Shown one piece after another: positions 1-64,000 of a stretch of 64,000 nucleotides of DNA; position 1 is the stretch's first letter; every line of letters starts with the position of its first letter. Both the position numbers and the translations under genes were made by a program. Under the pieces are notes generated by a model. It was not told the DNA's origin, made no database searches, and saw only the letters and a list, made by a program, of their open reading frames with translations. The stretch covers positions 124,001 through 188,000 of the forward strand of contig JAVXUO010002353.1 of the NCBI GenBank assembly GCA_033065855.1. Reading direction: 5' to 3'. This DNA is from Escallonia rubra (taxonomy: Eukaryota > Streptophyta > Magnoliopsida > Escalloniales > Escalloniaceae).

Positions 1-486
1 AGCGACAAACTAAAGCGACATCAATTCCTATGCATTTAAAATGATGGTTGTAGTGACAACATCTCATGGCAAAGTGCAAACTCCTCGTGGACCACGCAGA
101 AGGCATGAAAAGGCCAACTCATTCAAATCACGTGACAGACACCCAAGAAAGCACTATAATTTTCAATTTCTTTTCTCCATTTCACAAACCCCACTCCATT
201 CCAAAGGGTGTTAGGTTGCTTATAATTTATTTTATTTGATTTGTTGTTGTTGTCTTAAATACTGTATTTTGATTTACGTTAATCATCCAGGGCTAGGAAT
301 ATTGGATTTGGATCCACTGTTGTAACCCATTGTTATAGCAGGAGTGTTGTCCCGTGTTGCTGAGAGAAAGGTCATGTCCTGTGCAGTTGTAACCATAGTT
401 CTCTCTCTCTTCCTTCTCTCACAGGAATGTTGACCTGTCAATTTAGAAAAAAAATGCCACTAAGTTCGCTAGGAGTACATGAAAAC
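1..486. other. 3' flank of MOR1, no gene seen
   Basis: AT-rich sequence downstream of the minus-strand MOR1 gene. I see no coding potential, RNA gene or clear repeat boundary here. Confidence 0.5.
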
Positions 487-997
487 TGGGGCTATATAAG
501 AACTGAGTTCGAACCGAATACAAGTATGTTCAAACTTGTTCGCTTAGTTTCAGGTCATACTTGAACTCGTGTTCGTTCAATCTTTAAAATTTTGTTTGAA
601 ATCAATTTTGGTTCAAAACACGTGTATGCCTCGAGTTCGTTCATTTAATTATACGAGCGGAACTCAAACTTAAAAGCTAATGTTCTCATTCAAAATGATC
701 ATTTTCAAATCAAAACTACATCTTTCCTAATCCAATTGTCTAACTGACTTTAAGGCTTCCAGGTTTAAAGTCAATTTGAAATATAATGACTTATGAATTT
801 TGAACATATTATAATTAAGTTATTATAAACGAGCCGTTTACGATCACATTCATGAACGCTTAAAATTGTTCATACTTAGCTCATTTATAAAAATCTGTTC
901 ATGTTCAATTCTTATATTATTTAGATAGACCTGAACGAATTTTCTGAGGAACGGATTAAAAGCCGTTCATGAGCACCTCAGTTCACTAGCAGGCCTA
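487..997. mobile_element. Decayed hAT-like non-autonomous element with TTCG-rich ends
   Basis: The left end reads TGGGGCTATA and the right end reads GCAGGCCTA, forming a short imperfect terminal inverted repeat of TAGGGCTA type. The 8 bases on each side, ATGAAAAC and TTGAAACC, match at 6 of 8 positions, as expected for an old hAT-type duplication. The interior is full of forward and reverse GTTCG/CGAAC motifs. The organisation is the same as that of the element at 42630-43689. No transposase is present. The family assignment is inferred from ends and duplication length. Confidence 0.5.
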
Positions 998-1447
998 TTG
1001 AAACCAGTACAAGCCTGACAGCTTTTAAGGTGAATGTATTGTCAACGTCACTGGTTACGGGCAGACTGAGAGAAACATATTCAAAAGCTCTTGAATTAAA
1101 TTAGAATCAATTTTTACAGGCATTACCAGCCATACGCGGCCAAGCTTTAACTACGATTTATACAAACGTTGTTGAACATAAAAATGATCTACACCGATCA
1201 CAATAGCGCCGAGCAACATCTCTACTGCAAAACTTAAGGGTGGATACAAACATCCCCCGTCCCAGACAATCGTCGCCCAGCCAGCGTATATAATCTATCA
1301 AGGCAACTGCTCTATAATTACACCCTCGGTGCCCCGGCACTCCTCATCATATACAACATTGGCGTCTTATGGCACACTTGAACCGGGACACTCGAACAAT
1401 CACTTTGCTGGCAAATGCTCTCCATCCGATCTTCCCAGTCTTTTTTC
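998..1447 (-). other. MOR1 3' UTR and flank
   Basis: Sequence immediately 3' of the MOR1 stop codon, which lies at 1448-1450 on the minus strand. The untranslated region must begin here. I could not place a polyadenylation site. Confidence 0.5.
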
Positions 1448-4400
1448 CTATAGAGGTTCGATCGACCCGCTTTTTAGCCTCTCCATCCGAGCTTGCAGCC
1501 CAGATAATGCCTTCTCATCCATGGGAAGGACCCCACTCTGCATTGGGTTCTCCGCATTAGCATGATCCGTCGAGTGAGGGAACTGGCTAGAAAGGCCATG
1601 GCTTAAGTTGCCATTCATATTCATTAAAGGCCTGTTTCCAGAGTCAGGGTTCCCAGCAGATGCCGCTAACTGGATGCTCTTCATCCTTTCCCTTATTGCG
1701 TCTAATGTCCCACTAGTAACTGCAGTGAAAAAAATACGCTTCCACTGTAAGATCTTCACGTGTGAAAATAAAAAAAACACTACATCAAAAGAAAATTTTA
1801 GAAACAGGTATACAAAAGTAACCTCCAGAAGGAAATCTGTCGTTCCTTTGTTCCCCATATTGACCCTTGTCATGATCAGCATATGATGGGGGTAAAGTAA
1901 AGTTCGTGGGTTCCACTTTCGCATTTATGGATTTTGCATCATTTAATGGATTCGTATGTAAAGGTGATAAAGGTCCGAATTTTGGTGAGGAAAGGTTTAG
2001 GGTAGCTGGGGGAGGGGTGGACAAAGGTATATTTGTAGGTGTCCTTCCAGCTGCGGCATTCTTCTCCATCTGTAATAAGGACAATAAGCAAGTGGATAAG
2101 AACAATATGGTGTGAATACCAACATATTTTACTGAAAACGAAGTTAATGCAGACCTGCGCTAAACCATCTCTAATGTATGTACGAAATGCCTCACTAGCA
2201 TTTTGGAGCTGAGCAAATATATCAACCTGAAATAATAAAATATAGTGAATGCACTATGAAAGACTTGATAGACCCATTAAAACTTTTAACTAGAAAGCCA
2301 GATCATAGCAGTTATAGATCAGACTACAAGCATTTGTTTACCTTTGGATACAATTGAGTTATTCTGTATAACTCATATAGACCAATACTGCATGTTTGCT
2401 TGTCACCAATCTTTTTGAAGATTGCAGCCAGTTCTTGCTATAAGATGCACAAAAACCAATAGTATATCGAGTAAAAACGGGAAAGAAATTAGCCGCATAC
2501 AAAGAAGACAGGGATGAAAGAGATACATCCGAAAACAAAACAAGTAAGCAATAATACCTTCAACTGGGCATCTGAAGAATGCGAGGAGGGTGCTGAATTG
2601 TTGGCAGTCGAGTCACCCCAATGAGTTTGTCCAACAGGCCCAGATGGGGTTAACATTCTTGCGGCAGCCAAAGTCTGGTAGTAAAATACAGTAAAATAGC
2701 GTAAGAAAGAGTGAATATAAGCGAAACTTAAACAAACATATTCCAAAAAGTATGGTACCTGAAGATTAAGATCGATGTAAGCAAGAATGATAGGTTGGGG
2801 TTCCATGTCTATTGGAACCATAGACAGATGACCTTTTATTGCAGTCCCACGAAGCTTAACAAGCTCGTGTAGAACAGTTTTTACCATCCGCAATGGTTTG
2901 TCATCAGCTCCCGCTCTTTTACCATTTCATAGTGTAATTGACAGCAGAAATTCAAACATATTTGATAAGTCAGCATATGAAACTACAATCAAACTAAACA
3001 GAAACAATACCCAAAGACCTGTATTATAAAATCCATGAATACCTTCTCCTGATTTCTTCCATGCCTAGTTCTTGCAGGTATACATGGATGCTTTGAAGGA
3101 TGCGGTCAAGATCAACCTCATAGATTGTACTTTGAAGAACCTGCGTCACAATGGATTTCATGTTCCACATATACATATACAAATACAAGCATAATTCAAA
3201 AGCAATCTTTCGACACGCTAGACTCCCATTGAGATTGCATAGCGGTATTGAACAGTACGGACATGCTAGCCGAGTAGAAAATAAACTTCCATAAGTTTGC
3301 ATTTGCTGCAATGAATGACTGGGGAATGTGAATGACAATTTCATCCTCCAGGAAGGAAATTCCCGTAAGAAACTAGGAGTCTAAATCCATCCAGATTGGT
3401 CCGAACAAAAGTATGATGATTTCATAAGCTTGATACATGTTAAAGACTTTTTAATAATCTAGAATGACAAACAAAAAATTGAACGGTCCAGGAATTACTG
3501 TCTCAAAATATAATTAGATGACTTAATATAATTAGGCACTAAACTATGTGTTTTATACTAACTAAAAATCTTGAAAATGTCCGTCATCACTTTGATCACC
3601 ATTTTCTCTTTGCAGCGCTACCTCGTAGAAGTTCAAATAGAAGAATTCTTATTGGAATCATTACTTTGATTTAAGAAGTTTAATTGAAACTCAGACAACT
3701 TGGTCAATGCACCCAGCCTCATCCAAACAATGAAAAAGTCCCCAAAGGTTTGTAAAGAACTATGGCTGGCTTCAAAAGTCTATATTGCATCATAGTCTGT
3801 CAACTTCAGTGATGAAGGCTGTAACGCTCTTTAAGGCTATGACTGCGTGCCTATGGTGGCAGACACTACATCCATGTTCAAACAGAGAGCTCTTATACAG
3901 ATCTGACAAGATAAATTCAAGAAAACAAACTGGTAAATCAGTTCGGAAATAAGATCACCTTAGTGAGTTTGATCAGACATTTTACAACCAAATCAGAAAA
4001 TTTTTGGTTTCTGGTGGCAAAAGACTCATTGGATGCTGGAGAAGGCCACCTAGACTCGTCGAGGGGACGCAAGAGGTTAATCAATACAACAAATGATGAT
4101 GTTCGCTCCGCATTGTCCTGCATACGTACCCAATAGACAATATAAGTCCGTAACACGCCGATACATGTCTAACAATTAGAAGTAGATGGATAGGATGGAA
4201 ATAAAAGTTCACCAGTATCTTAAGCATCAAAACATTCAACGCTTTCAGGAGTTGACTGCCGTCATCCATTCGGGGGACCCTTTCATCTAAAAGCCAAAGC
4301 AAGAGCTCCGTTATGAGACCATCAAGAGTACTCTCCTTAACAGCATGAGCAAGTCTTTTGTTTTGAAATGTCTGCACCAAAAACATAGCAAGTTTAAAGC

Positions 4401-5399
4401 GTAAGACGTTATTTGATAAGCCATTCGTTTCCTTTGAGAGGAAAAGCAAATGCAAGAGATATATATTCACTAATGATTTGCATATTACCTGCATCAGCGT
4501 GTTGAGGACATATTTACAAGATCTCGAAGAGGCACCCATCAGACTAAAATCAAAAGTCTTTGCTACCTGGAAAGTGTTAAATGTTAAAATTAAAGATGGA
4601 GAAGCTACTATACGTGTCGTTGCAGAAAGAAGATAAGTGGAGCAATTGTTGCCTTATTTGCTAAACATGAAACAAGTCTATCTGCATCTTTCAAAACATC
4701 CTCCATTGCATTGCCATCAGGATCATTAGTTGCCTGCGCCAACTCATGGCACACAACTTTCATTCCTTCAACAGACTGCACCATAAAACAGAACTTTAAG
4801 CTCACAAAGGATGAACATCACCCAGTACATGTAGAGCTAGAGAAGAAACACAGCATGTAAAAAAAATTGTAGGTAAAAAACTACAAGGAAACAACACATA
4901 TGGTTACAATTGTCATGCCACGAACCTATGGCAACTAAAGAGTTGCAAAAGAATCAGAATGCAAGAATACAACTTCCTGCTTGAAATTGGTTGCCCATAA
5001 AATGAACAACAATAATAACAAAAAGGCAAATGCAAACCTGCTCAGGAGAGCCATATGCAATGATGTCCAGGGCTTCATTCCAATCGGTAGGGCCAACAGC
5101 ACTAACCATTGTCCGGAGCATTGGTTCTCTCTCCATGTGAAGCTCAGAGTGAACATAACTCTCCCTAGAACATTGTAATATTAGCACCCTAAAACACGAT
5201 GATGAAGTGAAGATATGTACGTGCACGCATATCTATGTGTCAACTTGATTTTTCTTAAAATCAATGAAAAAGAGGTAAGTTTGTCTAAGAAAAATGAAAA
5301 GAAACTCAAAGAAAAGAAAGAGAGACTCATCAGTACCTCGTAAAGACGGGAGCAGATATTGACCTGGATACTTCACCACTTTGCTCTGCTAGATCAGAC
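1448..5399 (-). other. MOR1: MOR1 exons 42-54: plant C-terminal half
   Basis: Exons: 42 5337-5399; 43 5038-5164; 44 4653-4775; 45 4489-4566; 46 4213-4371; 47 3959-4117; 48 3043-3140; 49 2759-2915; 50 2558-2674; 51 2342-2437; 52 2155-2226; 53 1823-2069; 54 1448-1719. They encode about residues 1421-2009. Conserved segments are GPTDWNEALDIIAYGSPEQ, LITELLLWLLDERVPRMDDG, QSTIYEVDLDRILQSIHVYL and GHLSMVPIDMEPQPIILAYI. Exon 44 most likely ends at a GC donor (plus-strand 4651-4652), which matches the family protein. A GT donor 39 nt further on (exon low end 4614) would add 13 codons in frame. Confidence 0.92.
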
Positions 5400-8300
5400 C
5401 TATATATCATAGCCAAACTGTGAAAAGTTACAATCAACCAATGCCACTAAAGTAGCATGAACAATTGCACTAACTTGTTTTTGATAATTTTATCCAACTC
5501 ACAAAATCTTAAGCAGTAACTTACAGGCAATTATACTAACAAGTAGAACCACGTAACATTTCCAAATAAAAGGAGTCTCCAGTATGTGGTTTAGCCGTTT
5601 AGATTAAGTTGACTTGAGACAATCACCACAGATAAGATGGTAATCTTTTCAATTAGTCAAGGACATCAGATTCATAACACGCCCAGTCGCCCATGCATCA
5701 ACTTTTAACAGCTTTCCACTTATCATATAATCCCGCTAAACAACAGAGAAAGCTCAGATCCCAAAGTAATTATATACATGCATGCCTAAAATACACCTGA
5801 ACACCGTCACGTTTTCCGAATAAAAGGAAGTCTCCCATATGTGGTTTGGATTAAGTTAAGACAACCATTGCCATCTTTTGAATTAGTCAAGGACATCAGA
5901 TTCATATCAGCCCACGCATCAACTTTTAACAGCTTTCCACTTTTCATATAATCCCTCTAAACAACAAAGAAAGCTCAGATCTCAAAGTAATTATCTACAT
6001 GCATGCCTAAAATACACCTGAACACCGTCACATTTTTCGAATAAAAGGAAGTCTCCAATATGTGGTTTGTATTGAGTTAAGACAATAATGGCCATCTTTT
6101 CAATTAGTCAAGGACATTACATTCATATCACCGCCACGCATCAACTTTTAACAAGCTTTCCAACTTTTTACATAATCCCACTAATCAACAGAGAAAGCTC
6201 AGATTCCAATGTAAATATTTACATGCATACCTAAAATGTACCTGGACACCATTATGATAACTACAAAAAATGAAAGGGAGAGAACAAAATGTAAAGACCT
6301 GATTTAGACGATATTTGTATAACGAGGAAGACACCAAACATATCAAAATTAGAAAATAGATATCCTACCTCATCACGACATTAAATGTTATAAAAAATTT
6401 GAGCCTCTGCATGCTTAATAACTTACAACCATCATCAACCTACGACTAACTTAGGAAATAGGCTTACAGTGAGTAACTAGATATTCAACTATGGTATTGA
6501 CAGGTCATTAAAATTATAACACATACCCATTATCCCTAACAGAACGTCTTAGAGCAGCCCTAGCCTCCCCAGGCCTCCCCTCCTTTCTTTTGTCCATCTC
6601 TCGGGCCTGAAATAAAAATTATGATATAGAAAAGAAACGAAATAGAGCATAAACAGCACTTGTGTACACTGACCTTCCACTTAAATCTATCATCTAGCAT
6701 GCTCCTTTGCGCCTCAGTCAACTTTCCAACATACTTCCAGATGTCATCACCTAACAGTGAATTTACCCAAACAATAGGACAAGTGTAAGGAAAAATATCA
6801 AAATAATCCAGCATAGTGAGCGAGGAGATATGGCTTTCTAAATTCACCTACGGAATTTTACTTTAAAATGCAAATTCAAACACAAGAGTCAAGAGTCACA
6901 GAAGATCAGTCTAAAGTGAGTGGTATCATAACTCACCAAGAATCTTATAACCAGTAGCTAGAGTATTTAAAGCAGCCTTCCTAAGTTCGCCATCACGTTC
7001 CGCCGTTAAGCTTGCAACAATCTGAAGGGATTTCAGCTGCCCACTTATCTGCAAAAGGAAACTTAATGACAACTTAAGCAACCTTCAATATTAAACAAAA
7101 TGGTAAAGCGTGCTCTAGCATTACCTCAGCTCCATGGTTCTCACGTAAATAGCCAACGAGATCAACACATTCTATCCGCGTCCGGTTGTTCCTAGAACGC
7201 AACCCCTCCAAGACATAGGGAAAACTTTTTGCCGCAGAATAGGAATGAATAATTTGTTTTGTTAGTTCCCTCATTTTTTCACGTACTTTTTCAATGTTAT
7301 GCCCAGACTGCACGACAGAATAATTAAAGAATTAATTTTGTAGTGCAGACGTGTTAAAAACATGTATAAAAAAACTGAAATGTAGAAACATACGTAACAT
7401 TATTCTTAAAACACCACGAAAAAAAAGAATAAGACTTGGGTCACCAAATCTCCAAAATAGACCAGATAAGTTCATCAAGTTAGCGGAACAAACAGTTCTA
7501 ACCGAATTATAACAGCAAAGCTAGAATAACAAGTCTCTATTGTCACTGGTTAAGATATAAATGACATGTTAAAGTGATTCTTTTGGAAATTTAAATCTAC
7601 AACATCCAGCTCATTTATTACATATTGTTCAGGGCCTATCTATATATCGTCAACACATTAATACCCAAATACGTAGAATAAGAAAGGCAAACATTTCCCA
7701 ACACTTAAAACATAAGCATATCATAGTCATAAGAACCTTTTCGATCAAACAAGGAAGAAAAACGGCAGCTTCTGGCTCAGTCAAAGTGTAGCCCTCATTC
7801 CTCAACATGTCAAAAAGTTCAGGAAGAAATTCCAGAACCTAAAGAATAGAAAATGTTACAATTGAACATTGGAAATCACAAAAAAATCATAGCTACGTAT
7901 GAATAACAAATTGAAGATTAAAATAATTCACCTTCAAAAGGCATGATGTGTTAGACTCGCAGAATCGCAATACAAACCACCTCAAAAGTATATCTAGAAC
8001 TTCTACAATTTCCTTGCCAATGGATGGAAGAGCCTGGAAAGTTGCCAAAGTATTCAACACATATAGCCCAAGTTCACTAAAATAAAAGAAAGCATGAAAA
8101 TAACCGCAGAAGCACCTTTTGTAACATCTCAATCCCATCAACTTGCTTTTTGAAGTCCGTGCTTAGAAGTCTCCTATTTAAATCCTCCCTGAAGTACTTC
8201 ATTAGGTCATTCTGTTTCAAAAAAATATAAGGCAATTGTCAACAGCGTGAAGACTAAATAGCAAAAAAATTCGAAGAGAGAAGCAGCATATACAAACCTC

Positions 8301-11300
8301 TAGATCTTGAATCTGCTCTAGTCGTGGCTCTTCAAATTTAAATCTGCGAACAACCATTCTTTCCCGATCTTCCTGAATACATATAAAACTCGCATTAGAG
8401 CCGCACAATATATGCAGATCACTATTCTTCTATTAAAAAGCATTACCAGATATACCTTGTTAGAATCTTTCACATTTAGCAAGGCCTGTGACTGGATGGT
8501 GATATCTTGCACAGACATGATTGACTCTGGCCTTGAGGCCTTAATGGGGACGGCTCTCTTACGGCACACAAAAACATAGAAGAAGAATATTCAATATTTC
8601 AGTCAAAAATACAACAAGAGAAAAAAAAAATACTTGACCAAACGTACAGAAGACACAGCTCTGCTTCCATGCTTCGGTAAGCCATTAGATTTTCCAGTCT
8701 TTACAAAGTTCTTGGATGTAGAAATTGGTTTTGCCGACTCGTATGTTTCTGGATGAAAACTATTATATTAGCATAAAAAACAAAGAACCCAAAAAGAGCA
8801 ACCATAAAATAAGATACCTTGAACAGCCCCAAATGACTTTAGTCGATCAAGAACAACAGCTAAAGCAGGTCCTTGTATATCTCTTATATTCTTAGTGACC
8901 TACCAGAGATGATAATAAAAATTCAGATGTTTGTTAAATTTCAAGAAATCCATGAGGAAAAAGCACAAGAAAACTAGATTGCTGACCACTTCTTGTCCAG
9001 AAACTCTCAAGACTTCACCAAAGCATGTTTCCGCTGCTTTACGAACATCTGCAGATTTATCCTGAATAGAGATCCACATACTGTATAAATCACGCAATAA
9101 ATACAATTGCGTCTACTGTACTCACAACTATTATTATCAACGAACACCTAATAGTCTAAATCAGCATACCGCCATAGCAGAAGCAACTGGTTTTAGCAAA
9201 TGTATGGCATCACCAAAGTCGGTCAATCCAGCAAGTTGTTTCGATAACCAATCAAAAAGATCCTTTCGCCCTTCCGCACCAAGTTTAGCATCCACTAAAG
9301 CAGTAGTAATGTAAGGTACCTAAAAAGACAAGATAAACTCTCTTCGGTACTTGTCAAATAGGAAAACCTTACAAAAAGTTTGAGACGTTCACAAAATTGG
9401 ACAAATGGTAACCATTTTATCAAGATGGACAGCAGCCAGCCAAGAATCCATAGTAGTCAAAGTGCACTCTCTCATGTGCTTCTTGTTGTCACTTAGGCAT
9501 TTCAAAACATCTGAAAGAATGCCCTGAAACAAATTACCCACAATAGTTAAACTATCAAAAACTGAAGAAGAGCGAGAACGTTGAAAAATAGTCCTAGGGA
9601 TTATGGTCAGAGTCAATAAACCTTGCTTGACTTCTCAACGGCAGGGCCCATTGCATATGCAACACCACCAATAGTGGACAGCGTAGCCATGACTATATTT
9701 TTATTGCTGTCGTATAGCCGGCCTCTAAGAGCCCCAAATAACTCCACTAGCAATCAACGAAAGATAAAAGTCAAGAGATGATAACTGCAGTAAACTGTAC
9801 AATGTCGCAGGACATATGATCACTGATCCAAATGAGGCAAAATAAATATCTACCAGTTCCAGTAGATTGAATGCGCTTATTGGCCTCTTCCAGGATTTTG
9901 TTAACAGCTTCAATAGATTCCAAACGAATCTGTAACACAAGAACAACATAGTCAAGATCATTTAAGCAAACTGTGCAGATGGATTTCTTGTTTATCTTAT
10001 AATCTCCAATAACTATACCTTCCAATCTGAACTTTCCAAGCTCTTCAGTAGAACAGGAGTGATCTTTCCACTAATGTCCTCACGCGGCAGGCTATCCAGC
10101 CCGCCACCAGACAAAGACGAAGTGAACTCTGACGTCTTAACAGTTTTCTTAGGAACTGCAGAAGCCCCCTGCAGGATTAATACAATCAACAACTATGTAA
10201 TAGTAGCAAAAGTGATGGTAACAACAATTGTACGAAGGCAAAAAATGTTGAGTACTCGTTTATACCTCGTATGGATTCTTCTCACACTCTGCATCAAGTG
10301 CACTAAGAAGAGCAGGTTTGACATCTGACAGAAAACCTTTGATGTCTGCAGCAAAGGTTCATCTTAGCCTGTGAAATCAGCTCAAGGATCCAGACGCTTC
10401 AAAAAGCAAATTTCTTACCTGGACCAACAAACTTATGAAGAACACCGATGAGTTTAATAGTGGAATTTCTAGTGGCAGCAGCACTGGATTGCAAACCAAC
10501 GTCTTTGCAAAAATCAATTATATCCTGTACAAATACAAAAAAAAAATCATTAAATTATCGTGCTAATTACGTTGCACATTGAATGGCATAAAATGTAGTG
10601 GCCATTAAAACAATAGGTCAAGATGAGGATAAAGTTGCAAGTATTGCAAGCACCTTCAATTTCAGAAGTGAAACACCAAAGTCTTCTACAGCGGAAACCA
10701 TCCATAATAAGCCCTCACTAAGAACCTTTGGATTCTTGTGCTCTTTCATGATTTTGAACATCTGAAAGCCAGCCCAAAATAATAATAAGCCCACAAAAGA
10801 ACGCACGAAGACAAAATATGGTATTAGGAAACCATTGCCTGATGCCTCCAGCTCAAAATACAAACAGTCTGAAGATTCAAGTTTATGACAGCTGCCCTTA
10901 CTCTTTCAAAAATGAATCCTGGCCCTACAGCTTCAGAAAAGGTAGTAAGGCATTTCATGGCATGAGCACGGGTTTTGATGTCAGCAACCCTTTCCGTAAT
11001 GCCTGTCAGAAGAACAAAAAGTAGTAAGGCATTTCATGTCAGAAGAACAAAAGTCAGATGTAAACCTACAACTAGAACAAAATGAGAGTAAAAAATATAT
11101 TTTCTTGCAACAGACAATCTTCTATACAGGGGTAAAAATGATAAAAAGATCAAAGACACTTCCCTAGACACCGAGCAAGGGAAAGAAATGACAGAAGACA
11201 GAAAGGAAAAAATGAGGCCCAATATCCTATCAGCGCACGCATTATTAAAACGAAAAGCTAACCTTGAATGCACAGTACAACACACTTTTTTGGAAACTTT

Positions 11301-14300
11301 GATGCAGTAGAAGCAATGTAAGTAATAGCATCAATAACCTGTTGTTGAACCTGCATTATTTAGAAAAGACGAGAAAGAAAAAAAATTAGATCAATTACGA
11401 AGCTATATCTATAACAAGCACTCATTATAGCCAAAAGCACCTGAACATTTTTCTCGTTCCACCCAGGAACAGCACACAATAAACGGACCAAAATCTCCAC
11501 TGATTGGTCTAGGTCCTTCAATGCTTCCAGCTGTTCCTTAAACAAGGCCATGGCTGCCCAAAGGAAAAAAAAGTGCAGAGAGGGGTTACTAGCAATAGAT
11601 AAGAGCATTAAGAAACACATGCTGAATGCACACAGATCAAACAAAGACACAAATTTAGGCACTCGTATCATTCACACTCACTACAGAAGATGTGTTCATC
11701 AGCCACATAGACAGCAAGTCACAAAGTTTCATAGAAGCTAGGAAAGCAACCTTTAAGGAACAGAACAGAAAAGCTCATGTACGACTAGATAAACAAGCAA
11801 CGGAGGCAGTGATTTGTGAGGAATTTCAAATCATAATGATATGAAAGGCAAAAAGCGATAAAGGTATAAACCAAGAGGGAAAGGTGAAAAATGATTGCAA
11901 AAACTCTGGCCAGGCTAAGGATGCAATAGACCTAAGCATTTGTTTTCTGTTCTAAGCTGATTCAAATGCTAATCTGGGATGGAGCCTATATCTGCATGTT
12001 ATATTACTCCTTTGCAGAGTGAGATTAAGAATATCATCGGGCTTTCTCAGCATAATCAGAAGATATATGTACACTTATCTTCAAGGTTTTCCATGAAGAA
12101 AGTATGTCCAACATCTAATGGCACGAGTGAAACAGCTAATCTGGAAGGTGGTCTATACCTGCAGTTAATTGTACTTTTTCCCCCAGATCAGGTCATAGCT
12201 AGCTTTGAAACTCCCTTTAGTATTATGACTCTCAAGTAACTCTAAAGCCAAAGCAATCATGGCTTTTGCATAAAAAAGTAAGGGTACAAATGCACAAACT
12301 ACACTAAGAAATAGATGAATCTACTTTGGCAAAAGGCAAATTCAGTATAAATAATGACAATAAGAAACATTACAGAAACAAAAGGGACATAAGCAAATTT
12401 GATACCCGAACAGGAAGGCAACACTACTTACGCTCTTGAGCTCAATGTAAAAGGGGAACTTATAACCTAGGTAGCACGGACACGGACACCGACCGGGACA
12501 CCGCAATTTTCAAAAAGCCAGATTTTGGACACCGCTGAATTTTTTAATATATATAAACACACACACATCTCAATTGGAGCAACTAAATTTCGTTCAAAAT
12601 GGATGAGAGAGAAAGCAGGTAACATGAAATAGTCTCAATAGTAACAAGAAAAAAGGTCGGCAACAAGAAAGCAGTTGATTGTCTCAACAGTACCAAGATT
12701 AGAGTCTCAACAATAAGAAGAGAGAAGGAAAAAGGACATGAGACCAAAGGCATGAAGGAGAGATTTTATATAGTAGATGGTCTGTAAATGAGGTCGAAGA
12801 TGTTAACCTATCTTACTCTAGACTGGCAAGCTTTGATGCTTTAGGCAACAAAAAGAAGGAAAAGACAGAGATGAGAGAGAAAGAAGAAGGTACCTTTTGT
12901 TGGGTCAATCTGATTAGGGTTTGGCCTAAAGTTCATTTCTAAAAAATCCCAGATTTATCCCTAAAATAAATTTGAAATCATGTAGTTTGGCCCCATACGA
13001 GTGGACACTTCTTCACAAGGTGTCCGACACTTCTTCAAGAGGTGTCGGACACTTCTTCAAGAGGTGTCGGACACGTGTCCAGCAGGGTCAGTGAGGTGTC
13101 GGTAAATGTCGGAGACCATACCTCGTCCTATAAGAGGTGTCGGTGCTTCCTAGCTTATAACCTTTTACCAAGGCAAGAGGGAGATACAAAAAAAAGATAC
13201 ACCTAGGGCTCCCAATAAAAGGAGTTACAACGGTAAGAAAGTTAAGAACATGAAAAAGTCCCCTCCCATCTTAATCATTTAAAAACATGAACCTCAAACC
13301 TACTCAATTAACTTTGCATAGCCTACCACATATTTAAGTCTAGAATCACAAAAGTTCACCCTGTCTAATCAGTGCCAAAGAGGCATCAATCACTCTCCTC
13401 AAAAATGAATCAGCCTCTGTGCATCCGTAACCAATTTCCAAATTCTACAACCACCCCCACTACTGGAGAACATAATTTTCTCCACTCAAACATATACCAA
13501 CAAGTCATGTCAGAGATTGCCCAATATCTTTTAACAGATGCTGACTAGCAACAGAGACAAGAACAGGACCAGAGACTAGAGGGCATGATCTTTTATGGGA
13601 AAGTCTGCCATCCCAACAATGGTGTTACCACTTCAAGCAACCGGTCTGGTTTCAGATATTGCCACGATTGTATCCAATACAAATTCATATTCACACTTCC
13701 TCTCCCCTACACTTGTTTTTCCACAATTTGCATCCTCCAGCTCGCTACCGAAATTTATTCATAGGCCATTATGAGACATGAACCTACAATAATCGTGAAG
13801 TCAAGGCAACTGGAGTTCTCTAGTTAAAAAGTAAGCTTCTAAGACGGTAATATTCGTTCCTTGGTAATCTACTACCTTTACTGACACGTTTGACAGGTAC
13901 ATGTTATTGCAAACCGATGCAGAAAATGGAAATCCTACCTGAGTTTTCTGAAAGAGGATAATTATCCAAATGTGAAGAATCTAGAAAACTTGATTCCTCT
14001 TGCATACTAATGCTCCATCGAAGTTTTACCATTCTTTTGGAGAATGACAACAATAGTGAGGTTCCAAGACTATAAATCATATCAAATGGCATATTTTTCA
14101 GCTTATTATTCTGTTACCATAATTCCTAAAACTGTAGATGAGAAGGAGGCCGCCCCAGAAGGTTGGGGGGATCAAAGTCATCTAAGCTATGCAGGTTTCA
14201 AATTTTGAAAAACAAAAAAAAGATGGAAAACCTTCAAGCCGCTCTTTCCACACGGCACTCTTCAACTGCGCAATCGTATCTTCCTGGATAAGAGAACCTA

Positions 14301-17300
14301 ATTTGTTCTCAATCTCTTCAAGGCCCATATCCGCTGGCTGCAGCAGTAAGAGAACCAAGAAATCTTAGAAATTGTCCTACAGGGTGAATTAAAAAGCTAT
14401 ACAGTAAGTATTCACCTCAATGTCTTCAGGTTCAACAGGCTTTGAAGTTTTTGATTGTCCCACTCCATCTCCTTTCTTGTTGCCACCAGATTTCACAGAT
14501 CCTCCTTTCTTCACAGCAGGCTGAGATAAAAAAAATAAATAACATCTCTATGTAATGCGACCGTCGATGTGCCAAAAATGTTTTAAAACTTGGAAAAAAA
14601 AGGTGGGGGGCGGGGGGTCGTCGAAGACAAACTCACAGGTGCCTGAACAGGTTTCTTCCCACTAAGCATGCTTGCTGCCGACCTCCTAACAAATGATCCA
14701 TCTGAAGCCTGAAAGAAGATAATCAAGAAGATATCTAAACTTGTGGTTCAATAATATAAGTAAATTGACAGCCAAGAAAGTTTTGAGCAGAAGATTAATG
14801 TTTCGGAACCCTAAAAGTATAAAAGCCAAAATTAACTCTTTCAGAATAACTATAGTGTTCATAGAGGATAAAAAGTTTCAACTCTACCCCAAGGGACACG
14901 TTCAAAGGGAATGAACACAAAGTAAACGCCTGAGTGACCAAAATCAAGACTCGAGCCTCATATGAAGCCTCTCATACAACTCAAATGTAATGTTTTCCAT
15001 TCCCAATGTATAACATGTTCCTAGGTGTAGGAGTATTCATTTCCACTCAGACAAATTCATCACTTTATGACGTAGTCGGTGTTCCCGTAAAGTGGCGGAT
15101 AACATAGCTCAATGCATCTATAGAAATCAGATATCATTCTTCGTATTTGTCCCAGATTCCCCATATTTCCCTAATTATAATTGTACAAGTGATCTTTCTT
15201 TCTCATAACCGGAGTATATATAAAAAGAATCAGCTCGAAGAGGGGAATAAACCCACCTCTGCACTAGACATGCTTCCTCCTGTGGATTGGACTGTAACTG
15301 GAATTCCACGGTAAATAAGATGTGAATGTACAATTTTTTCATAAAAAAGTCACCCACACAGAATTCAACAATATTTGAAAATTTGTTATTCCTTATAAGA
15401 CACTTGAGTATTTCAAACCTGAGCCCACACCAGTTGGTGGCCCACCTCCGGAACCCCCAATCATTTCTGAAAGCTTCTTTCTTCTAACCTCATCAAGTTT
15501 CTCCAGTGACTTCTCCAAAGGCCTCATGCCAACCAACTAAACAAAAAAACCAGTAACGGTGGGTTATATTCCGTTAATTCTCAAAGAACATCCAGTTTGT
15601 ATTCAACACAAGACTGAAACTACCTTTGCCACTGCTGCCAAAACCGAAAATGCAGCATCTCTCACTTCAGGTGTCCCATCATTCAAGCACTACAAGAACA
15701 ACATGAATTTTGATAAATAAGTAAAGTAATGCCATCTGAAATTGAAAGTGAGGTTCATATGTACAAAATACTTTTTTAAAAGGCACCAGCAAAAAAAAGG
15801 CGCAAGTCTTTAAAGAATAGATGTCTGGATCGAACCTGAATATAACAGGAACACGTGCACCAGATACTTTTTTTAACAAGGAATATGTAGATTCTGAAAC
15901 TACTCGATTTAGAAGTCAAAGTGTGTGAACGGCTGTATACTTGAAAGTTGTAAGAATCTAAAGATGTAGGTACAGCAGAACTCCCAACACAAAACAAGTT
16001 GGGTCAATTTTAAGCAGATAATAGTAAGTGCAGTGGAAGTATCAAACAGAATCTGCCGAATCTAGGCATAATTGGTAAAGTAATTTATATGCAATATGTA
16101 TGATAGGATTTATAGGCCCAAACCCAGATCAAAACTTGATACATCTATCGTACTGACCTCCATACAAATTGGAACATATTCCTTGTGCAGCTTTAGAACA
16201 AGAGCCTTATTGCTTGTCTCGATACAATATGTGACCCAGTTTAAAGTCAATGAACGCACAAGTGGCACTTTATTTTTCACCGCTGCTTTAACATCTGCAA
16301 CATGAGCATTTCACTTGTTCAGTATGGAAAATTGTAAGAACACCCAAAAGGCAAAAGGTGAAAATCATCTAGCGCTTAGAAGTGCCTTCACATGGCGCGT
16401 ACTATTGGCACAAAAGTCAAAAGATACAATGTGCTGATTTTAAGCAACGATGTAACCTAGAACACGTCAATAATCAAACTGATCTCCCATGGAACGTGAC
16501 ATTAATGCAACAACTCCCAAATATACCATATTGTTTCAGGGGCAGTTTTGTTTTCTTTTGATAAGCGCGCCCCAGTGGAAGTGTCAAACAGGAAACAAGT
16601 CAATCTTGGCCCTGGTCTAACATAAAAACGGACTTTCAAATAAATACTGGATTATGTCGCAGATGAACGACATAGATATGCAAAGACAATACTACTCAAA
16701 CTTCAGTCAGCCTATCATCCCAAATTCCGCAAGGACTATATGCCTGGGAACATCATTATTTGAATGAAAACAAAAAACAAAACCCTCTTCCAGTCATCTG
16801 TCTGACTTTGTATCCAGGGTAAACATCACTGACCTCACCAGACTTTTAATAAAACAATGTGACATACCAACCTTCACTTTCATAACGTTGTATGAGATAC
16901 CTCCAACACACCAACTTACATTACTGCAATGAGTTTTAAATAACAGCAACTTTATGGAGGGAGGACTACGTGTTTCCTGTGGATACTGTTCCTCAAAAAA
17001 TTGATGTGTCTCTTGCTTTCGGTAGATACTCCAAGACTACCATACATATATAGGCATTTTAGATGACTTCAATGGATCGCTAATACAAGATTGATTTGGA
17101 AATAATTTTTTTGGTCACAGCAGTCGGATCTTCAAAAAAAAAATTAGAGATTTGGAATGTAAATTCTTACGCTGATATGAAAATGGAAATTGCTCATATT
17201 ATCTGCATGACGTCGCGTGATTGTAAGCTTAAAATCAGATTTCATACATCGCAAATGTGGTCCATACTATAAAGCCTCTTGCAATCAATCTACTTGAAAA

Positions 17301-20300
17301 AAGTCTCTCTGGATCTCAAAAGACATTATTGTTATTCTGCTGTGTTACCCAAAACTTACATATACTATTTTGAAAAGACCTGGGGCCTCCTTGACATGAG
17401 TTTAGATATACAGGATGAGCCAATTTGACCTAATAGCTTAATTGGCTCCATCCATGTATTTATGTCGATCTCATCTTTCACACTTGACCAACGTGGGATT
17501 AACACAATTCACACGTGCACCTCCCAATCCGCCCCTCACATGTAAGTCCAACTGCCATCGAAGCTCTCCCTCAAGTCCCGTCCTGCAAAGAACCACCGCT
17601 CTTCCAAGAGCGACCGACACAGGTTGCAAGGCTCTGCTTGCAACCACGGGCTTTTATAACAAGTGTAAGGAGATAACAGGAAGCCCAAGTGTCACTGTGG
17701 AGATTCACATATACAGGATGAACCTAACTTGACCTAAAAGCTTAAGCCAATATATTACAGGTCCATCCATAAATTTATGACCATCTTACTTTCTCACACA
17801 TCGGATACGGGACTAACACAATTCACAGGTGCACCACAACACAAATATCAGCTGGTAAGAAAGCTGACTACTACGTTAGTGGACCTCAATCCAGAAGTCA
17901 ACCAATACATCTATCCTTGTACTCTGTTAAATTTTGCTCTCCCTTATAATGGCCAAGTAGTCTTTCTTGTCCATGCACTCGCTTTGATCCCTCTAACAAA
18001 CGCACTTAATACGGTAAATCCAAGTGCTTCAAGAAGCCCCTAGTGGTGACCCAAATCCCAATTAATCAATAAAGAAAAAAAGAGAAGCACGGAGTTTCTG
18101 ATCATATGAGATTTAACAGATGTTTGTTGCACACAATGTCATAGTCCACTAAAGAACTGAGTGCATTAAAGCAATAAAAAAATATTGCAAAGCATAAAAG
18201 GTAAATAAAAAAGCGAAAAAATATTGACAAATATTGACAAAAAATACACACCACGATAGAGGAGTAGAACGGTAGAATAACTTACGAGTAATGAAACAAA
18301 CATAAGAGCCAAGCATAGACCACAAACAACTACAGCACTATGAACTCTAAACAAAAAAACCTGCCTTCAACAATGTCACCAAGATTTAAACACCCAGACT
18401 TGTGCAATGCTTGGAGAGTTTGAGAAAGCGCCTCTGTCATTGTGGGCTTTTTCTCCTTCAATTTTTCCTGTCAAATAAAGATTTCACTTTAATAAATAAC
18501 CTCAAAGTACCAAACGCTTATTGTTGGTTAAAAAAAGAAAAAACTCTCTTTTCACGACAGAGCTAACAAAACAACAAGAATTGCGCTTAAATTCGTTCTA
18601 AAATAAGGACTCCAAACAACTCCAATTCAGCGACACTATAGCAGCATTCAAAAGATCGGAACTAGCAAGGCAGATTTTAGGAGAAAAGTCTCAGCAAGAA
18701 TCGGGTCCAGAATACAAAGGCAAATTGCTAATAGATGTGGACCTCTGATCCATATGTAAAACACTTTACCAGGCTTAAAGTAGGTAATAAGACGTGAATG
18801 GTTTACACCGTAAGCAAGAAAGAAAGTGAAACAGAGAAATTAGATTAATGTAAATTAACACCTTTACTGCAAGTACACATTGGCCGAAAACAGATAATTG
18901 CAAAGCAGTAGAACTATAAAGGGGGTAGTGCAGGATGCCATTTAGTCTCAAGCCAACTAAAAGCAATGACTAATAAAAAATTCTCCAGGAATCATGTGGA
19001 TAGCATGAGACTGTATTGAAAAGTACAAGTAGCAAATGGCACACGCAGATCAGTATCTTCACTACAATGACGATGCACCATAGGTACATGAAAAGTCAGG
19101 AAATCCTATACAGTAACTGCAGAATCCCATGTTCACAAGTTCAGGAAAGCACACATATCAGATGGTAAACTACTTTTCGAAAGACCACGAACATCACTTC
19201 AACAAGAGGTTGCTAGCTTAAACTGCAACTAATAAGTAGACAATCCTCATCATAAATATAGATGCAGCCATCAAGTGGCTTAAAAGATGTATAAGGCATC
19301 CTGAATAACAAACTTACAAGTAAAACAGGAAGTAAAAACCGTGAATTCGCAGAAAAATGAGTTCTTAGGCCCCTGGCAAGATTTCCGATTGCTTGGACGG
19401 CCTCGACTGCAACAGCAATATTAACATCTGTGATAAGCTGCAACGAGAAATAAATTGGTGATAAATACGGAGTTGATAGGGATCCGACACTTTAAGATAG
19501 CATATTCATGGAAACGAAAGAAAAAGAGGACAACACTTGTGTGGGTCATATGTAAAAGGTTAGAATGTAAAAGGTTAGAACGATCAGGGGTATTCTGGTA
19601 ATTCCTGCAGTTAAGGATGTTATAGTATTTCCAGACATGGGTTTAATTAGGAGTCCCTTTGTAATTAAGTTAGGTTTAGTTTAGTTTGAGTAATCTGGAC
19701 GTTTCTAGATTAGACTTTAGAGGTATCCTTCACTTGATAGAGAAGGTCTCTTTTTTCTCTCTAAATAAATTATAAGCAAGCACTTAAAAACTATTGGGAG
19801 AACTTGAGGAATAGAATTTTCAGAAGCAGTGTCTTTCTCTCTTCAACAGTGAGAATCCGTTGATTCTCTTCTATGTGAGACTCCTAGAAGGCCTTAGTGA
19901 AACTCCTAAGGTTTTCATATCCTTTTTTGTTCTCTTTCCTCATTTTGTCTGAGGTTATAAAACACCAAAACGCTGTTAACAGGTGCCATTCACAGGACCC
20001 TAAAACGGCCCCAAAAATATCTCTTTCAATTCTTGAACCCAAACCCTAGATTCTCAATTACATATTCTAAAACTCTAGGCCCTAGACCACCATACCTACT
20101 TGTAGGACAGCCTTAACTACCCCTTATTAAGGTCCGTCCATTAGAAGTATATGAACAGCTCTGCATAAAAAACCTGAAAGGAAAATGATATCCAGGATAG
20201 GCATGCAGATATGTACAAACTTAAAACTTAGAATTTGACTTGCATTTACCACTTCCACGTCAGTCTCTTACACATTTTAGATACTAAACTCAATGGCAGA

Positions 20301-23300
20301 ACCTGAAGCATTTAAAAAGCATAGCCTAAACTTCACCTCTTCATTTAACATTTCAACTTGCCACATAGTAGAAAACTTACGACAAAACAGACTTTCCAAT
20401 TTCTGCCTTACAAAGCTTTGCAAATCCAAGCTTTTATTCTTTCATCTTTTCTGACTGTTGCGAGTAATTTCATATGTGAAATCTATCTCAGCTAGTAGAG
20501 TCGTTTGACAGCAATAAGCTAGGCTGGTTTGCAATACGAAGAAAAATGGTGACTGAATTATACTCTGAATACAAGCCATGGTTTGAAGGCCACAAAAGAA
20601 TGATAACATCGTATAGCAAATAGCACATGAAGACAGATTACCAGAATACCATAGAGGTAAAAAGAAAAGCTAGGAAGACTAAATACAATCAGGGTTCAAA
20701 TACCCACCATCAGATAGTACACACGTAAGAACAATACCACATCAATTTGTTTAAAAATGATTGGCCAATCAGATGGCGAGAAAGGACTTCAGAAAGGAAA
20801 CGGAAGAAAAAAATAACCAGACTACCTTCTTGAGTATCCGGCATATGTCTGTAAAATCACCGGGAGCTATTCTCTTCGTAGAAGCAAGTTTAGACAGCTC
20901 TGCCACAGCTTCTTTTCGTTCTGACCACTTGACAGCTTTCTAAAGACAAAAAGTTCTCAATTTGAATACCTCTCAGAAACTATAACTAAACACCAGTAAC
21001 ATCCATAGAGAGAAACAGCAAATGAAGTCTTGAGTGCTAGAGCAAGATGACAGAATGGGAAAGGGACTGACCACTCCATCCCCAAAGCCCGACTTCTCCA
21101 AAGGAGTCAAGATGTCAACAGGATCTACAAGTTCGTACTCGTCTATTTCCTGAGGAACTGATAAATGAAGACTTCAGACCAAGGTGAATGTGAGATAAAA
21201 ATAGACATACCATTGGAAATTAAATATTAACTATTTATTCCTGTTATCAGCTTGCTAAAACCTCGATCACTAAAACATAAAAAAAAGTTACTTTAAGGAG
21301 TCAATATGTCAACAGGATCTACAAGTTCATACTCATCTATTTCCTGAGGAACTGATAAATGAAGACGCCAGACCAAGGTGAATGTGAGATGAATATAGAC
21401 ATACCACTGGAAATTAAAATAATAACTGTTTATCCCTTTTATCAGCTTGCTAAAACCTTGATCACTAAAACATAAAAAATAAGTAAGAAAAAAGTAACAA
21501 CTCAAAAATCTTAACACCCCCAACCTACCATCAGCAGCAGATTCTTCAGAAGGACCAGAGCCCACAACTTCAGATACAGCCTCTGGTTCTGGCTCCTTGT
21601 CTTGCTCGGATCTGATAAAATAAGTTACAAGTAAACATATGTAACTGATAATCAATTCTCTTCACAAAAAGGACTTGCTTTCCGTTGAAATTTGAAACAG
21701 ATATTGCAAGTCCAAATCCGAAATTTTACTTCCTGTAGCACTGCATACAGTAGTAGCTCTACTATACTCGTCATACAGTGATCCTTCATGGATGCTCTAC
21801 AGTATTTGTCTTGAGACAATTCAGTGAGTCCATAAGATAAATGGAATATTACACATCTTAAAGACTTGTAATATGTGAGCAACAGACTAATGTGCTACGA
21901 AACGACATTCTTTAGCGTGCAGAAAAGTATAATTTTCAGAGGAGATAGAGGAACCAATTAAACAAGGCAAAAGTATGGCTTGTGAGGACATGTAAACATT
22001 GTTACATGTCAATGTACCCAAATGAACATCAAAAAATATCACTTGCTATGTCTATGTTCAGATAACAAGGGAGGTTTATGATTATTATAAGTCGCATGTT
22101 ACCAGTTTCCTGGTTATGTGATCCTAGATTACGTATTTCTGTATTTACGATAGAAGCTTGATTTCTAACTGATTCATGTCCGTCAGCATGTCCAAAACTC
22201 CTACTTTTTAGTATTTGACATATCCGATTTCCATAGCGTGTCGTATCGGCATATCGTGCCCATTCTCATGCTTTATAGTCTCCAAGAGATGAGTTTAGGC
22301 AGACTAAAATTGTGCAAAACAGCCAATCACGTCCCAATATAGCCTTTATGTTCCGCAATGCATTGAAAAGAAGATGTGTGCATGTGTGTGTGCGCGTGTG
22401 TGTACTCATATATATATATGATCTATCGTCTAAAGTTGAAATCTGATAACAAAGTTGATCTCAAAACTTCCCCAATGAGAAAGCTAAAGCTGACACACAA
22501 CAAAATATTGTGACACCAAAAAAAGACCAAAAGACCTTGTATAGCCTTTCAAGCTATGAGTTTTTAACCTCCTACACAAGTTAGATATCAATGCTGTATA
22601 TTAAGAAATGCTTCTTAAGAAAAAGCAATCACCTTATTTTGCGAGATGGTCTAGCAGACCCCGTTACATTGACAAGCTCCGCCTCCAATTCTTTTTTCTG
22701 AACAGGAAATGGAAAACAATTTTTCATCTTATATGCAAAGAACACCTAACTAAAAAATTTTAGAAGACAATAAGGCTGTGGTTCAAAATGCACATACCAT
22801 CGTGTCCCGCATTTTCTCGAACAAAATTGACTTCACTGGGTCTTTCCCAATCCACCGACAAAGTTCAAGTGTCACTCCTTTGGATGAAGCACGAACATTC
22901 TGATCTTGATGATCGAAAAGCTCCGGAAGCATCTTCAAAATTCTTTTCGGGGGCACAATCTTCGCACCAAATTCACTGGGTAAACAGAAAATATAGACGC
23001 TCAGCACAGGGAATAAGAAACTGTCATGAAAATTTGATTCCAGGATACTCATTTGCAGACCTTAATGCCTGAAACATGACATCTATAGCGGGTACAACTG
23101 CTTTGGCAACTTTATTTTTTATTGCTTTCTCCATAGCGTCCTACAATTAGATAGTCAGGTAGAGGCATAAAGCAATAAAACCAAATAAATGAAACATTTA
23201 CACCAACTAGAGCCATAAAAACAAAACCGAGCACTTAGGTATGCAAAGGAGCCTTTATTATCGAAAGACCAAGCACAAAGAAACAAAGTGATATATCTAA

Positions 23301-26300
23301 GATAGAAAAAACATCCAATTGCTTTCAACTAATGATATGGGCAAAGTTTGGAAGAAAAAAATTACAATAGCAACGATGATTCTCTAATGTCTTCAAACAG
23401 TGCATGTAAAAAATGAATATCACGATTGAAACACCAAGAGCCCTTTGGGGTTGTGAAGATAGAGAAGTCGCCAACAAATAACCACATAAGACTCCATAGC
23501 AATAAGGTAGAGCTGAAGCACAAAAGGATAGATTGGCTCTTCAAGGATGGCGAAACAAGCTCAAAGGAAAAGTCAGCAGTTCATGATTTCTCTCAGCAGT
23601 CTAAGATCTGTGTCCTGTAAACTGATGCTCGGTTTACCAATGCTCAACAGACACCTCCAATTCTGGATACAAGACACCACTAAGTACCTATTGATCGGGA
23701 ATAAATCCTTACTGAAAAGGAAAAACAGATGAGAAAAGTCAAGTAGCATCATTAATGGACTTATTTTCTACTCTGTCGATTCTAGTGGTCTTGAGAATTA
23801 AAAATTTAGCATTTGCTCTTACAAATCACCCTTCAAACTACCAAACTGATCTAAGGACAAAAGCAAAAGGCAACCCTCTAAATCGGCAACGAAAACTCAC
23901 CACTTGAACAATTTCCACCAGGTGTTGATCTACCGTATAATTTTGTCAAAAGTGTATCCCTCTTCCTTTTTTTGTATATCTATCCCTCTTCATATAGTCG
24001 AACGTTCCAAGGGACATCCTAGATGAACTGTCAGAAGGTAACTTAGATTCAGACATCGAGGTCCGGGTAAGAAAGTGTCTTCAATTGTGGGTTCTAAAGT
24101 CAAAATGGTGCCAAGAATAGATTAATTAATCCTGTTAACCCAGAATTGTACATTCGTATTAATCGAAAAAAAGATTTCTTACCCTCAATTAAAATACCGA
24201 ACTACTTGGTCAACAAATAGTAACTATGTAGCTAGAATGTATCTATCACACACTGGATTACTCTCAATAGCAATTGCAATTTTAGGAGAGCAAGAATCTC
24301 TCCAAACACTAATACAAATCTGTGCAGGGAAATTTAATAGTGGATACGATGTTTTCATCAATATTCCAGAAATAAAGTTTACTGTGGAAATTTACAACAG
24401 CAACATTGTATTAAAAAACATTAGTAAATAATATAGCAGAATTAAAATTAGATTCCAATTTTATCTTGGGGAACAACTTCTTTTCTTATTTTAAGTGGTC
24501 GGGATGGGTTGTTCAACAGTACAATAGTATTGAATACTGCAGCAATCTACAACATCACCATATTTGGTACCACTCCGGCTAGAAGAAGAAAGCTGGGTAC
24601 TTAATCTCCGAAGTTTTTTCTCTAAATGCTTATCTAAATACATGATGTCCGACGAGAAAGCTAAAACTCTATGATGGGACTGTTTTTTTTTAGTTAGGAC
24701 TAGAACGAAGATACACGGTAAAATTTCTCAGGAATCTTCTACATATATAGTTTGGTGGGCCAATGGGTATGCAATACGTAGCAGGTAGGCTTAGTCACTT
24801 TGCTATTGGGGGTCGTGGTTCGGTTTGAATCGCTTATTTGGTTCCCTTTAGCAGGACAAACACATAATAAAATACATTAGAAGATAAAAGGGGTTTGGGG
24901 CGGATTTTGGAATGATCAACCCTGTTTAAACCAGGTTGAAGCAGAGTTAGTGTTTGGCAAAAAAGGGTAAGGTGTTTAAATCACCACCATAAACCAGAAA
25001 AGAGTGATTTATGGTTCAAACATTAAGACGCTTTTAGGAAATCAGATTTAAACAAAAAAGTCCAAATTATCCTCCAACCTTTTAAATATAGATATAGATA
25101 TCAATTGCTTTAAGCACTCTTTGCAAAACATTTAAATTTAATGGTCTTTTGTCTTCTTACTCTTTTGGTGGATTACAAAAGGACTGAAAGACTAAGAACG
25201 AGGCCACAAAGTGTCGACCTTAGTAGCAAGAAACTCCTCATATCGTGATGCTTCTCTATCAGAAACTAGATTTTGCAATCCCAATCTAGAAGCTCCATGG
25301 GATCGCGTCCCAAGCTGACATGGGAACTTGATCCCGTCAGCTAAGCAGAGATGCATGGAACAAAGTGAAAGAGTACCTGAGAACCATGCCCTTTTTGACT
25401 CGATTCCTTATTTCCCTCTTCTTTCAAGTCCTTAAAGCCTCCTTATCAATTACTGACTACCCTCATCGAGAGAACATAACTTGTCAATCAGTTGTATCTC
25501 TCTGTTCAATTCATTTTTGGCATCATGTCTAACCCTATAGATGAGAGATTTACTGCCTAGAAATGTCTTGAGAAGTGAATAGCAGCAACAGAACTACTTT
25601 TACCTTTGTTATTTTCGTTATTTTCAGAGGCAAGTAGCTGGTAGCCACTTGATGTGATGAGTACAAAGTAACAATTCACCGTCGCTTATGGTATTTTCAA
25701 GGAATAAAGTGTGTATACCATAACTAGTTAAGTGTAAGACAAATTGAACAAATATTAATACCCTTTATGCATTTATGAACCCAAGCCGCCACCAACCTTA
25801 GATTCTTCCGGGTACTTAAGCTCCCCCACCCCCACCTCCGCTTCGTGAAACTAAGGTGCCGACTACATCAGCATACAATGTTCCTTTCTTCCTTGTGGGG
25901 GGACATCATACAGGAAAGTCTTGGAACCGTTTGAAGGTGTGAATGAGTCATGAAGTCAGCAGCTTAACTCCCTTCTCTTAAAGTATGACTAAAAGTGCAC
26001 TCCCATTCTCTAGTCAGCAAGTCTCTGCAATCAAGAATTATTTCACCTATTGGATGAGAGTGGTCATCTGCTGCTTTAACAAGGGATAGAGCGGTGAGGT
26101 AGTCCGATTCCAAACCTAGTTTTCTGAATGTCAGTTCCAAAAGCAAGTTCCATCAAAATTTGTGCCCATTAACCTTGCGGTAGTATTGGGGCATTGCCAA
26201 AAATTGAGCATAGCAGCCTTTTATCCCCTTCACCGTTATCCTTATACTCGCCAGGCCTAAACTAGGATTTGAACTGTCATCAGCATTGACCTTAACCACC

Positions 26301-29300
26301 CTTCAAGTGGGTGGTTCCATCTAACCATGCTAGACCTCTGTGGGGCCCTTGTTTCAAAATTGTGTTTACCTTCGGCTGCCAGATCCATCATGGATAGAAT
26401 CACTTTGAGAAGAAGATCAAGAGGGCGAGATTTGTTTGAGAGAACGTTGGTTCTTTGCTTGAATATTCACAAGGACAAATTACATATGGCACTCCTAAGA
26501 TTTATCAAAACTACACCAGGGCCTAATAATTATTTTTATTACACTATATGCCACACTTTTTAATTTTTCAGTGCACAAAGTCAACGGAACCAATGAAACT
26601 ACTATAATACCCTTCATAAAAAATATATATTTACCCAATTCACCTTCACCGCCACCACACAACTAAATCACACGGCTCTGTCCCGCCATGCCTCGATAGT
26701 GCTATAACAAAACCCCCACTGCCCCATCCCGTCGGATCTACACCCAACCACTACCGAAAATAAACCCACCACTGCCAGATCTACAACCCATGCCCCGCCA
26801 ACACCTGCAAAAAACAAACCCACCACCGCCGATCTACACCACAACCACCACTGCCCCGCCACCACAAACAAACCCACCACAACTGATCTATACCACAACC
26901 ATCAACCCATTCGCAAAGACAATCACTAATCACATAAATTTATAATCCCACCCACATATTACTATAAATGAACCCACCATTGCCAATCTTTGTGCATGCA
27001 TCTGCGTGTGGAGTGGGGGGTATAATGGGCAGCAGGCGACGGTGGGTTTGGGTTGGTTGGTGGTATAAATGTGGGTTTGGATCGGTGTGTATGACGGTGG
27101 TGACGGGCAGTGTGTGTGCGTGCGCGCGCATTTGCGGGAGAGGTGTGTCATGCGTGTTTGGGTAAGCCAAGCTCTTTCCCTCTCTCATTCCATTTTCGAC
27201 GCTTTAGTGGCAACAAATGTTCGAAGACTGGCCGGTGGACCTTGTGTTATTTTATTTTTTTAGGGTGGAGGTGTGTAAGGGGCATACAACGGTGATGGGC
27301 AGTGTGTTACCGGGGGGGGAGGGTGTATCTGATGGTTTGTTGGCGTCCATGATGGTGGCTGAAGAACAAGAAGACATTTTAAGGGCAATTTAGGTAGATC
27401 CTAAAAAATTGTGTGGTGCCCAAACTTTTATTCATGGATCCTCATCGAAATTGAGTTTTGTGTAAGGGAAAATTGTGCAGAATACCCTCGTGGTTTGGCA
27501 TTGTTAAAAAAAAGCCACCTCGTGCTACAAAAGTTGTATAAAGGCACATGAAATTGCAAAGGTGTTAGCATCATAAAATTTCCGTAACAAAATGATGAAA
27601 ATGTCTAAATTGCCACTCTATATAAATCAGAATGCATCAATTTTTCATTTCTAAATCTAGGGTTTTAATGTTGGTGTTGGTGTTGGTGCTTATGGACAGT
27701 GCTAGGCTTGTGGTTGGTGCTTAGGGCTAGTGGCGGTGGCGCAAGTGGCTTGGCTCGATGGCGAGGCTGGCGGCAGCGCAAGTGGGGATTAATGGGGCTG
27801 ACACAAATGGTAACAGCACAAGTGGAGGTTGAGGGGGCTGTCGGCGGCTTAGATGTTGTTGATTTACCCGAATTGAAGGAACTCAGATCTAGGGTTTCAA
27901 TCGCACGTTGCGATTTGAAACTATAGATCTTAGTTTGTGCGATTAGGGTACGAATTGTTGGTGGCCACAGCGGGATTAGGGTTTGATCTTAGTTTGTACA
28001 AATTGTTGCGATTAGTTTGGGCGGTGATGGCTTCAGCGAGACTAGGCAGTGATGGCAGTTGCAGCATTGGGCAGTGATGGCGGCAGCAGGATTAGATGGG
28101 GTTGTTGCCAATGACGGGATTGGGTGCAGTAGTTGGTGGCGGCGGGATTGGATGAGGCAGATGGTGGCGTCGGTTATGGGTGGCGCTGGTGGCAGACGTG
28201 GTGGTGGAGGCGGGATTGTGAAGGGGCTTACACCGGTTGTGCACGATGACGGGGCTGGCGGCAGCGTAGGCACAACAGGCTGGGTGATGGCAAATGGGGG
28301 CGGTGCTGGTGAGGGTGGCAGCTAGGGTTTTGGTTGTTAAGGTGGCAGCTAGGGTTAGGTTTTGGTGGAATTGGAGAAGAAATTGGGACTTGTTTGGGAG
28401 AGATGAAAAGGGAGGGTACTTTAGTCAGTTCAATATATAATTTTTTCCTGAACGCATTTTTCAAGAGAGTGAAGAGCACACCCCGTTAATTTAGATGGCT
28501 TCTCTAACAGTTGCAACAAAATAAGCACTAAAGGGAGGCCTTTGCAACTTTTATAACCTCAGGTGGCTTTTTGTAACAACCCCAAACTACAGGGGTATTC
28601 TACGCAATTTTCCCAGTGTAAACATACTATAAATCATAGGGACGGAGTGTAATAAGAACAGTTAATAGGCGATAAGTGTAATTTCGATAAACCTCAGGAG
28701 TGTAGTGTGTAACTTGTCGTGTATACAAGCAGGACACTCCAAAAAGGCTGGGGCCAGTCAGTGATGTTTGAGCCAGCGTTTAAAACCATTAGCAAGGAAG
28801 CTTGGATTGTTAGAGAGGAATGGCAATTTAGCCCAGACATCCTTACCTTCAAGACATGTCCTCGCGACGTGATCTGTTTTTATGTCATCAGGGTTCAAAC
28901 TTCACAAGTGGCACAATCTATCATTTGCCTTTTGTGTGAACATAAGACCTCTACTCTTTGTGGCCTATTACTTTTCATACCCGCCTCCATACACTGTTTT
29001 CGGCCAGGCCTTCTTCACTTCTTAAAGAAAAAAAGGACTGAACCAAAACCACTCCTCAACAGGTCACTGCACCCAAAAAAGCTACCCTTCAGCCATTTTC
29101 TATTCAACTTCTTGCACCTCCTTGTTTCACCACCATCTTTGCCACATGGAGGCCTATGTCTATCTAGATTCTCCGAACACAAATTTTAGCAATATCCTAA
29201 CAAAACTAAACATCTCATTTCACATTATACTTAAAAATCATCTCCGTGATCCTTCTTGAAGCGAACTGACCATGTAGTACTTAAATGTTCTATTCAAGCA

Positions 29301-30355
29301 GTCACCTCACAAAAAATATTAATAGTAATCGATTTCTTAATGGATACAAGAACTTCAAACACAAATGGTTCGGCACAGTACAGCACTAAATTGGGATTAG
29401 GCTCTAGTAAAACAAGACGACAGTAGCACTCCAAACCAACCTGGACACAGAAAGAGCTCTCACATGAAATGATCTTGGAGCACATTTACCATTTCCATCC
29501 AGTAAAATTAAAGTGAAATGTCCCGCAAAGGACAACAAACACTAGTACAATACAATGAGAGGCATATAAAGGCTTTTATCACCATTGCTTACAAATACCA
29601 TATACACTCAAAGAAAGAAAAAAGAGAAAGGAAGCCAAAAGCAAGACATTCCAAGCACGGGTATGAAAGAGCAAGTAAACAGTCACTAAGTACCTAAGCT
29701 ACATTGTTAAAGACGCTTAATATAATCGAACCAACACATACCAAGAAAACATCCACGGCCTCCAACTCTACCCAAAGCAAGAACACCGCCTGCGCCTTCT
29801 CCACTGTCTTCGGCCGCCCTGTCAAACACTTTGCCACAATCGCATCACACGTTTCCTTCGCATACCTACACACATAACAACTCAAAACACTGGACAAACA
29901 GAATTCACTAAACCTAGAAAATCCTTCGATTAAATTATTTCAGAAGACAAACCTTCCTGCATCAGCATCGGCAGCTCGTAGAAACGCAATGAGCGCGTCG
30001 AGCGCCTTCTCCTGCACCGGCGCGTTCGAATCCGCAACCGTCTTCCTAAACAACGGCCCTGATCAAACAAAATCTCGTCAAAACTCCGATAAACACTCGT
30101 AATCTGCACTCCACAACCACACATTGCGTGGATATAGGCGCAGATCGTCCGCATCGGATCTGAGAAACGGGAAATGCCAAACCCTAACTGACCGAATTCA
30201 CGGAGGCGAGGATCCTTCGGATCGGCGACGGAGTCGCACACGGCGGCCAGGTCGATGTTGGCGTCGTTCCGAACCTTCCAGTTCTTGTGCAACAACCGAT
30301 CCTCCCACGGCAATTTCTTCGCCTCCTTCAGTAACTTCTCGTCCTCGGTAGACAT
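1448..30355 (-). CDS. MOR1: MOR1/GEM1 microtubule polymerase (XMAP215/ch-TOG family), 54 exons
   Basis: This is the plant XMAP215/Dis1/TOG protein. Family members bind tubulin through TOG (HEAT-repeat) domains and drive microtubule growth and organisation in cortical arrays, spindle and phragmoplast. The start MSTEDEKLLKEAKKLPWEDR and the end ALSGLQARMERLKSGS match known plant MOR1 closely, as do segments from nearly every exon. I joined 54 exons by splice sites. They total 6030 nt with consistent phases, giving 2009 residues against about 1980 in Arabidopsis. Five TOG units are followed by a plant-type C-terminal half. The exons are listed in the six block entries that follow. No in-frame stop was found. 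Introns 11 and 44 start with GC. Intron 3 (6.6 kb) and intron 18 (2.7 kb) contain transposons. The weakest junction is the acceptor of exon 33 (TAAG before AGAGCC), which was chosen to keep the conserved frame. Confidence 0.97.
5561..6255. repeat. Three imperfect tandem units of about 220-255 bp in MOR1 intron 41
   Basis: The motif AATAAAAGGAGTCTCC or AATAAAAGGAAGTCTCC followed by TATGTGGTTT recurs at about 5566, 5818 and 6040. Each copy is followed by TTAGTCAAGGACAT, then CGCATCAACTTTTAACA and then CATGCCTAAAAT. The units differ by scattered substitutions and small indels, so the array is not very recent. It lies between MOR1 exons 41 and 42. Confidence 0.8.
6527..8372 (-). other. MOR1: MOR1 exons 34-41: TOG5
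   Basis: Exons: 34 8298-8372; 35 8116-8211; 36 7932-8033; 37 7737-7838; 38 7125-7307; 39 6937-7048; 40 6674-6750; 41 6527-6606. They encode about residues 1146-1420. Recognisable segments are EVLDILLRWFVLRFCESNTS, NIEKVREKMRELTKQIIHSY, EGLRSRNNRTRIECVDLVGY and DIWKYVGKLTEAQRSMLDDR. The charged helix EARAALRRSVRDNG closes the block. Exons 38-41 are duplicated as a pseudogene near 63.3-64 kb. Confidence 0.93.
8456..10168 (-). other. MOR1: MOR1 exons 25-33: TOG4 and linker
   Basis: Exons: 25 10019-10168; 26 9854-9929; 27 9622-9746; 28 9413-9523; 29 9170-9319; 30 8987-9061; 31 8818-8899; 32 8648-8748; 33 8456-8557. They encode about residues 822-1145. TOG4 includes LESIEAVNKILEEANKRIQ, SDNKKHMRECTLTTMDSWLA and DKSADVRKAAETCFGEVLR. 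Exons 32-33 form a Ser/Lys/Pro-rich linker ending with SVQDITIQSQALLNVKDSNK. Exons 26-30 have broken inverted copies elsewhere in this window. Confidence 0.93.
10266..14337 (-). other. MOR1: MOR1 exons 18-24: TOG3
   Basis: Exons: 18 14232-14337; 19 11441-11553; 20 11263-11350; 21 10902-11002; 22 10654-10761; 23 10419-10524; 24 10266-10345. They encode about residues 588-821. TOG3 carries family signatures SVEILVRLLCAVPGWNEKN, MFKIMKEHKNPKVLSEGLLW and the helix ending in LHKFVGPDIKGFL. Intron 18 (11554-14231) contains a hAT-like insertion at 12467-13153; the rest of that intron shows no gene. Confidence 0.93.
12467..13153. mobile_element. hAT-like non-autonomous element in MOR1 intron 18
   Basis: A perfect 8-bp direct repeat, CTTATAAC, flanks the element (12459-12466 and 13154-13161). 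The ends are inverted: left CTAGGTAGCAC, right GTGCTTCCTAG. The subterminal region is built of repeated GGACAC/GTGTCGGACACTTCTTCAAG units. No coding sequence is present, so it must have been moved in trans. The 8-bp duplication points to the hAT superfamily. A related remnant sits at 62882-62990. Confidence 0.8.
17406..17835. repeat. Direct repeat of about 120 bp in MOR1 intron 11
   Basis: The sequence from TATACAGGATGAGCC through GGGATTAACACAATTCAC (17406-17515) recurs in diverged form as TATACAGGATGAACC through GGGACTAACACAATTCAC (17708-17825). About 190 bp of GC-richer DNA lies between. The class is unknown. It could be the remains of a short element with direct terminal repeats. Confidence 0.6.
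19540..19981. mobile_element. Possible old LTR-like fragment in MOR1 intron 10
   Basis: A block starting TG and ending CA that resembles Copia-type LTR sequence in composition, including a stretch with GTGAGACTCC and GTGAAACTCC. I see no target duplication and no internal retroelement domains. It is at most a lone, old LTR. The call is tentative. Confidence 0.3.
21113..21480 (-). repeat. Tandem duplication containing a second copy of MOR1 exon 8
   Basis: A unit of about 185 bp is repeated head to tail (about 21113-21292 and 21296-21480). The right copy holds an exon-8 duplicate (21292-21351) with a good acceptor and a GTAAC-type donor. It encodes PQEIDEYELVDPVDILTP, identical to exon 8 over that stretch, and then meets an in-frame TAA. 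The functional exon 8 (21072-21157) continues as LEKSGFGDGV. The duplicate lies in intron 7 and would truncate the protein if spliced in. Confidence 0.85.
22376..22422. repeat. TG/AT microsatellite in MOR1 intron 6
   Basis: A run of TG dinucleotides followed by alternating AT. No other function is visible. Confidence 0.8.
23141..25959. other. MOR1 intron 3, proximal part, no gene seen
   Basis: About 2.8 kb of AT-rich intron sequence. I see no coding region, RNA gene or bounded element. Short open frames here show no family resemblance. Confidence 0.5.
25960..26330 (-). mobile_element. LINE fragment: RNase H-like C-terminal domain
   Basis: Read on the minus strand, this encodes RWNHPLEGW, then KVNADDSSNP in a shifted frame, then LESDYLTALSLVKAADDHSH and CTFSHTLREG. 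These match the RNase H domain at the end of plant non-LTR reverse transcriptases (the ESDSL...SHTLREGN pattern). It is a frameshifted fragment without the reverse transcriptase, inside MOR1 intron 3. Confidence 0.65.
26474..28718. mobile_element. Non-autonomous MULE-like element (outer) in MOR1 intron 3
   Basis: The two ends are diverged inverted repeats. The left begins GACAAATTACATATGGCACT; the right, reverse complemented, begins GACAAGTTACACACTACACT. Similarity continues for about 80 bp through ATTACAC-type motifs. The interior has Pro/His- and Gly-rich low-complexity frames but no recognisable gene. I did not find a clean target duplication, so the MULE assignment is inferred from long inverted ends. 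A second element (27466-28614) sits inside it. Confidence 0.6.
27466..28614. mobile_element. MULE-like element nested inside the 26474-28718 element
   Basis: Terminal inverted repeats of about 80 bp: left GGGAAAATTGTGCAGAATAC, right (reverse complement) GGGAAAATTGCGTAGAATAC, each running on through GCCACCT and AAAAGTTG. The interior (about 27.66-28.37 kb) is GC-rich, built of GGTGGCGG-type low complexity, and codes for nothing I recognise. The flanks share GTGTAA, which might be part of a target duplication, but the alignment is not clean. Confidence 0.65.
28719..29741. other. MOR1 intron 3, distal part, no gene seen
   Basis: About 1 kb between the nested MULE-like elements and MOR1 exon 3. 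A 156-codon plus-strand open frame at 28719-29189 has no recognisable domain and lies in an intron, so I do not call it a gene. Confidence 0.5.
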
Positions 30356-30725
30356 CCTGACCTAGCTGCACGCCCAATGCCTGTAATCCGTCGATCTGTG
30401 ACGGTAATGTGAAGAATGTGCGTGAGACACAGAGATTTTGAATTTTGTTGCCTGCCGAGTGCCGGCGAGTGAGAAAATGAAGGGGTAACAGAGAGAGGCC
30501 GTTCTTTAATTTGTTTTATGCTTCTCGTTCAAAAACGGAGGAGAGAGAAAGTGAGGGGGGGACTGGAGGCTTAAAGTTTAAGTTGTACGCTTCGAGGGTG
30601 AGCGGTCCACGCTCTTGAAATAGCGCGTGAGTTGGCTTCCCTGTTAAGGTAAGATACTGCCGTTGGCCTTTCTTTTCATTTTTCTATCTATCAATCCAAT
30701 GAATGCCTTAATTTTTTTAATTTTT
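30356..30725 (-). promoter_or_regulatory. MOR1 5' UTR and proximal promoter region
   Basis: Sequence immediately upstream of the MOR1 start codon (ATG at 30353-30355 on the minus strand). It has GA/CT-rich tracts around 30500-30560, common in plant 5' leaders. A TIR element begins at 30726, so the undisturbed upstream region is at most about 370 bp. I cannot place the transcription start. Confidence 0.45.
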
Positions 30726-31402
30726 GGGTTAATTACACTCGAGTACATAAACTTTCTGCAATTACACTCAACTCCGGTGTAAGATGACAATGTTGCCATC
30801 AATTCTATTTGGCAAGTCCAAATTGATACACAAATAAAGTGGACCGATATCTGAATTGATGTATGATAAAAGTGTCTCAAACCATTTAGGCAGTAACCAA
30901 ACCCCGTATTTTTCATCAATCCAAATCTTAGCCTTTCATCAGTGCACCACTAACAGACCACCATTTCACTGCCGATCATAGTCCTTGCACGAAATCACGA
31001 TACACATATTTGACCGCAACAACATTTGGCATTTATCATATCTCACCTCATGCGCACCCATGAATTTTTCTCCGCACAAGAAGTACTTCCAAAGATCATG
31101 TCTTGAACCATCGACCTTTATATCGTCCCTTGCCAAATCTCACCACCACCGCTCGACCCTGCAATTGCTTAAAAGCCACCAATTGATAACCCTAATTACA
31201 CAACCACTTGTAACCAGGATTCATTGCATCGGTATGTAATCATACGGGTTTTGTCAATTATACTAGTCATCAATTCCTCAATGTCCTTCGCATTTTAATG
31301 TTATATTAAACTTCATAGTTTAATATTGTACAACTTTTGAAAACCTAATATAGATGAGCGTAATAAATTCAAAAATCACAAGGAACTAGTGTAACTAATC
31401 CC
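30726..31402. mobile_element. MULE-like MITE upstream of MOR1
   Basis: The left end GGGTTAATTACACTCGAGTA and right end (reverse complement) GGGATTAGTTACACTAGTTC form diverged inverted repeats over about 50 bp. The flanking 8-mers TAATTTTT and TAATTTTA match at 7 of 8 positions. No coding sequence is visible. It sits about 370 bp upstream of the MOR1 start codon. Confidence 0.55.
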
Positions 31403-33542
31403 TAATTTTATTTTTGCAAAATATCTCAACAAACAATGTGTACAACTTTCATCCCACTTTGCGAACATCAAAATTATTCTCTTTCAACTACTATTCACCA
31501 CTTCTTGAGTTACTAGTATAAAGCACGTGCGTTGCACATGGATATAGTCGAGAGTAATGTTTGAGTTGATATTATTATCTTTTTGTGATCAAAATAATGT
31601 AATTCAATTATGTTCTTATTTTTTTCGTGACTTGTTTTAGAAGAAATCTATATTTGATATTCGCAATTGTAATCAGTTCTTTGTTTTGTAATATGTTATT
31701 ATGAAGCTCAAATGGTTTATAGGACGGATATATCTTATAGAGAAAGAAAGAAAAAAAGAGAAAATGCACATATTCTGGTCACCCAGCTAGCTTTGCCTAC
31801 AATAACAGAAGATAGGTAGACTGAATAATTGAATATGATACATTAACACCTTATATCACGAACAATCGTAATCATGAACCTTGACCAATGTACTATGCGG
31901 CTCATACTGTTTGTTGACCATAATTCATGAACTCTGCTCTGGTGGTATCTTTACAAACTGAAAAAAGATTACTAATGATTGAGTGACATTGATATATAAC
32001 AAGACAAAGTTCAATGACATGTGATGCCAAGGAAAGTGGGTTTATAGTTACGTGGAGGTGCCACAAAGGATACAGTCCGTGTTAGCTGCGAGATGTATAA
32101 AATGGGACACAGTGAGGGTAGAGTAAGGACAGAGAGCAAGGCTTCCCAGACAGGTTGTGAGGAGTGACAGTACTGTGGAGACAAGGCTGAGAAGAACATG
32201 GTCGACAATCCAAGCTAAGGTCCAATGTCACGGTCGATGTTATGTTCAAGATTATGTCCAACTGTGTTTCTCTATCAAGAATGCAATAGTTCTAGATTCT
32301 AGAGTGAGAAAGTGCTCTGTATCAAATGAGAAAGTTATATCAAAATGAATTCCAAAGTCCATTATTTATAAGCAAATGTAGGCATGTGTCATCAGTTGCC
32401 ACCTGTCATCCACTGGGAGTGACACGTCACCAAGGGGTCCACAAATATCGATGCTTCTTTAGATTGTCAGTTTCCATATTCGTGTTGTCTGCCACACACA
32501 ACGTCGCTCTACCCCGTCTGAAAAGACTGACCACACAATGTCGGCATGATCAGAGTAAGCCATTGCCCTAGCCACCGGTCCATGCCAGTACTGAATCCCA
32601 CAGGGGTGCGTCGAGGGATGCAGAGAGAACCTAACAACGATGAGGGGGTCCATGTGCCCAACTACCATGCGGACTATGCGCGATGTTCTTTCTCATCACA
32701 CTTTTCATTTTTCAATGTATAGAATAGATTCATTGTATCCAATATTTTTTTAATTTCATCAAATTTTAAAATGGAGTAGTAAAATAAGGGTAGGAATATA
32801 GTTGACGTAATTAACGGAAGACATAATCGTCCAAAAATGATTTACAACATTCATACTTTTATAGGTAGTACACACACACACACACACACACAAATATATT
32901 TTTCGCAACCACACATTTTGTTTCCAATGTGTAAATGTAGGTTTAGATTAAATTTATGACATAATTTTCATTAAACGCATTACGAAAAAGCTAATTAGGG
33001 AAGTGTAGGGTTGTCGTTGGAATAACTAACAGAGGGCAAAATCGAAAATAAACACAAAATTAGTAATTAATAATAGTATTTATGAAATGATAGGATTGTT
33101 ACTGGATTGGTTAACGAAACATTTTGTTTCCCAATGTGTAAATGTAGGTTTAGATTAAACTTATGACTTAGTGTTCATTAAACGAATTACCAGAAACTAA
33201 TTTAGGGAAAGGTAGAGTTGTCATTGGAATAACTAATAGAGGGAAAACCAAAAATGATTATAAAATAGTAATTAATAATGGTATTTATGAAAGATAGGAT
33301 TGTTATTGGAATGATTAACGAAGGGCATAAATGGAATAAAATGATTTACAAGATTCATATTTTTATAGGTAATATAGATATAGATGTAGTATGAAATCGA
33401 TATGGAATTCACCGTGCTCATTATGATATTAAGGACTATGCATTAAAACTTTGTTCTAAACAACATTGGATATTTTCAACTTCTTTTAAATTCATATAGT
33501 TAAATTTGAGTAGGTTCATTTTATCAGGCAAGGTAATACTAT
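31403..33542. repeat. Repeat-rich intergenic stretch
   Basis: No gene is seen. It contains a segment at 31650-32218 that recurs at 37018-37578, a (CA)n run at 32870-32892, and a direct repeat: TTTAGATTAAATTTATGAC with surrounding sequence at 32917-33060 recurs at 33123-33265. The motif GTGCGTTGCACATGG near 31527 is of a kind widespread in plant repeats. Confidence 0.6.
31650..32218. repeat. Dispersed repeat, copy 1 of 2 (other at 37018-37578)
   Basis: Both copies run from TTATTATGAAGCTCAAATGG through GACATGTGATGCCAAGGAAA to TAAGGTCCAATGTCACGGTC, with few differences. Beyond that last motif they diverge abruptly. Copy 1 continues into unrelated DNA; copy 2 continues into a MOR1 fragment. Confidence 0.85.
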
Positions 33543-34603
33543 GGTAGCATTTGAAACAGTTTTTATTTTCAATTTTTTGTTCAGTTTTAAAAACTGAAAA
33601 AAATAATCGCGCTTGACGAACAGTTATGGTTTTTTTTTTCCTTTCAGTTTTATAAAGCAGTTTTCAAAACGGGAAGGTTTCTAAAAACTCCTCAGTTTTC
33701 GTTTCTTCTTCTTAAGATCCACATTTTAACTTTTGTTAGAAGCATTTTATTTATATTCTTCCCTTCAATCTTCATCACTAACACCTATCACCCAAGAATA
33801 TTAAACCACCAACATTGCCAATGACCATACCCATTAATTGTCGCCGCCATCACCAACACTCCGAATACCAAACTATAAACACTACCAACGATTATAGTCA
33901 ATGATCGCTGATCTGCCACCACCACTGACGAATACACCCAAACACTAATCTCGCCAACACCGCCAACCATCATAGCCACTAATCGTCACCACCACCATCA
34001 GTGACCAACACCCATGAACACTGTCAACCATCATAACCACTAATAACCAAAACCACCAGTGACCAACACGCAAACACCAAACCTTCTAATATCGGTCACC
34101 ACCACGGCACCACCACTCCTTTAAATCCAAATCCATCATTGTCCCTGCAACAAACACCACCACAAGATTTCATTCGTCACTTAACCCTAGTATCTTCAAC
34201 ATGCGGAAGTAAATTCCAAGTCATTCAAGCCCCTTCAGCCAGTCAAACCCCAATCAGACCTAATAAAGCCCTAATCTGCAAGCTAGTGTGTTGTTGCCAT
34301 AGTAGTAATTGGACGATAGCAGATGAGATTTGTAGGTTATGGTGGGGCGCTTCTGGTTGTTGAACATAGAAGCTCAGAAGAAGCTCTCAAGTATTGGAAA
34401 ATGAAAGAAAAGAGAAGATAGGGAAGAAGAAAAAAATGAGGGGAACAATAAAAGAAAAATAGAAAAAAGAAAGAAAAAGCCAAATATACAAAATTGCTAT
34501 CAAACAACCTATCAGTTTTGTAAAAACAGAAAACTCAAAAAGATTTTGGTTTTGATTTTTTTTAAAACAAAAACTAAAAATTAAAATGAGTTTCAAACAT
34601 ACC
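33543..34603. mobile_element. Tourist/PIF-like TIR element with ACC-rich interior
   Basis: Ends GGTAGCATTTGAAAC and, reverse complemented from the right, GGTATGTTTGAAAC. Subterminal palindromes such as CAGTTTTAAAAACTG occur near the left end. The interior is an ACCACC-rich low-complexity stretch (about 33780-34130) with no recognisable protein. The architecture is shared with 39902-40579. The flanking trinucleotides are not identical, so the superfamily is inferred by analogy. Confidence 0.5.
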
Positions 34604-34744
34604 TTATGTTTGCAGTTATTCTGTTTTCTTTTTATGGCTTCTATTATCAGAAAGCTACAAATTCCAAGCTTGGCGAGAGCAAATTATCTTTTATTTCAGG
34701 GTTAATTACAAAACTGTCCCCTGAGATTTACACGTTTTTGCACT

Positions 34745-35668
34745 TTGCTCCCCGTATTTACAACTTTTGCAATAATGTTTCCTGAGGTTGACAAAACAAT
34801 TGCAAACGACTCCAAAAACCAACGTCCGTCCAAAATAGCCGTTAAAATAGTCACGTGCCTGTCATGTGCAATTTTTTTGACTAAAGTAAAGGGCAAAATT
34901 GTAACTTTAGTAAAAAAAAATCTTATCTTCATTATGCCCTATGTCTATCTCTCTCTGCAAAACGTGGCAGCATTATGGCTCAGTTTTGGGCACCCAGAAG
35001 GATTGAGGGCCGGTGTCTGCTTACAACTTCAGACCAGCCTTTTGCCGTTCGAGGGCATACTAAAGGTTCTATTCATAGAGGACTTTGGTTGTATAGGCAG
35101 CACTGCAAGAGCTTTTGACTTGGTTGTGGAAGGAGATGGGAGTAATGAATACGACCACCTTGGTTCGCCCGACCGCGTGTTCCGGCATAGGTTGCCGGAG
35201 TCGAGTCCAGACGTTCGTCTTTACTCTTGCAACAAGTTTCCACAGCGCGATGTTGCTGTAGCTTCTGGTGTAAAGACCGTTCTAGCTTTGCCAGTGTTCG
35301 AACCTTCTTCGGGCGGGCGCTGTGTTGGTGTTGTTGAGGGCATTGGAACTGATGAAAGTTGCTCTACTGCCACATGGGATGCAGATAGATGCTTGCAGGT
35401 ATGCCTTTCTGCTCAATGTACTCATATGGGGCTTGAAGCTTCGGAACAACAATTCATTTGGGTTGTGAGGAGAGGAAAAGAGGAAGAAGAAGAGAAGTGG
35501 CTGCCCGGAGGATTTGAGGAGACAGTAGCAAATTACAGAGAGAGAGAGAGAGATAGTACGTTCAAACTGTCCGCGAGGCTCACACTGAATTTGATCATCT
35601 GCATACGAAATCTCGCACAAGCCCTAGAGAATCGGGGGGAGGTGCATATATGGCGTCGTCGAAGGTGA
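34745..35668 (+). CDS. Chimeric ORF in the Pack-MULE: NLP + UGT fragments
   Basis: A 307-codon open frame that begins inside the left inverted repeat. Residues about 136-200 (SPDRVFRHRLPESSPDVRLY, VLALPVFEPSSGGRCVGVVE) match the N-terminal conserved region of plant NIN-like proteins, which are nitrate-response RWP-RK factors. Residues about 228-262 (LEASEQQFIWVVRRGKEEEE, then WLPGGFEE) match UDP-glycosyltransferases of the UGT73 type, just before the PSPG box, which is absent. The RWP-RK and PB1 domains of NLP are absent too. Residues 1-135 are unrecognised. Its 3' end overlaps the next ORF by 19 nt in another frame. Function is unknown; it may be transcribed as a chimeric transcript or be a fossil. 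Confidence 0.6.
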   Translation: MLPVFTTFAIMFPEVDKTIANDSKNQRPSKIAVKIVTCLSCAIFLTKVKGKIVTLVKKNLIFIMPYVYLSLQNVAALWLSFGHPEGLRAGVCLQLQTSLLPFEGILKVLFIEDFGCIGSTARAFDLVVEGDGSNEYDHLGSPDRVFRHRLPESSPDVRLYSCNKFPQRDVAVASGVKTVLALPVFEPSSGGRCVGVVEGIGTDESCSTATWDADRCLQVCLSAQCTHMGLEASEQQFIWVVRRGKEEEEEKWLPGGFEETVANYRERERDSTFKLSARLTLNLIICIRNLAQALENRGEVHIWRRRR

Positions 35669-36042
35669 TGACGTCTACGTCACCGGCCAATCCGGATCTG
35701 CCGCGTGACTCCTCTATACATTCCCTCGCTGCCTCCGGGCTCCAGGCCGATCAGAGCAAGAGCTTCGGCTCCATGAACATGGACGAGCTGCTCAAGAACA
35801 TCTACACCGATTTCGACGCCTTCCCCTCCCCCGCCGCCGGCGACGGGGGGAACAAGACGGTGAGCGAGGTCTGGAAGGAGATCGTCGCCGGAGGAGGAGG
35901 CGACGGCGGCGGCGGGGGGAGTCAGGAGCCGGATATGACTCTGGAGGATTTCCTGACCAAGGTCGGGGCGGTAAGGGAGGAGGACGTGCGGATGTCGGCG
36001 ATTCTGGCGGGGTACGGTGTGGATGCGGCGTGGATTCGGTAG
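35650..36042 (+). CDS. Captured N-terminal fragment of an ABI5/AREB-like (group A) bZIP factor
   Basis: A 130-codon ORF, GC-rich unlike its surroundings. It contains the group-A conserved blocks: SMNMDELLKNIYTDFDAFPS (C1-like), NKTVSEVWKEIVAGG (C2-like) and MTLEDFLTKVGAVREEDVRM (C3-like). In ABI5/AREB/DPBF proteins these are kinase-target regions of ABA signalling. The basic region and leucine zipper are missing; the frame stops after AAWIR inside element sequence. If translated it could only act as a decoy for partners of these N-terminal blocks. It reads from its own ATG, and the parental gene must lie elsewhere in the genome. Confidence 0.7.
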   Translation: MASSKVMTSTSPANPDLPRDSSIHSLAASGLQADQSKSFGSMNMDELLKNIYTDFDAFPSPAAGDGGNKTVSEVWKEIVAGGGGDGGGGGSQEPDMTLEDFLTKVGAVREEDVRMSAILAGYGVDAAWIR

Positions 36043-36304
36043 GAGAGGAAGATAGAGAAGAGAGATATTTAGGGTTTTCAGATGGTTTTGGTAAGGAATG
36101 GACTGATTTGCCCATGTCAAAATGGCATGTGTTGTGCACATGCAGACTTAACTGCCGAATTTGGACGGACGTTGGTTTTTGGAGTCGTTTGCAATGGTTT
36201 TGTCAACCTCAGGGGACATTATTGCAAAAGTTGTAAACACGGGGAGCAAAGTGCAAAAACGTGTAAACCTCAAGGGACAGTTTTGTAATTAATCCTTTAT
36301 TTCA

Positions 36305-37017
36305 TATCACCGAAAATACCAAAAAAGTTCAACCATGCCAGGCAAAACATAATGTACCTTCAAAATTTCACGTTCCAACGAGATTTTGTGGTGTTCCAGT
36401 CATTTTTGTGTTACTTTTTGACTTTCATCTACTTTGTCCACGCCTGTTGTCTTGCCCTTTGCAAATTTACTTTTATATTATTTTGTATTTTTATTTACAA
36501 TTTCCTTGAAATCACATTTATTAGGGCTCTAACTTTGGGTTGAGTTTTATGGTTTTAACCAACTCAATCCAAAAGAATATGAGCTTTTACCTAACCCAAC
36601 TCAACTCACTTAATTATAAGACGGGTTAGGATAAGTTGAGCTTAGATTATCATGAGTTATTTTGCGTTGGGCTTCTAAACCTATTTGGTAAAAACTCATA
36701 CTTTTGAACCATCATCAGCCACCACCACCTCCCGCCAGTAGACGTCACTGACACCGACCACTGCAATTGTTGGCAACCACAGCCTCTGGCGGCCACCGCC
36801 ACCCCCACCAGCAGCCACCGCCGACAGCTCATTAAAACTCAAATATACACATGAATATAGATTACTAAGTTAATAGAAGTACCTTACACTAAATTCGGGT
36901 AAGGTAAAGTAATGATAATATTGTTGCCCCTTCGGGGAAAATGCTGAAACTAGGATTAAATCTATGGCCACTTTCCCCAAATTACCTTTGCATCCATGCT
37001 TCCAAAGCTTTCTAGAA
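36305..37017. other. Intergenic, no gene seen
   Basis: AT-rich sequence with a CCACC-rich patch near 36715-36830. No recognisable coding region or bounded element. Confidence 0.5.
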
Positions 37018-37578
37018 TTCTTGATTATTATTATTATTATGAAGCTCAAATGGTTTATAGGACGGATATATCTTATAGAGAAAGAAAAGAATAAAAAATG
37101 AACGTATTCTGGTCACCCAACTAGCTTTGCCTACAATAACAGAAGATAGGTAGACTGAATAATTGAATATGATACATTAATACCTAATATCACGAACAAT
37201 CGTAATCATGAAACATTGACCAATGTACTTTGTGGCTCATACTGTTTGTTGACCATAATTCATGAATTCCGCTCTGGTGGTATCTTTACAAACTGAAAAA
37301 AGATTACAGTCATGTTGATAATGATTGAGTGACATTGATATATAACAAGACAAAGTTCAATGACATGTGATGCCAAGGAAAGTGTATTTGTAATTACGTG
37401 GAAGTGCCATAAATGATACAGTCTGTGTTAGCTGCGAGATGTATAAAATGGGACATAATGAGGGTGGAGTAAGGGCATAGAGCAAGGCTTCCCAGACAGG
37501 TTGTGAGGAGTGACAGTGCTGTGGAGACAACACTGAGAAAAATAGGGTCGACAGTCCAAGCTAAGGTCCAATGTCACG
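37018..37578. repeat. Dispersed repeat, copy 2 of 2 (other at 31650-32218)
   Basis: Same orientation as copy 1 and nearly collinear with it. It ends at GGTCCAATGTCACGGTC, where it joins directly to a MOR1 fragment that starts at the MOR1 exon 25/intron 25 boundary. Confidence 0.85.
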
Positions 37579-37845
37579 GTCAAGTCATTGGAGATTATAA
37601 GATGAACAAGAAATCCATCTGTAATGTTTGCTTCAATGGTCTTGACTATGTGGTTCTTTGCACTACATATTCGTTTGGAATCTATTGAAGTTGTTAACAA
37701 ACTCCTGAAGAGGCCAATCAGCGCATTCAACCAACCGGAACTAGTGGAGATTTATTTTGCTTAATTTGCATTAGTGATCATATGTCCTGGGACATTATAG
37801 GCTTTACTGCGGTTATCAGACTCTTGACTTTTATTTTTACTAGTT
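37579..37845 (+). pseudogene. MOR1 fragment: intron 25, exon 26, intron 26
   Basis: Collinear with the MOR1 minus strand from about 10018 down to about 9742, but on the plus strand here. ATTGGAGATTATAAGATGAA matches the intron 25 start; ATTCGTTTGGAATCTATTGA matches exon 26; GACTTTTATTTTTACTAG matches the intron 26 end. Because the intron is retained it came from genomic DNA, not mRNA. Exon 26 has small indels that break its frame. The match stops a few bases into exon 27. This host-gene remnant continues, after a gap, at 62248. Confidence 0.88.
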
Positions 37846-39901
37846 GGAGTGCACATGGGTTGTTTTCTATAAAGCGGTCAATATTACTTAATAGTCTATT
37901 AAAAAAGAAGGTATTGTGAAATTGCTTTTCATATTTGTGCTAAACAATGTAGTGTTGTACTGGAAAAGAACTCGTAGTTCCCCAAAATATTTAATAGTGA
38001 TGGTAAGAGATATCACCTTTCCCAATGAGCAATGTAAGTACTTAGTGACATGCTATAAATAGAAAAGAACATAGTTGAAAAAAGATAGCAGCAACAAAAG
38101 TGCATATATCAATAACTTTATTTCTGAAAGTTTATTTAATTTATTATGTAATTTCATCGTGTCTCTGTTTGGATGGCAAAACAGTATTGGTTATATTTAC
38201 AACACCTTAATTTTCTTTTATTTTAGAGGAGGAAAATAGAATCAAGACCGGAAGAGAAAGAAGTCATTGGTTTAATAAATTTCATTAGTCAAATAGTTTG
38301 TTCCAATTACAACTTCCCCTATTTTTGTACCTCTTATTGAAAAATACTTCAATAATAAGATTATCAATTAATATAGTGTACTTTTGATTTCTCAAAATAA
38401 ACACCAAATAGAAGAACACTATGATTTGCAGGATATGATGGTTACAAAATATGTGTATTTACAGGCCATGTTGACACGTCAAATTTTAAAAGCCGTCCTA
38501 TATAATTCTGGTACAATCGTATAGCAAAAGTAGTATCACTCAAACTTACCAAAAGTAAAGGAAAAGAAAATGATTGACAACAACATGCAATCCACACATA
38601 TAATTTTTTAAAAAAATAAAGACGAACATTATCTAATAGCAACCAATAAAACCCAGTATAAATAAATTTCATCAGAAAGATAAATAACATTTTTCATAGA
38701 ATTATAGCAGATGTCAGCTACATATATTGATACAACAACCATTAAAGGTAAAGAGAAAGCTTGACAAAAATGTGGAGCATGTGTAGTTAAAGACCATCTT
38801 GGTGTTCCAAAAATCTTGCCTACAATAAAAAAAAAAGAACAAAATGTTGTAAGATCAATCCAATGTATAAAGCGAGTCTTCCACATGAGAGGTGCTCCTA
38901 CCTTAGAAGCTTGTACGCCATACATGAATTTCAGAGTATCGGTTCAAGAATTTGAGAAGGCCTCTTGGTTGTTAGCGCGATACCATGGTCTTGAGAACCC
39001 TGTAATTGCCCAAAAACATTTGAGGTTTAAAAAGGCTAAATATAATAATAACCATACGACAACACCATTTTCTTGGGTTCTTTAAGGCACCTTTCAAATT
39101 TTACCTAGCAGTTACAACATCCTCGATTCTCTTCAACCCCGTTATTGCCACATGTTCGAGGAAAATATGTGGTGTAGACACTGCAACGGTCCAATAATCT
39201 AGAACAAAATGATCTTAAATAGTTGGAATTAGACTACATCAAAAACAACTAACTACATCAAGTAAAGTGAGTTACAATCAAACCAAGCTTCACTTACAAG
39301 ACAAGAATATCAGAAAATCCAAAAGTAGCTAGCAATTAAATTCTAATTCTATGATCAAAATGTACTTTGCATATGCACCGAGTTATATATATTTACTAAA
39401 AACCCAAAAAGACAGGGTCCGGCCATTGTCACCCGATTTTGAAGCACATGCAATATCAAATGTTTCTGTTCAATTTGCTAGTGTCAACCAATATAAAACT
39501 GGAAAATATAATTCATGGTTTAATTTGGTTTTACTAAAACAATATGACTTAAGATCAGTCATAATGCACAATTCTGTTAAAACTTTCTCCAAAACTACAT
39601 TATCATGATATGCATGGTCATGAGAAGAACTAATTCCCCCAAAATTGCTTTAGCTGCAATGCCCGGACCTATAGTTAGACAATTTAGGCTCTTTCCGAAA
39701 GTAGGTCTTCTCTTTATTTACTTTTTTGGGTGAGTACTTCTCAACCAGCCCTAATTCTTGCCTCAGTCCTGGCCCCATGCTATAAAATGCTGTCAACGCT
39801 TAGCTGCAAGACACAAAATCGTTTGATCATGATTACCCACAAAATTTATTACAATTAACAGTAGATGTTACAATTGAATTCAAGTTAATGGTCTTAACTA
39901 A
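37846..39901. other. Intergenic, possible unrecognised exon remnants
   Basis: Mostly AT-rich. On the minus strand, segments at about 39105-39178 (YWTVAVSTPHIFLEHVAITG, flanked by AG and GT) and 38902-39030 (FSRPWYRANNQEAFSNS, then a stop) look like old exons of an unidentified gene. I do not recognise the family and do not call a gene. Confidence 0.3.
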
Positions 39902-40579
39902 GGGTTCGTTTGACAATTTTTTTTTTTTGGTTTTCAGTTTTTAAAGAGCAGCTTAATTTTTTTTTTTTATAAAAACAAGTGGGTGTTTGATAACCCTTTT
40001 TTTTTTAGGTTTTTTTTTTTTTTGGTGTTTGGTAACCCTTTTTATTTTGACTTTTTTTTTTTGGTGGTTTGCGATGGCGGTAGTGGGGTGTAGCGGTGGT
40101 GGTGGCCGACGGCCGGAGGTGGCTGCCGGTGGTGGTGGCCGACGGCCGAAGGTGGCTGCCGGTGGTGGTGGCCGGCGGCCGGAGGTGGCTGCCGGCGGTC
40201 GCTGGATGTGGTCGCCGGCGGCCGGAGGTGGCTGCCGGCGGCCGGAGGTGGCAGCCGGTAGTCTTCGGCGATGGTCACCGGCGGCCGGAGGTGTTCGCCG
40301 GCGGCCGGAGGTGGTCGCCGGCGGCCGGAGGTGGCTACCGGCAGTCTCTGGCGGTGGTCGCCTGAGGTGGCTGCCGGCGGTGGGAGGGTGGTGGTGGTGA
40401 TCTACGAAAAAAAAACCAAAAGTGAAAAAAAAAACCAGTTTCTGGAGTTTTTTTTTTTACTCTTCAGTTTAAAAACTGGATTTTAAACTGAAAAAAAAAA
40501 TTGTTACCAAAATCTCTTTTTTTTCAGTTTTTAAAAACTGAAAAAAAAAAGAGGAATTTTTTTTTTGTCAAACCTAGCC
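39902..40579. mobile_element. Tourist/PIF-like TIR element with GGCCGGAGGTGG minisatellite
   Basis: Flanked by TAA on both sides (39899-39901 and 40580-40582). Ends GGGTTCGTTTGACAA and, reverse complemented, GGCTAGGTTTGACAA. A three-base TAA duplication with GGG...GTTTG ends fits PIF/Harbinger Tourist-type MITEs. Subterminal poly-T and CAGTTTTTAAAAACTG palindromes flank a GC-rich minisatellite (about 40087-40385) made of GGCGGCCGGAGGTGGCTGCC variants. Open frames through it are repetitive artefacts. Confidence 0.65.
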
Positions 40580-40582
40580 TAA

Positions 40583-42118
40583 GTTTAGTGCTCAAAGTGC
40601 AGAAATGATCAGGGCAGATGGTCTGAATTGACCTGTTTGAGACCAATAGGATACTAGGATTAGAGCTTAAAGGACTGGTTTGATTTGAAAATGTTTAAAA
40701 ACATTGAAAGTAGATGATATTTAACTATACTGATGCTGCATGCATCTAGCACTCTCTTCATGATTGGCAGGAGCTCTGCATTGGGTCGCCCTTTTTCTGT
40801 ATTGATGATCTTACAACCAAGTTCGAGATGCAACCCCATAAAAGTCAACAAAAGCGGGGGAGGGGTCACTTTTTACTCAATATATTGGCTTCCAGCACAA
40901 GTTCGTGATTTAGTTTTGTTCGATCTAAAAAGGCAACTCAAAATTCTCACAAGTGAGATGTTCTTTGCAGCATTTCCAACACAAGCAACATCTTTACACC
41001 AGCAAGCACTGCTCAACACCTTTTACAACATTCCCTCCTAACAAAAAGGGTATCACTCAAAATCAACATATTCCTGACCTCCATATTTACAACAAGACAA
41101 TGCAAACACTGCTACACTATTAGTAACTACTCCCCAAACCCAGTCTTTCAATTTTGGCGTTCCTCTTGCCACCAATACCACCACATTGCCATCCAACACT
41201 ACATTTAGCTACTTGTAATCATCATCGATCACTACTTTTAGGATTATTTCTACTAACTTGCATACAAACTGGACAGCCCATGTAGTTGCTTTGACATTCC
41301 ATTTGTGCACTCCACCTTAACCATCAGTCCAAATCGCCAAGTAATTACCATCGACATAAACTCCACTATCTCATTTCCCAATCTTCTTGCTATTGCTGTA
41401 TCACGCCACTGCCATTTTTATAGTCCAGAAAAACCCTTAGCTACTTATGACCAGCACCAGCAATAACGACATCACTCTATTGCTTAAACAAGCAAAAATA
41501 GCCAACCCCAGCATAAACCACTCATTAAGTCACCCCCACGTAATTGCTTCCAGCGAGGGTTTTCAAAACCACAGAATGCACGATTTGATGAGAAATTATC
41601 AGCTGAGGAGCACTTACCTAATTGGATGCCAGTATAGATGCAGAACTTCTTCAATCCAACAAGTGACTTATCTTTTGTTAAGCGCTCTTATTTCATGAGA
41701 GCCTACCAACGTTTGAAACTTCGGGAGCAAATCTGATTGGAGCTTTTGCCTCTCTGCCCCCATAAGTTTCATAGCTAATTTTAACCTGCTTGCATATTAA
41801 ATTACTTTATCCTTATCGCTCTTCTGATGGTTCACTCGCAAAATTTACAACACAAACACACTATAACACCAAAGACTCGTGCTCTTTAACTATTTTCTCT
41901 AGTTAAAGGACGGCAAAAATCTATAGTCAAATTTGCAAGTTTCAAATTATATTAGCTAAACTAAAAAGGAGCATTATGAATGCAAAGTATCCTCGTTTAT
42001 AGCCCAAATACTATGTTAGGTAAGAAGATAAGTTTCAGTAGATGAGAAGACTTATAGACAATCCTGGCCATGGCATGACATACCTTGCATTTCTTGTTTA
42101 TTGGCAGTTGTTCAAAGT
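40583..42118. other. Intergenic, no gene recognised
   Basis: A minus-strand stretch near 40733-40869 reads LGCKIINTEKGRPNAELLPI and might be an exon remnant, but I do not recognise it. Otherwise no supported feature. Confidence 0.3.
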
Positions 42119-42629
42119 AATGGCACAAGAAAGAAAAAAGGTATGTTGGTGTTGGAATGGAGGCATACCTTTGGTCAAGTGTTTGGATATTCAAAACAAG
42201 CTGTGGAACCAGTAGCGGCCATGTGTTTGCTTTTCCAAAATTGCTGAGATTATTACGTGACACAATTGCAAGAAAGTCAGCAGACACGCATGCATGCATA
42301 CATATTTACAAACTGGCTATGAACACTTTCAATCCAATATGACACGAATTTCTTTATAAATCATTCAATCCAAGCATTTTTTGCAACAGAATAACTCTCA
42401 GCATAGAAATCACATATTCATCTAAGAGATATCTCTTTTGGTCAAATCAACAATTTTACTACAAGGTAGGAAAAAAACACAAATTTTTTTGGATCAATGT
42501 AATCGATACGTCAAGACATAACAATACCTAAGGCTTACGTTAGTCAAATGACTGTTTGGCAAAGATGTCGAACAAAAGAAGCAGCGACATAGAGGAGCCG
42601 CAGTCACCGATGACTCCACGGCGTCTAAA

Positions 42630-43689
42630 TAGGGCTATAAATGAACCGAGCTGTTCACGAACGGCTCGTGGTTCGTTCTCTCTAAAACTCGTTCGCGTTC
42701 GTTCACATAATAAACGAACAGAACATGAACACGTTTGTAGAGCTCGTTTATTAAACGAGCTGAACATGAACACACCAAAATGTTCACAAACATGTTCGCG
42801 AACAGCTTATTTAAATAATAAATTAATTAAAACTTATTTTAAAAAATTAACATTTACATAAACCATCTAAATTAATGCTTAAAAATGAAAGCCTTAATGT
42901 CAATTGGCCCAAAACCCCAAGGCCGTGGGAATAGCCTAATATGTAAAGCCCAATCAGTGAAGCCTACCTAACCCTAACTATATAAATAAAAACCTAAACC
43001 TAAACATACACAAATCACTCACATGACAGAGCAACCGTCTGCTCCCCGCCATCCTCTCTCGTCTCTCACACACGCACAAACAAAAACACACACAAGCCTC
43101 ATTGAGTCACTGATCACACAACGGAGCCCTTTTCTACCCCTCCACACACGATCACAGGGACGTTGTCTACGATGCCGATAATCTCATCGCCTCTACGACG
43201 CTATCATCGCCTCTCTCCCCCTTTACGATGCCATCATCGCCTGTCATCGACATCGACGCTCGTAATCTCACCGTCGTCGGCGCATGCATCTGCCGGTTTC
43301 TACGTTTTCATCGTCAGCCAATCAAGATCTTTAAGATTTCTTTTGTAATTTTTTTTGATTCTGCATCCATCTTGTATCTTCTGTAATATGGTTTTGATTC
43401 ATTTTAGTTTGATTAAATTGAAGGAGTTCAGATTTTTTTTGCGAATTTAGGGATGCGTTGGCAATTGACACGAACACAAGCCGAGTTTTGGAACTCGAGT
43501 TCGACTCGTTTTGTTAAACGAGCTGAGCGAGTCGAGCCCGAGTTTTACAGTCACGAACTCGAGCCGAGTTCGAACAATAATTTTTTTTCTTTTGACGAAC
43601 GCGAGCCGAGCTCGAACATAGCAAAAGTTAAACGAACCGAGTTCGAACACACTCATGTTCGGCTCGAACTCGGTTTGTATACAGCCCTA
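42630..43689. mobile_element. hAT-like non-autonomous element with AACGAGC/GTTCG-rich ends
   Basis: Left end TAGGGCTATAAATGAACCGA; right end, reverse complemented, TAGGGCTGTATACAAACCGA. Flanking 8-mers CGTCTAAA and CATCTAAC match at 6 of 8 positions. Long subterminal zones are crowded with GTTCG, CGAGCTC and their complements. The interior has no recognisable protein. The corresponding point in the sister repeat unit (around 48370) lacks the element, which confirms an insertion. Confidence 0.8.
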
Positions 43690-44437
43690 CATCTAACCAC
43701 ACCTCTTAACCCAGGAATGCAACAAAGATACCAAGGCACAAGAAAGAAAAAAGGTATGTTGGTGTTGGAATGGCGGCATACCTTTGGTCAAGTGCTTGGA
43801 TATTCAAAGCAAGCTGCAGAACCAGAAGTGGTCAGTGTTTTTGCTTTTCAAAATTTCTAAGAATGGCTATCATGAGACACAATTGCAAGAAAATCATTAG
43901 ATACTCGTGCATGCATGTACACTAACGCACCAGCTATGGACATGTTCAATCCAAAATGACACCATTTTCTTTATAAAGCAGTCAGCCAACCATTTTTTTT
44001 TCATTTGAATAACTTCCTGCATAGAACTCACATATTTTTGTAAGAGATATTTGTTTTTACCAAAGGGTTAATAGCGAAAATATACCCTCACATATGGCAC
44101 GTTTGCAAATTATATCTCAGACCTTTCAAAATAGCTTTTTTATTCCCCAAACTATGGCTAACGTTGCAAACGTTTACCTTCCGTCCATTTCTTTCGAAAA
44201 ATCTTGGGTTTGCAAAATTATCCCCCAACATATTGAGGGCATATTGGTAAAATCGCATGGGCATGTTTTGGAGGGAAAGATTGCGGGGCTGTAGCATAAG
44301 AGAGTCCAGTCCATACTCTGTTTTGGGTCATTTCCAAAACAGAGAAGATCATTTCGATCGTGGCACTAGAGACGATCGTTGGAGGATTTTGCCAAAATCA
44401 TCGAGACTACGGCTTCTTTCCTTCTATAATCGCGACA

Positions 44438-46697
44438 ATGGTGGGGGTTCTGCGCCAGGGCAACTACGGGCTTCCAGAATACGGTAAGTCATTCATTCAT
44501 TTATCTATTTTCATTAGATTCAATTATATTATCAATGATTACCTTTTGAACGATTGAAAATTAGTCGCGATTAGGGTTTTCTAGTGTTCGTATTTTCCTG
44601 TTAGAGCATTTCTTGCAATTAGGGTTTATGTTGTGCCTGTTGTAGTGAAACTGAGAAACATGGCTTTTCCTGTTATGGAATTGCAACATATTTTAATTTG
44701 TGCAAATATTCGAATGAATGCAATTAGGGTTTATGTTACACTATATCTTGTAATTAGGGTTTATGTTGTGGCAGTTGAGATGAAATTGGAAAAATATGCT
44801 TTTTATGTAATTCATTTTCAACATATTTTAACTTGCAATTTTTATTTGATTTAATGCAGACTATGACTCTGAATTCTTTACTATTGAGTTGCACCATGGA
44901 GGTGAATTTAGAAACTGCCCTGTTACAGTTTATGTAGGTGGTAAAGTTGCTTATTTTGACTACTGTGATCCAGATCAGATGTCTTTGCTTGAGTTGGTTG
45001 ATTGTTGTGAGAAATTAGGGTATGAAATAGATATGGAGAAACAAGAGAACTGGCCAAAATTTTATTCTAAGATGCATGGTTGCACCTTAAGTACAGGACT
45101 TCTGTTATTAGGGACAGATCAGATTGCCCTAAGCTTAACAAAAAATGTAAAAGACAATAGGGTAATAGAAGTTTATGTGAAGCACAGTGAACCCATGGAT
45201 AGTCAAGCCACTTCTACATCTACTGTTCTGCCTAAAAATGTGCAATCTTCTGGTAGAATTTTAGAGTCAGATAACACCATGGATGAAGACAGTGATGGCT
45301 CTGTAACCTCAAAGGACTCTGTAGAGGCTAGGGAAGAAGATGGTAAGATAGTGGACAGTGATTACCCTGTTAGTGATGATGAAGTTGTGAAACTGAGAAC
45401 AATTGAAGTAGAGGACTTAACAAAGGTTGTGGAAGCAGGGCATGACTCTGACTGTACACCAAATGAGGTGGAAGTGGATAGTTCATCTGATGAAGAAGGT
45501 GCTCCTAAAATGAAAAAGAAACCATGGAAAAAGATTAGTTATCCCCAGTTCAATGAATCAATGTCTGAAGATCCCTCATTTGAGTTAGGTCAGTGCTTTG
45601 CCTCACACCTACAATTGAGGGAAGCTATTAGGAATTATGCATGTAAGAATGGAAAATCCATTAGCTTTACAAAGATGGAGAAGAGAAGGGTTAGAGCTGT
45701 GTGTTGTGAGGGTGAATGTCCTTGGGTCTTATATGCTTCTTACATGTACAGGACCACCACTTTGCAAGTGAAAACCCTAAATCCTGAACACACTTGCTCA
45801 AGGACATATGAGGTTGACATGGTGAACTATAGGTGGATTGCAAGAAGGATAAAGTCTTCCCTGAGATCTAATCCTAAATGGCCAGTTCAAGCTATAGCTG
45901 ATACACTTCATGAATCATACAACATTGAGGCCTCTAAATGGCAAATATATAGGGCTAAGAAACTTGCTATGGAGGAAATTGAGGGCAATTGCAAGGAACA
46001 ATATGAGAAGCTATGGAGTTATAGGGCAGAGGTTTTGAGGAGTAACCCCAATACCACTTTTGATTTGGAGGTTCAGGGTGGTAGGTTTAAAAGACTGTAT
46101 GTATCTTTTGGGGGTTGCAAGAAAGGACTTGTGCAGTGCTTGAGGCCTGTACTCATGATGGATGGATGCCATTTAAAGGGCCCTTACAAAGGGATTCTAT
46201 TAGCTGCAGTTGGGATAGACCCTAATGATGGTATGTGGCCAATGGCTCATGCAGTGGTTGAAGTGGAGAATAAGGAGAACTGGAAGTGGTTTGTTAACCT
46301 GTTAATTGATGATGTGGGCATTCAAAATCAATCTGCCTGGACATTTATAAGTGATAAGCAGAAAGGTCTTGTTCAAGTGTTAGAGGAACTTGTACCACAG
46401 GCAGAACACAGGTTTTGTGTTCAGCATCTTGTTCAGAATTTTAGACTTGAGTTTAGGAGCAAAGCATTGACTGATCAGGTATGGGCTTGTGCTAGAGCTT
46501 CATACAAAGATAAGTTTGAGAGAGAGATGACAGTCTTGAAAAAGGCCAGTGAGGCTGCACATTCTTGGCTACTTGCTAGGCCAGCTGAACACTGGAGCAG
46601 GTCACACTTTAGAGAATTTCCTAAGTGTGACATGGAAGTGAAGTATGTTGGCATGGAAGTTAGTAGTTGGGTAATATACATATATAAATATTTGTAG
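44438..46697 (+). CDS. MULE (MURA/MuDR-type) transposase, C-terminally incomplete
   Basis: Two exons, 44438-44483 and 44860-46697 (GT-AG), give 627 residues. ATG 44438 is the first ATG in frame before the splice. Residues about 16-90 (IELHHGGEFRN, VGGKVAYFDYCD) match the N-terminal domain common in plant MULE transposases. An acidic stretch follows. Residues about 235-335 form the MuDR DNA-binding zinc domain, with CCEGECPWVLYASY and EHTC. The MULE catalytic core runs from about 370: D450 in LMMDGCHLKGPYKG, D514 in FISDKQKG, then CVQHLVQNFR. Homology stops after FREFPKCDMEV. The following NxxES-type segment and SWIM zinc finger are absent, and I do not find them in 46698-47200. The protein is therefore truncated, probably by internal deletion, and likely inactive unless an unseen exon exists. 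Confidence 0.88.
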
Positions 46698-47201
46698 GTT
46701 GGCCTTTGGCTATGGAGTTTGGGTTATATGCCCATTTTTTGTGAAGAAAATGGGGAATTTCATATGGCCATTTTTTGGTGCAAATAGAGTATGGTGAATG
46801 CTATATGCTGGGGCATTTTTTGTGCACATACGGGGGGTACAGGGTGATCATTTGGCCAGCTTTAAAAGGGCCAAACTTTGTGCAGATATTGGGGTATATG
46901 AGGAATATGAGCAGATAAATAGATGGGCAACTTTTTGTTTGTATACAAACTGCATTTGGCCAGGTCTTTAGGGCATTGTCTATGTGATAAATGCTTAACA
47001 ACTTTTGTTCACAATTGATGTAACTTGGATACTTTTGTACTAAGAGGGATGATTAAGTTTTAATATTAATGAGTATATTGTCATGTGTTGGATGCTTAGT
47101 ACATTTAATTAATGTGTTGTTACATTTGATTAAATTAATGACCGTGAAGTTGTCAGGACTTAGTTATTTACATCAACAAAAAGATGGTACACTGATAACA
47201 A

Positions 47202-47777
47202 TTATGGCAAATACAATATTTTACCAGTGTTGTTTACACAGTTTTTTTCCCCAAACCTAAACCCTACCAATAGAACTACAACTGCACACAAGATCACAGT
47301 CCATTTCTTCAAGCTTGAATTCTTGACGAGCAGCTCCATGTTCCTCCTCTCCAACTCAGACTTCTTTATCTCCAATTGTTGGTTCCTCAACTTCAACTGT
47401 ATACTCCTCTTGTGCATTTCATCATTCTGTACATGCCCCTCTTCTAATTTCTTTAATGCCAACCTCCCAAACACCATTCCATAATCGCATACATTCGGAT
47501 CAAACCATTTAAAGAACTTACATTTTTGTTCATCCTACATACATATAAAAAAAACCCTACATTAGTTAAGATCAAAATTTCATATGATTATCAAATTAAG
47601 AGTGTAGATAGTTACCTTGTAGTGAGCACATCCCAAAAATCTTCTACCCGGATTGTTCTTGGTCCACGACATGGTCAATGGGGCCGTTTGTCCACAATAG
47701 CAGGTGGTGGGCATGGATGAATTTGGGGAGTGGTTTGATTTTCCAGATCTGGAAGTATTGTTGCTGCTTTCAGCCAT
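47202..47777 (-). CDS. Small zf-GRF / coiled-coil / membrane-anchor protein carried by the MULE
   Basis: Two exons, 47616-47777 and 47202-47534 (GT-AG, phase 0), give 164 residues. Residues 26-64 form a GRF-type zinc finger: C26-x-C28-G, the NPGRRF signature ending in C50, then C59 and FFKWFD. A charged helix with heptad-like leucines (about 81-130) predicts a coiled coil. Residues about 132-147 (WTVILCAVVVLLVGF) form one hydrophobic membrane segment near the C-terminus. GRF fingers bind nucleic acid in some DNA-repair proteins; small plant GRF proteins of this layout are numerous and uncharacterised. It lies wholly inside the MULE, convergent with the transposase, as mudrB is with mudrA in maize MuDR. 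Whether it helps transposition is unknown. Confidence 0.85.
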
Positions 47778-48375
47778 GAGTGAGTGTGTGAGTGTGTGTG
47801 CGTGAGTGTCTATGTTGCGTGAGTGTGTGTGTGTGTGTGTGTGCGCATTTTGAATTTGGGGGAAAAAGAAGTCATTTTGCCCTTTATTCAGGTTAACAGC
47901 GTTTTTTGCAAAATTATACCTTAACATTTTTTAAGGTTGCATTTTTATACCCCAGATAAAAAGTGACCTGACCAAAATACCCTCGCAGTTAACGGAAAAA
48001 CTAACAGGGTGTGGGCACCAGAATTGTGCCATAGTTTGGGAAATAAAAAAGCTATTTTGAAAGGTCTGAGATATAATTTGCAAATGTGCCATATCTGAGG
48101 GTATATTTTCGCTATTAACCCTTTACCAAATTAGCAATCTTACTGCATAGCAGAAAAACAACAAAAAGTATTGGGATTAACGTAATGTATAGCTTTAGAC
48201 ATAACAATCTTTGAGGCTTACCTCAGTCAAATGACCATTGACAAGGTGTCCCATTCCTTCGGCTCTGCAATTTCCAACTTGATTAGCTAGAATAATATGA
48301 AAAATTAGGATTTGGATGCAGCAAAGATGCTGACCAAAAGAAGTAGAGGCATAGAGGAGCCGTGGTCCACAGCTG

Positions 48376-51300
48376 ACGCCATGGCTTTTAGCCACACCTA
48401 TTAACCCAAAGATGCAGCAAAGATGTCGAAGACACCACCAGATACATAGAAGACTGCTCTCCAGTTGTGACACCTCGGCTTCTAAAGACGCCACTCAGCC
48501 CAGAAATTAAGCAAAGAAGAAACTGATTTGGCATTACACAAGGTACCCCGAACGCAGGCTTTATTTTCTACTCCTCATCAGGAACTCCTCAAATTTAGGT
48601 AATGATTTGTTTTCAAGTTTTTTCTCTCATCCATATATAATTCACCCAAGGCATAATGGGAAACAACACATTTTCCAAGCCTTTCTAATTTTCCAACTGG
48701 TTCTTGAATCCCTTTTTTCCCATGTCAATCCTAAGAACCAAAACAACTCAGCAAACCCTGTATTCAGTCCACCTACATTGTAGTCGGAAACAACACATAT
48801 GCTACGCCCTTGTAATTTTTATATTGATTCTTAAATCCTCTTTTTCCTGCGACAACCCAAAGAACCAAGACTAATCAACAAATCCCCTAAGAGCGCTGGT
48901 AAGAAAGTTTCGATATTATAGATTCGCTTTGCCAGAATCATCATAGGAAATATCTTGAACTATGATTATATGGTCATTCTCCGAGTTAACAATCCGGTAC
49001 CACACAGGCCGATATAGCCTGGTAGGTCCATCCCAAGAGTAAAAGAGTGTAAATCACCCAATGTCCATGCAGAAGACCTGGACTGAATATATGTAAATTA
49101 CCCACTTTCCCGTCTCAGAGCAAAAAAAGGACTGAAGATAGGTTGTATCTCGTCAATCCACGCAGTATTTGGTGTCTTACATGGTACACGATTACCTTCT
49201 TTATTCCAACAAAATTGGTTCTGACCAGAGTGTAAGAATTATTTATTTTTTAACGGGGGTAACTTCTCTGAACATAGCAAAGCTGTTAAATGCCTACGTA
49301 CTTCACACAATCTTCCATCCGGCCACTGATCTCCATCTCTTCTCCCTCTAACGAGTTGTTCCAGTGGCATAACTGCATGTATATCTCATATGCTTGTGGG
49401 AAACTATAATAGTACTTATCTGCATTAAAGAAAGGCAAATGTTGCACGAGTATTTGCTTATGTATCAGTGAAAATGTGATAGAATAGATAACAATGAAAA
49501 GAATGACAAAATCCTTACACAAGTGTCCATTGTGGCGTAAATTGTCAAAGAACAAAGAAGACAACAAAACAACGACACAATGTACCTGGTGTCATCTCTG
49601 GTATTTCTTCCGTTTGAAGCAATACACCTTAACTGTAAAGCAAATTCAGCAACTTACGAAGATCAAGAATAATTTCCCGGACTTCCATATGGGGATCTTT
49701 ACCCCATATTTCAGTGACTTAAAAATGTTTTGTTCCCTGCTGACACTTATACTTTTCTCCTACAAGTATCTAGCCATGGTGCCAGAATTCACTCCTTCTT
49801 ACCATTTGCTATTAAGACATTTTATAAAACCATTCTATTTTCCAACCACTCAATCGTTGATAATATGAGTTGAGAACTATTTTCTCACACGGTGCCTAAA
49901 AGCCATATTGGAGACTAACTCTCACAACCACCAAGCATGATGACATTATTACAAACTATAAGAATAACCGTAAACATATGATAATGTAATTATCTTTTTC
50001 TGGATTGTGCAACACCAATGTTTTAATGAATACAAGTATATAGGCAGAGGATGCGGGCGTGCCAGGTGTGATGAAAATGATGAAGTTTAACTCTAAATAA
50101 GGAGGATGCTGCTGAAGTTTTACTGACTAATTGAGCAGTGATACCAAATGCTTATGGCTGAAATTCATGGTGCAAGTCACGTGATTCCAGATTGATGGTA
50201 AATATTGCATCTAGTTATCCAACCAAAGTAGAATCTTCAATGGCTATGAATTTAGAAAGGTAACCACACCCAAGAGTGATAGCTTATAGCGAACGCAATC
50301 TCCATTTTTTTAGTGCGGCTCTCCACCTCCACATATCACTCTCATCTAAGATTTTTGTGCCATTGACATATTAGTGCGATTCGGTTCCACTCTTAACACA
50401 GTTTCTCTTTTAACACAGTTCCTGGCATGCCATTACTATCGTTTCCATTCTCTACTACACATCATCCCTTTAGTGGCATTTCGTTGGCCCAAGAATTCAC
50501 ACCAAAATAGGCATTATGCCAAACACCTACTTGCATCTTCTTATGTCAATCCTCAAAACCAGGACTACTGAGCAAATTCCTAGAATGCACTGGGTAAGAC
50601 AGTTTGAAAATGGTTCTAAATCCTTTTTTACCTATGCCTATCTATGTACCAATGATAATTAGCAAATCCCTTGTATTTTCTCCACCCAAGGCATAATTGG
50701 AAACAACTCACTCTTTAAGCTAATGTAAGTTTCCTAATGATTCTTAAATATGTTATTTCCTATGTCAATCCTAAGAACCAAACTAATCAGCAAATCCTCT
50801 GGGTTCACTGGGTTAGACAATATGGCAATTTGAAACAGAATCGACAAACAATACAAGGATATTTCAAAAAGATGTAGTATCTGACATAAAATGGAACTAA
50901 ATTTTCTAAAAATAAGGATTCTTTTTTATTTCTTTATGTCCTTCATTACAGTCATATACAATTGTTCATCAAAGTATAATATCATAGAGTATTCGCAGAT
51001 AGCATTAAATTTGGTTTGTTGTACCTGTAGTGCCATCAACATTCTATTGTGCACGGTGAATCTGCAATCAATTGCCTTTTTCCTACTCAATTGTTGAACT
51101 TAATCTAATTAGTTTATAAATCCAAATAATGGTAATTCTACACCATAGTATTCAGCAATTGCAATGGTCTTCTCGTGAGGGAATTTTTGGGTAAATTCAC
51201 CCACAGTTTGCCCCTATATGGATGAGAGTTGGCACTTTGCATATCAGCCCTCCTTAATGCGGATAATTTTATAAAACATTATTGTTTGGCGGTGTTTCTA

Positions 51301-52409
51301 TCAAACTCATGTAATGCCACACAAGGCACACTCATGGAACCACTTCATTTTTATCTATAATCTTCTCTTCTATGCACATTACTATTTTTTTTCCAGGAGT
51401 TGTTGCTATTATTAGCTTCTTCTTTTTTTCAATTAGCATTGTTGACTATCATGTATATTATATTTTCTTTTCCACTTCTACTTTTCATAGTCCAGTAGTT
51501 TTGTTGTCTCTTATCTCATGCTAACAAGGACACTACGAAGCATAAAACACATAAGTGGAAGCAAATGAGATACGAAGAATAGAAACTTAAAGGCACCGCA
51601 TATTTGTTTGTCTATATTGCTTAGATTGACAAATTTCTCAGACATAATTGTTAACTACAGGTGTAGAAGATAGATGCCAAAAGGACTTTCGTTCTTCCAA
51701 GTATCCACATAACAAAGATAACCCAAGTGGGCACTTAATAGAAAGAAGATAGCTGTTAATAAATTTCGATCATAGAAAAGAAAGAGAGAGGAAAAGTTTA
51801 GGCACTAACCTGTCAGTCATAGAGAGTTGCATGAACATGTAGAAGATAAATGCAAGGAGAGGTTTCATACTATTCCTCCTCTACTCTGTTACTTTCCTAT
51901 CCTTTTTCAAGATAACAACTTGATAATTTACAATCTTAATATCAAATTTCTGGCTTCTAATATCTCATATTTTCTCACAGTTAGTGGTTATTGCTCAAAC
52001 ATGGTTGCTGAAGCAAGAGCTCTTTTTAAATAATCATTTAAGCTTCGAAGTTGCCAGTATTGTAGCATTGAGGACCTTGTCTTGCCCTTATGAATGACAC
52101 TTATACGGCCTACACACAAAGGCATGAGTTTTCCTGGAAAGTTCAGTATGACTTGAAGTGAAACCCTTCTCTGCTCTTGAATTCAGTAACTTATGCTTCT
52201 CAAAAGCAGATATGTAGTCTATCTATCTATATCGTTTCTATGCATAGGTATTTGTCTGTGATTGGAGTTAGGAGATGGTTGTTGACTCTATTACTTGATA
52301 ACTGTTTTATTGTGCAGGGACTATAGCAATTGCTTTGGTTATAAAAGTGTCATCTGTGATGAAATTCCATGTTATTGATGTGATTTTTGAATTGGGCTTG
52401 ATTTTCAGC
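48376..52409. repeat. Intergenic region with short dispersed repeats
   Basis: No gene is seen until the MADS-box fragment. A unit of about 110 bp (CACCCAAGGCATAAT, GGAAACAACACA, then TGTCAATCCTAAGAACCAA and CAGCAAATCC) occurs in diverged form near 48650-48780, 48790-48895, 50560-50640 and 50680-50820. Another unit of about 120 bp (GTGCGATTCGGTTCCACTC through GGCATGCCATTACTATCGTT) occurs at 50330-50460 and again at about 52674-52800. The class is unknown. Confidence 0.6.
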
Positions 52410-52641
52410 TGCAACTATGGAATTTGAAGATCATTCTAGGGAGATCTCTCCATAAAGAAAACTGGTAGCGGAAAGATTGAGAGGAAGAGGATTGAAAACA
52501 CGAAGAATTGCCAGGGAACCTTCTGTAAGCGACAAAATGGCTTACTCAAAAAGGCCTATGAATTGTCTGTTGTCTGTGATGCTGAGGTTGCCTTATTGTC
52601 TTATCTAGTTGCAACCGCGTTTACAACTATGCCAAGAACAG
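52410..52641 (+). pseudogene. Broken first coding exon of an AGAMOUS-type MADS-box gene
   Basis: After an acceptor-like TTTTCAG the sequence opens ATG GAA TTT (52417), then a stop and frame change. It then reads [20 protein letters not shown] and [20 protein letters not shown], followed by EVALL. In a further shifted frame it reads [12 protein letters not shown] and meets a GT donor at 52642. This is the MADS DNA-binding domain of the AG/SHP/STK clade, normally [20 protein letters not shown]. The MEF start also fits AG proteins. Consensus residues are replaced and the frame is broken at least twice, so it is a pseudogene. I do not see K-box or later exons downstream. Confidence 0.85.
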
Positions 52642-53339
52642 GTACATGTAGTTTCAAGCATAAACATTCATGGCATGCCATTACTATCGTATATCACTCG
52701 CATCTAAGAGTTTTGTACCTTTGAAATATTGATGCGATTCGGATCCACTCTCAACACAGTTTCTGGCATGCCAATACTATCGTTTCCATTCCATAGAACA
52801 CATTAAAGAAAACTAACTTGGAATTCAACCTGTCAAGCACCCATATTGACTACACACTTCGCCTTAGGAAAATAAAGAACTGCAAGAGTTCTCACTTTCA
52901 TACTAACATGGGAGCCACAAAGGGTGTCCAAAAAAATTCCACCATTCTATCTCTATAGAAAAAGAGGTAACTGAGCAAAGAGGCTCTCAATTTTTTTTCT
53001 TTTCAAAAGTCCCATTATAAAAAAATAAACGCTTGCATATATGAATTAAATTTGTTGACCGCAAAGCATAACAGCTTATAGATACCAACTTTTACTACGT
53101 GACCTAGTGGTTGGGTCATCCTATAGTCACATATCTCATTCGCAACTACTGAATCCTTTGCATATTAAGAGCAGCCACTGGCTTCAAGTGCACCCCGCTA
53201 ACAAATAAGAATAGCACAACTGGAGAGAGTAGTGCTCTAGCTCTTGTAGCTGAAGTAAATAGGTTTAAGTTTGACATTGTCAACCTCGCTCCTTCTTAGC
53301 AATTTGAACACGTAGATGAGAACATGTTCTTTCTTTCTA
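52642..53339. other. Intergenic, no gene seen
   Basis: Contains the second copy of the short repeat described for 50330-50460. No MADS-box K-domain exons or other coding sequence are recognisable. Confidence 0.5.
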
Positions 53340-56300
53340 TGACACCCTCAACCCTAGTGACATCACCAGGCTGAGTTATCGATCATAATCACATTTAAAA
53401 CCCTGTGCTGAATACAGAGCAACTACATCCTCATACTTATACATCATTAATAGACGCTCCAAAAATGCGTCCTTACAAAAAAATTTCTTACAAACATACA
53501 TCATACTGCAGTGGAAGACTTTCAGGTCTTTAAACAACATGAATGCTTACAACCTAATATACGACTGTAGTCGTAGGACTATTAACAACCTATTTCGCAA
53601 CTCAATTTTATCCCACAATTCTTAGCTGGTTTTACCTCACACAACTGATCTCCTTACTCAACTTTTCTAGCTTGTTTCTTTTTTCTTTCTAAAAGGTTTT
53701 CCTTGATCAACCTTACAGCCTGCACAATACAACATAAGGAATGAGCGCAAATCGCCCAGTAAAGACAACACGAAGAGTATCGTTTACAAATGATTCAAGA
53801 GACTCGGAGGAATAAAAATCATGTCAACGATAGAAATGAATCAAAAGTTCCAATAAATTTTGTACATCAGCATAATTGTCAAATGATAATTTTTCTTTCA
53901 TTAGACTGAGCGGCTTTAAGGCCCAACATAACATCATTACTGCCACCTCCTCATGGACTGGACTTACTGACCGACTATGCAAGTGAACCCGAAATTCAAG
54001 GTCGTAAAGATAAACATCATTGAAATACAAATCATTAAAATCATCAACATCAAAAGAAAATCAAATGCAATGCACATGGACACGACCAGACACGACAGAC
54101 TGTGTTCGAGCGATATTCATCCTCTTTGGCCAGTGATCATAATTCATAGACCATCCTCCTCATATTGATGTCCCATTTTACGGGATGTTCATCTCAGTTT
54201 CAAATAAATAGAAGAGACACTGTCAACAAGCAGGGAACTCATCTAGAGTGCTTTCCCTAACCACCTTACAACCAAGCAGCAGGACTTCTTCGACGGGGTG
54301 GACTAAGGAAAAATTTATTTCACCTTACGTCCTCAACAACCCAGCTCAACAAGGAATACCGGATCAAAAGATCAACCGGTGTTCAGACCTAACAACAAGA
54401 GTTCAACGTAACATCATCAACATGGCGGACTTGGGAAAAGATTACCGCAAGCCCTCAATAATATTCTTACATAAGAGGAATGTCGACTACCAATAAGTGC
54501 CGACATTCCACAAACAACATCATCATCAACGACATGACGGACTCGGGAGAAGTTTGTCATAAGTCCTCAACGGTATTTTCAAAGAGAAGAGATATCGACT
54601 ATCAATAATTGCCAACATCTCACAACAACCCCTACACAATATCACCCCCAACGTCAGGTATGCTAATCGAGTCGAATCATAGCATACTAGAACACGCATC
54701 ATCCTCATTAAATTCTATCAGTAGGGATGACTAATGGAATTTATTCTACCCTAAGTCCTCAACAACATAATTCAAATATGAGTATACCGGTCACAATGAC
54801 TTAGAATTGTCAATGGGCCGGGCTTGGGCCGGCCCGGCCCAGGCCCAGCGGGCCTACAATGAAATCGGGCCGGGCCTCACAAATGAAAAATGGGCCGGGC
54901 CGGGCCTAAAACCTGGGATATATGGGCCCAGTCCAAGCCCAGGCCCTAGGCCCAATATTTAGGGCCGGGCCCAGGCCCAATCCAAATATTTTTTTTTCCT
55001 TTCTTCCCAACTTTTTATTATAAAGACTTCTTTTTCAACAAAGGGCAAAGTTTTTGTAAACGGACCATTGAGTATACAATCACTTTTTCACGAATTAACC
55101 CCCTTTCGAAAAGGCAAATTGATGTTGATTGACCATTAACCACGGATTAAGTGCAAAAACTAGTTGTTCTAACCCACACATACTGATTTTAAGTGCAAAA
55201 TTCAATCTCTTTCGTAATATGGTGTAAAACCTGTAAATGTCAAAGAAAAATAGAGTAGATCAAACAAAAACAATAACGAGATCGATGAAGATAAAATAAC
55301 ATCTTTTCTTGTTACATTCAAATTCTTTGGTCATTTAAAGAAACATGAGATTATTCTTCAAGGCTCTTTAACACGTCACCCACTTCATGAAATTAAATTT
55401 AGAATTCAATTCACCTCTTTTGGTTTGAAACAAAAAGAATACATAATTTTTATTTATGTTTAGAATACATGATAATTGTTTTTATAATTATTCCTTTAGC
55501 TTGTGATGTAGAACACTAAGCAAATTCTATAAAATACATTAAATGAAAGCCCACTCAGAAATCATCAAAAACACGTCACAGTCACCACACACCCATACTT
55601 CTCTGCGTATGTTAAAGAGAATACTGATCATATGAATTCAATAACACCTCAAAAACTATTAATTTAACTAAAAAGATCCAAAAAATAATAATGTAATAAA
55701 ATAGACTTAAAAAAAATAGAAAAAAAAAAAAAATTAAGGGGGGGCTAACGGGGCCGGGCCGGGCCGGGCCAAACCCGGGCCATTTTAGGGCCGGGCCAAA
55801 AAAGGGCCGTTTTAGGGCCTGGCCGGGCCCGGGCCCGTTTCTCAAAGAATTCGGCTTGGCCCTGGCCCTGGCCCTGGCCCAAGCCCTAAGGGTTAGGGCC
55901 AGTTCGGGCCCAAAAACGGGCCGGGCCAGCCCGGGCTAAAAAAGGGTTGGGCCGGGCCGGGCCAACCCGCAGGCCAAACGGCCCTTTTGACATCTCTACA
56001 ATGACTACCGGTGACCAATCATAACAACAACAATTCAACAATATATCATCAACATGGCATGCTAATCGAAACAATGAATTAGTATATCAGAACCGCATTG
56101 TCCTTACCTCATTGGCTTATAGCCAAAGTAACTCGCAAGCTCTGATCGCAACGAGCTGCATCACCTAGTCAAATAATACTATGCTCGTTAGACATCATTC
56201 AACATATACGCACTCCTTATTCTACCCCTTTCCATTAACCGTTCATAGTGTCTTACGACCGCTCGTTAATTCGATTCGATAACTGGATCTTTAACCTAAC

Positions 56301-57863
56301 ATTACAAGCGCTACCACCTCAACACCCCAAATCTACTTCAAAACAACTTTAAAACGCTATTTTAAGTATCCTAAAATCATTTTTGAGTTAAAAAGTATTT
56401 TAGAAAATTTTTGCCCAAAAATCTCGAACCGGTGTCTGGACCGAACGCTTAAAAGTCCGTTCAGCCAAAAATAGAAAACAACTTCAGAATGACCCGAAAT
56501 CTTGGAAAATGTAACTTCTTAACATTCTAGGGTTCTCATAAAATTTTCGCGTAAAACCGCGCTAGTTTGATATTTTAAATTTCACCGTAAAGTTCCAAAC
56601 TTCCCGCATCCGCTCACCCCCTTCCTAACTTCGAAAAAATCTGAAATTTTTCCACGATACAGGTCTCCTAAAAAAAACTAGGGTCTTTTTCGCATTTTGG
56701 CTAAATCTGACCCTAACTATTTTAAAAAATCGGATAAGAAACTGCTTCATGACTATTCATCTTTAGCGACAATTACATGTTACTATTCAGATCATTACAC
56801 ACACTAACACACCTTGGCCACACGCACATTGTCTTCTTCCTCCTTCAGCCCGTCACACACCTGGGCACACTCATCCCATAATTACGCATGGATTTCTCAC
56901 TTTTAATCATTCAATCGCATTGCAATTTACATTTAATGCCCTAAATCCATCCAATTTACATAATTGCACCACATTAATCCATACCCATTTCCGAAATTGA
57001 AGAACACACACTAGAACACACTGAAACCTTGCCCAATTTGAAACCCTAATCACTTTCTCTTCTTGGTTGTGCTTTAGATTCTCGTATTACACAAGCTATC
57101 AAGATCCCTTTTCAATTTCTATACCGAATCTATACATATTCGACCAAGCATATATATATACACACACACGTCACATATTCTTCAACAAATTCAACCAATT
57201 TCCACAATTTTGGGTTCAAGGTTCATACCCTATTAGGGTTCGGATTCAATCTTCTTTTCCTTTTCTTCCCCTCCTTCTTCTTCCTCCTTTTTCCTCTTTT
57301 TTCTTCTCTTTTTTTTTCCCTTCCCGGGGCTGCTTCTGCTCTTGTTCTTGAGCTGTTCTTCACTTTCCGTTATTTCAGTTTTGCACCCAAAAATTTTCTT
57401 TCTATGTTTCCTTCTCATAAAACTTATCCCAAAATACTTTATAATTTCCAACAATGACTCAGGTTATAGCAAGCAGGAGGTGGCCATCGTGCATGGCCTA
57501 TTTTCATCAGGTTATGACACATTTTGCCAACTTTCAAATTTTGCACTTTGGCCCCTCAAGTTTCTAAAATTATATTTTGACCCCTCGACTTTGGAAAATT
57601 ACAATTTAACCCCAAAATCACCCTAACCTCTCCTTTAGCCCCCTAACACCTCATTATCATTTACGTTCACCATATTTTCCAAAATTACATTTTTGCCCCT
57701 TAACTTTTTGAAATTATATTTTAACCCCCAATGCCACACTAACCCCTTATTTAGCTCCCTAACTCTTAGCCATCATAAACATATTTCTACTTAATATAAA
57801 TAGCACCCCTTAATTAATTAAACTCATGGTTAGATTAATTTTCGGTATTTCTGGGGTATCACA
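53340..57863 (-). mobile_element. Old, long LTR-like sequence (Ty3-type, probable lone LTR) hosting a hAT-like element
   Basis: On the minus strand it opens TGTGATACCCCAGAAATACC and closes GGGTTGAGGGTGTCA, the TG...CA form and flavour of long plant Ty3/Gypsy (Tekay-like) LTRs. Without the inserted hAT-like element (54802-55998) it would be about 3.3 kb. Internal imperfect repeats of about 120 bp lie near 54290-54760. No retroelement protein domain is seen inside or next to it, and I found no matching 5-bp target duplication. It is treated as an old fossil. The boundaries are tentative. Confidence 0.4.
54802..55998. mobile_element. hAT-like non-autonomous element with GGGCCGGGCC-rich ends
   Basis: A 1197-bp element with a perfect 8-bp target duplication, CAATGACT (54794-54801 and 55999-56006). 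Short terminal inverted repeats: TAGAATTGTCAA at the left and TAGAGATGTCAA from the right, reverse complemented. Both subterminal zones (about 54813-54985 and 55740-55985) are dense arrays of GGGCCGGGCC/GGCCCGGCCC in opposite orientation. The 0.75-kb core is very AT-rich and non-coding. An 8-bp duplication and TAG ends fit hAT. It is inserted in the LTR-like sequence. Confidence 0.85.
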
Positions 57864-57949
57864 CATTCGGCCATCATTGATATAGAAACTTGAGGCAAAA
57901 AATTGCCCCTTTTTACAAAAAAAACTACTTGCCTCGCCCCTGGGTATGC

Positions 57950-58330
57950 TGGAGGTGCATATGGTGCCCCAGTGCGCCCCAAAGTCAGTTTATTAGCATG
58001 GACGCCTACCCGGAATCTTGTGTTGACTTTTGATGATCTGAGGAGAAGGGGGCAGATTGTGGCCAGTTGCGCATTATGTGCAAGAACGATGGGGACTCCA
58101 TGGATCATCAGTTGATTCAATGTGAGGTAGCTAGCGGTTTGTAGTACCTTGCTCTTGCTTAATTTGTTGTGCCAAGAGCAGTAAGGGAGGTGTTGAAGAG
58201 TAGAAATGGGTGAAGGTGCCTAAATGGGAACCGAAGTGATTGCAGTTGGCCCTCCGTCTTATATGGAGGGAGAGAAATGCATGCATTTCTGAAAAGGCAG
58301 AACTTCTGATTCAATAATTGCACGCGCTAT
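57950..58330 (+). mobile_element. LINE fragment: zf-RVT zinc-binding region
   Basis: Reads LAWTPTRNLVLTFDDLRRRG, QIVASCALCARTMG and, in another frame further on, LIWRERNACISE. This matches the zinc-binding segment after plant LINE reverse transcriptases (the TxDNLxRRG...CxLC...WxERN pattern). It is short and frameshifted, with no reverse transcriptase beside it. It could alternatively be a captured fragment. Confidence 0.55.
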
Positions 58331-61300
58331 TCTTGACCCTGTTTTTTCTGGCTTACGGAGGACTTTCCAGCCTCGAATGTCGCTTTCTATTTTGTGGATA
58401 AGTTTTGCATAGGACGGAGATAATTTTGAACGCTCTATTCCACTGTCCCGCACCAGTCCCTGCCATCACCAGTCCCCCATCACAACTCCACCGCATTTTT
58501 CTACCTTGCCTAGACCTACACCTCCAACACTCTATGCCCCCATTCTCACCGTTTGATTGCTTCTTCTTCATTGTCTCTCTTTAAATCTATTATTTAAAGA
58601 TTTAGATTAGCACATTACATATAAAGCACCGGCCAATGTGATTGTGGTAGAGGGTGATGTAGACAAATCCATGCCGCTTAATCTAGAAAGAGAATAAATA
58701 TTAGGGGATAGTAAATCGAACCAACAGACATAGCATATGCTTATTGAACTGTTCCTCCAAGATTAACTATCAGCAACAAGATAAGTCTTTGTTTTAAGAT
58801 TAGTAAGATCATAAAGTAAGATAACATATACAAAATGAATGTACGAAAAACAAACACGGCGACTGCCTTGTCAAATATTTTTCTCTTGGTTTTACAACTT
58901 CAAGTCTTGCACATGATAATCTGTTACATGCTTGGCAACGCGGGTAAAAAATTTATTATCCATTTAGAAACCTGCAAAAAAAAGGTTTATCATTAGATTT
59001 GACATTTCTAATGAACTGAAGTTTGTCAAGATAGCATGACATAAGGAAGATATTTCCTCATTCCCGCCAAAGGAGTAATGTGTTCCATGCCTTAAATTGT
59101 TCTCCTAGGCATTCTCCTTCCAAAGGGACCCTTTATATGGACCACAATAAAGTTACCTGCATTTTCCAGCTTGTAACAAGAGCAAGTTCAGTATGTACAA
59201 TAATCCATACCCATGAACAATCATGTAAAAGAACAAAAAGAGAAGGGAACTAAAGCCAATAGCGTAATCTTCTTTTAGACTATCCAAGCCAATCCATTCA
59301 GAAGCGTGTTGTGTATGTAAATTATCCATAAAATTAAAAGAATTGGAAGATGATACTGGACATAGCATCAACTTTTCGTAGACATCTTAAATCAATTTCT
59401 CAAAGATTAAAATTTGATTCAGCCACACTTAATTTGAAAAATGGTAACGAAATTGTAAAAAAAAAAAACACAAAATCAAATTCATAAGAACAACAACCGG
59501 AGTGTGTGACTGAGCATGTGTGTCTAGAGGCAGTGTTGTGCGTTCCTGTAGAGAGAGAGATATGTACGCGCAGGCCTACAATTGCCAAAGGACTATAAAG
59601 CTTGGTCAAGCAAAGTAAACTAATACCGCAACACATAAGTTTAGGTACTATTTGTCCTGGCATGCTGAGTTGTTCAAACTGCCATCAATCTGTGCACAAG
59701 TTGTCCGACTCCGGTTAAAGCAATTGAACAAGGAAAGACATCCCTGGGATTCGAAAAGACTCATATGTCGGGGAACTGCATAACGCCCTGTTCGAATCCA
59801 GTAGCTTCAATAGTTTGTTTAGAGAAAAGAAAGGGATTGATGTACCTAAATTGCTTAGCTAATGGGTTGAGGATAAAAAAAGCGGTAATGGAGGGCATCT
59901 AACAAGGAAGAGGAACCTAAGTTGGCATATCTAAGACGACTGTTGAAAGAATATATTGTTGTTGATTTTGATACTTGAACCCAGTTGTAAACATAGTAAT
60001 ATGTGGAGTAAAACTATTGTATTGTTGTCTTGACTCAGAAACGAAGTTGATGTTGATTATTTGGTTCGAATAGAAACCAACAAAAGAGGAGAATGGAAAC
60101 AATTCAACATAGATCTGGTGTGCAAAAATGCAAAGTAACGGTGGCACACCGGTAGTATATAGTTTTCTAAAAGAATTGAGATGGGATCTTGGTGGCCAGT
60201 AGAAGGTTGATGTTGAATATAATCCCTAATATGGTAATCCGCCCCTTATTTAGTGTCAGTAACTGAATTTGATGATGTCGAGAAACAAAACTACCCCTAA
60301 ATGCACCCAACAATGCTCCTCCCATTCTAACTTCTTTTGCATAAGAAACGATCCCAAAGTCCTATATCGAGGCTTCTTGTTTCAGCATCACTCCCTTGAC
60401 TTGGTCTCGAATCAAACTGTTTGTCCTTATTTTGACAAAGGAAACTATATGGCCTAAATGATTAGGGGATGATGAGTCCCTAATCATTAGGATGGAGGAA
60501 ATATAAAGTTAAATTGCTGAAATGCAAAAAATAAATGCCAGGTGATTTTAAACAGCATTCTTGGTACAGTGGTCACCATGAAACTTCCAATGTTAAGGCA
60601 TGAACCTGGCATTAATAACTGGAGCATCATTGGTCGACCACATATGTTGCTTATATGGGGTCTGAAAGTTTGGAACTGAATCTGATTGCACATCGACAGC
60701 GGAATCAAGAGATATTGCAGGGTGCTTTTTTACCATTAAGCAACAGATGAAACAGAGTTCATCAGCATATTGGGCATTCAACTTCACATATATTGAGAAA
60801 CAGAAACCACAAGTGACTTAGAGAAGGTGGATGTTAGACTTCAAAGCGTATTTTTGTCCATACAACAAAATGTTTAACTATTGACGTTGAAGAAGAAGTG
60901 GAGCAGTATATCAGAGGGTGAATTTAGCAAGAAAATCTTCACCATAACGGCGATAGAAATTATGTGGTGTAACGGACTGGTTATATTAAACGAAATAAGG
61001 GTCGAAGTTCAATTATCATCTCATCTCTTCTGTTGATTGCACCATGTCTTCGGGAAAAAACAAAGCAGCCTACAATTTATGGCCCATAAGGTTGATGATG
61101 CTGGGCATGTTTGGTAAAGAGGAAGTAAACCGGAAGAATGTAGAATATGGTTCGCTCTTCTAACTCATTGGATGCCTCTTTAGAATGGACATTCATTGCA
61201 CATATAATCTGACATAGTAGAATTCGAGGCCTTCTGTTCTTTCTAGATTGTTTTACCTTTTACCTAACCAAACAGCACAAGAGAATAGAAATCACTATAT

Positions 61301-62247
61301 GAAGGGAGATGATTATCGTATGAATTTAGTGTGCATGGATGGTATTGTCTATTGGTCTAGGACCATCTAAACTCATCCAAGATTTACAATGAATGACCAT
61401 AAGTTCCACCAAACACAGTTCTCGCTATAAAAAAGATTCTTTGAGTGATTGCCATACCGTCCCAAAGAAAAAAAAAATTAGGAATTTAATACCTTAAGTG
61501 ACACTTGGAACTATTTTTTTTTGTCACATTTTCCCTTCTTACCCTCAACAATAACGAGAAAATATTCTTGACTGCTCCTAAGAGACGGCCAAAACCCAGC
61601 CAATTAAGTCAGCTTTCAAAACCAAAACACTGATTAAATTACAATATAGAAAAATGGGGATTAATCAGTAAAACTATTGCATTGTATTATTGTCTTGACC
61701 CAGAAATGAAGTTGATGTTGATTATTTGGTTCAAATAGAAACCAACAAAAGAGGAGAATGGAAACAATTCAACAAACATCCGGTGTGCAAAAGTGCAAAG
61801 TAACGGTGGCATACCGGTAGTATATAGTTTTCTACAAGAATTGAGACGGGATCTTGGTGGTCGGCAGAAGGTTAATGTTGAATTCTTCATTTGGGGAGTG
61901 TTCTGCCGTAACATAAGAGGCACAATCTTGATGATGCGTTGTTATTCGGTTGAAATTCATATTCATGTTCTTGTGAGGAAAGTAAACTCGTTCTCGTTGT
62001 TGCAAGGAAATTCTCCGCGCGGGGGGGGGGGGGGGGTGGCGGGGAGGCCGGAAGTGCAGATAGTTATATTTTCTTACTATTGCAGCGATTCGAGTTGCTG
62101 TGAGTGGGCAGCAGTGTGTTTGCATCGGTTTTGAAAGAGGTGGAAAACAATTTGTAATATGGAGTATCTTTGAGGGCATTTTGGCCATGAAAATGTGTAG
62201 AAACATGGTTAAACACATGACACTTTTAAGGTAGAGAGAAACAATAT
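58331..62247. other. Intergenic, with one long direct repeat
   Basis: No gene is recognised. A segment of about 215 bp at 60005-60221 recurs in the same orientation at 61668-61881 (AAGTTGATGTTGATTATTTG, ACCAACAAAAGAGGAGAATG, ACCGGTAGTATATAGTTTTC), roughly 90% alike by eye. A run of 15-16 G lies at about 62022-62037. A near-perfect hairpin (CCTAAATGATTAGGGGA with TCCCTAATCATTAGG) is at 60453-60491. Confidence 0.6.
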
Positions 62248-64000
62248 GTAATATGCACTCGGCCTCGCAGTTGAGAAGTCAAGCAAGGTTTATTGACTCT
62301 GACCATAATCCCCAGGACTATTTATTCAGCGTTCCCCCTCTTCCTCTCTTTTTGATAGTTTAACCCTGTTGTGGGTAATTTGTTTCAGGGCATCCTTTCA
62401 GATGTTTTGAAATGCCTAAGTGACAACAAGAAGCATGTGAGATCGAGAGTGCACTTTGACTACTATGGATTCTTGGCTGGCTGCTGTCCATCTTGATAGA
62501 ATGGTTACTATTTGTCCAATAATGTGAACTTCTCAAACTTTCTGTAAGGTTTTCCTATTTGTCAAGTACCAAAGAGAGTTTATCTTGTCTTTCTAGTTAC
62601 TTTACATTATTGCTGCTTTAGTGGATGCTAAACCTGGTCCGGAAGGGCGAAACGATCTTTTTGATTGGTCATCGAAACAACTTGCTGGATTGACTGACTT
62701 TGGTGATGCCATACATTTGCTAAAACCAGTTGCTTCTGCTATGGCGGTATGTTGATACAGACTATTAGGAGTTTGTTGATAATAATAGTTGGAGTACAGT
62801 AGACGCAATTTTATTTATTGTGCTATTTATACAGTATGTGGATCTCTATTCAGGATAATTAAAATAGATAAAAAAATATATGGGCACCGTCAAGAGGTGT
62901 CTGACACATGTCTGGAGGTGTCCGATGAGTGTCCTTGTGTAGGTAGGTGTCAGACACGATCCAAAAGAGGTGTCTATTCTTCCTTGTGTAGATTTAAAGT
63001 TTTAAACAAATCACTTTAACATGTCGTCTGTATCTATCTTAACCAGTAACAATAGGGACTTTTTGTTTTAGCACTGCTGTTATAGTTCGGTTAGAACTGT
63101 TTGTTTCGCTAACTTGATGAACTTATTTGGTCTATGTTGGACATTTGGTAACCCAACCCTTATTCTCTTTCCCCTGGGTGTTTTTAGAATAATGTTACGT
63201 ACTTTTTAAAATTTTATTTATTTTTTATACAACATTTGCACCACAAATCTTTCATTATTCCGTTGTACTGTCTAGGCATCACATTGAAAAAGTGCGTGAA
63301 AAATGCGTGAACTAACAAAACAAATTATTCATTCCTATACTGTGGCAAAAACTTTTCCCTAAATTTTGGAGGGGTTGCGGTCTAGGAACAGCCGGACGCG
63401 GATATAGTGTGTTGATCTCGTTGGCTATTTACTTGAGAACCATGGAGCTGAGGTAAATGGTAGAGCTCACTTCACCATTTCGTTTAGTATTGAAGGCTGC
63501 TTAAGTTATCTCATTTTCCTTTTGCAGATAGGTGGGCAGCTGAAACCCCTTCAGATGGTTGCAAGCTTAATGACAGAACGTGATGGTGAACTTTGGAAGG
63601 CTGCTTTAAATACTCTAGCTACTGGTTATAAGATTCTTGGTGAGTTATGATACTACTCACTTTAGACTGATCTTCTGCGATTTTTGGCTCTTGTGATCGA
63701 TTTTACGTTTTAAAATAAAATGCCGTTGGTGAATTTAGAAAGTCATATCTCCTGACTCATGATGATGCTGGATTATGTTAATATATTTAACCTTACACTT
63801 GTCCTGCTTAGATTGTTGGGTGAATTCTCGGTTAGATGATGATGTCTGGAAGTATAATGGAAAGTTGACAGAGCCGCAAAGAAGCTTGCTAGAGATGATT
63901 GATCTAAGTGGAAGGTCAGTGTACACTAGTGCTGTTTATGCTCTAAGTCATTTCGTTTCTATATCTAATTGTTGTTTCAGGACCGAGAGATGGACAGAAG
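62248..64000 (+). pseudogene. Inverted partial copy of MOR1 (end of exon 27 to exon 41), runs off the window
   Basis: Plus-strand copy of MOR1 from about 9655 to 6600 with introns retained. Blocks: end of exon 27 and intron 27 (62248-62390), exon 28 (about 62391-62504), exon 29 (about 62613-62747), intron 29 to the start of exon 30 (to about 62856), then a jump to MOR1 intron 37 (from about 62990). Exon 38 is at about 63277-63454, exon 39 at 63530-63641, exon 40 at about 63832-63916, and exon 41 starts at about 63982. Exon 28 has a 4-bp insertion and exon 38 a frameshift, so it is non-coding. MOR1 about 7595-9055 (exons 31-37 and most of exon 30) is missing. Confidence 0.92.
62882..62990. mobile_element. 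hAT-like remnant related to the 12467-13153 element
   Basis: GTCAAGAGGTGTCTGACACA, GGTGTCCGATGAGTGTCC and GGTGTCTATTCTTCCTTGTG repeat the GGTGTCGGACAC motif set of the element in MOR1 intron 18. It sits exactly at the junction where the MOR1 pseudogene lacks exons 31-37. Confidence 0.55.

Follow-up and report, generated by a model that had tools for sequence, protein, structure and literature searches.

One of the closest known counterparts of the element reported here is maize MuDR, in which two convergent genes, mudrA and mudrB, lie between long inverted repeats flanked by a 9-bp duplication; the MuDR repeats act as promoters of both genes, and mudrB is needed for Mu integration (PMC8224964, sections on MuDR). 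A second comparison is offered by Abermu, a group of Mutator-like elements (MULEs) of barley and other plants, of which types I and II carry a gene called ORFR, oriented opposite to the transposase and, in type II, placed between the transposase and the 3′ repeat. ORFR is of unknown function, unlike MURB, and fast-evolving, with a Ka/Ks under 1 (PMC9168764). The sections of that report dealing with ORFR name no domain in it, the word GRF is absent from the report's text, and type III elements, present in 17 plants, lack ORFR. Hiun (with vanB and vanC), VANDAL and the PMD-bearing elements are likewise plant MULEs with extra genes, some of them antisense; the proteins given for them in the relevant parts of one survey differ from the protein described below, and GRF is nowhere mentioned in the survey text (PMC6446971).

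Zinc fingers of the GRF family, such as the one encoded by the second gene of our element, are also found in NEIL3, APE2 and TOP3-like proteins. These are repair enzymes, and we know of none with the coiled coil and C-terminal hydrophobic segment of the protein considered here. Among the open-licence PubMed Central papers listed for these subjects, for one query 25 of 1,537, none connects GRF fingers with MULEs to the extent that its text was accessible; in the accessible parts of PMC10469895 and PMC11734081, GRF and MULE (or words so beginning) occur apart. PMC7729826, PMC12320393 and PMC13148073 are also listed as containing both kinds of word.

Results

A Two-Gene MULE in Escallonia rubra

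The window, a stretch of 64,000 nucleotides from the genome of Escallonia rubra, the one genome considered here, contains a MULE at 44065-48121 with two genes inside its inverted repeats (Table 1). The repeat arms (44062-44158 and 48028-48124) are 97 nt each and 97% complementary, the element's termini are GGGTTAATAG...CTATTAACCC, and TTTACCAAA flanks it on the left and on the right as a 9-bp target-site duplication identical at 9/9 bases. The preliminary description had claimed near-identical inverted repeats and a perfect 9-bp duplication around both genes, as well as the convergence within one MULE of a transposase gene and a gene for a GRF-finger, coiled-coil, membrane protein; the ends bear out the first claim, and the reading frames and their Pfam matches the second. 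The element is not a chance assembly, since 14 further compact two-ended copies were found in the same genome. Three further long frames in the window gave no match in a Pfam scan.

Table 1. Positions of the parts of the element in the window
Feature	Positions	Strand	Basis or remark
Target-site duplication, left copy (TTTACCAAA)	44056..44064		Flank comparison
Left terminal inverted repeat	44065..44158	+	97% complementary to right arm; ends common to 14 other compact copies
Probable transposase exon 1, ATG...TACG, then GT donor	44438..44483	+	By eye, sequence only
Transposase exon 2; DBD_Tnp_Mut and MULE kept, SWIM lost; stop lies past the deletion joint	44860..46697	+	Start by eye
Joint of 1,968-bp internal deletion, 3-bp microhomology	46631..46633		Comparison with L009
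Second GRF exon, with the final probable zinc ligand, then a coiled-coil-like stretch, a hydrophobic segment and a short tail up to the stop	47202..47534	-
GRF gene intron, 81 bp, GT..AG, inside the finger	47535..47615	-	Splicing predicted from sequence
First GRF exon, coding for the N-terminus and the initial three probable zinc ligands	47616..47777	-
Right terminal inverted repeat	48028..48121	-	Complementarity to left arm
Target-site duplication, right copy	48122..48130		Flank comparison

The transposase gene claimed for the locus is present but incomplete. Its plus-strand frame (44850-46697, 615 aa) matches the Pfam MULE (9.5e-17) and DBD_Tnp_Mut domains; Pfam finds a SWIM finger in the reference copy L009, which is 6,104 bp long with an open transposase frame, and none in the window transposase, because the 1,968 bp missing from the window copy relative to L009 contain it. 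The MULE domain and SWIM finger occur together in 7/7 transposases scanned, those of L009 and six divergent relatives. The window copy is an internal-deletion derivative in which the GRF frame is still open.

Read across its predicted intron, the minus-strand gene encodes a 164-aa protein that matches the GRF zinc finger PF06839 at 1.3e-7 (32 bits, above the cut-off of 25.9). Ten GRF proteins were aligned; all match PF06839 (E up to 0.01), and the alignment holds nine invariant columns. Each of the ten has a single hydrophobic stretch close to the C-terminus, judged by hydropathy only (mean 1.9-2.6 over 17 residues, with 0-28 residues behind it), and beyond GRF the Pfam scan of all ten at 0.01 gave just one bZIP_2 match, below its cut-off. 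The distance from finger to hydrophobic segment varies much among families. The intron position, compared by eye, is common to 6/10 families (the window family, L049, L051, L052, L068 and L069). Among solved structures the GRF profile matches the NEIL3 GRF fingers (2.3e-11); a weak match (0.41) is to an AP-lyase chain, presumably APE2. Host-like GRF genes also seem, by eye and from familiar motifs, to be present in this genome at L037/L039 and L038.

Copies, Divergent Families and Genome-Wide Pairing

The GRF gene is found in 15/15 compact two-ended copies examined, the window copy included; it is only partial in L013 and L016, and a 1.9-kb remnant has no GRF gene. Target-site duplications at 16 loci are perfect at 9 bp in 11 cases and at 8 bp only in one; another has one mismatch, two have two mismatches, and the C915 remnant has no duplication. 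Half of the window-family GRF genes compared (8/16) are free of stops and frameshifts in a mapping that drops insertions, and a separate reading of the frames bears this out for these eight. The C1503 family has an open GRF frame in 13/14.

The gene is not restricted to close copies. Transposases 35-50% identical to that of the window family have it beside them, and five divergent elements (L049, L050, L051, L052 and L053) each carry a convergent GRF gene. Inverted repeats of 104-196 nt, 99.5, 100, 97 and 99% identical, enclose both genes in four of these families; L053 showed no inverted repeat within the 6.2 kb examined. L050 and L051, for which the flank sufficed, have perfect 9-bp duplications. 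The convergent pair recurs at L068 and L069, where the sequence examined did not include the element ends, and at L043 the tail of the transposase faces a GRF gene. The preliminary description had held that the gene would be a one-off capture if related full-length MULEs lacked it; close copies and the 35-50% identical families alike have it.

Pairing was scored from coordinates as the nearest GRF locus within 8 kb. The first set of 79 transposase loci was merged from 50/61 and 49/63 rows, extra fragments of one locus being dropped, and was compared with at least 270 GRF loci merged from the matches listed; the second comprised 149 of 154 matches and was compared with 147 loci from a closer GRF query together with 25 of the 150 Pfam GRF hits, selected according to family. 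At least 69/79 and at least 121/149 transposase loci are paired, where chance would give 0.60 and 0.72, respectively; these rates are lower bounds because the searches score best candidates only. No GRF was among the matches listed near 10/79 and 28/149 loci. At all 190 paired loci (190/190), the nearest GRF gene is convergent and downstream. Seen from the GRF side, at least 69/270 loci and at least 52/150 Pfam hits lie within 8 kb of a listed transposase. The suggestion that small GRF proteins are so numerous in plant genomes on account of MULEs is supported only in part.

One transposase subfamily (71-86% identity) had appeared to be free of the gene, with 60/61 loci lacking a Pfam-listed GRF; the closer query paired 56/61, and we reject a GRF-free subfamily. 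The best 150 PF10551 hits, taken as a control, had a convergent GRF in 0/150 and one same-strand neighbour among the matches listed; this control is dominated by one distant MULE group, four of whose loci (L045-L048) were matched by none of five transposase queries at 1e-4, and it is weakened because a diverged GRF may escape such lists, as that of the 71-86% subfamily first did.

Constraint on the GRF Gene

The dN/dS of the window-family GRF gene, taken over 16 of 18 genes (the partial L013 and L016 left out), is 0.39 (bootstrap 0.26-0.60); its intron divergence, 0.036, is no greater than that of nonsynonymous sites, 0.037. The C1503 family gives 0.49, or 0.71 (0.33-1.73) when L066, the copy that has diverged most, is left out. 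Purifying selection, which the preliminary description had proposed scoring by dN/dS, is seen, but it is modest within families. Protein-changing variants common to several copies are depleted (observed/expected 0.55 in the transposase and 0.48 in the GRF gene), and singleton variants are neutral in both genes; silent common variants also fall below expectation (0.72 and 0.73), and therefore selection on protein does not account for all of the depletion. Protein-changing relative to silent, the values are 0.76 for the transposase and 0.66 for the GRF gene. Constraint on the GRF gene resembles that on the transposase.

Identities of the two proteins are correlated over eight families (r 0.78, exact Mantel p 0.0014), with GRF proteins diverging between families more than most transposase pairs. 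The window family does not stand beside L049 in the GRF tree, although their transposases are sisters; since the trees disagree here, the GRF gene may have been swapped.

Discussion

We conclude, with a probability of roughly 0.93, that a large clade of MULEs with terminal inverted repeats has the GRF/coiled-coil/membrane gene as its regular second gene, convergent behind the transposase and co-inherited with it through deep divergence. Because quite different families carry the gene in the same place, it seems to belong to the transposon permanently and not to be a chance passenger. The likeness to MuDR extends to a MULE/SWIM transposase, found here in intact relatives of the window element. 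Between mudrB and the GRF gene, the likeness is one of arrangement only, and we know of no GRF finger in MURB.

What we observed is the gene with its domains, its arrangement, its spread in this one genome and its constraint; from this we suspect that the GRF protein probably helps transposition as a tail-anchored protein that binds single-stranded DNA. The right-hand repeat would serve as promoter of its gene, as in the case of mudrB in MuDR; the finger would hold single-stranded or forked DNA; and the coiled coil would bring the protein into oligomers. The C-terminal hydrophobic segment could anchor it by the tail in the endoplasmic reticulum or nuclear envelope, finger towards the DNA side, where it might assist integration or repair, acting on the excised element or on its target; mudrB is required for this step in maize MuDR. 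We know of no membrane-bound transposition factor for a cut-and-paste transposon. As a whole, this mechanism of a tail-anchored, single-strand-binding integration/repair helper is tentative, and we give it roughly one chance in three; our explanation as a whole, the standing second gene together with its helper role, we consider slightly favoured.

The protein might instead keep the element from being methylated or silenced by the host, for example at the nuclear edge or by acting on demethylation repair. The second gene of another plant MULE, vanC of Hiun, does so (PMC6446971, passages on Hiun), and a figure in a study of active demethylation shows Arabidopsis APE2 as bearing a GRF-type zinc finger (PMC4191409). 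GRF divergence exceeding that of most transposase pairs would also fit an arms race. A membrane segment would be odd for a chromatin factor, however, and 10/10 GRF proteins lack a chromatin domain (Pfam at 0.01). We regard anti-silencing as unlikely, about one chance in four. In a separate and improbable alternative, the finger would compete with NEIL3-, APE2- and TOP3-like GRF proteins for single-stranded or forked DNA and so steer repair of the excision gap; the profile matches to NEIL3 and, weakly, to the presumed APE2 chain suit it, as does the apparent presence of host-like GRF genes, but it leaves the kept hydrophobic segment and the fixed site beside the transposase unexplained.

If host GRF membrane genes formed one large family from which MULEs captured members several times independently, in place of a single acquisition, this would account for the discordant trees of the window family and the variable spacing between finger and hydrophobic segment; the invariably convergent, downstream position of the nearest GRF gene, the common intron position and the correlated divergence of the two proteins argue against it, and we think it a little less probable still. 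That the window family alone picked up a host GRF gene once, in the manner of a Pack-MULE, conceivable given that MULEs do take up host genes (PMC6446971, in part), is rejected for this genome, with hardly any probability left to it, as the gene recurs in the same place beside divergent transposases, and a transposase or its relic adjoins it in several families, where a Pack-MULE would have captured host sequence replacing the transposase.

Compared by description only, ORFR of barley Abermu may be the same gene. We would extend this only as a long shot, at about one chance in five: a GRF/coiled-coil/tail-anchor protein could be the general second gene of flowering-plant inverted-repeat MULEs, identical with ORFR and perhaps remotely related to MURB, acting from the nuclear envelope in integration or protection.

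The role of MULE second genes has been a standing question since mudrB. A second gene with a recognisable domain, a fixed position, recurrence in divergent families and many open copies makes that question testable by binding, localisation and two-component transposition assays. Many plant annotations of the "GRF zinc finger" type would become transposon genes and, if the general reading is true, so would most annotated small plant GRF proteins.

Results

The window carries, as the preliminary description proposed, a Mutator-like element (MULE) with two convergent genes, bounded by inverted repeats and by a duplication on each side (see table). Its plus strand holds a frame encoding a transposase, with a MULE domain and a MuDR-type DNA-binding domain; the minus strand holds a GRF-finger gene, apparently of two exons. 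The 164-residue product of this gene has a GRF zinc finger followed by a coiled-coil-like stretch, and ends 15 residues beyond its one hydrophobic segment. This copy is incomplete, in that the GRF frame is intact and the transposase is not. The 566-Mb genome (3,222 contigs) contains 14 more compact two-ended relatives. In the related copy L009 (6,104 bp) the transposase frame is open over 890 codons and includes a SWIM finger, and the GRF gene is also open; relative to L009 the window element lacks 1,968 bp, joined at 3 bp of microhomology, and the deletions in five other compared copies differ from this one.

Coordinates and features of the elements discussed (positions are within the window or the named locus; transposase identity is to the window family, over aligned columns)
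Locus	Position	Feature	Detail
Window	44065-48121	MULE, 4,057 bp	ends GGGTTAATAG/CTATTAACCC; TTTACCAAA on both sides
Window	44599-44700 / 44734-44835	imperfect direct repeat, 102 nt	75%; within probable first transposase intron
Window	47773-47858	GT-rich simple repeat	immediately upstream of GRF start codon
L009	6051-6160	array of 41-bp period	position equivalent to window GT-rich repeat
L051		CA/CT tract	precedes GRF start
L009	3618-3673	low-complexity tandem repeat	at or behind transposase end
L050	3125-3556	low-complexity tandem repeat	at or behind transposase end
L049	3808-4217	low-complexity tandem repeat	at or behind transposase end
L049		transposase (50%), convergent GRF gene	inverted repeats 196 nt, 99.5%
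L050		transposase (41%), convergent GRF gene	inverted repeats 123 nt, 100%
L051		transposase (40%), convergent GRF gene	inverted repeats 151 nt, 97%
L052		transposase (42%), convergent GRF gene	inverted repeats 104 nt, 99%

Absence of the GRF gene from related MULEs had been named as the mark of a one-off capture. The gene is present in all 15 compact two-ended copies of the window family (partial in two, L013 and L016) and in divergent elements as well. Four of the latter have both genes within inverted repeats (L049-L052), and the 9-bp duplications are perfect in L050 and L051, the two fetched with sufficient flank. L053, with a transposase 35% identical, has an open convergent GRF gene facing a broken transposase, and no inverted repeat was found in the 6.2 kb fetched. 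In L068 and L069, fetched as regions that exclude the element ends, the transposases are open and the GRF genes convergent; at L043 a transposase tail faces the GRF gene. No GRF match was found in L023 (C915), a 1.9-kb remnant that retains its two ends and some of the transposase. At three further loci (C1376, C1890 and C2815) the two genes are separated by 11-15 kb, probably because of insertions that came later. The tandem repeats at the transposase ends differ in sequence between families.

Pairing by coordinates extends this pattern. For at least 69 of the 79 loci found with transposase queries alone, a GRF locus lies no more than 8 kb away (chance expectation, 0.60), and among the matches listed the nearest is convergent in 69 of 69, at a median of 1.8 kb; an earlier pass with fewer GRF lists had paired at least 57. 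For a second transposase group the count is at least 121 of 149 (chance, 0.72; at least 52 with the Pfam GRF list alone), the nearest being convergent in 121 of 121, at a median of 2.1 kb. Of the 38 unpaired loci, some are close to the end of a contig or share their contig with a GRF match 10-18 kb away. The best 150 other MULE matches, serving as a control, gave no convergent GRF gene and one same-strand pair, with the proviso that a diverged GRF gene could escape the lists.

The finger is alignable across ten families, with nine invariant columns that include C26, C28, C50, C59 and W64 (window protein numbering), the four cysteines being the probable zinc ligands, and all 10 aligned proteins match PF06839. 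The GRF profile matched NEIL3 fingers at 2.3e-11; its match to an AP-lyase chain, which we take to be APE2, was weak (0.41). C-terminal to the finger the region varies greatly in length between families and appears coiled-coil-like by eye; by hydropathy, the hydrophobic segment that follows has 0-28 residues behind it and 2-6 basic residues among the 15 in front, a layout that would suit a tail-anchored protein. By eye, an intron position is common to six families and the intron is absent from four. Host-like GRF genes also seem to occur (L037/L039 and L038), with no transposase match within the 3.1 kb examined; one, with CCHC and GRF motifs, is presumably TOP3-like, and the other we take to resemble APE2. 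At L040 and L042 (C983 and C1852) lies a GRF family of 125 residues with a C-terminal hydrophobic segment, for which no transposase partner was found within 1.5 kb.

Discussion

That the GRF gene is under purifying selection, a point the preliminary description left to dN/dS, is upheld in part. Pairwise dN/dS is 0.39 (0.26-0.60) in the window family and 0.49 (0.29-0.85) in the C1503 family, another GRF/MULE family, or 0.71 (0.33-1.73) without its most diverged copy. With a context-matched noncoding expectation as the reference, singleton variants across 15 window-family copies are close to neutral in the transposase and in GRF (N/S of 0.88 and 1.13, respectively), as expected of dead copies, and shared protein-changing variants are depleted alike (83 versus 151 expected and 13 versus 27 expected, respectively). 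Shared silent variants also fall below expectation, less strongly (0.72 and 0.73), which brings N/S to 0.76 in the transposase and 0.66 in GRF. Counting against selection, divergence in the short GRF intron does not exceed that at nonsynonymous sites. A stronger argument for constraint than these within-family figures is that the same plan survives at 35-50% transposase identity.

Over eight families transposase and GRF identities rise together (r = 0.78, exact p = 0.0014), a correlation that seems to come mainly from L053, which is distant, and from the group of L050, L068 and L069. In the transposase tree L049 is the sister of the window family (support 0.997); in the GRF tree, where supports are weak, it is not. 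L049 and L051 are 54% identical in their GRF genes versus 44% in their transposases, and the window-family GRF gene is closer to the L050 type (40% versus 29%); from these identities, a swap of GRF genes between MULEs is possible. A single acquisition, followed by descent with an occasional swap, fits best.

To the gene, plan, position, spread within one genome and constraint that the analysis establishes we would add a function. The GRF gene may be expressed from the right repeat, and its protein would be located at a membrane, could bind DNA and might help integration; we suggest the last because maize mudrB is required for integration, according to PMC8224964, and because of the relatives of the finger. 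The main rival, drawn by analogy, is that the GRF protein might act against silencing in the manner of vanC, the Hiun second-gene product.

Among the open-licence PubMed Central texts listed, no publication was seen to tie GRF fingers to MULEs; the word GRF is absent from the text of a broad MULE survey (PMC6446971), and the extra genes described there are others. Barley Abermu, as described in PMC9168764, has an ORF, ORFR, that is antisense to the transposase, as is the window GRF gene; it is fast-evolving and of unknown function, and resembles neither MURB nor itself between distant plants. ORFR may be the present GRF gene, disguised by divergence. MULEs with a second gene were already known; this GRF gene, its plan and its reach are, as far as we have searched, previously undescribed.
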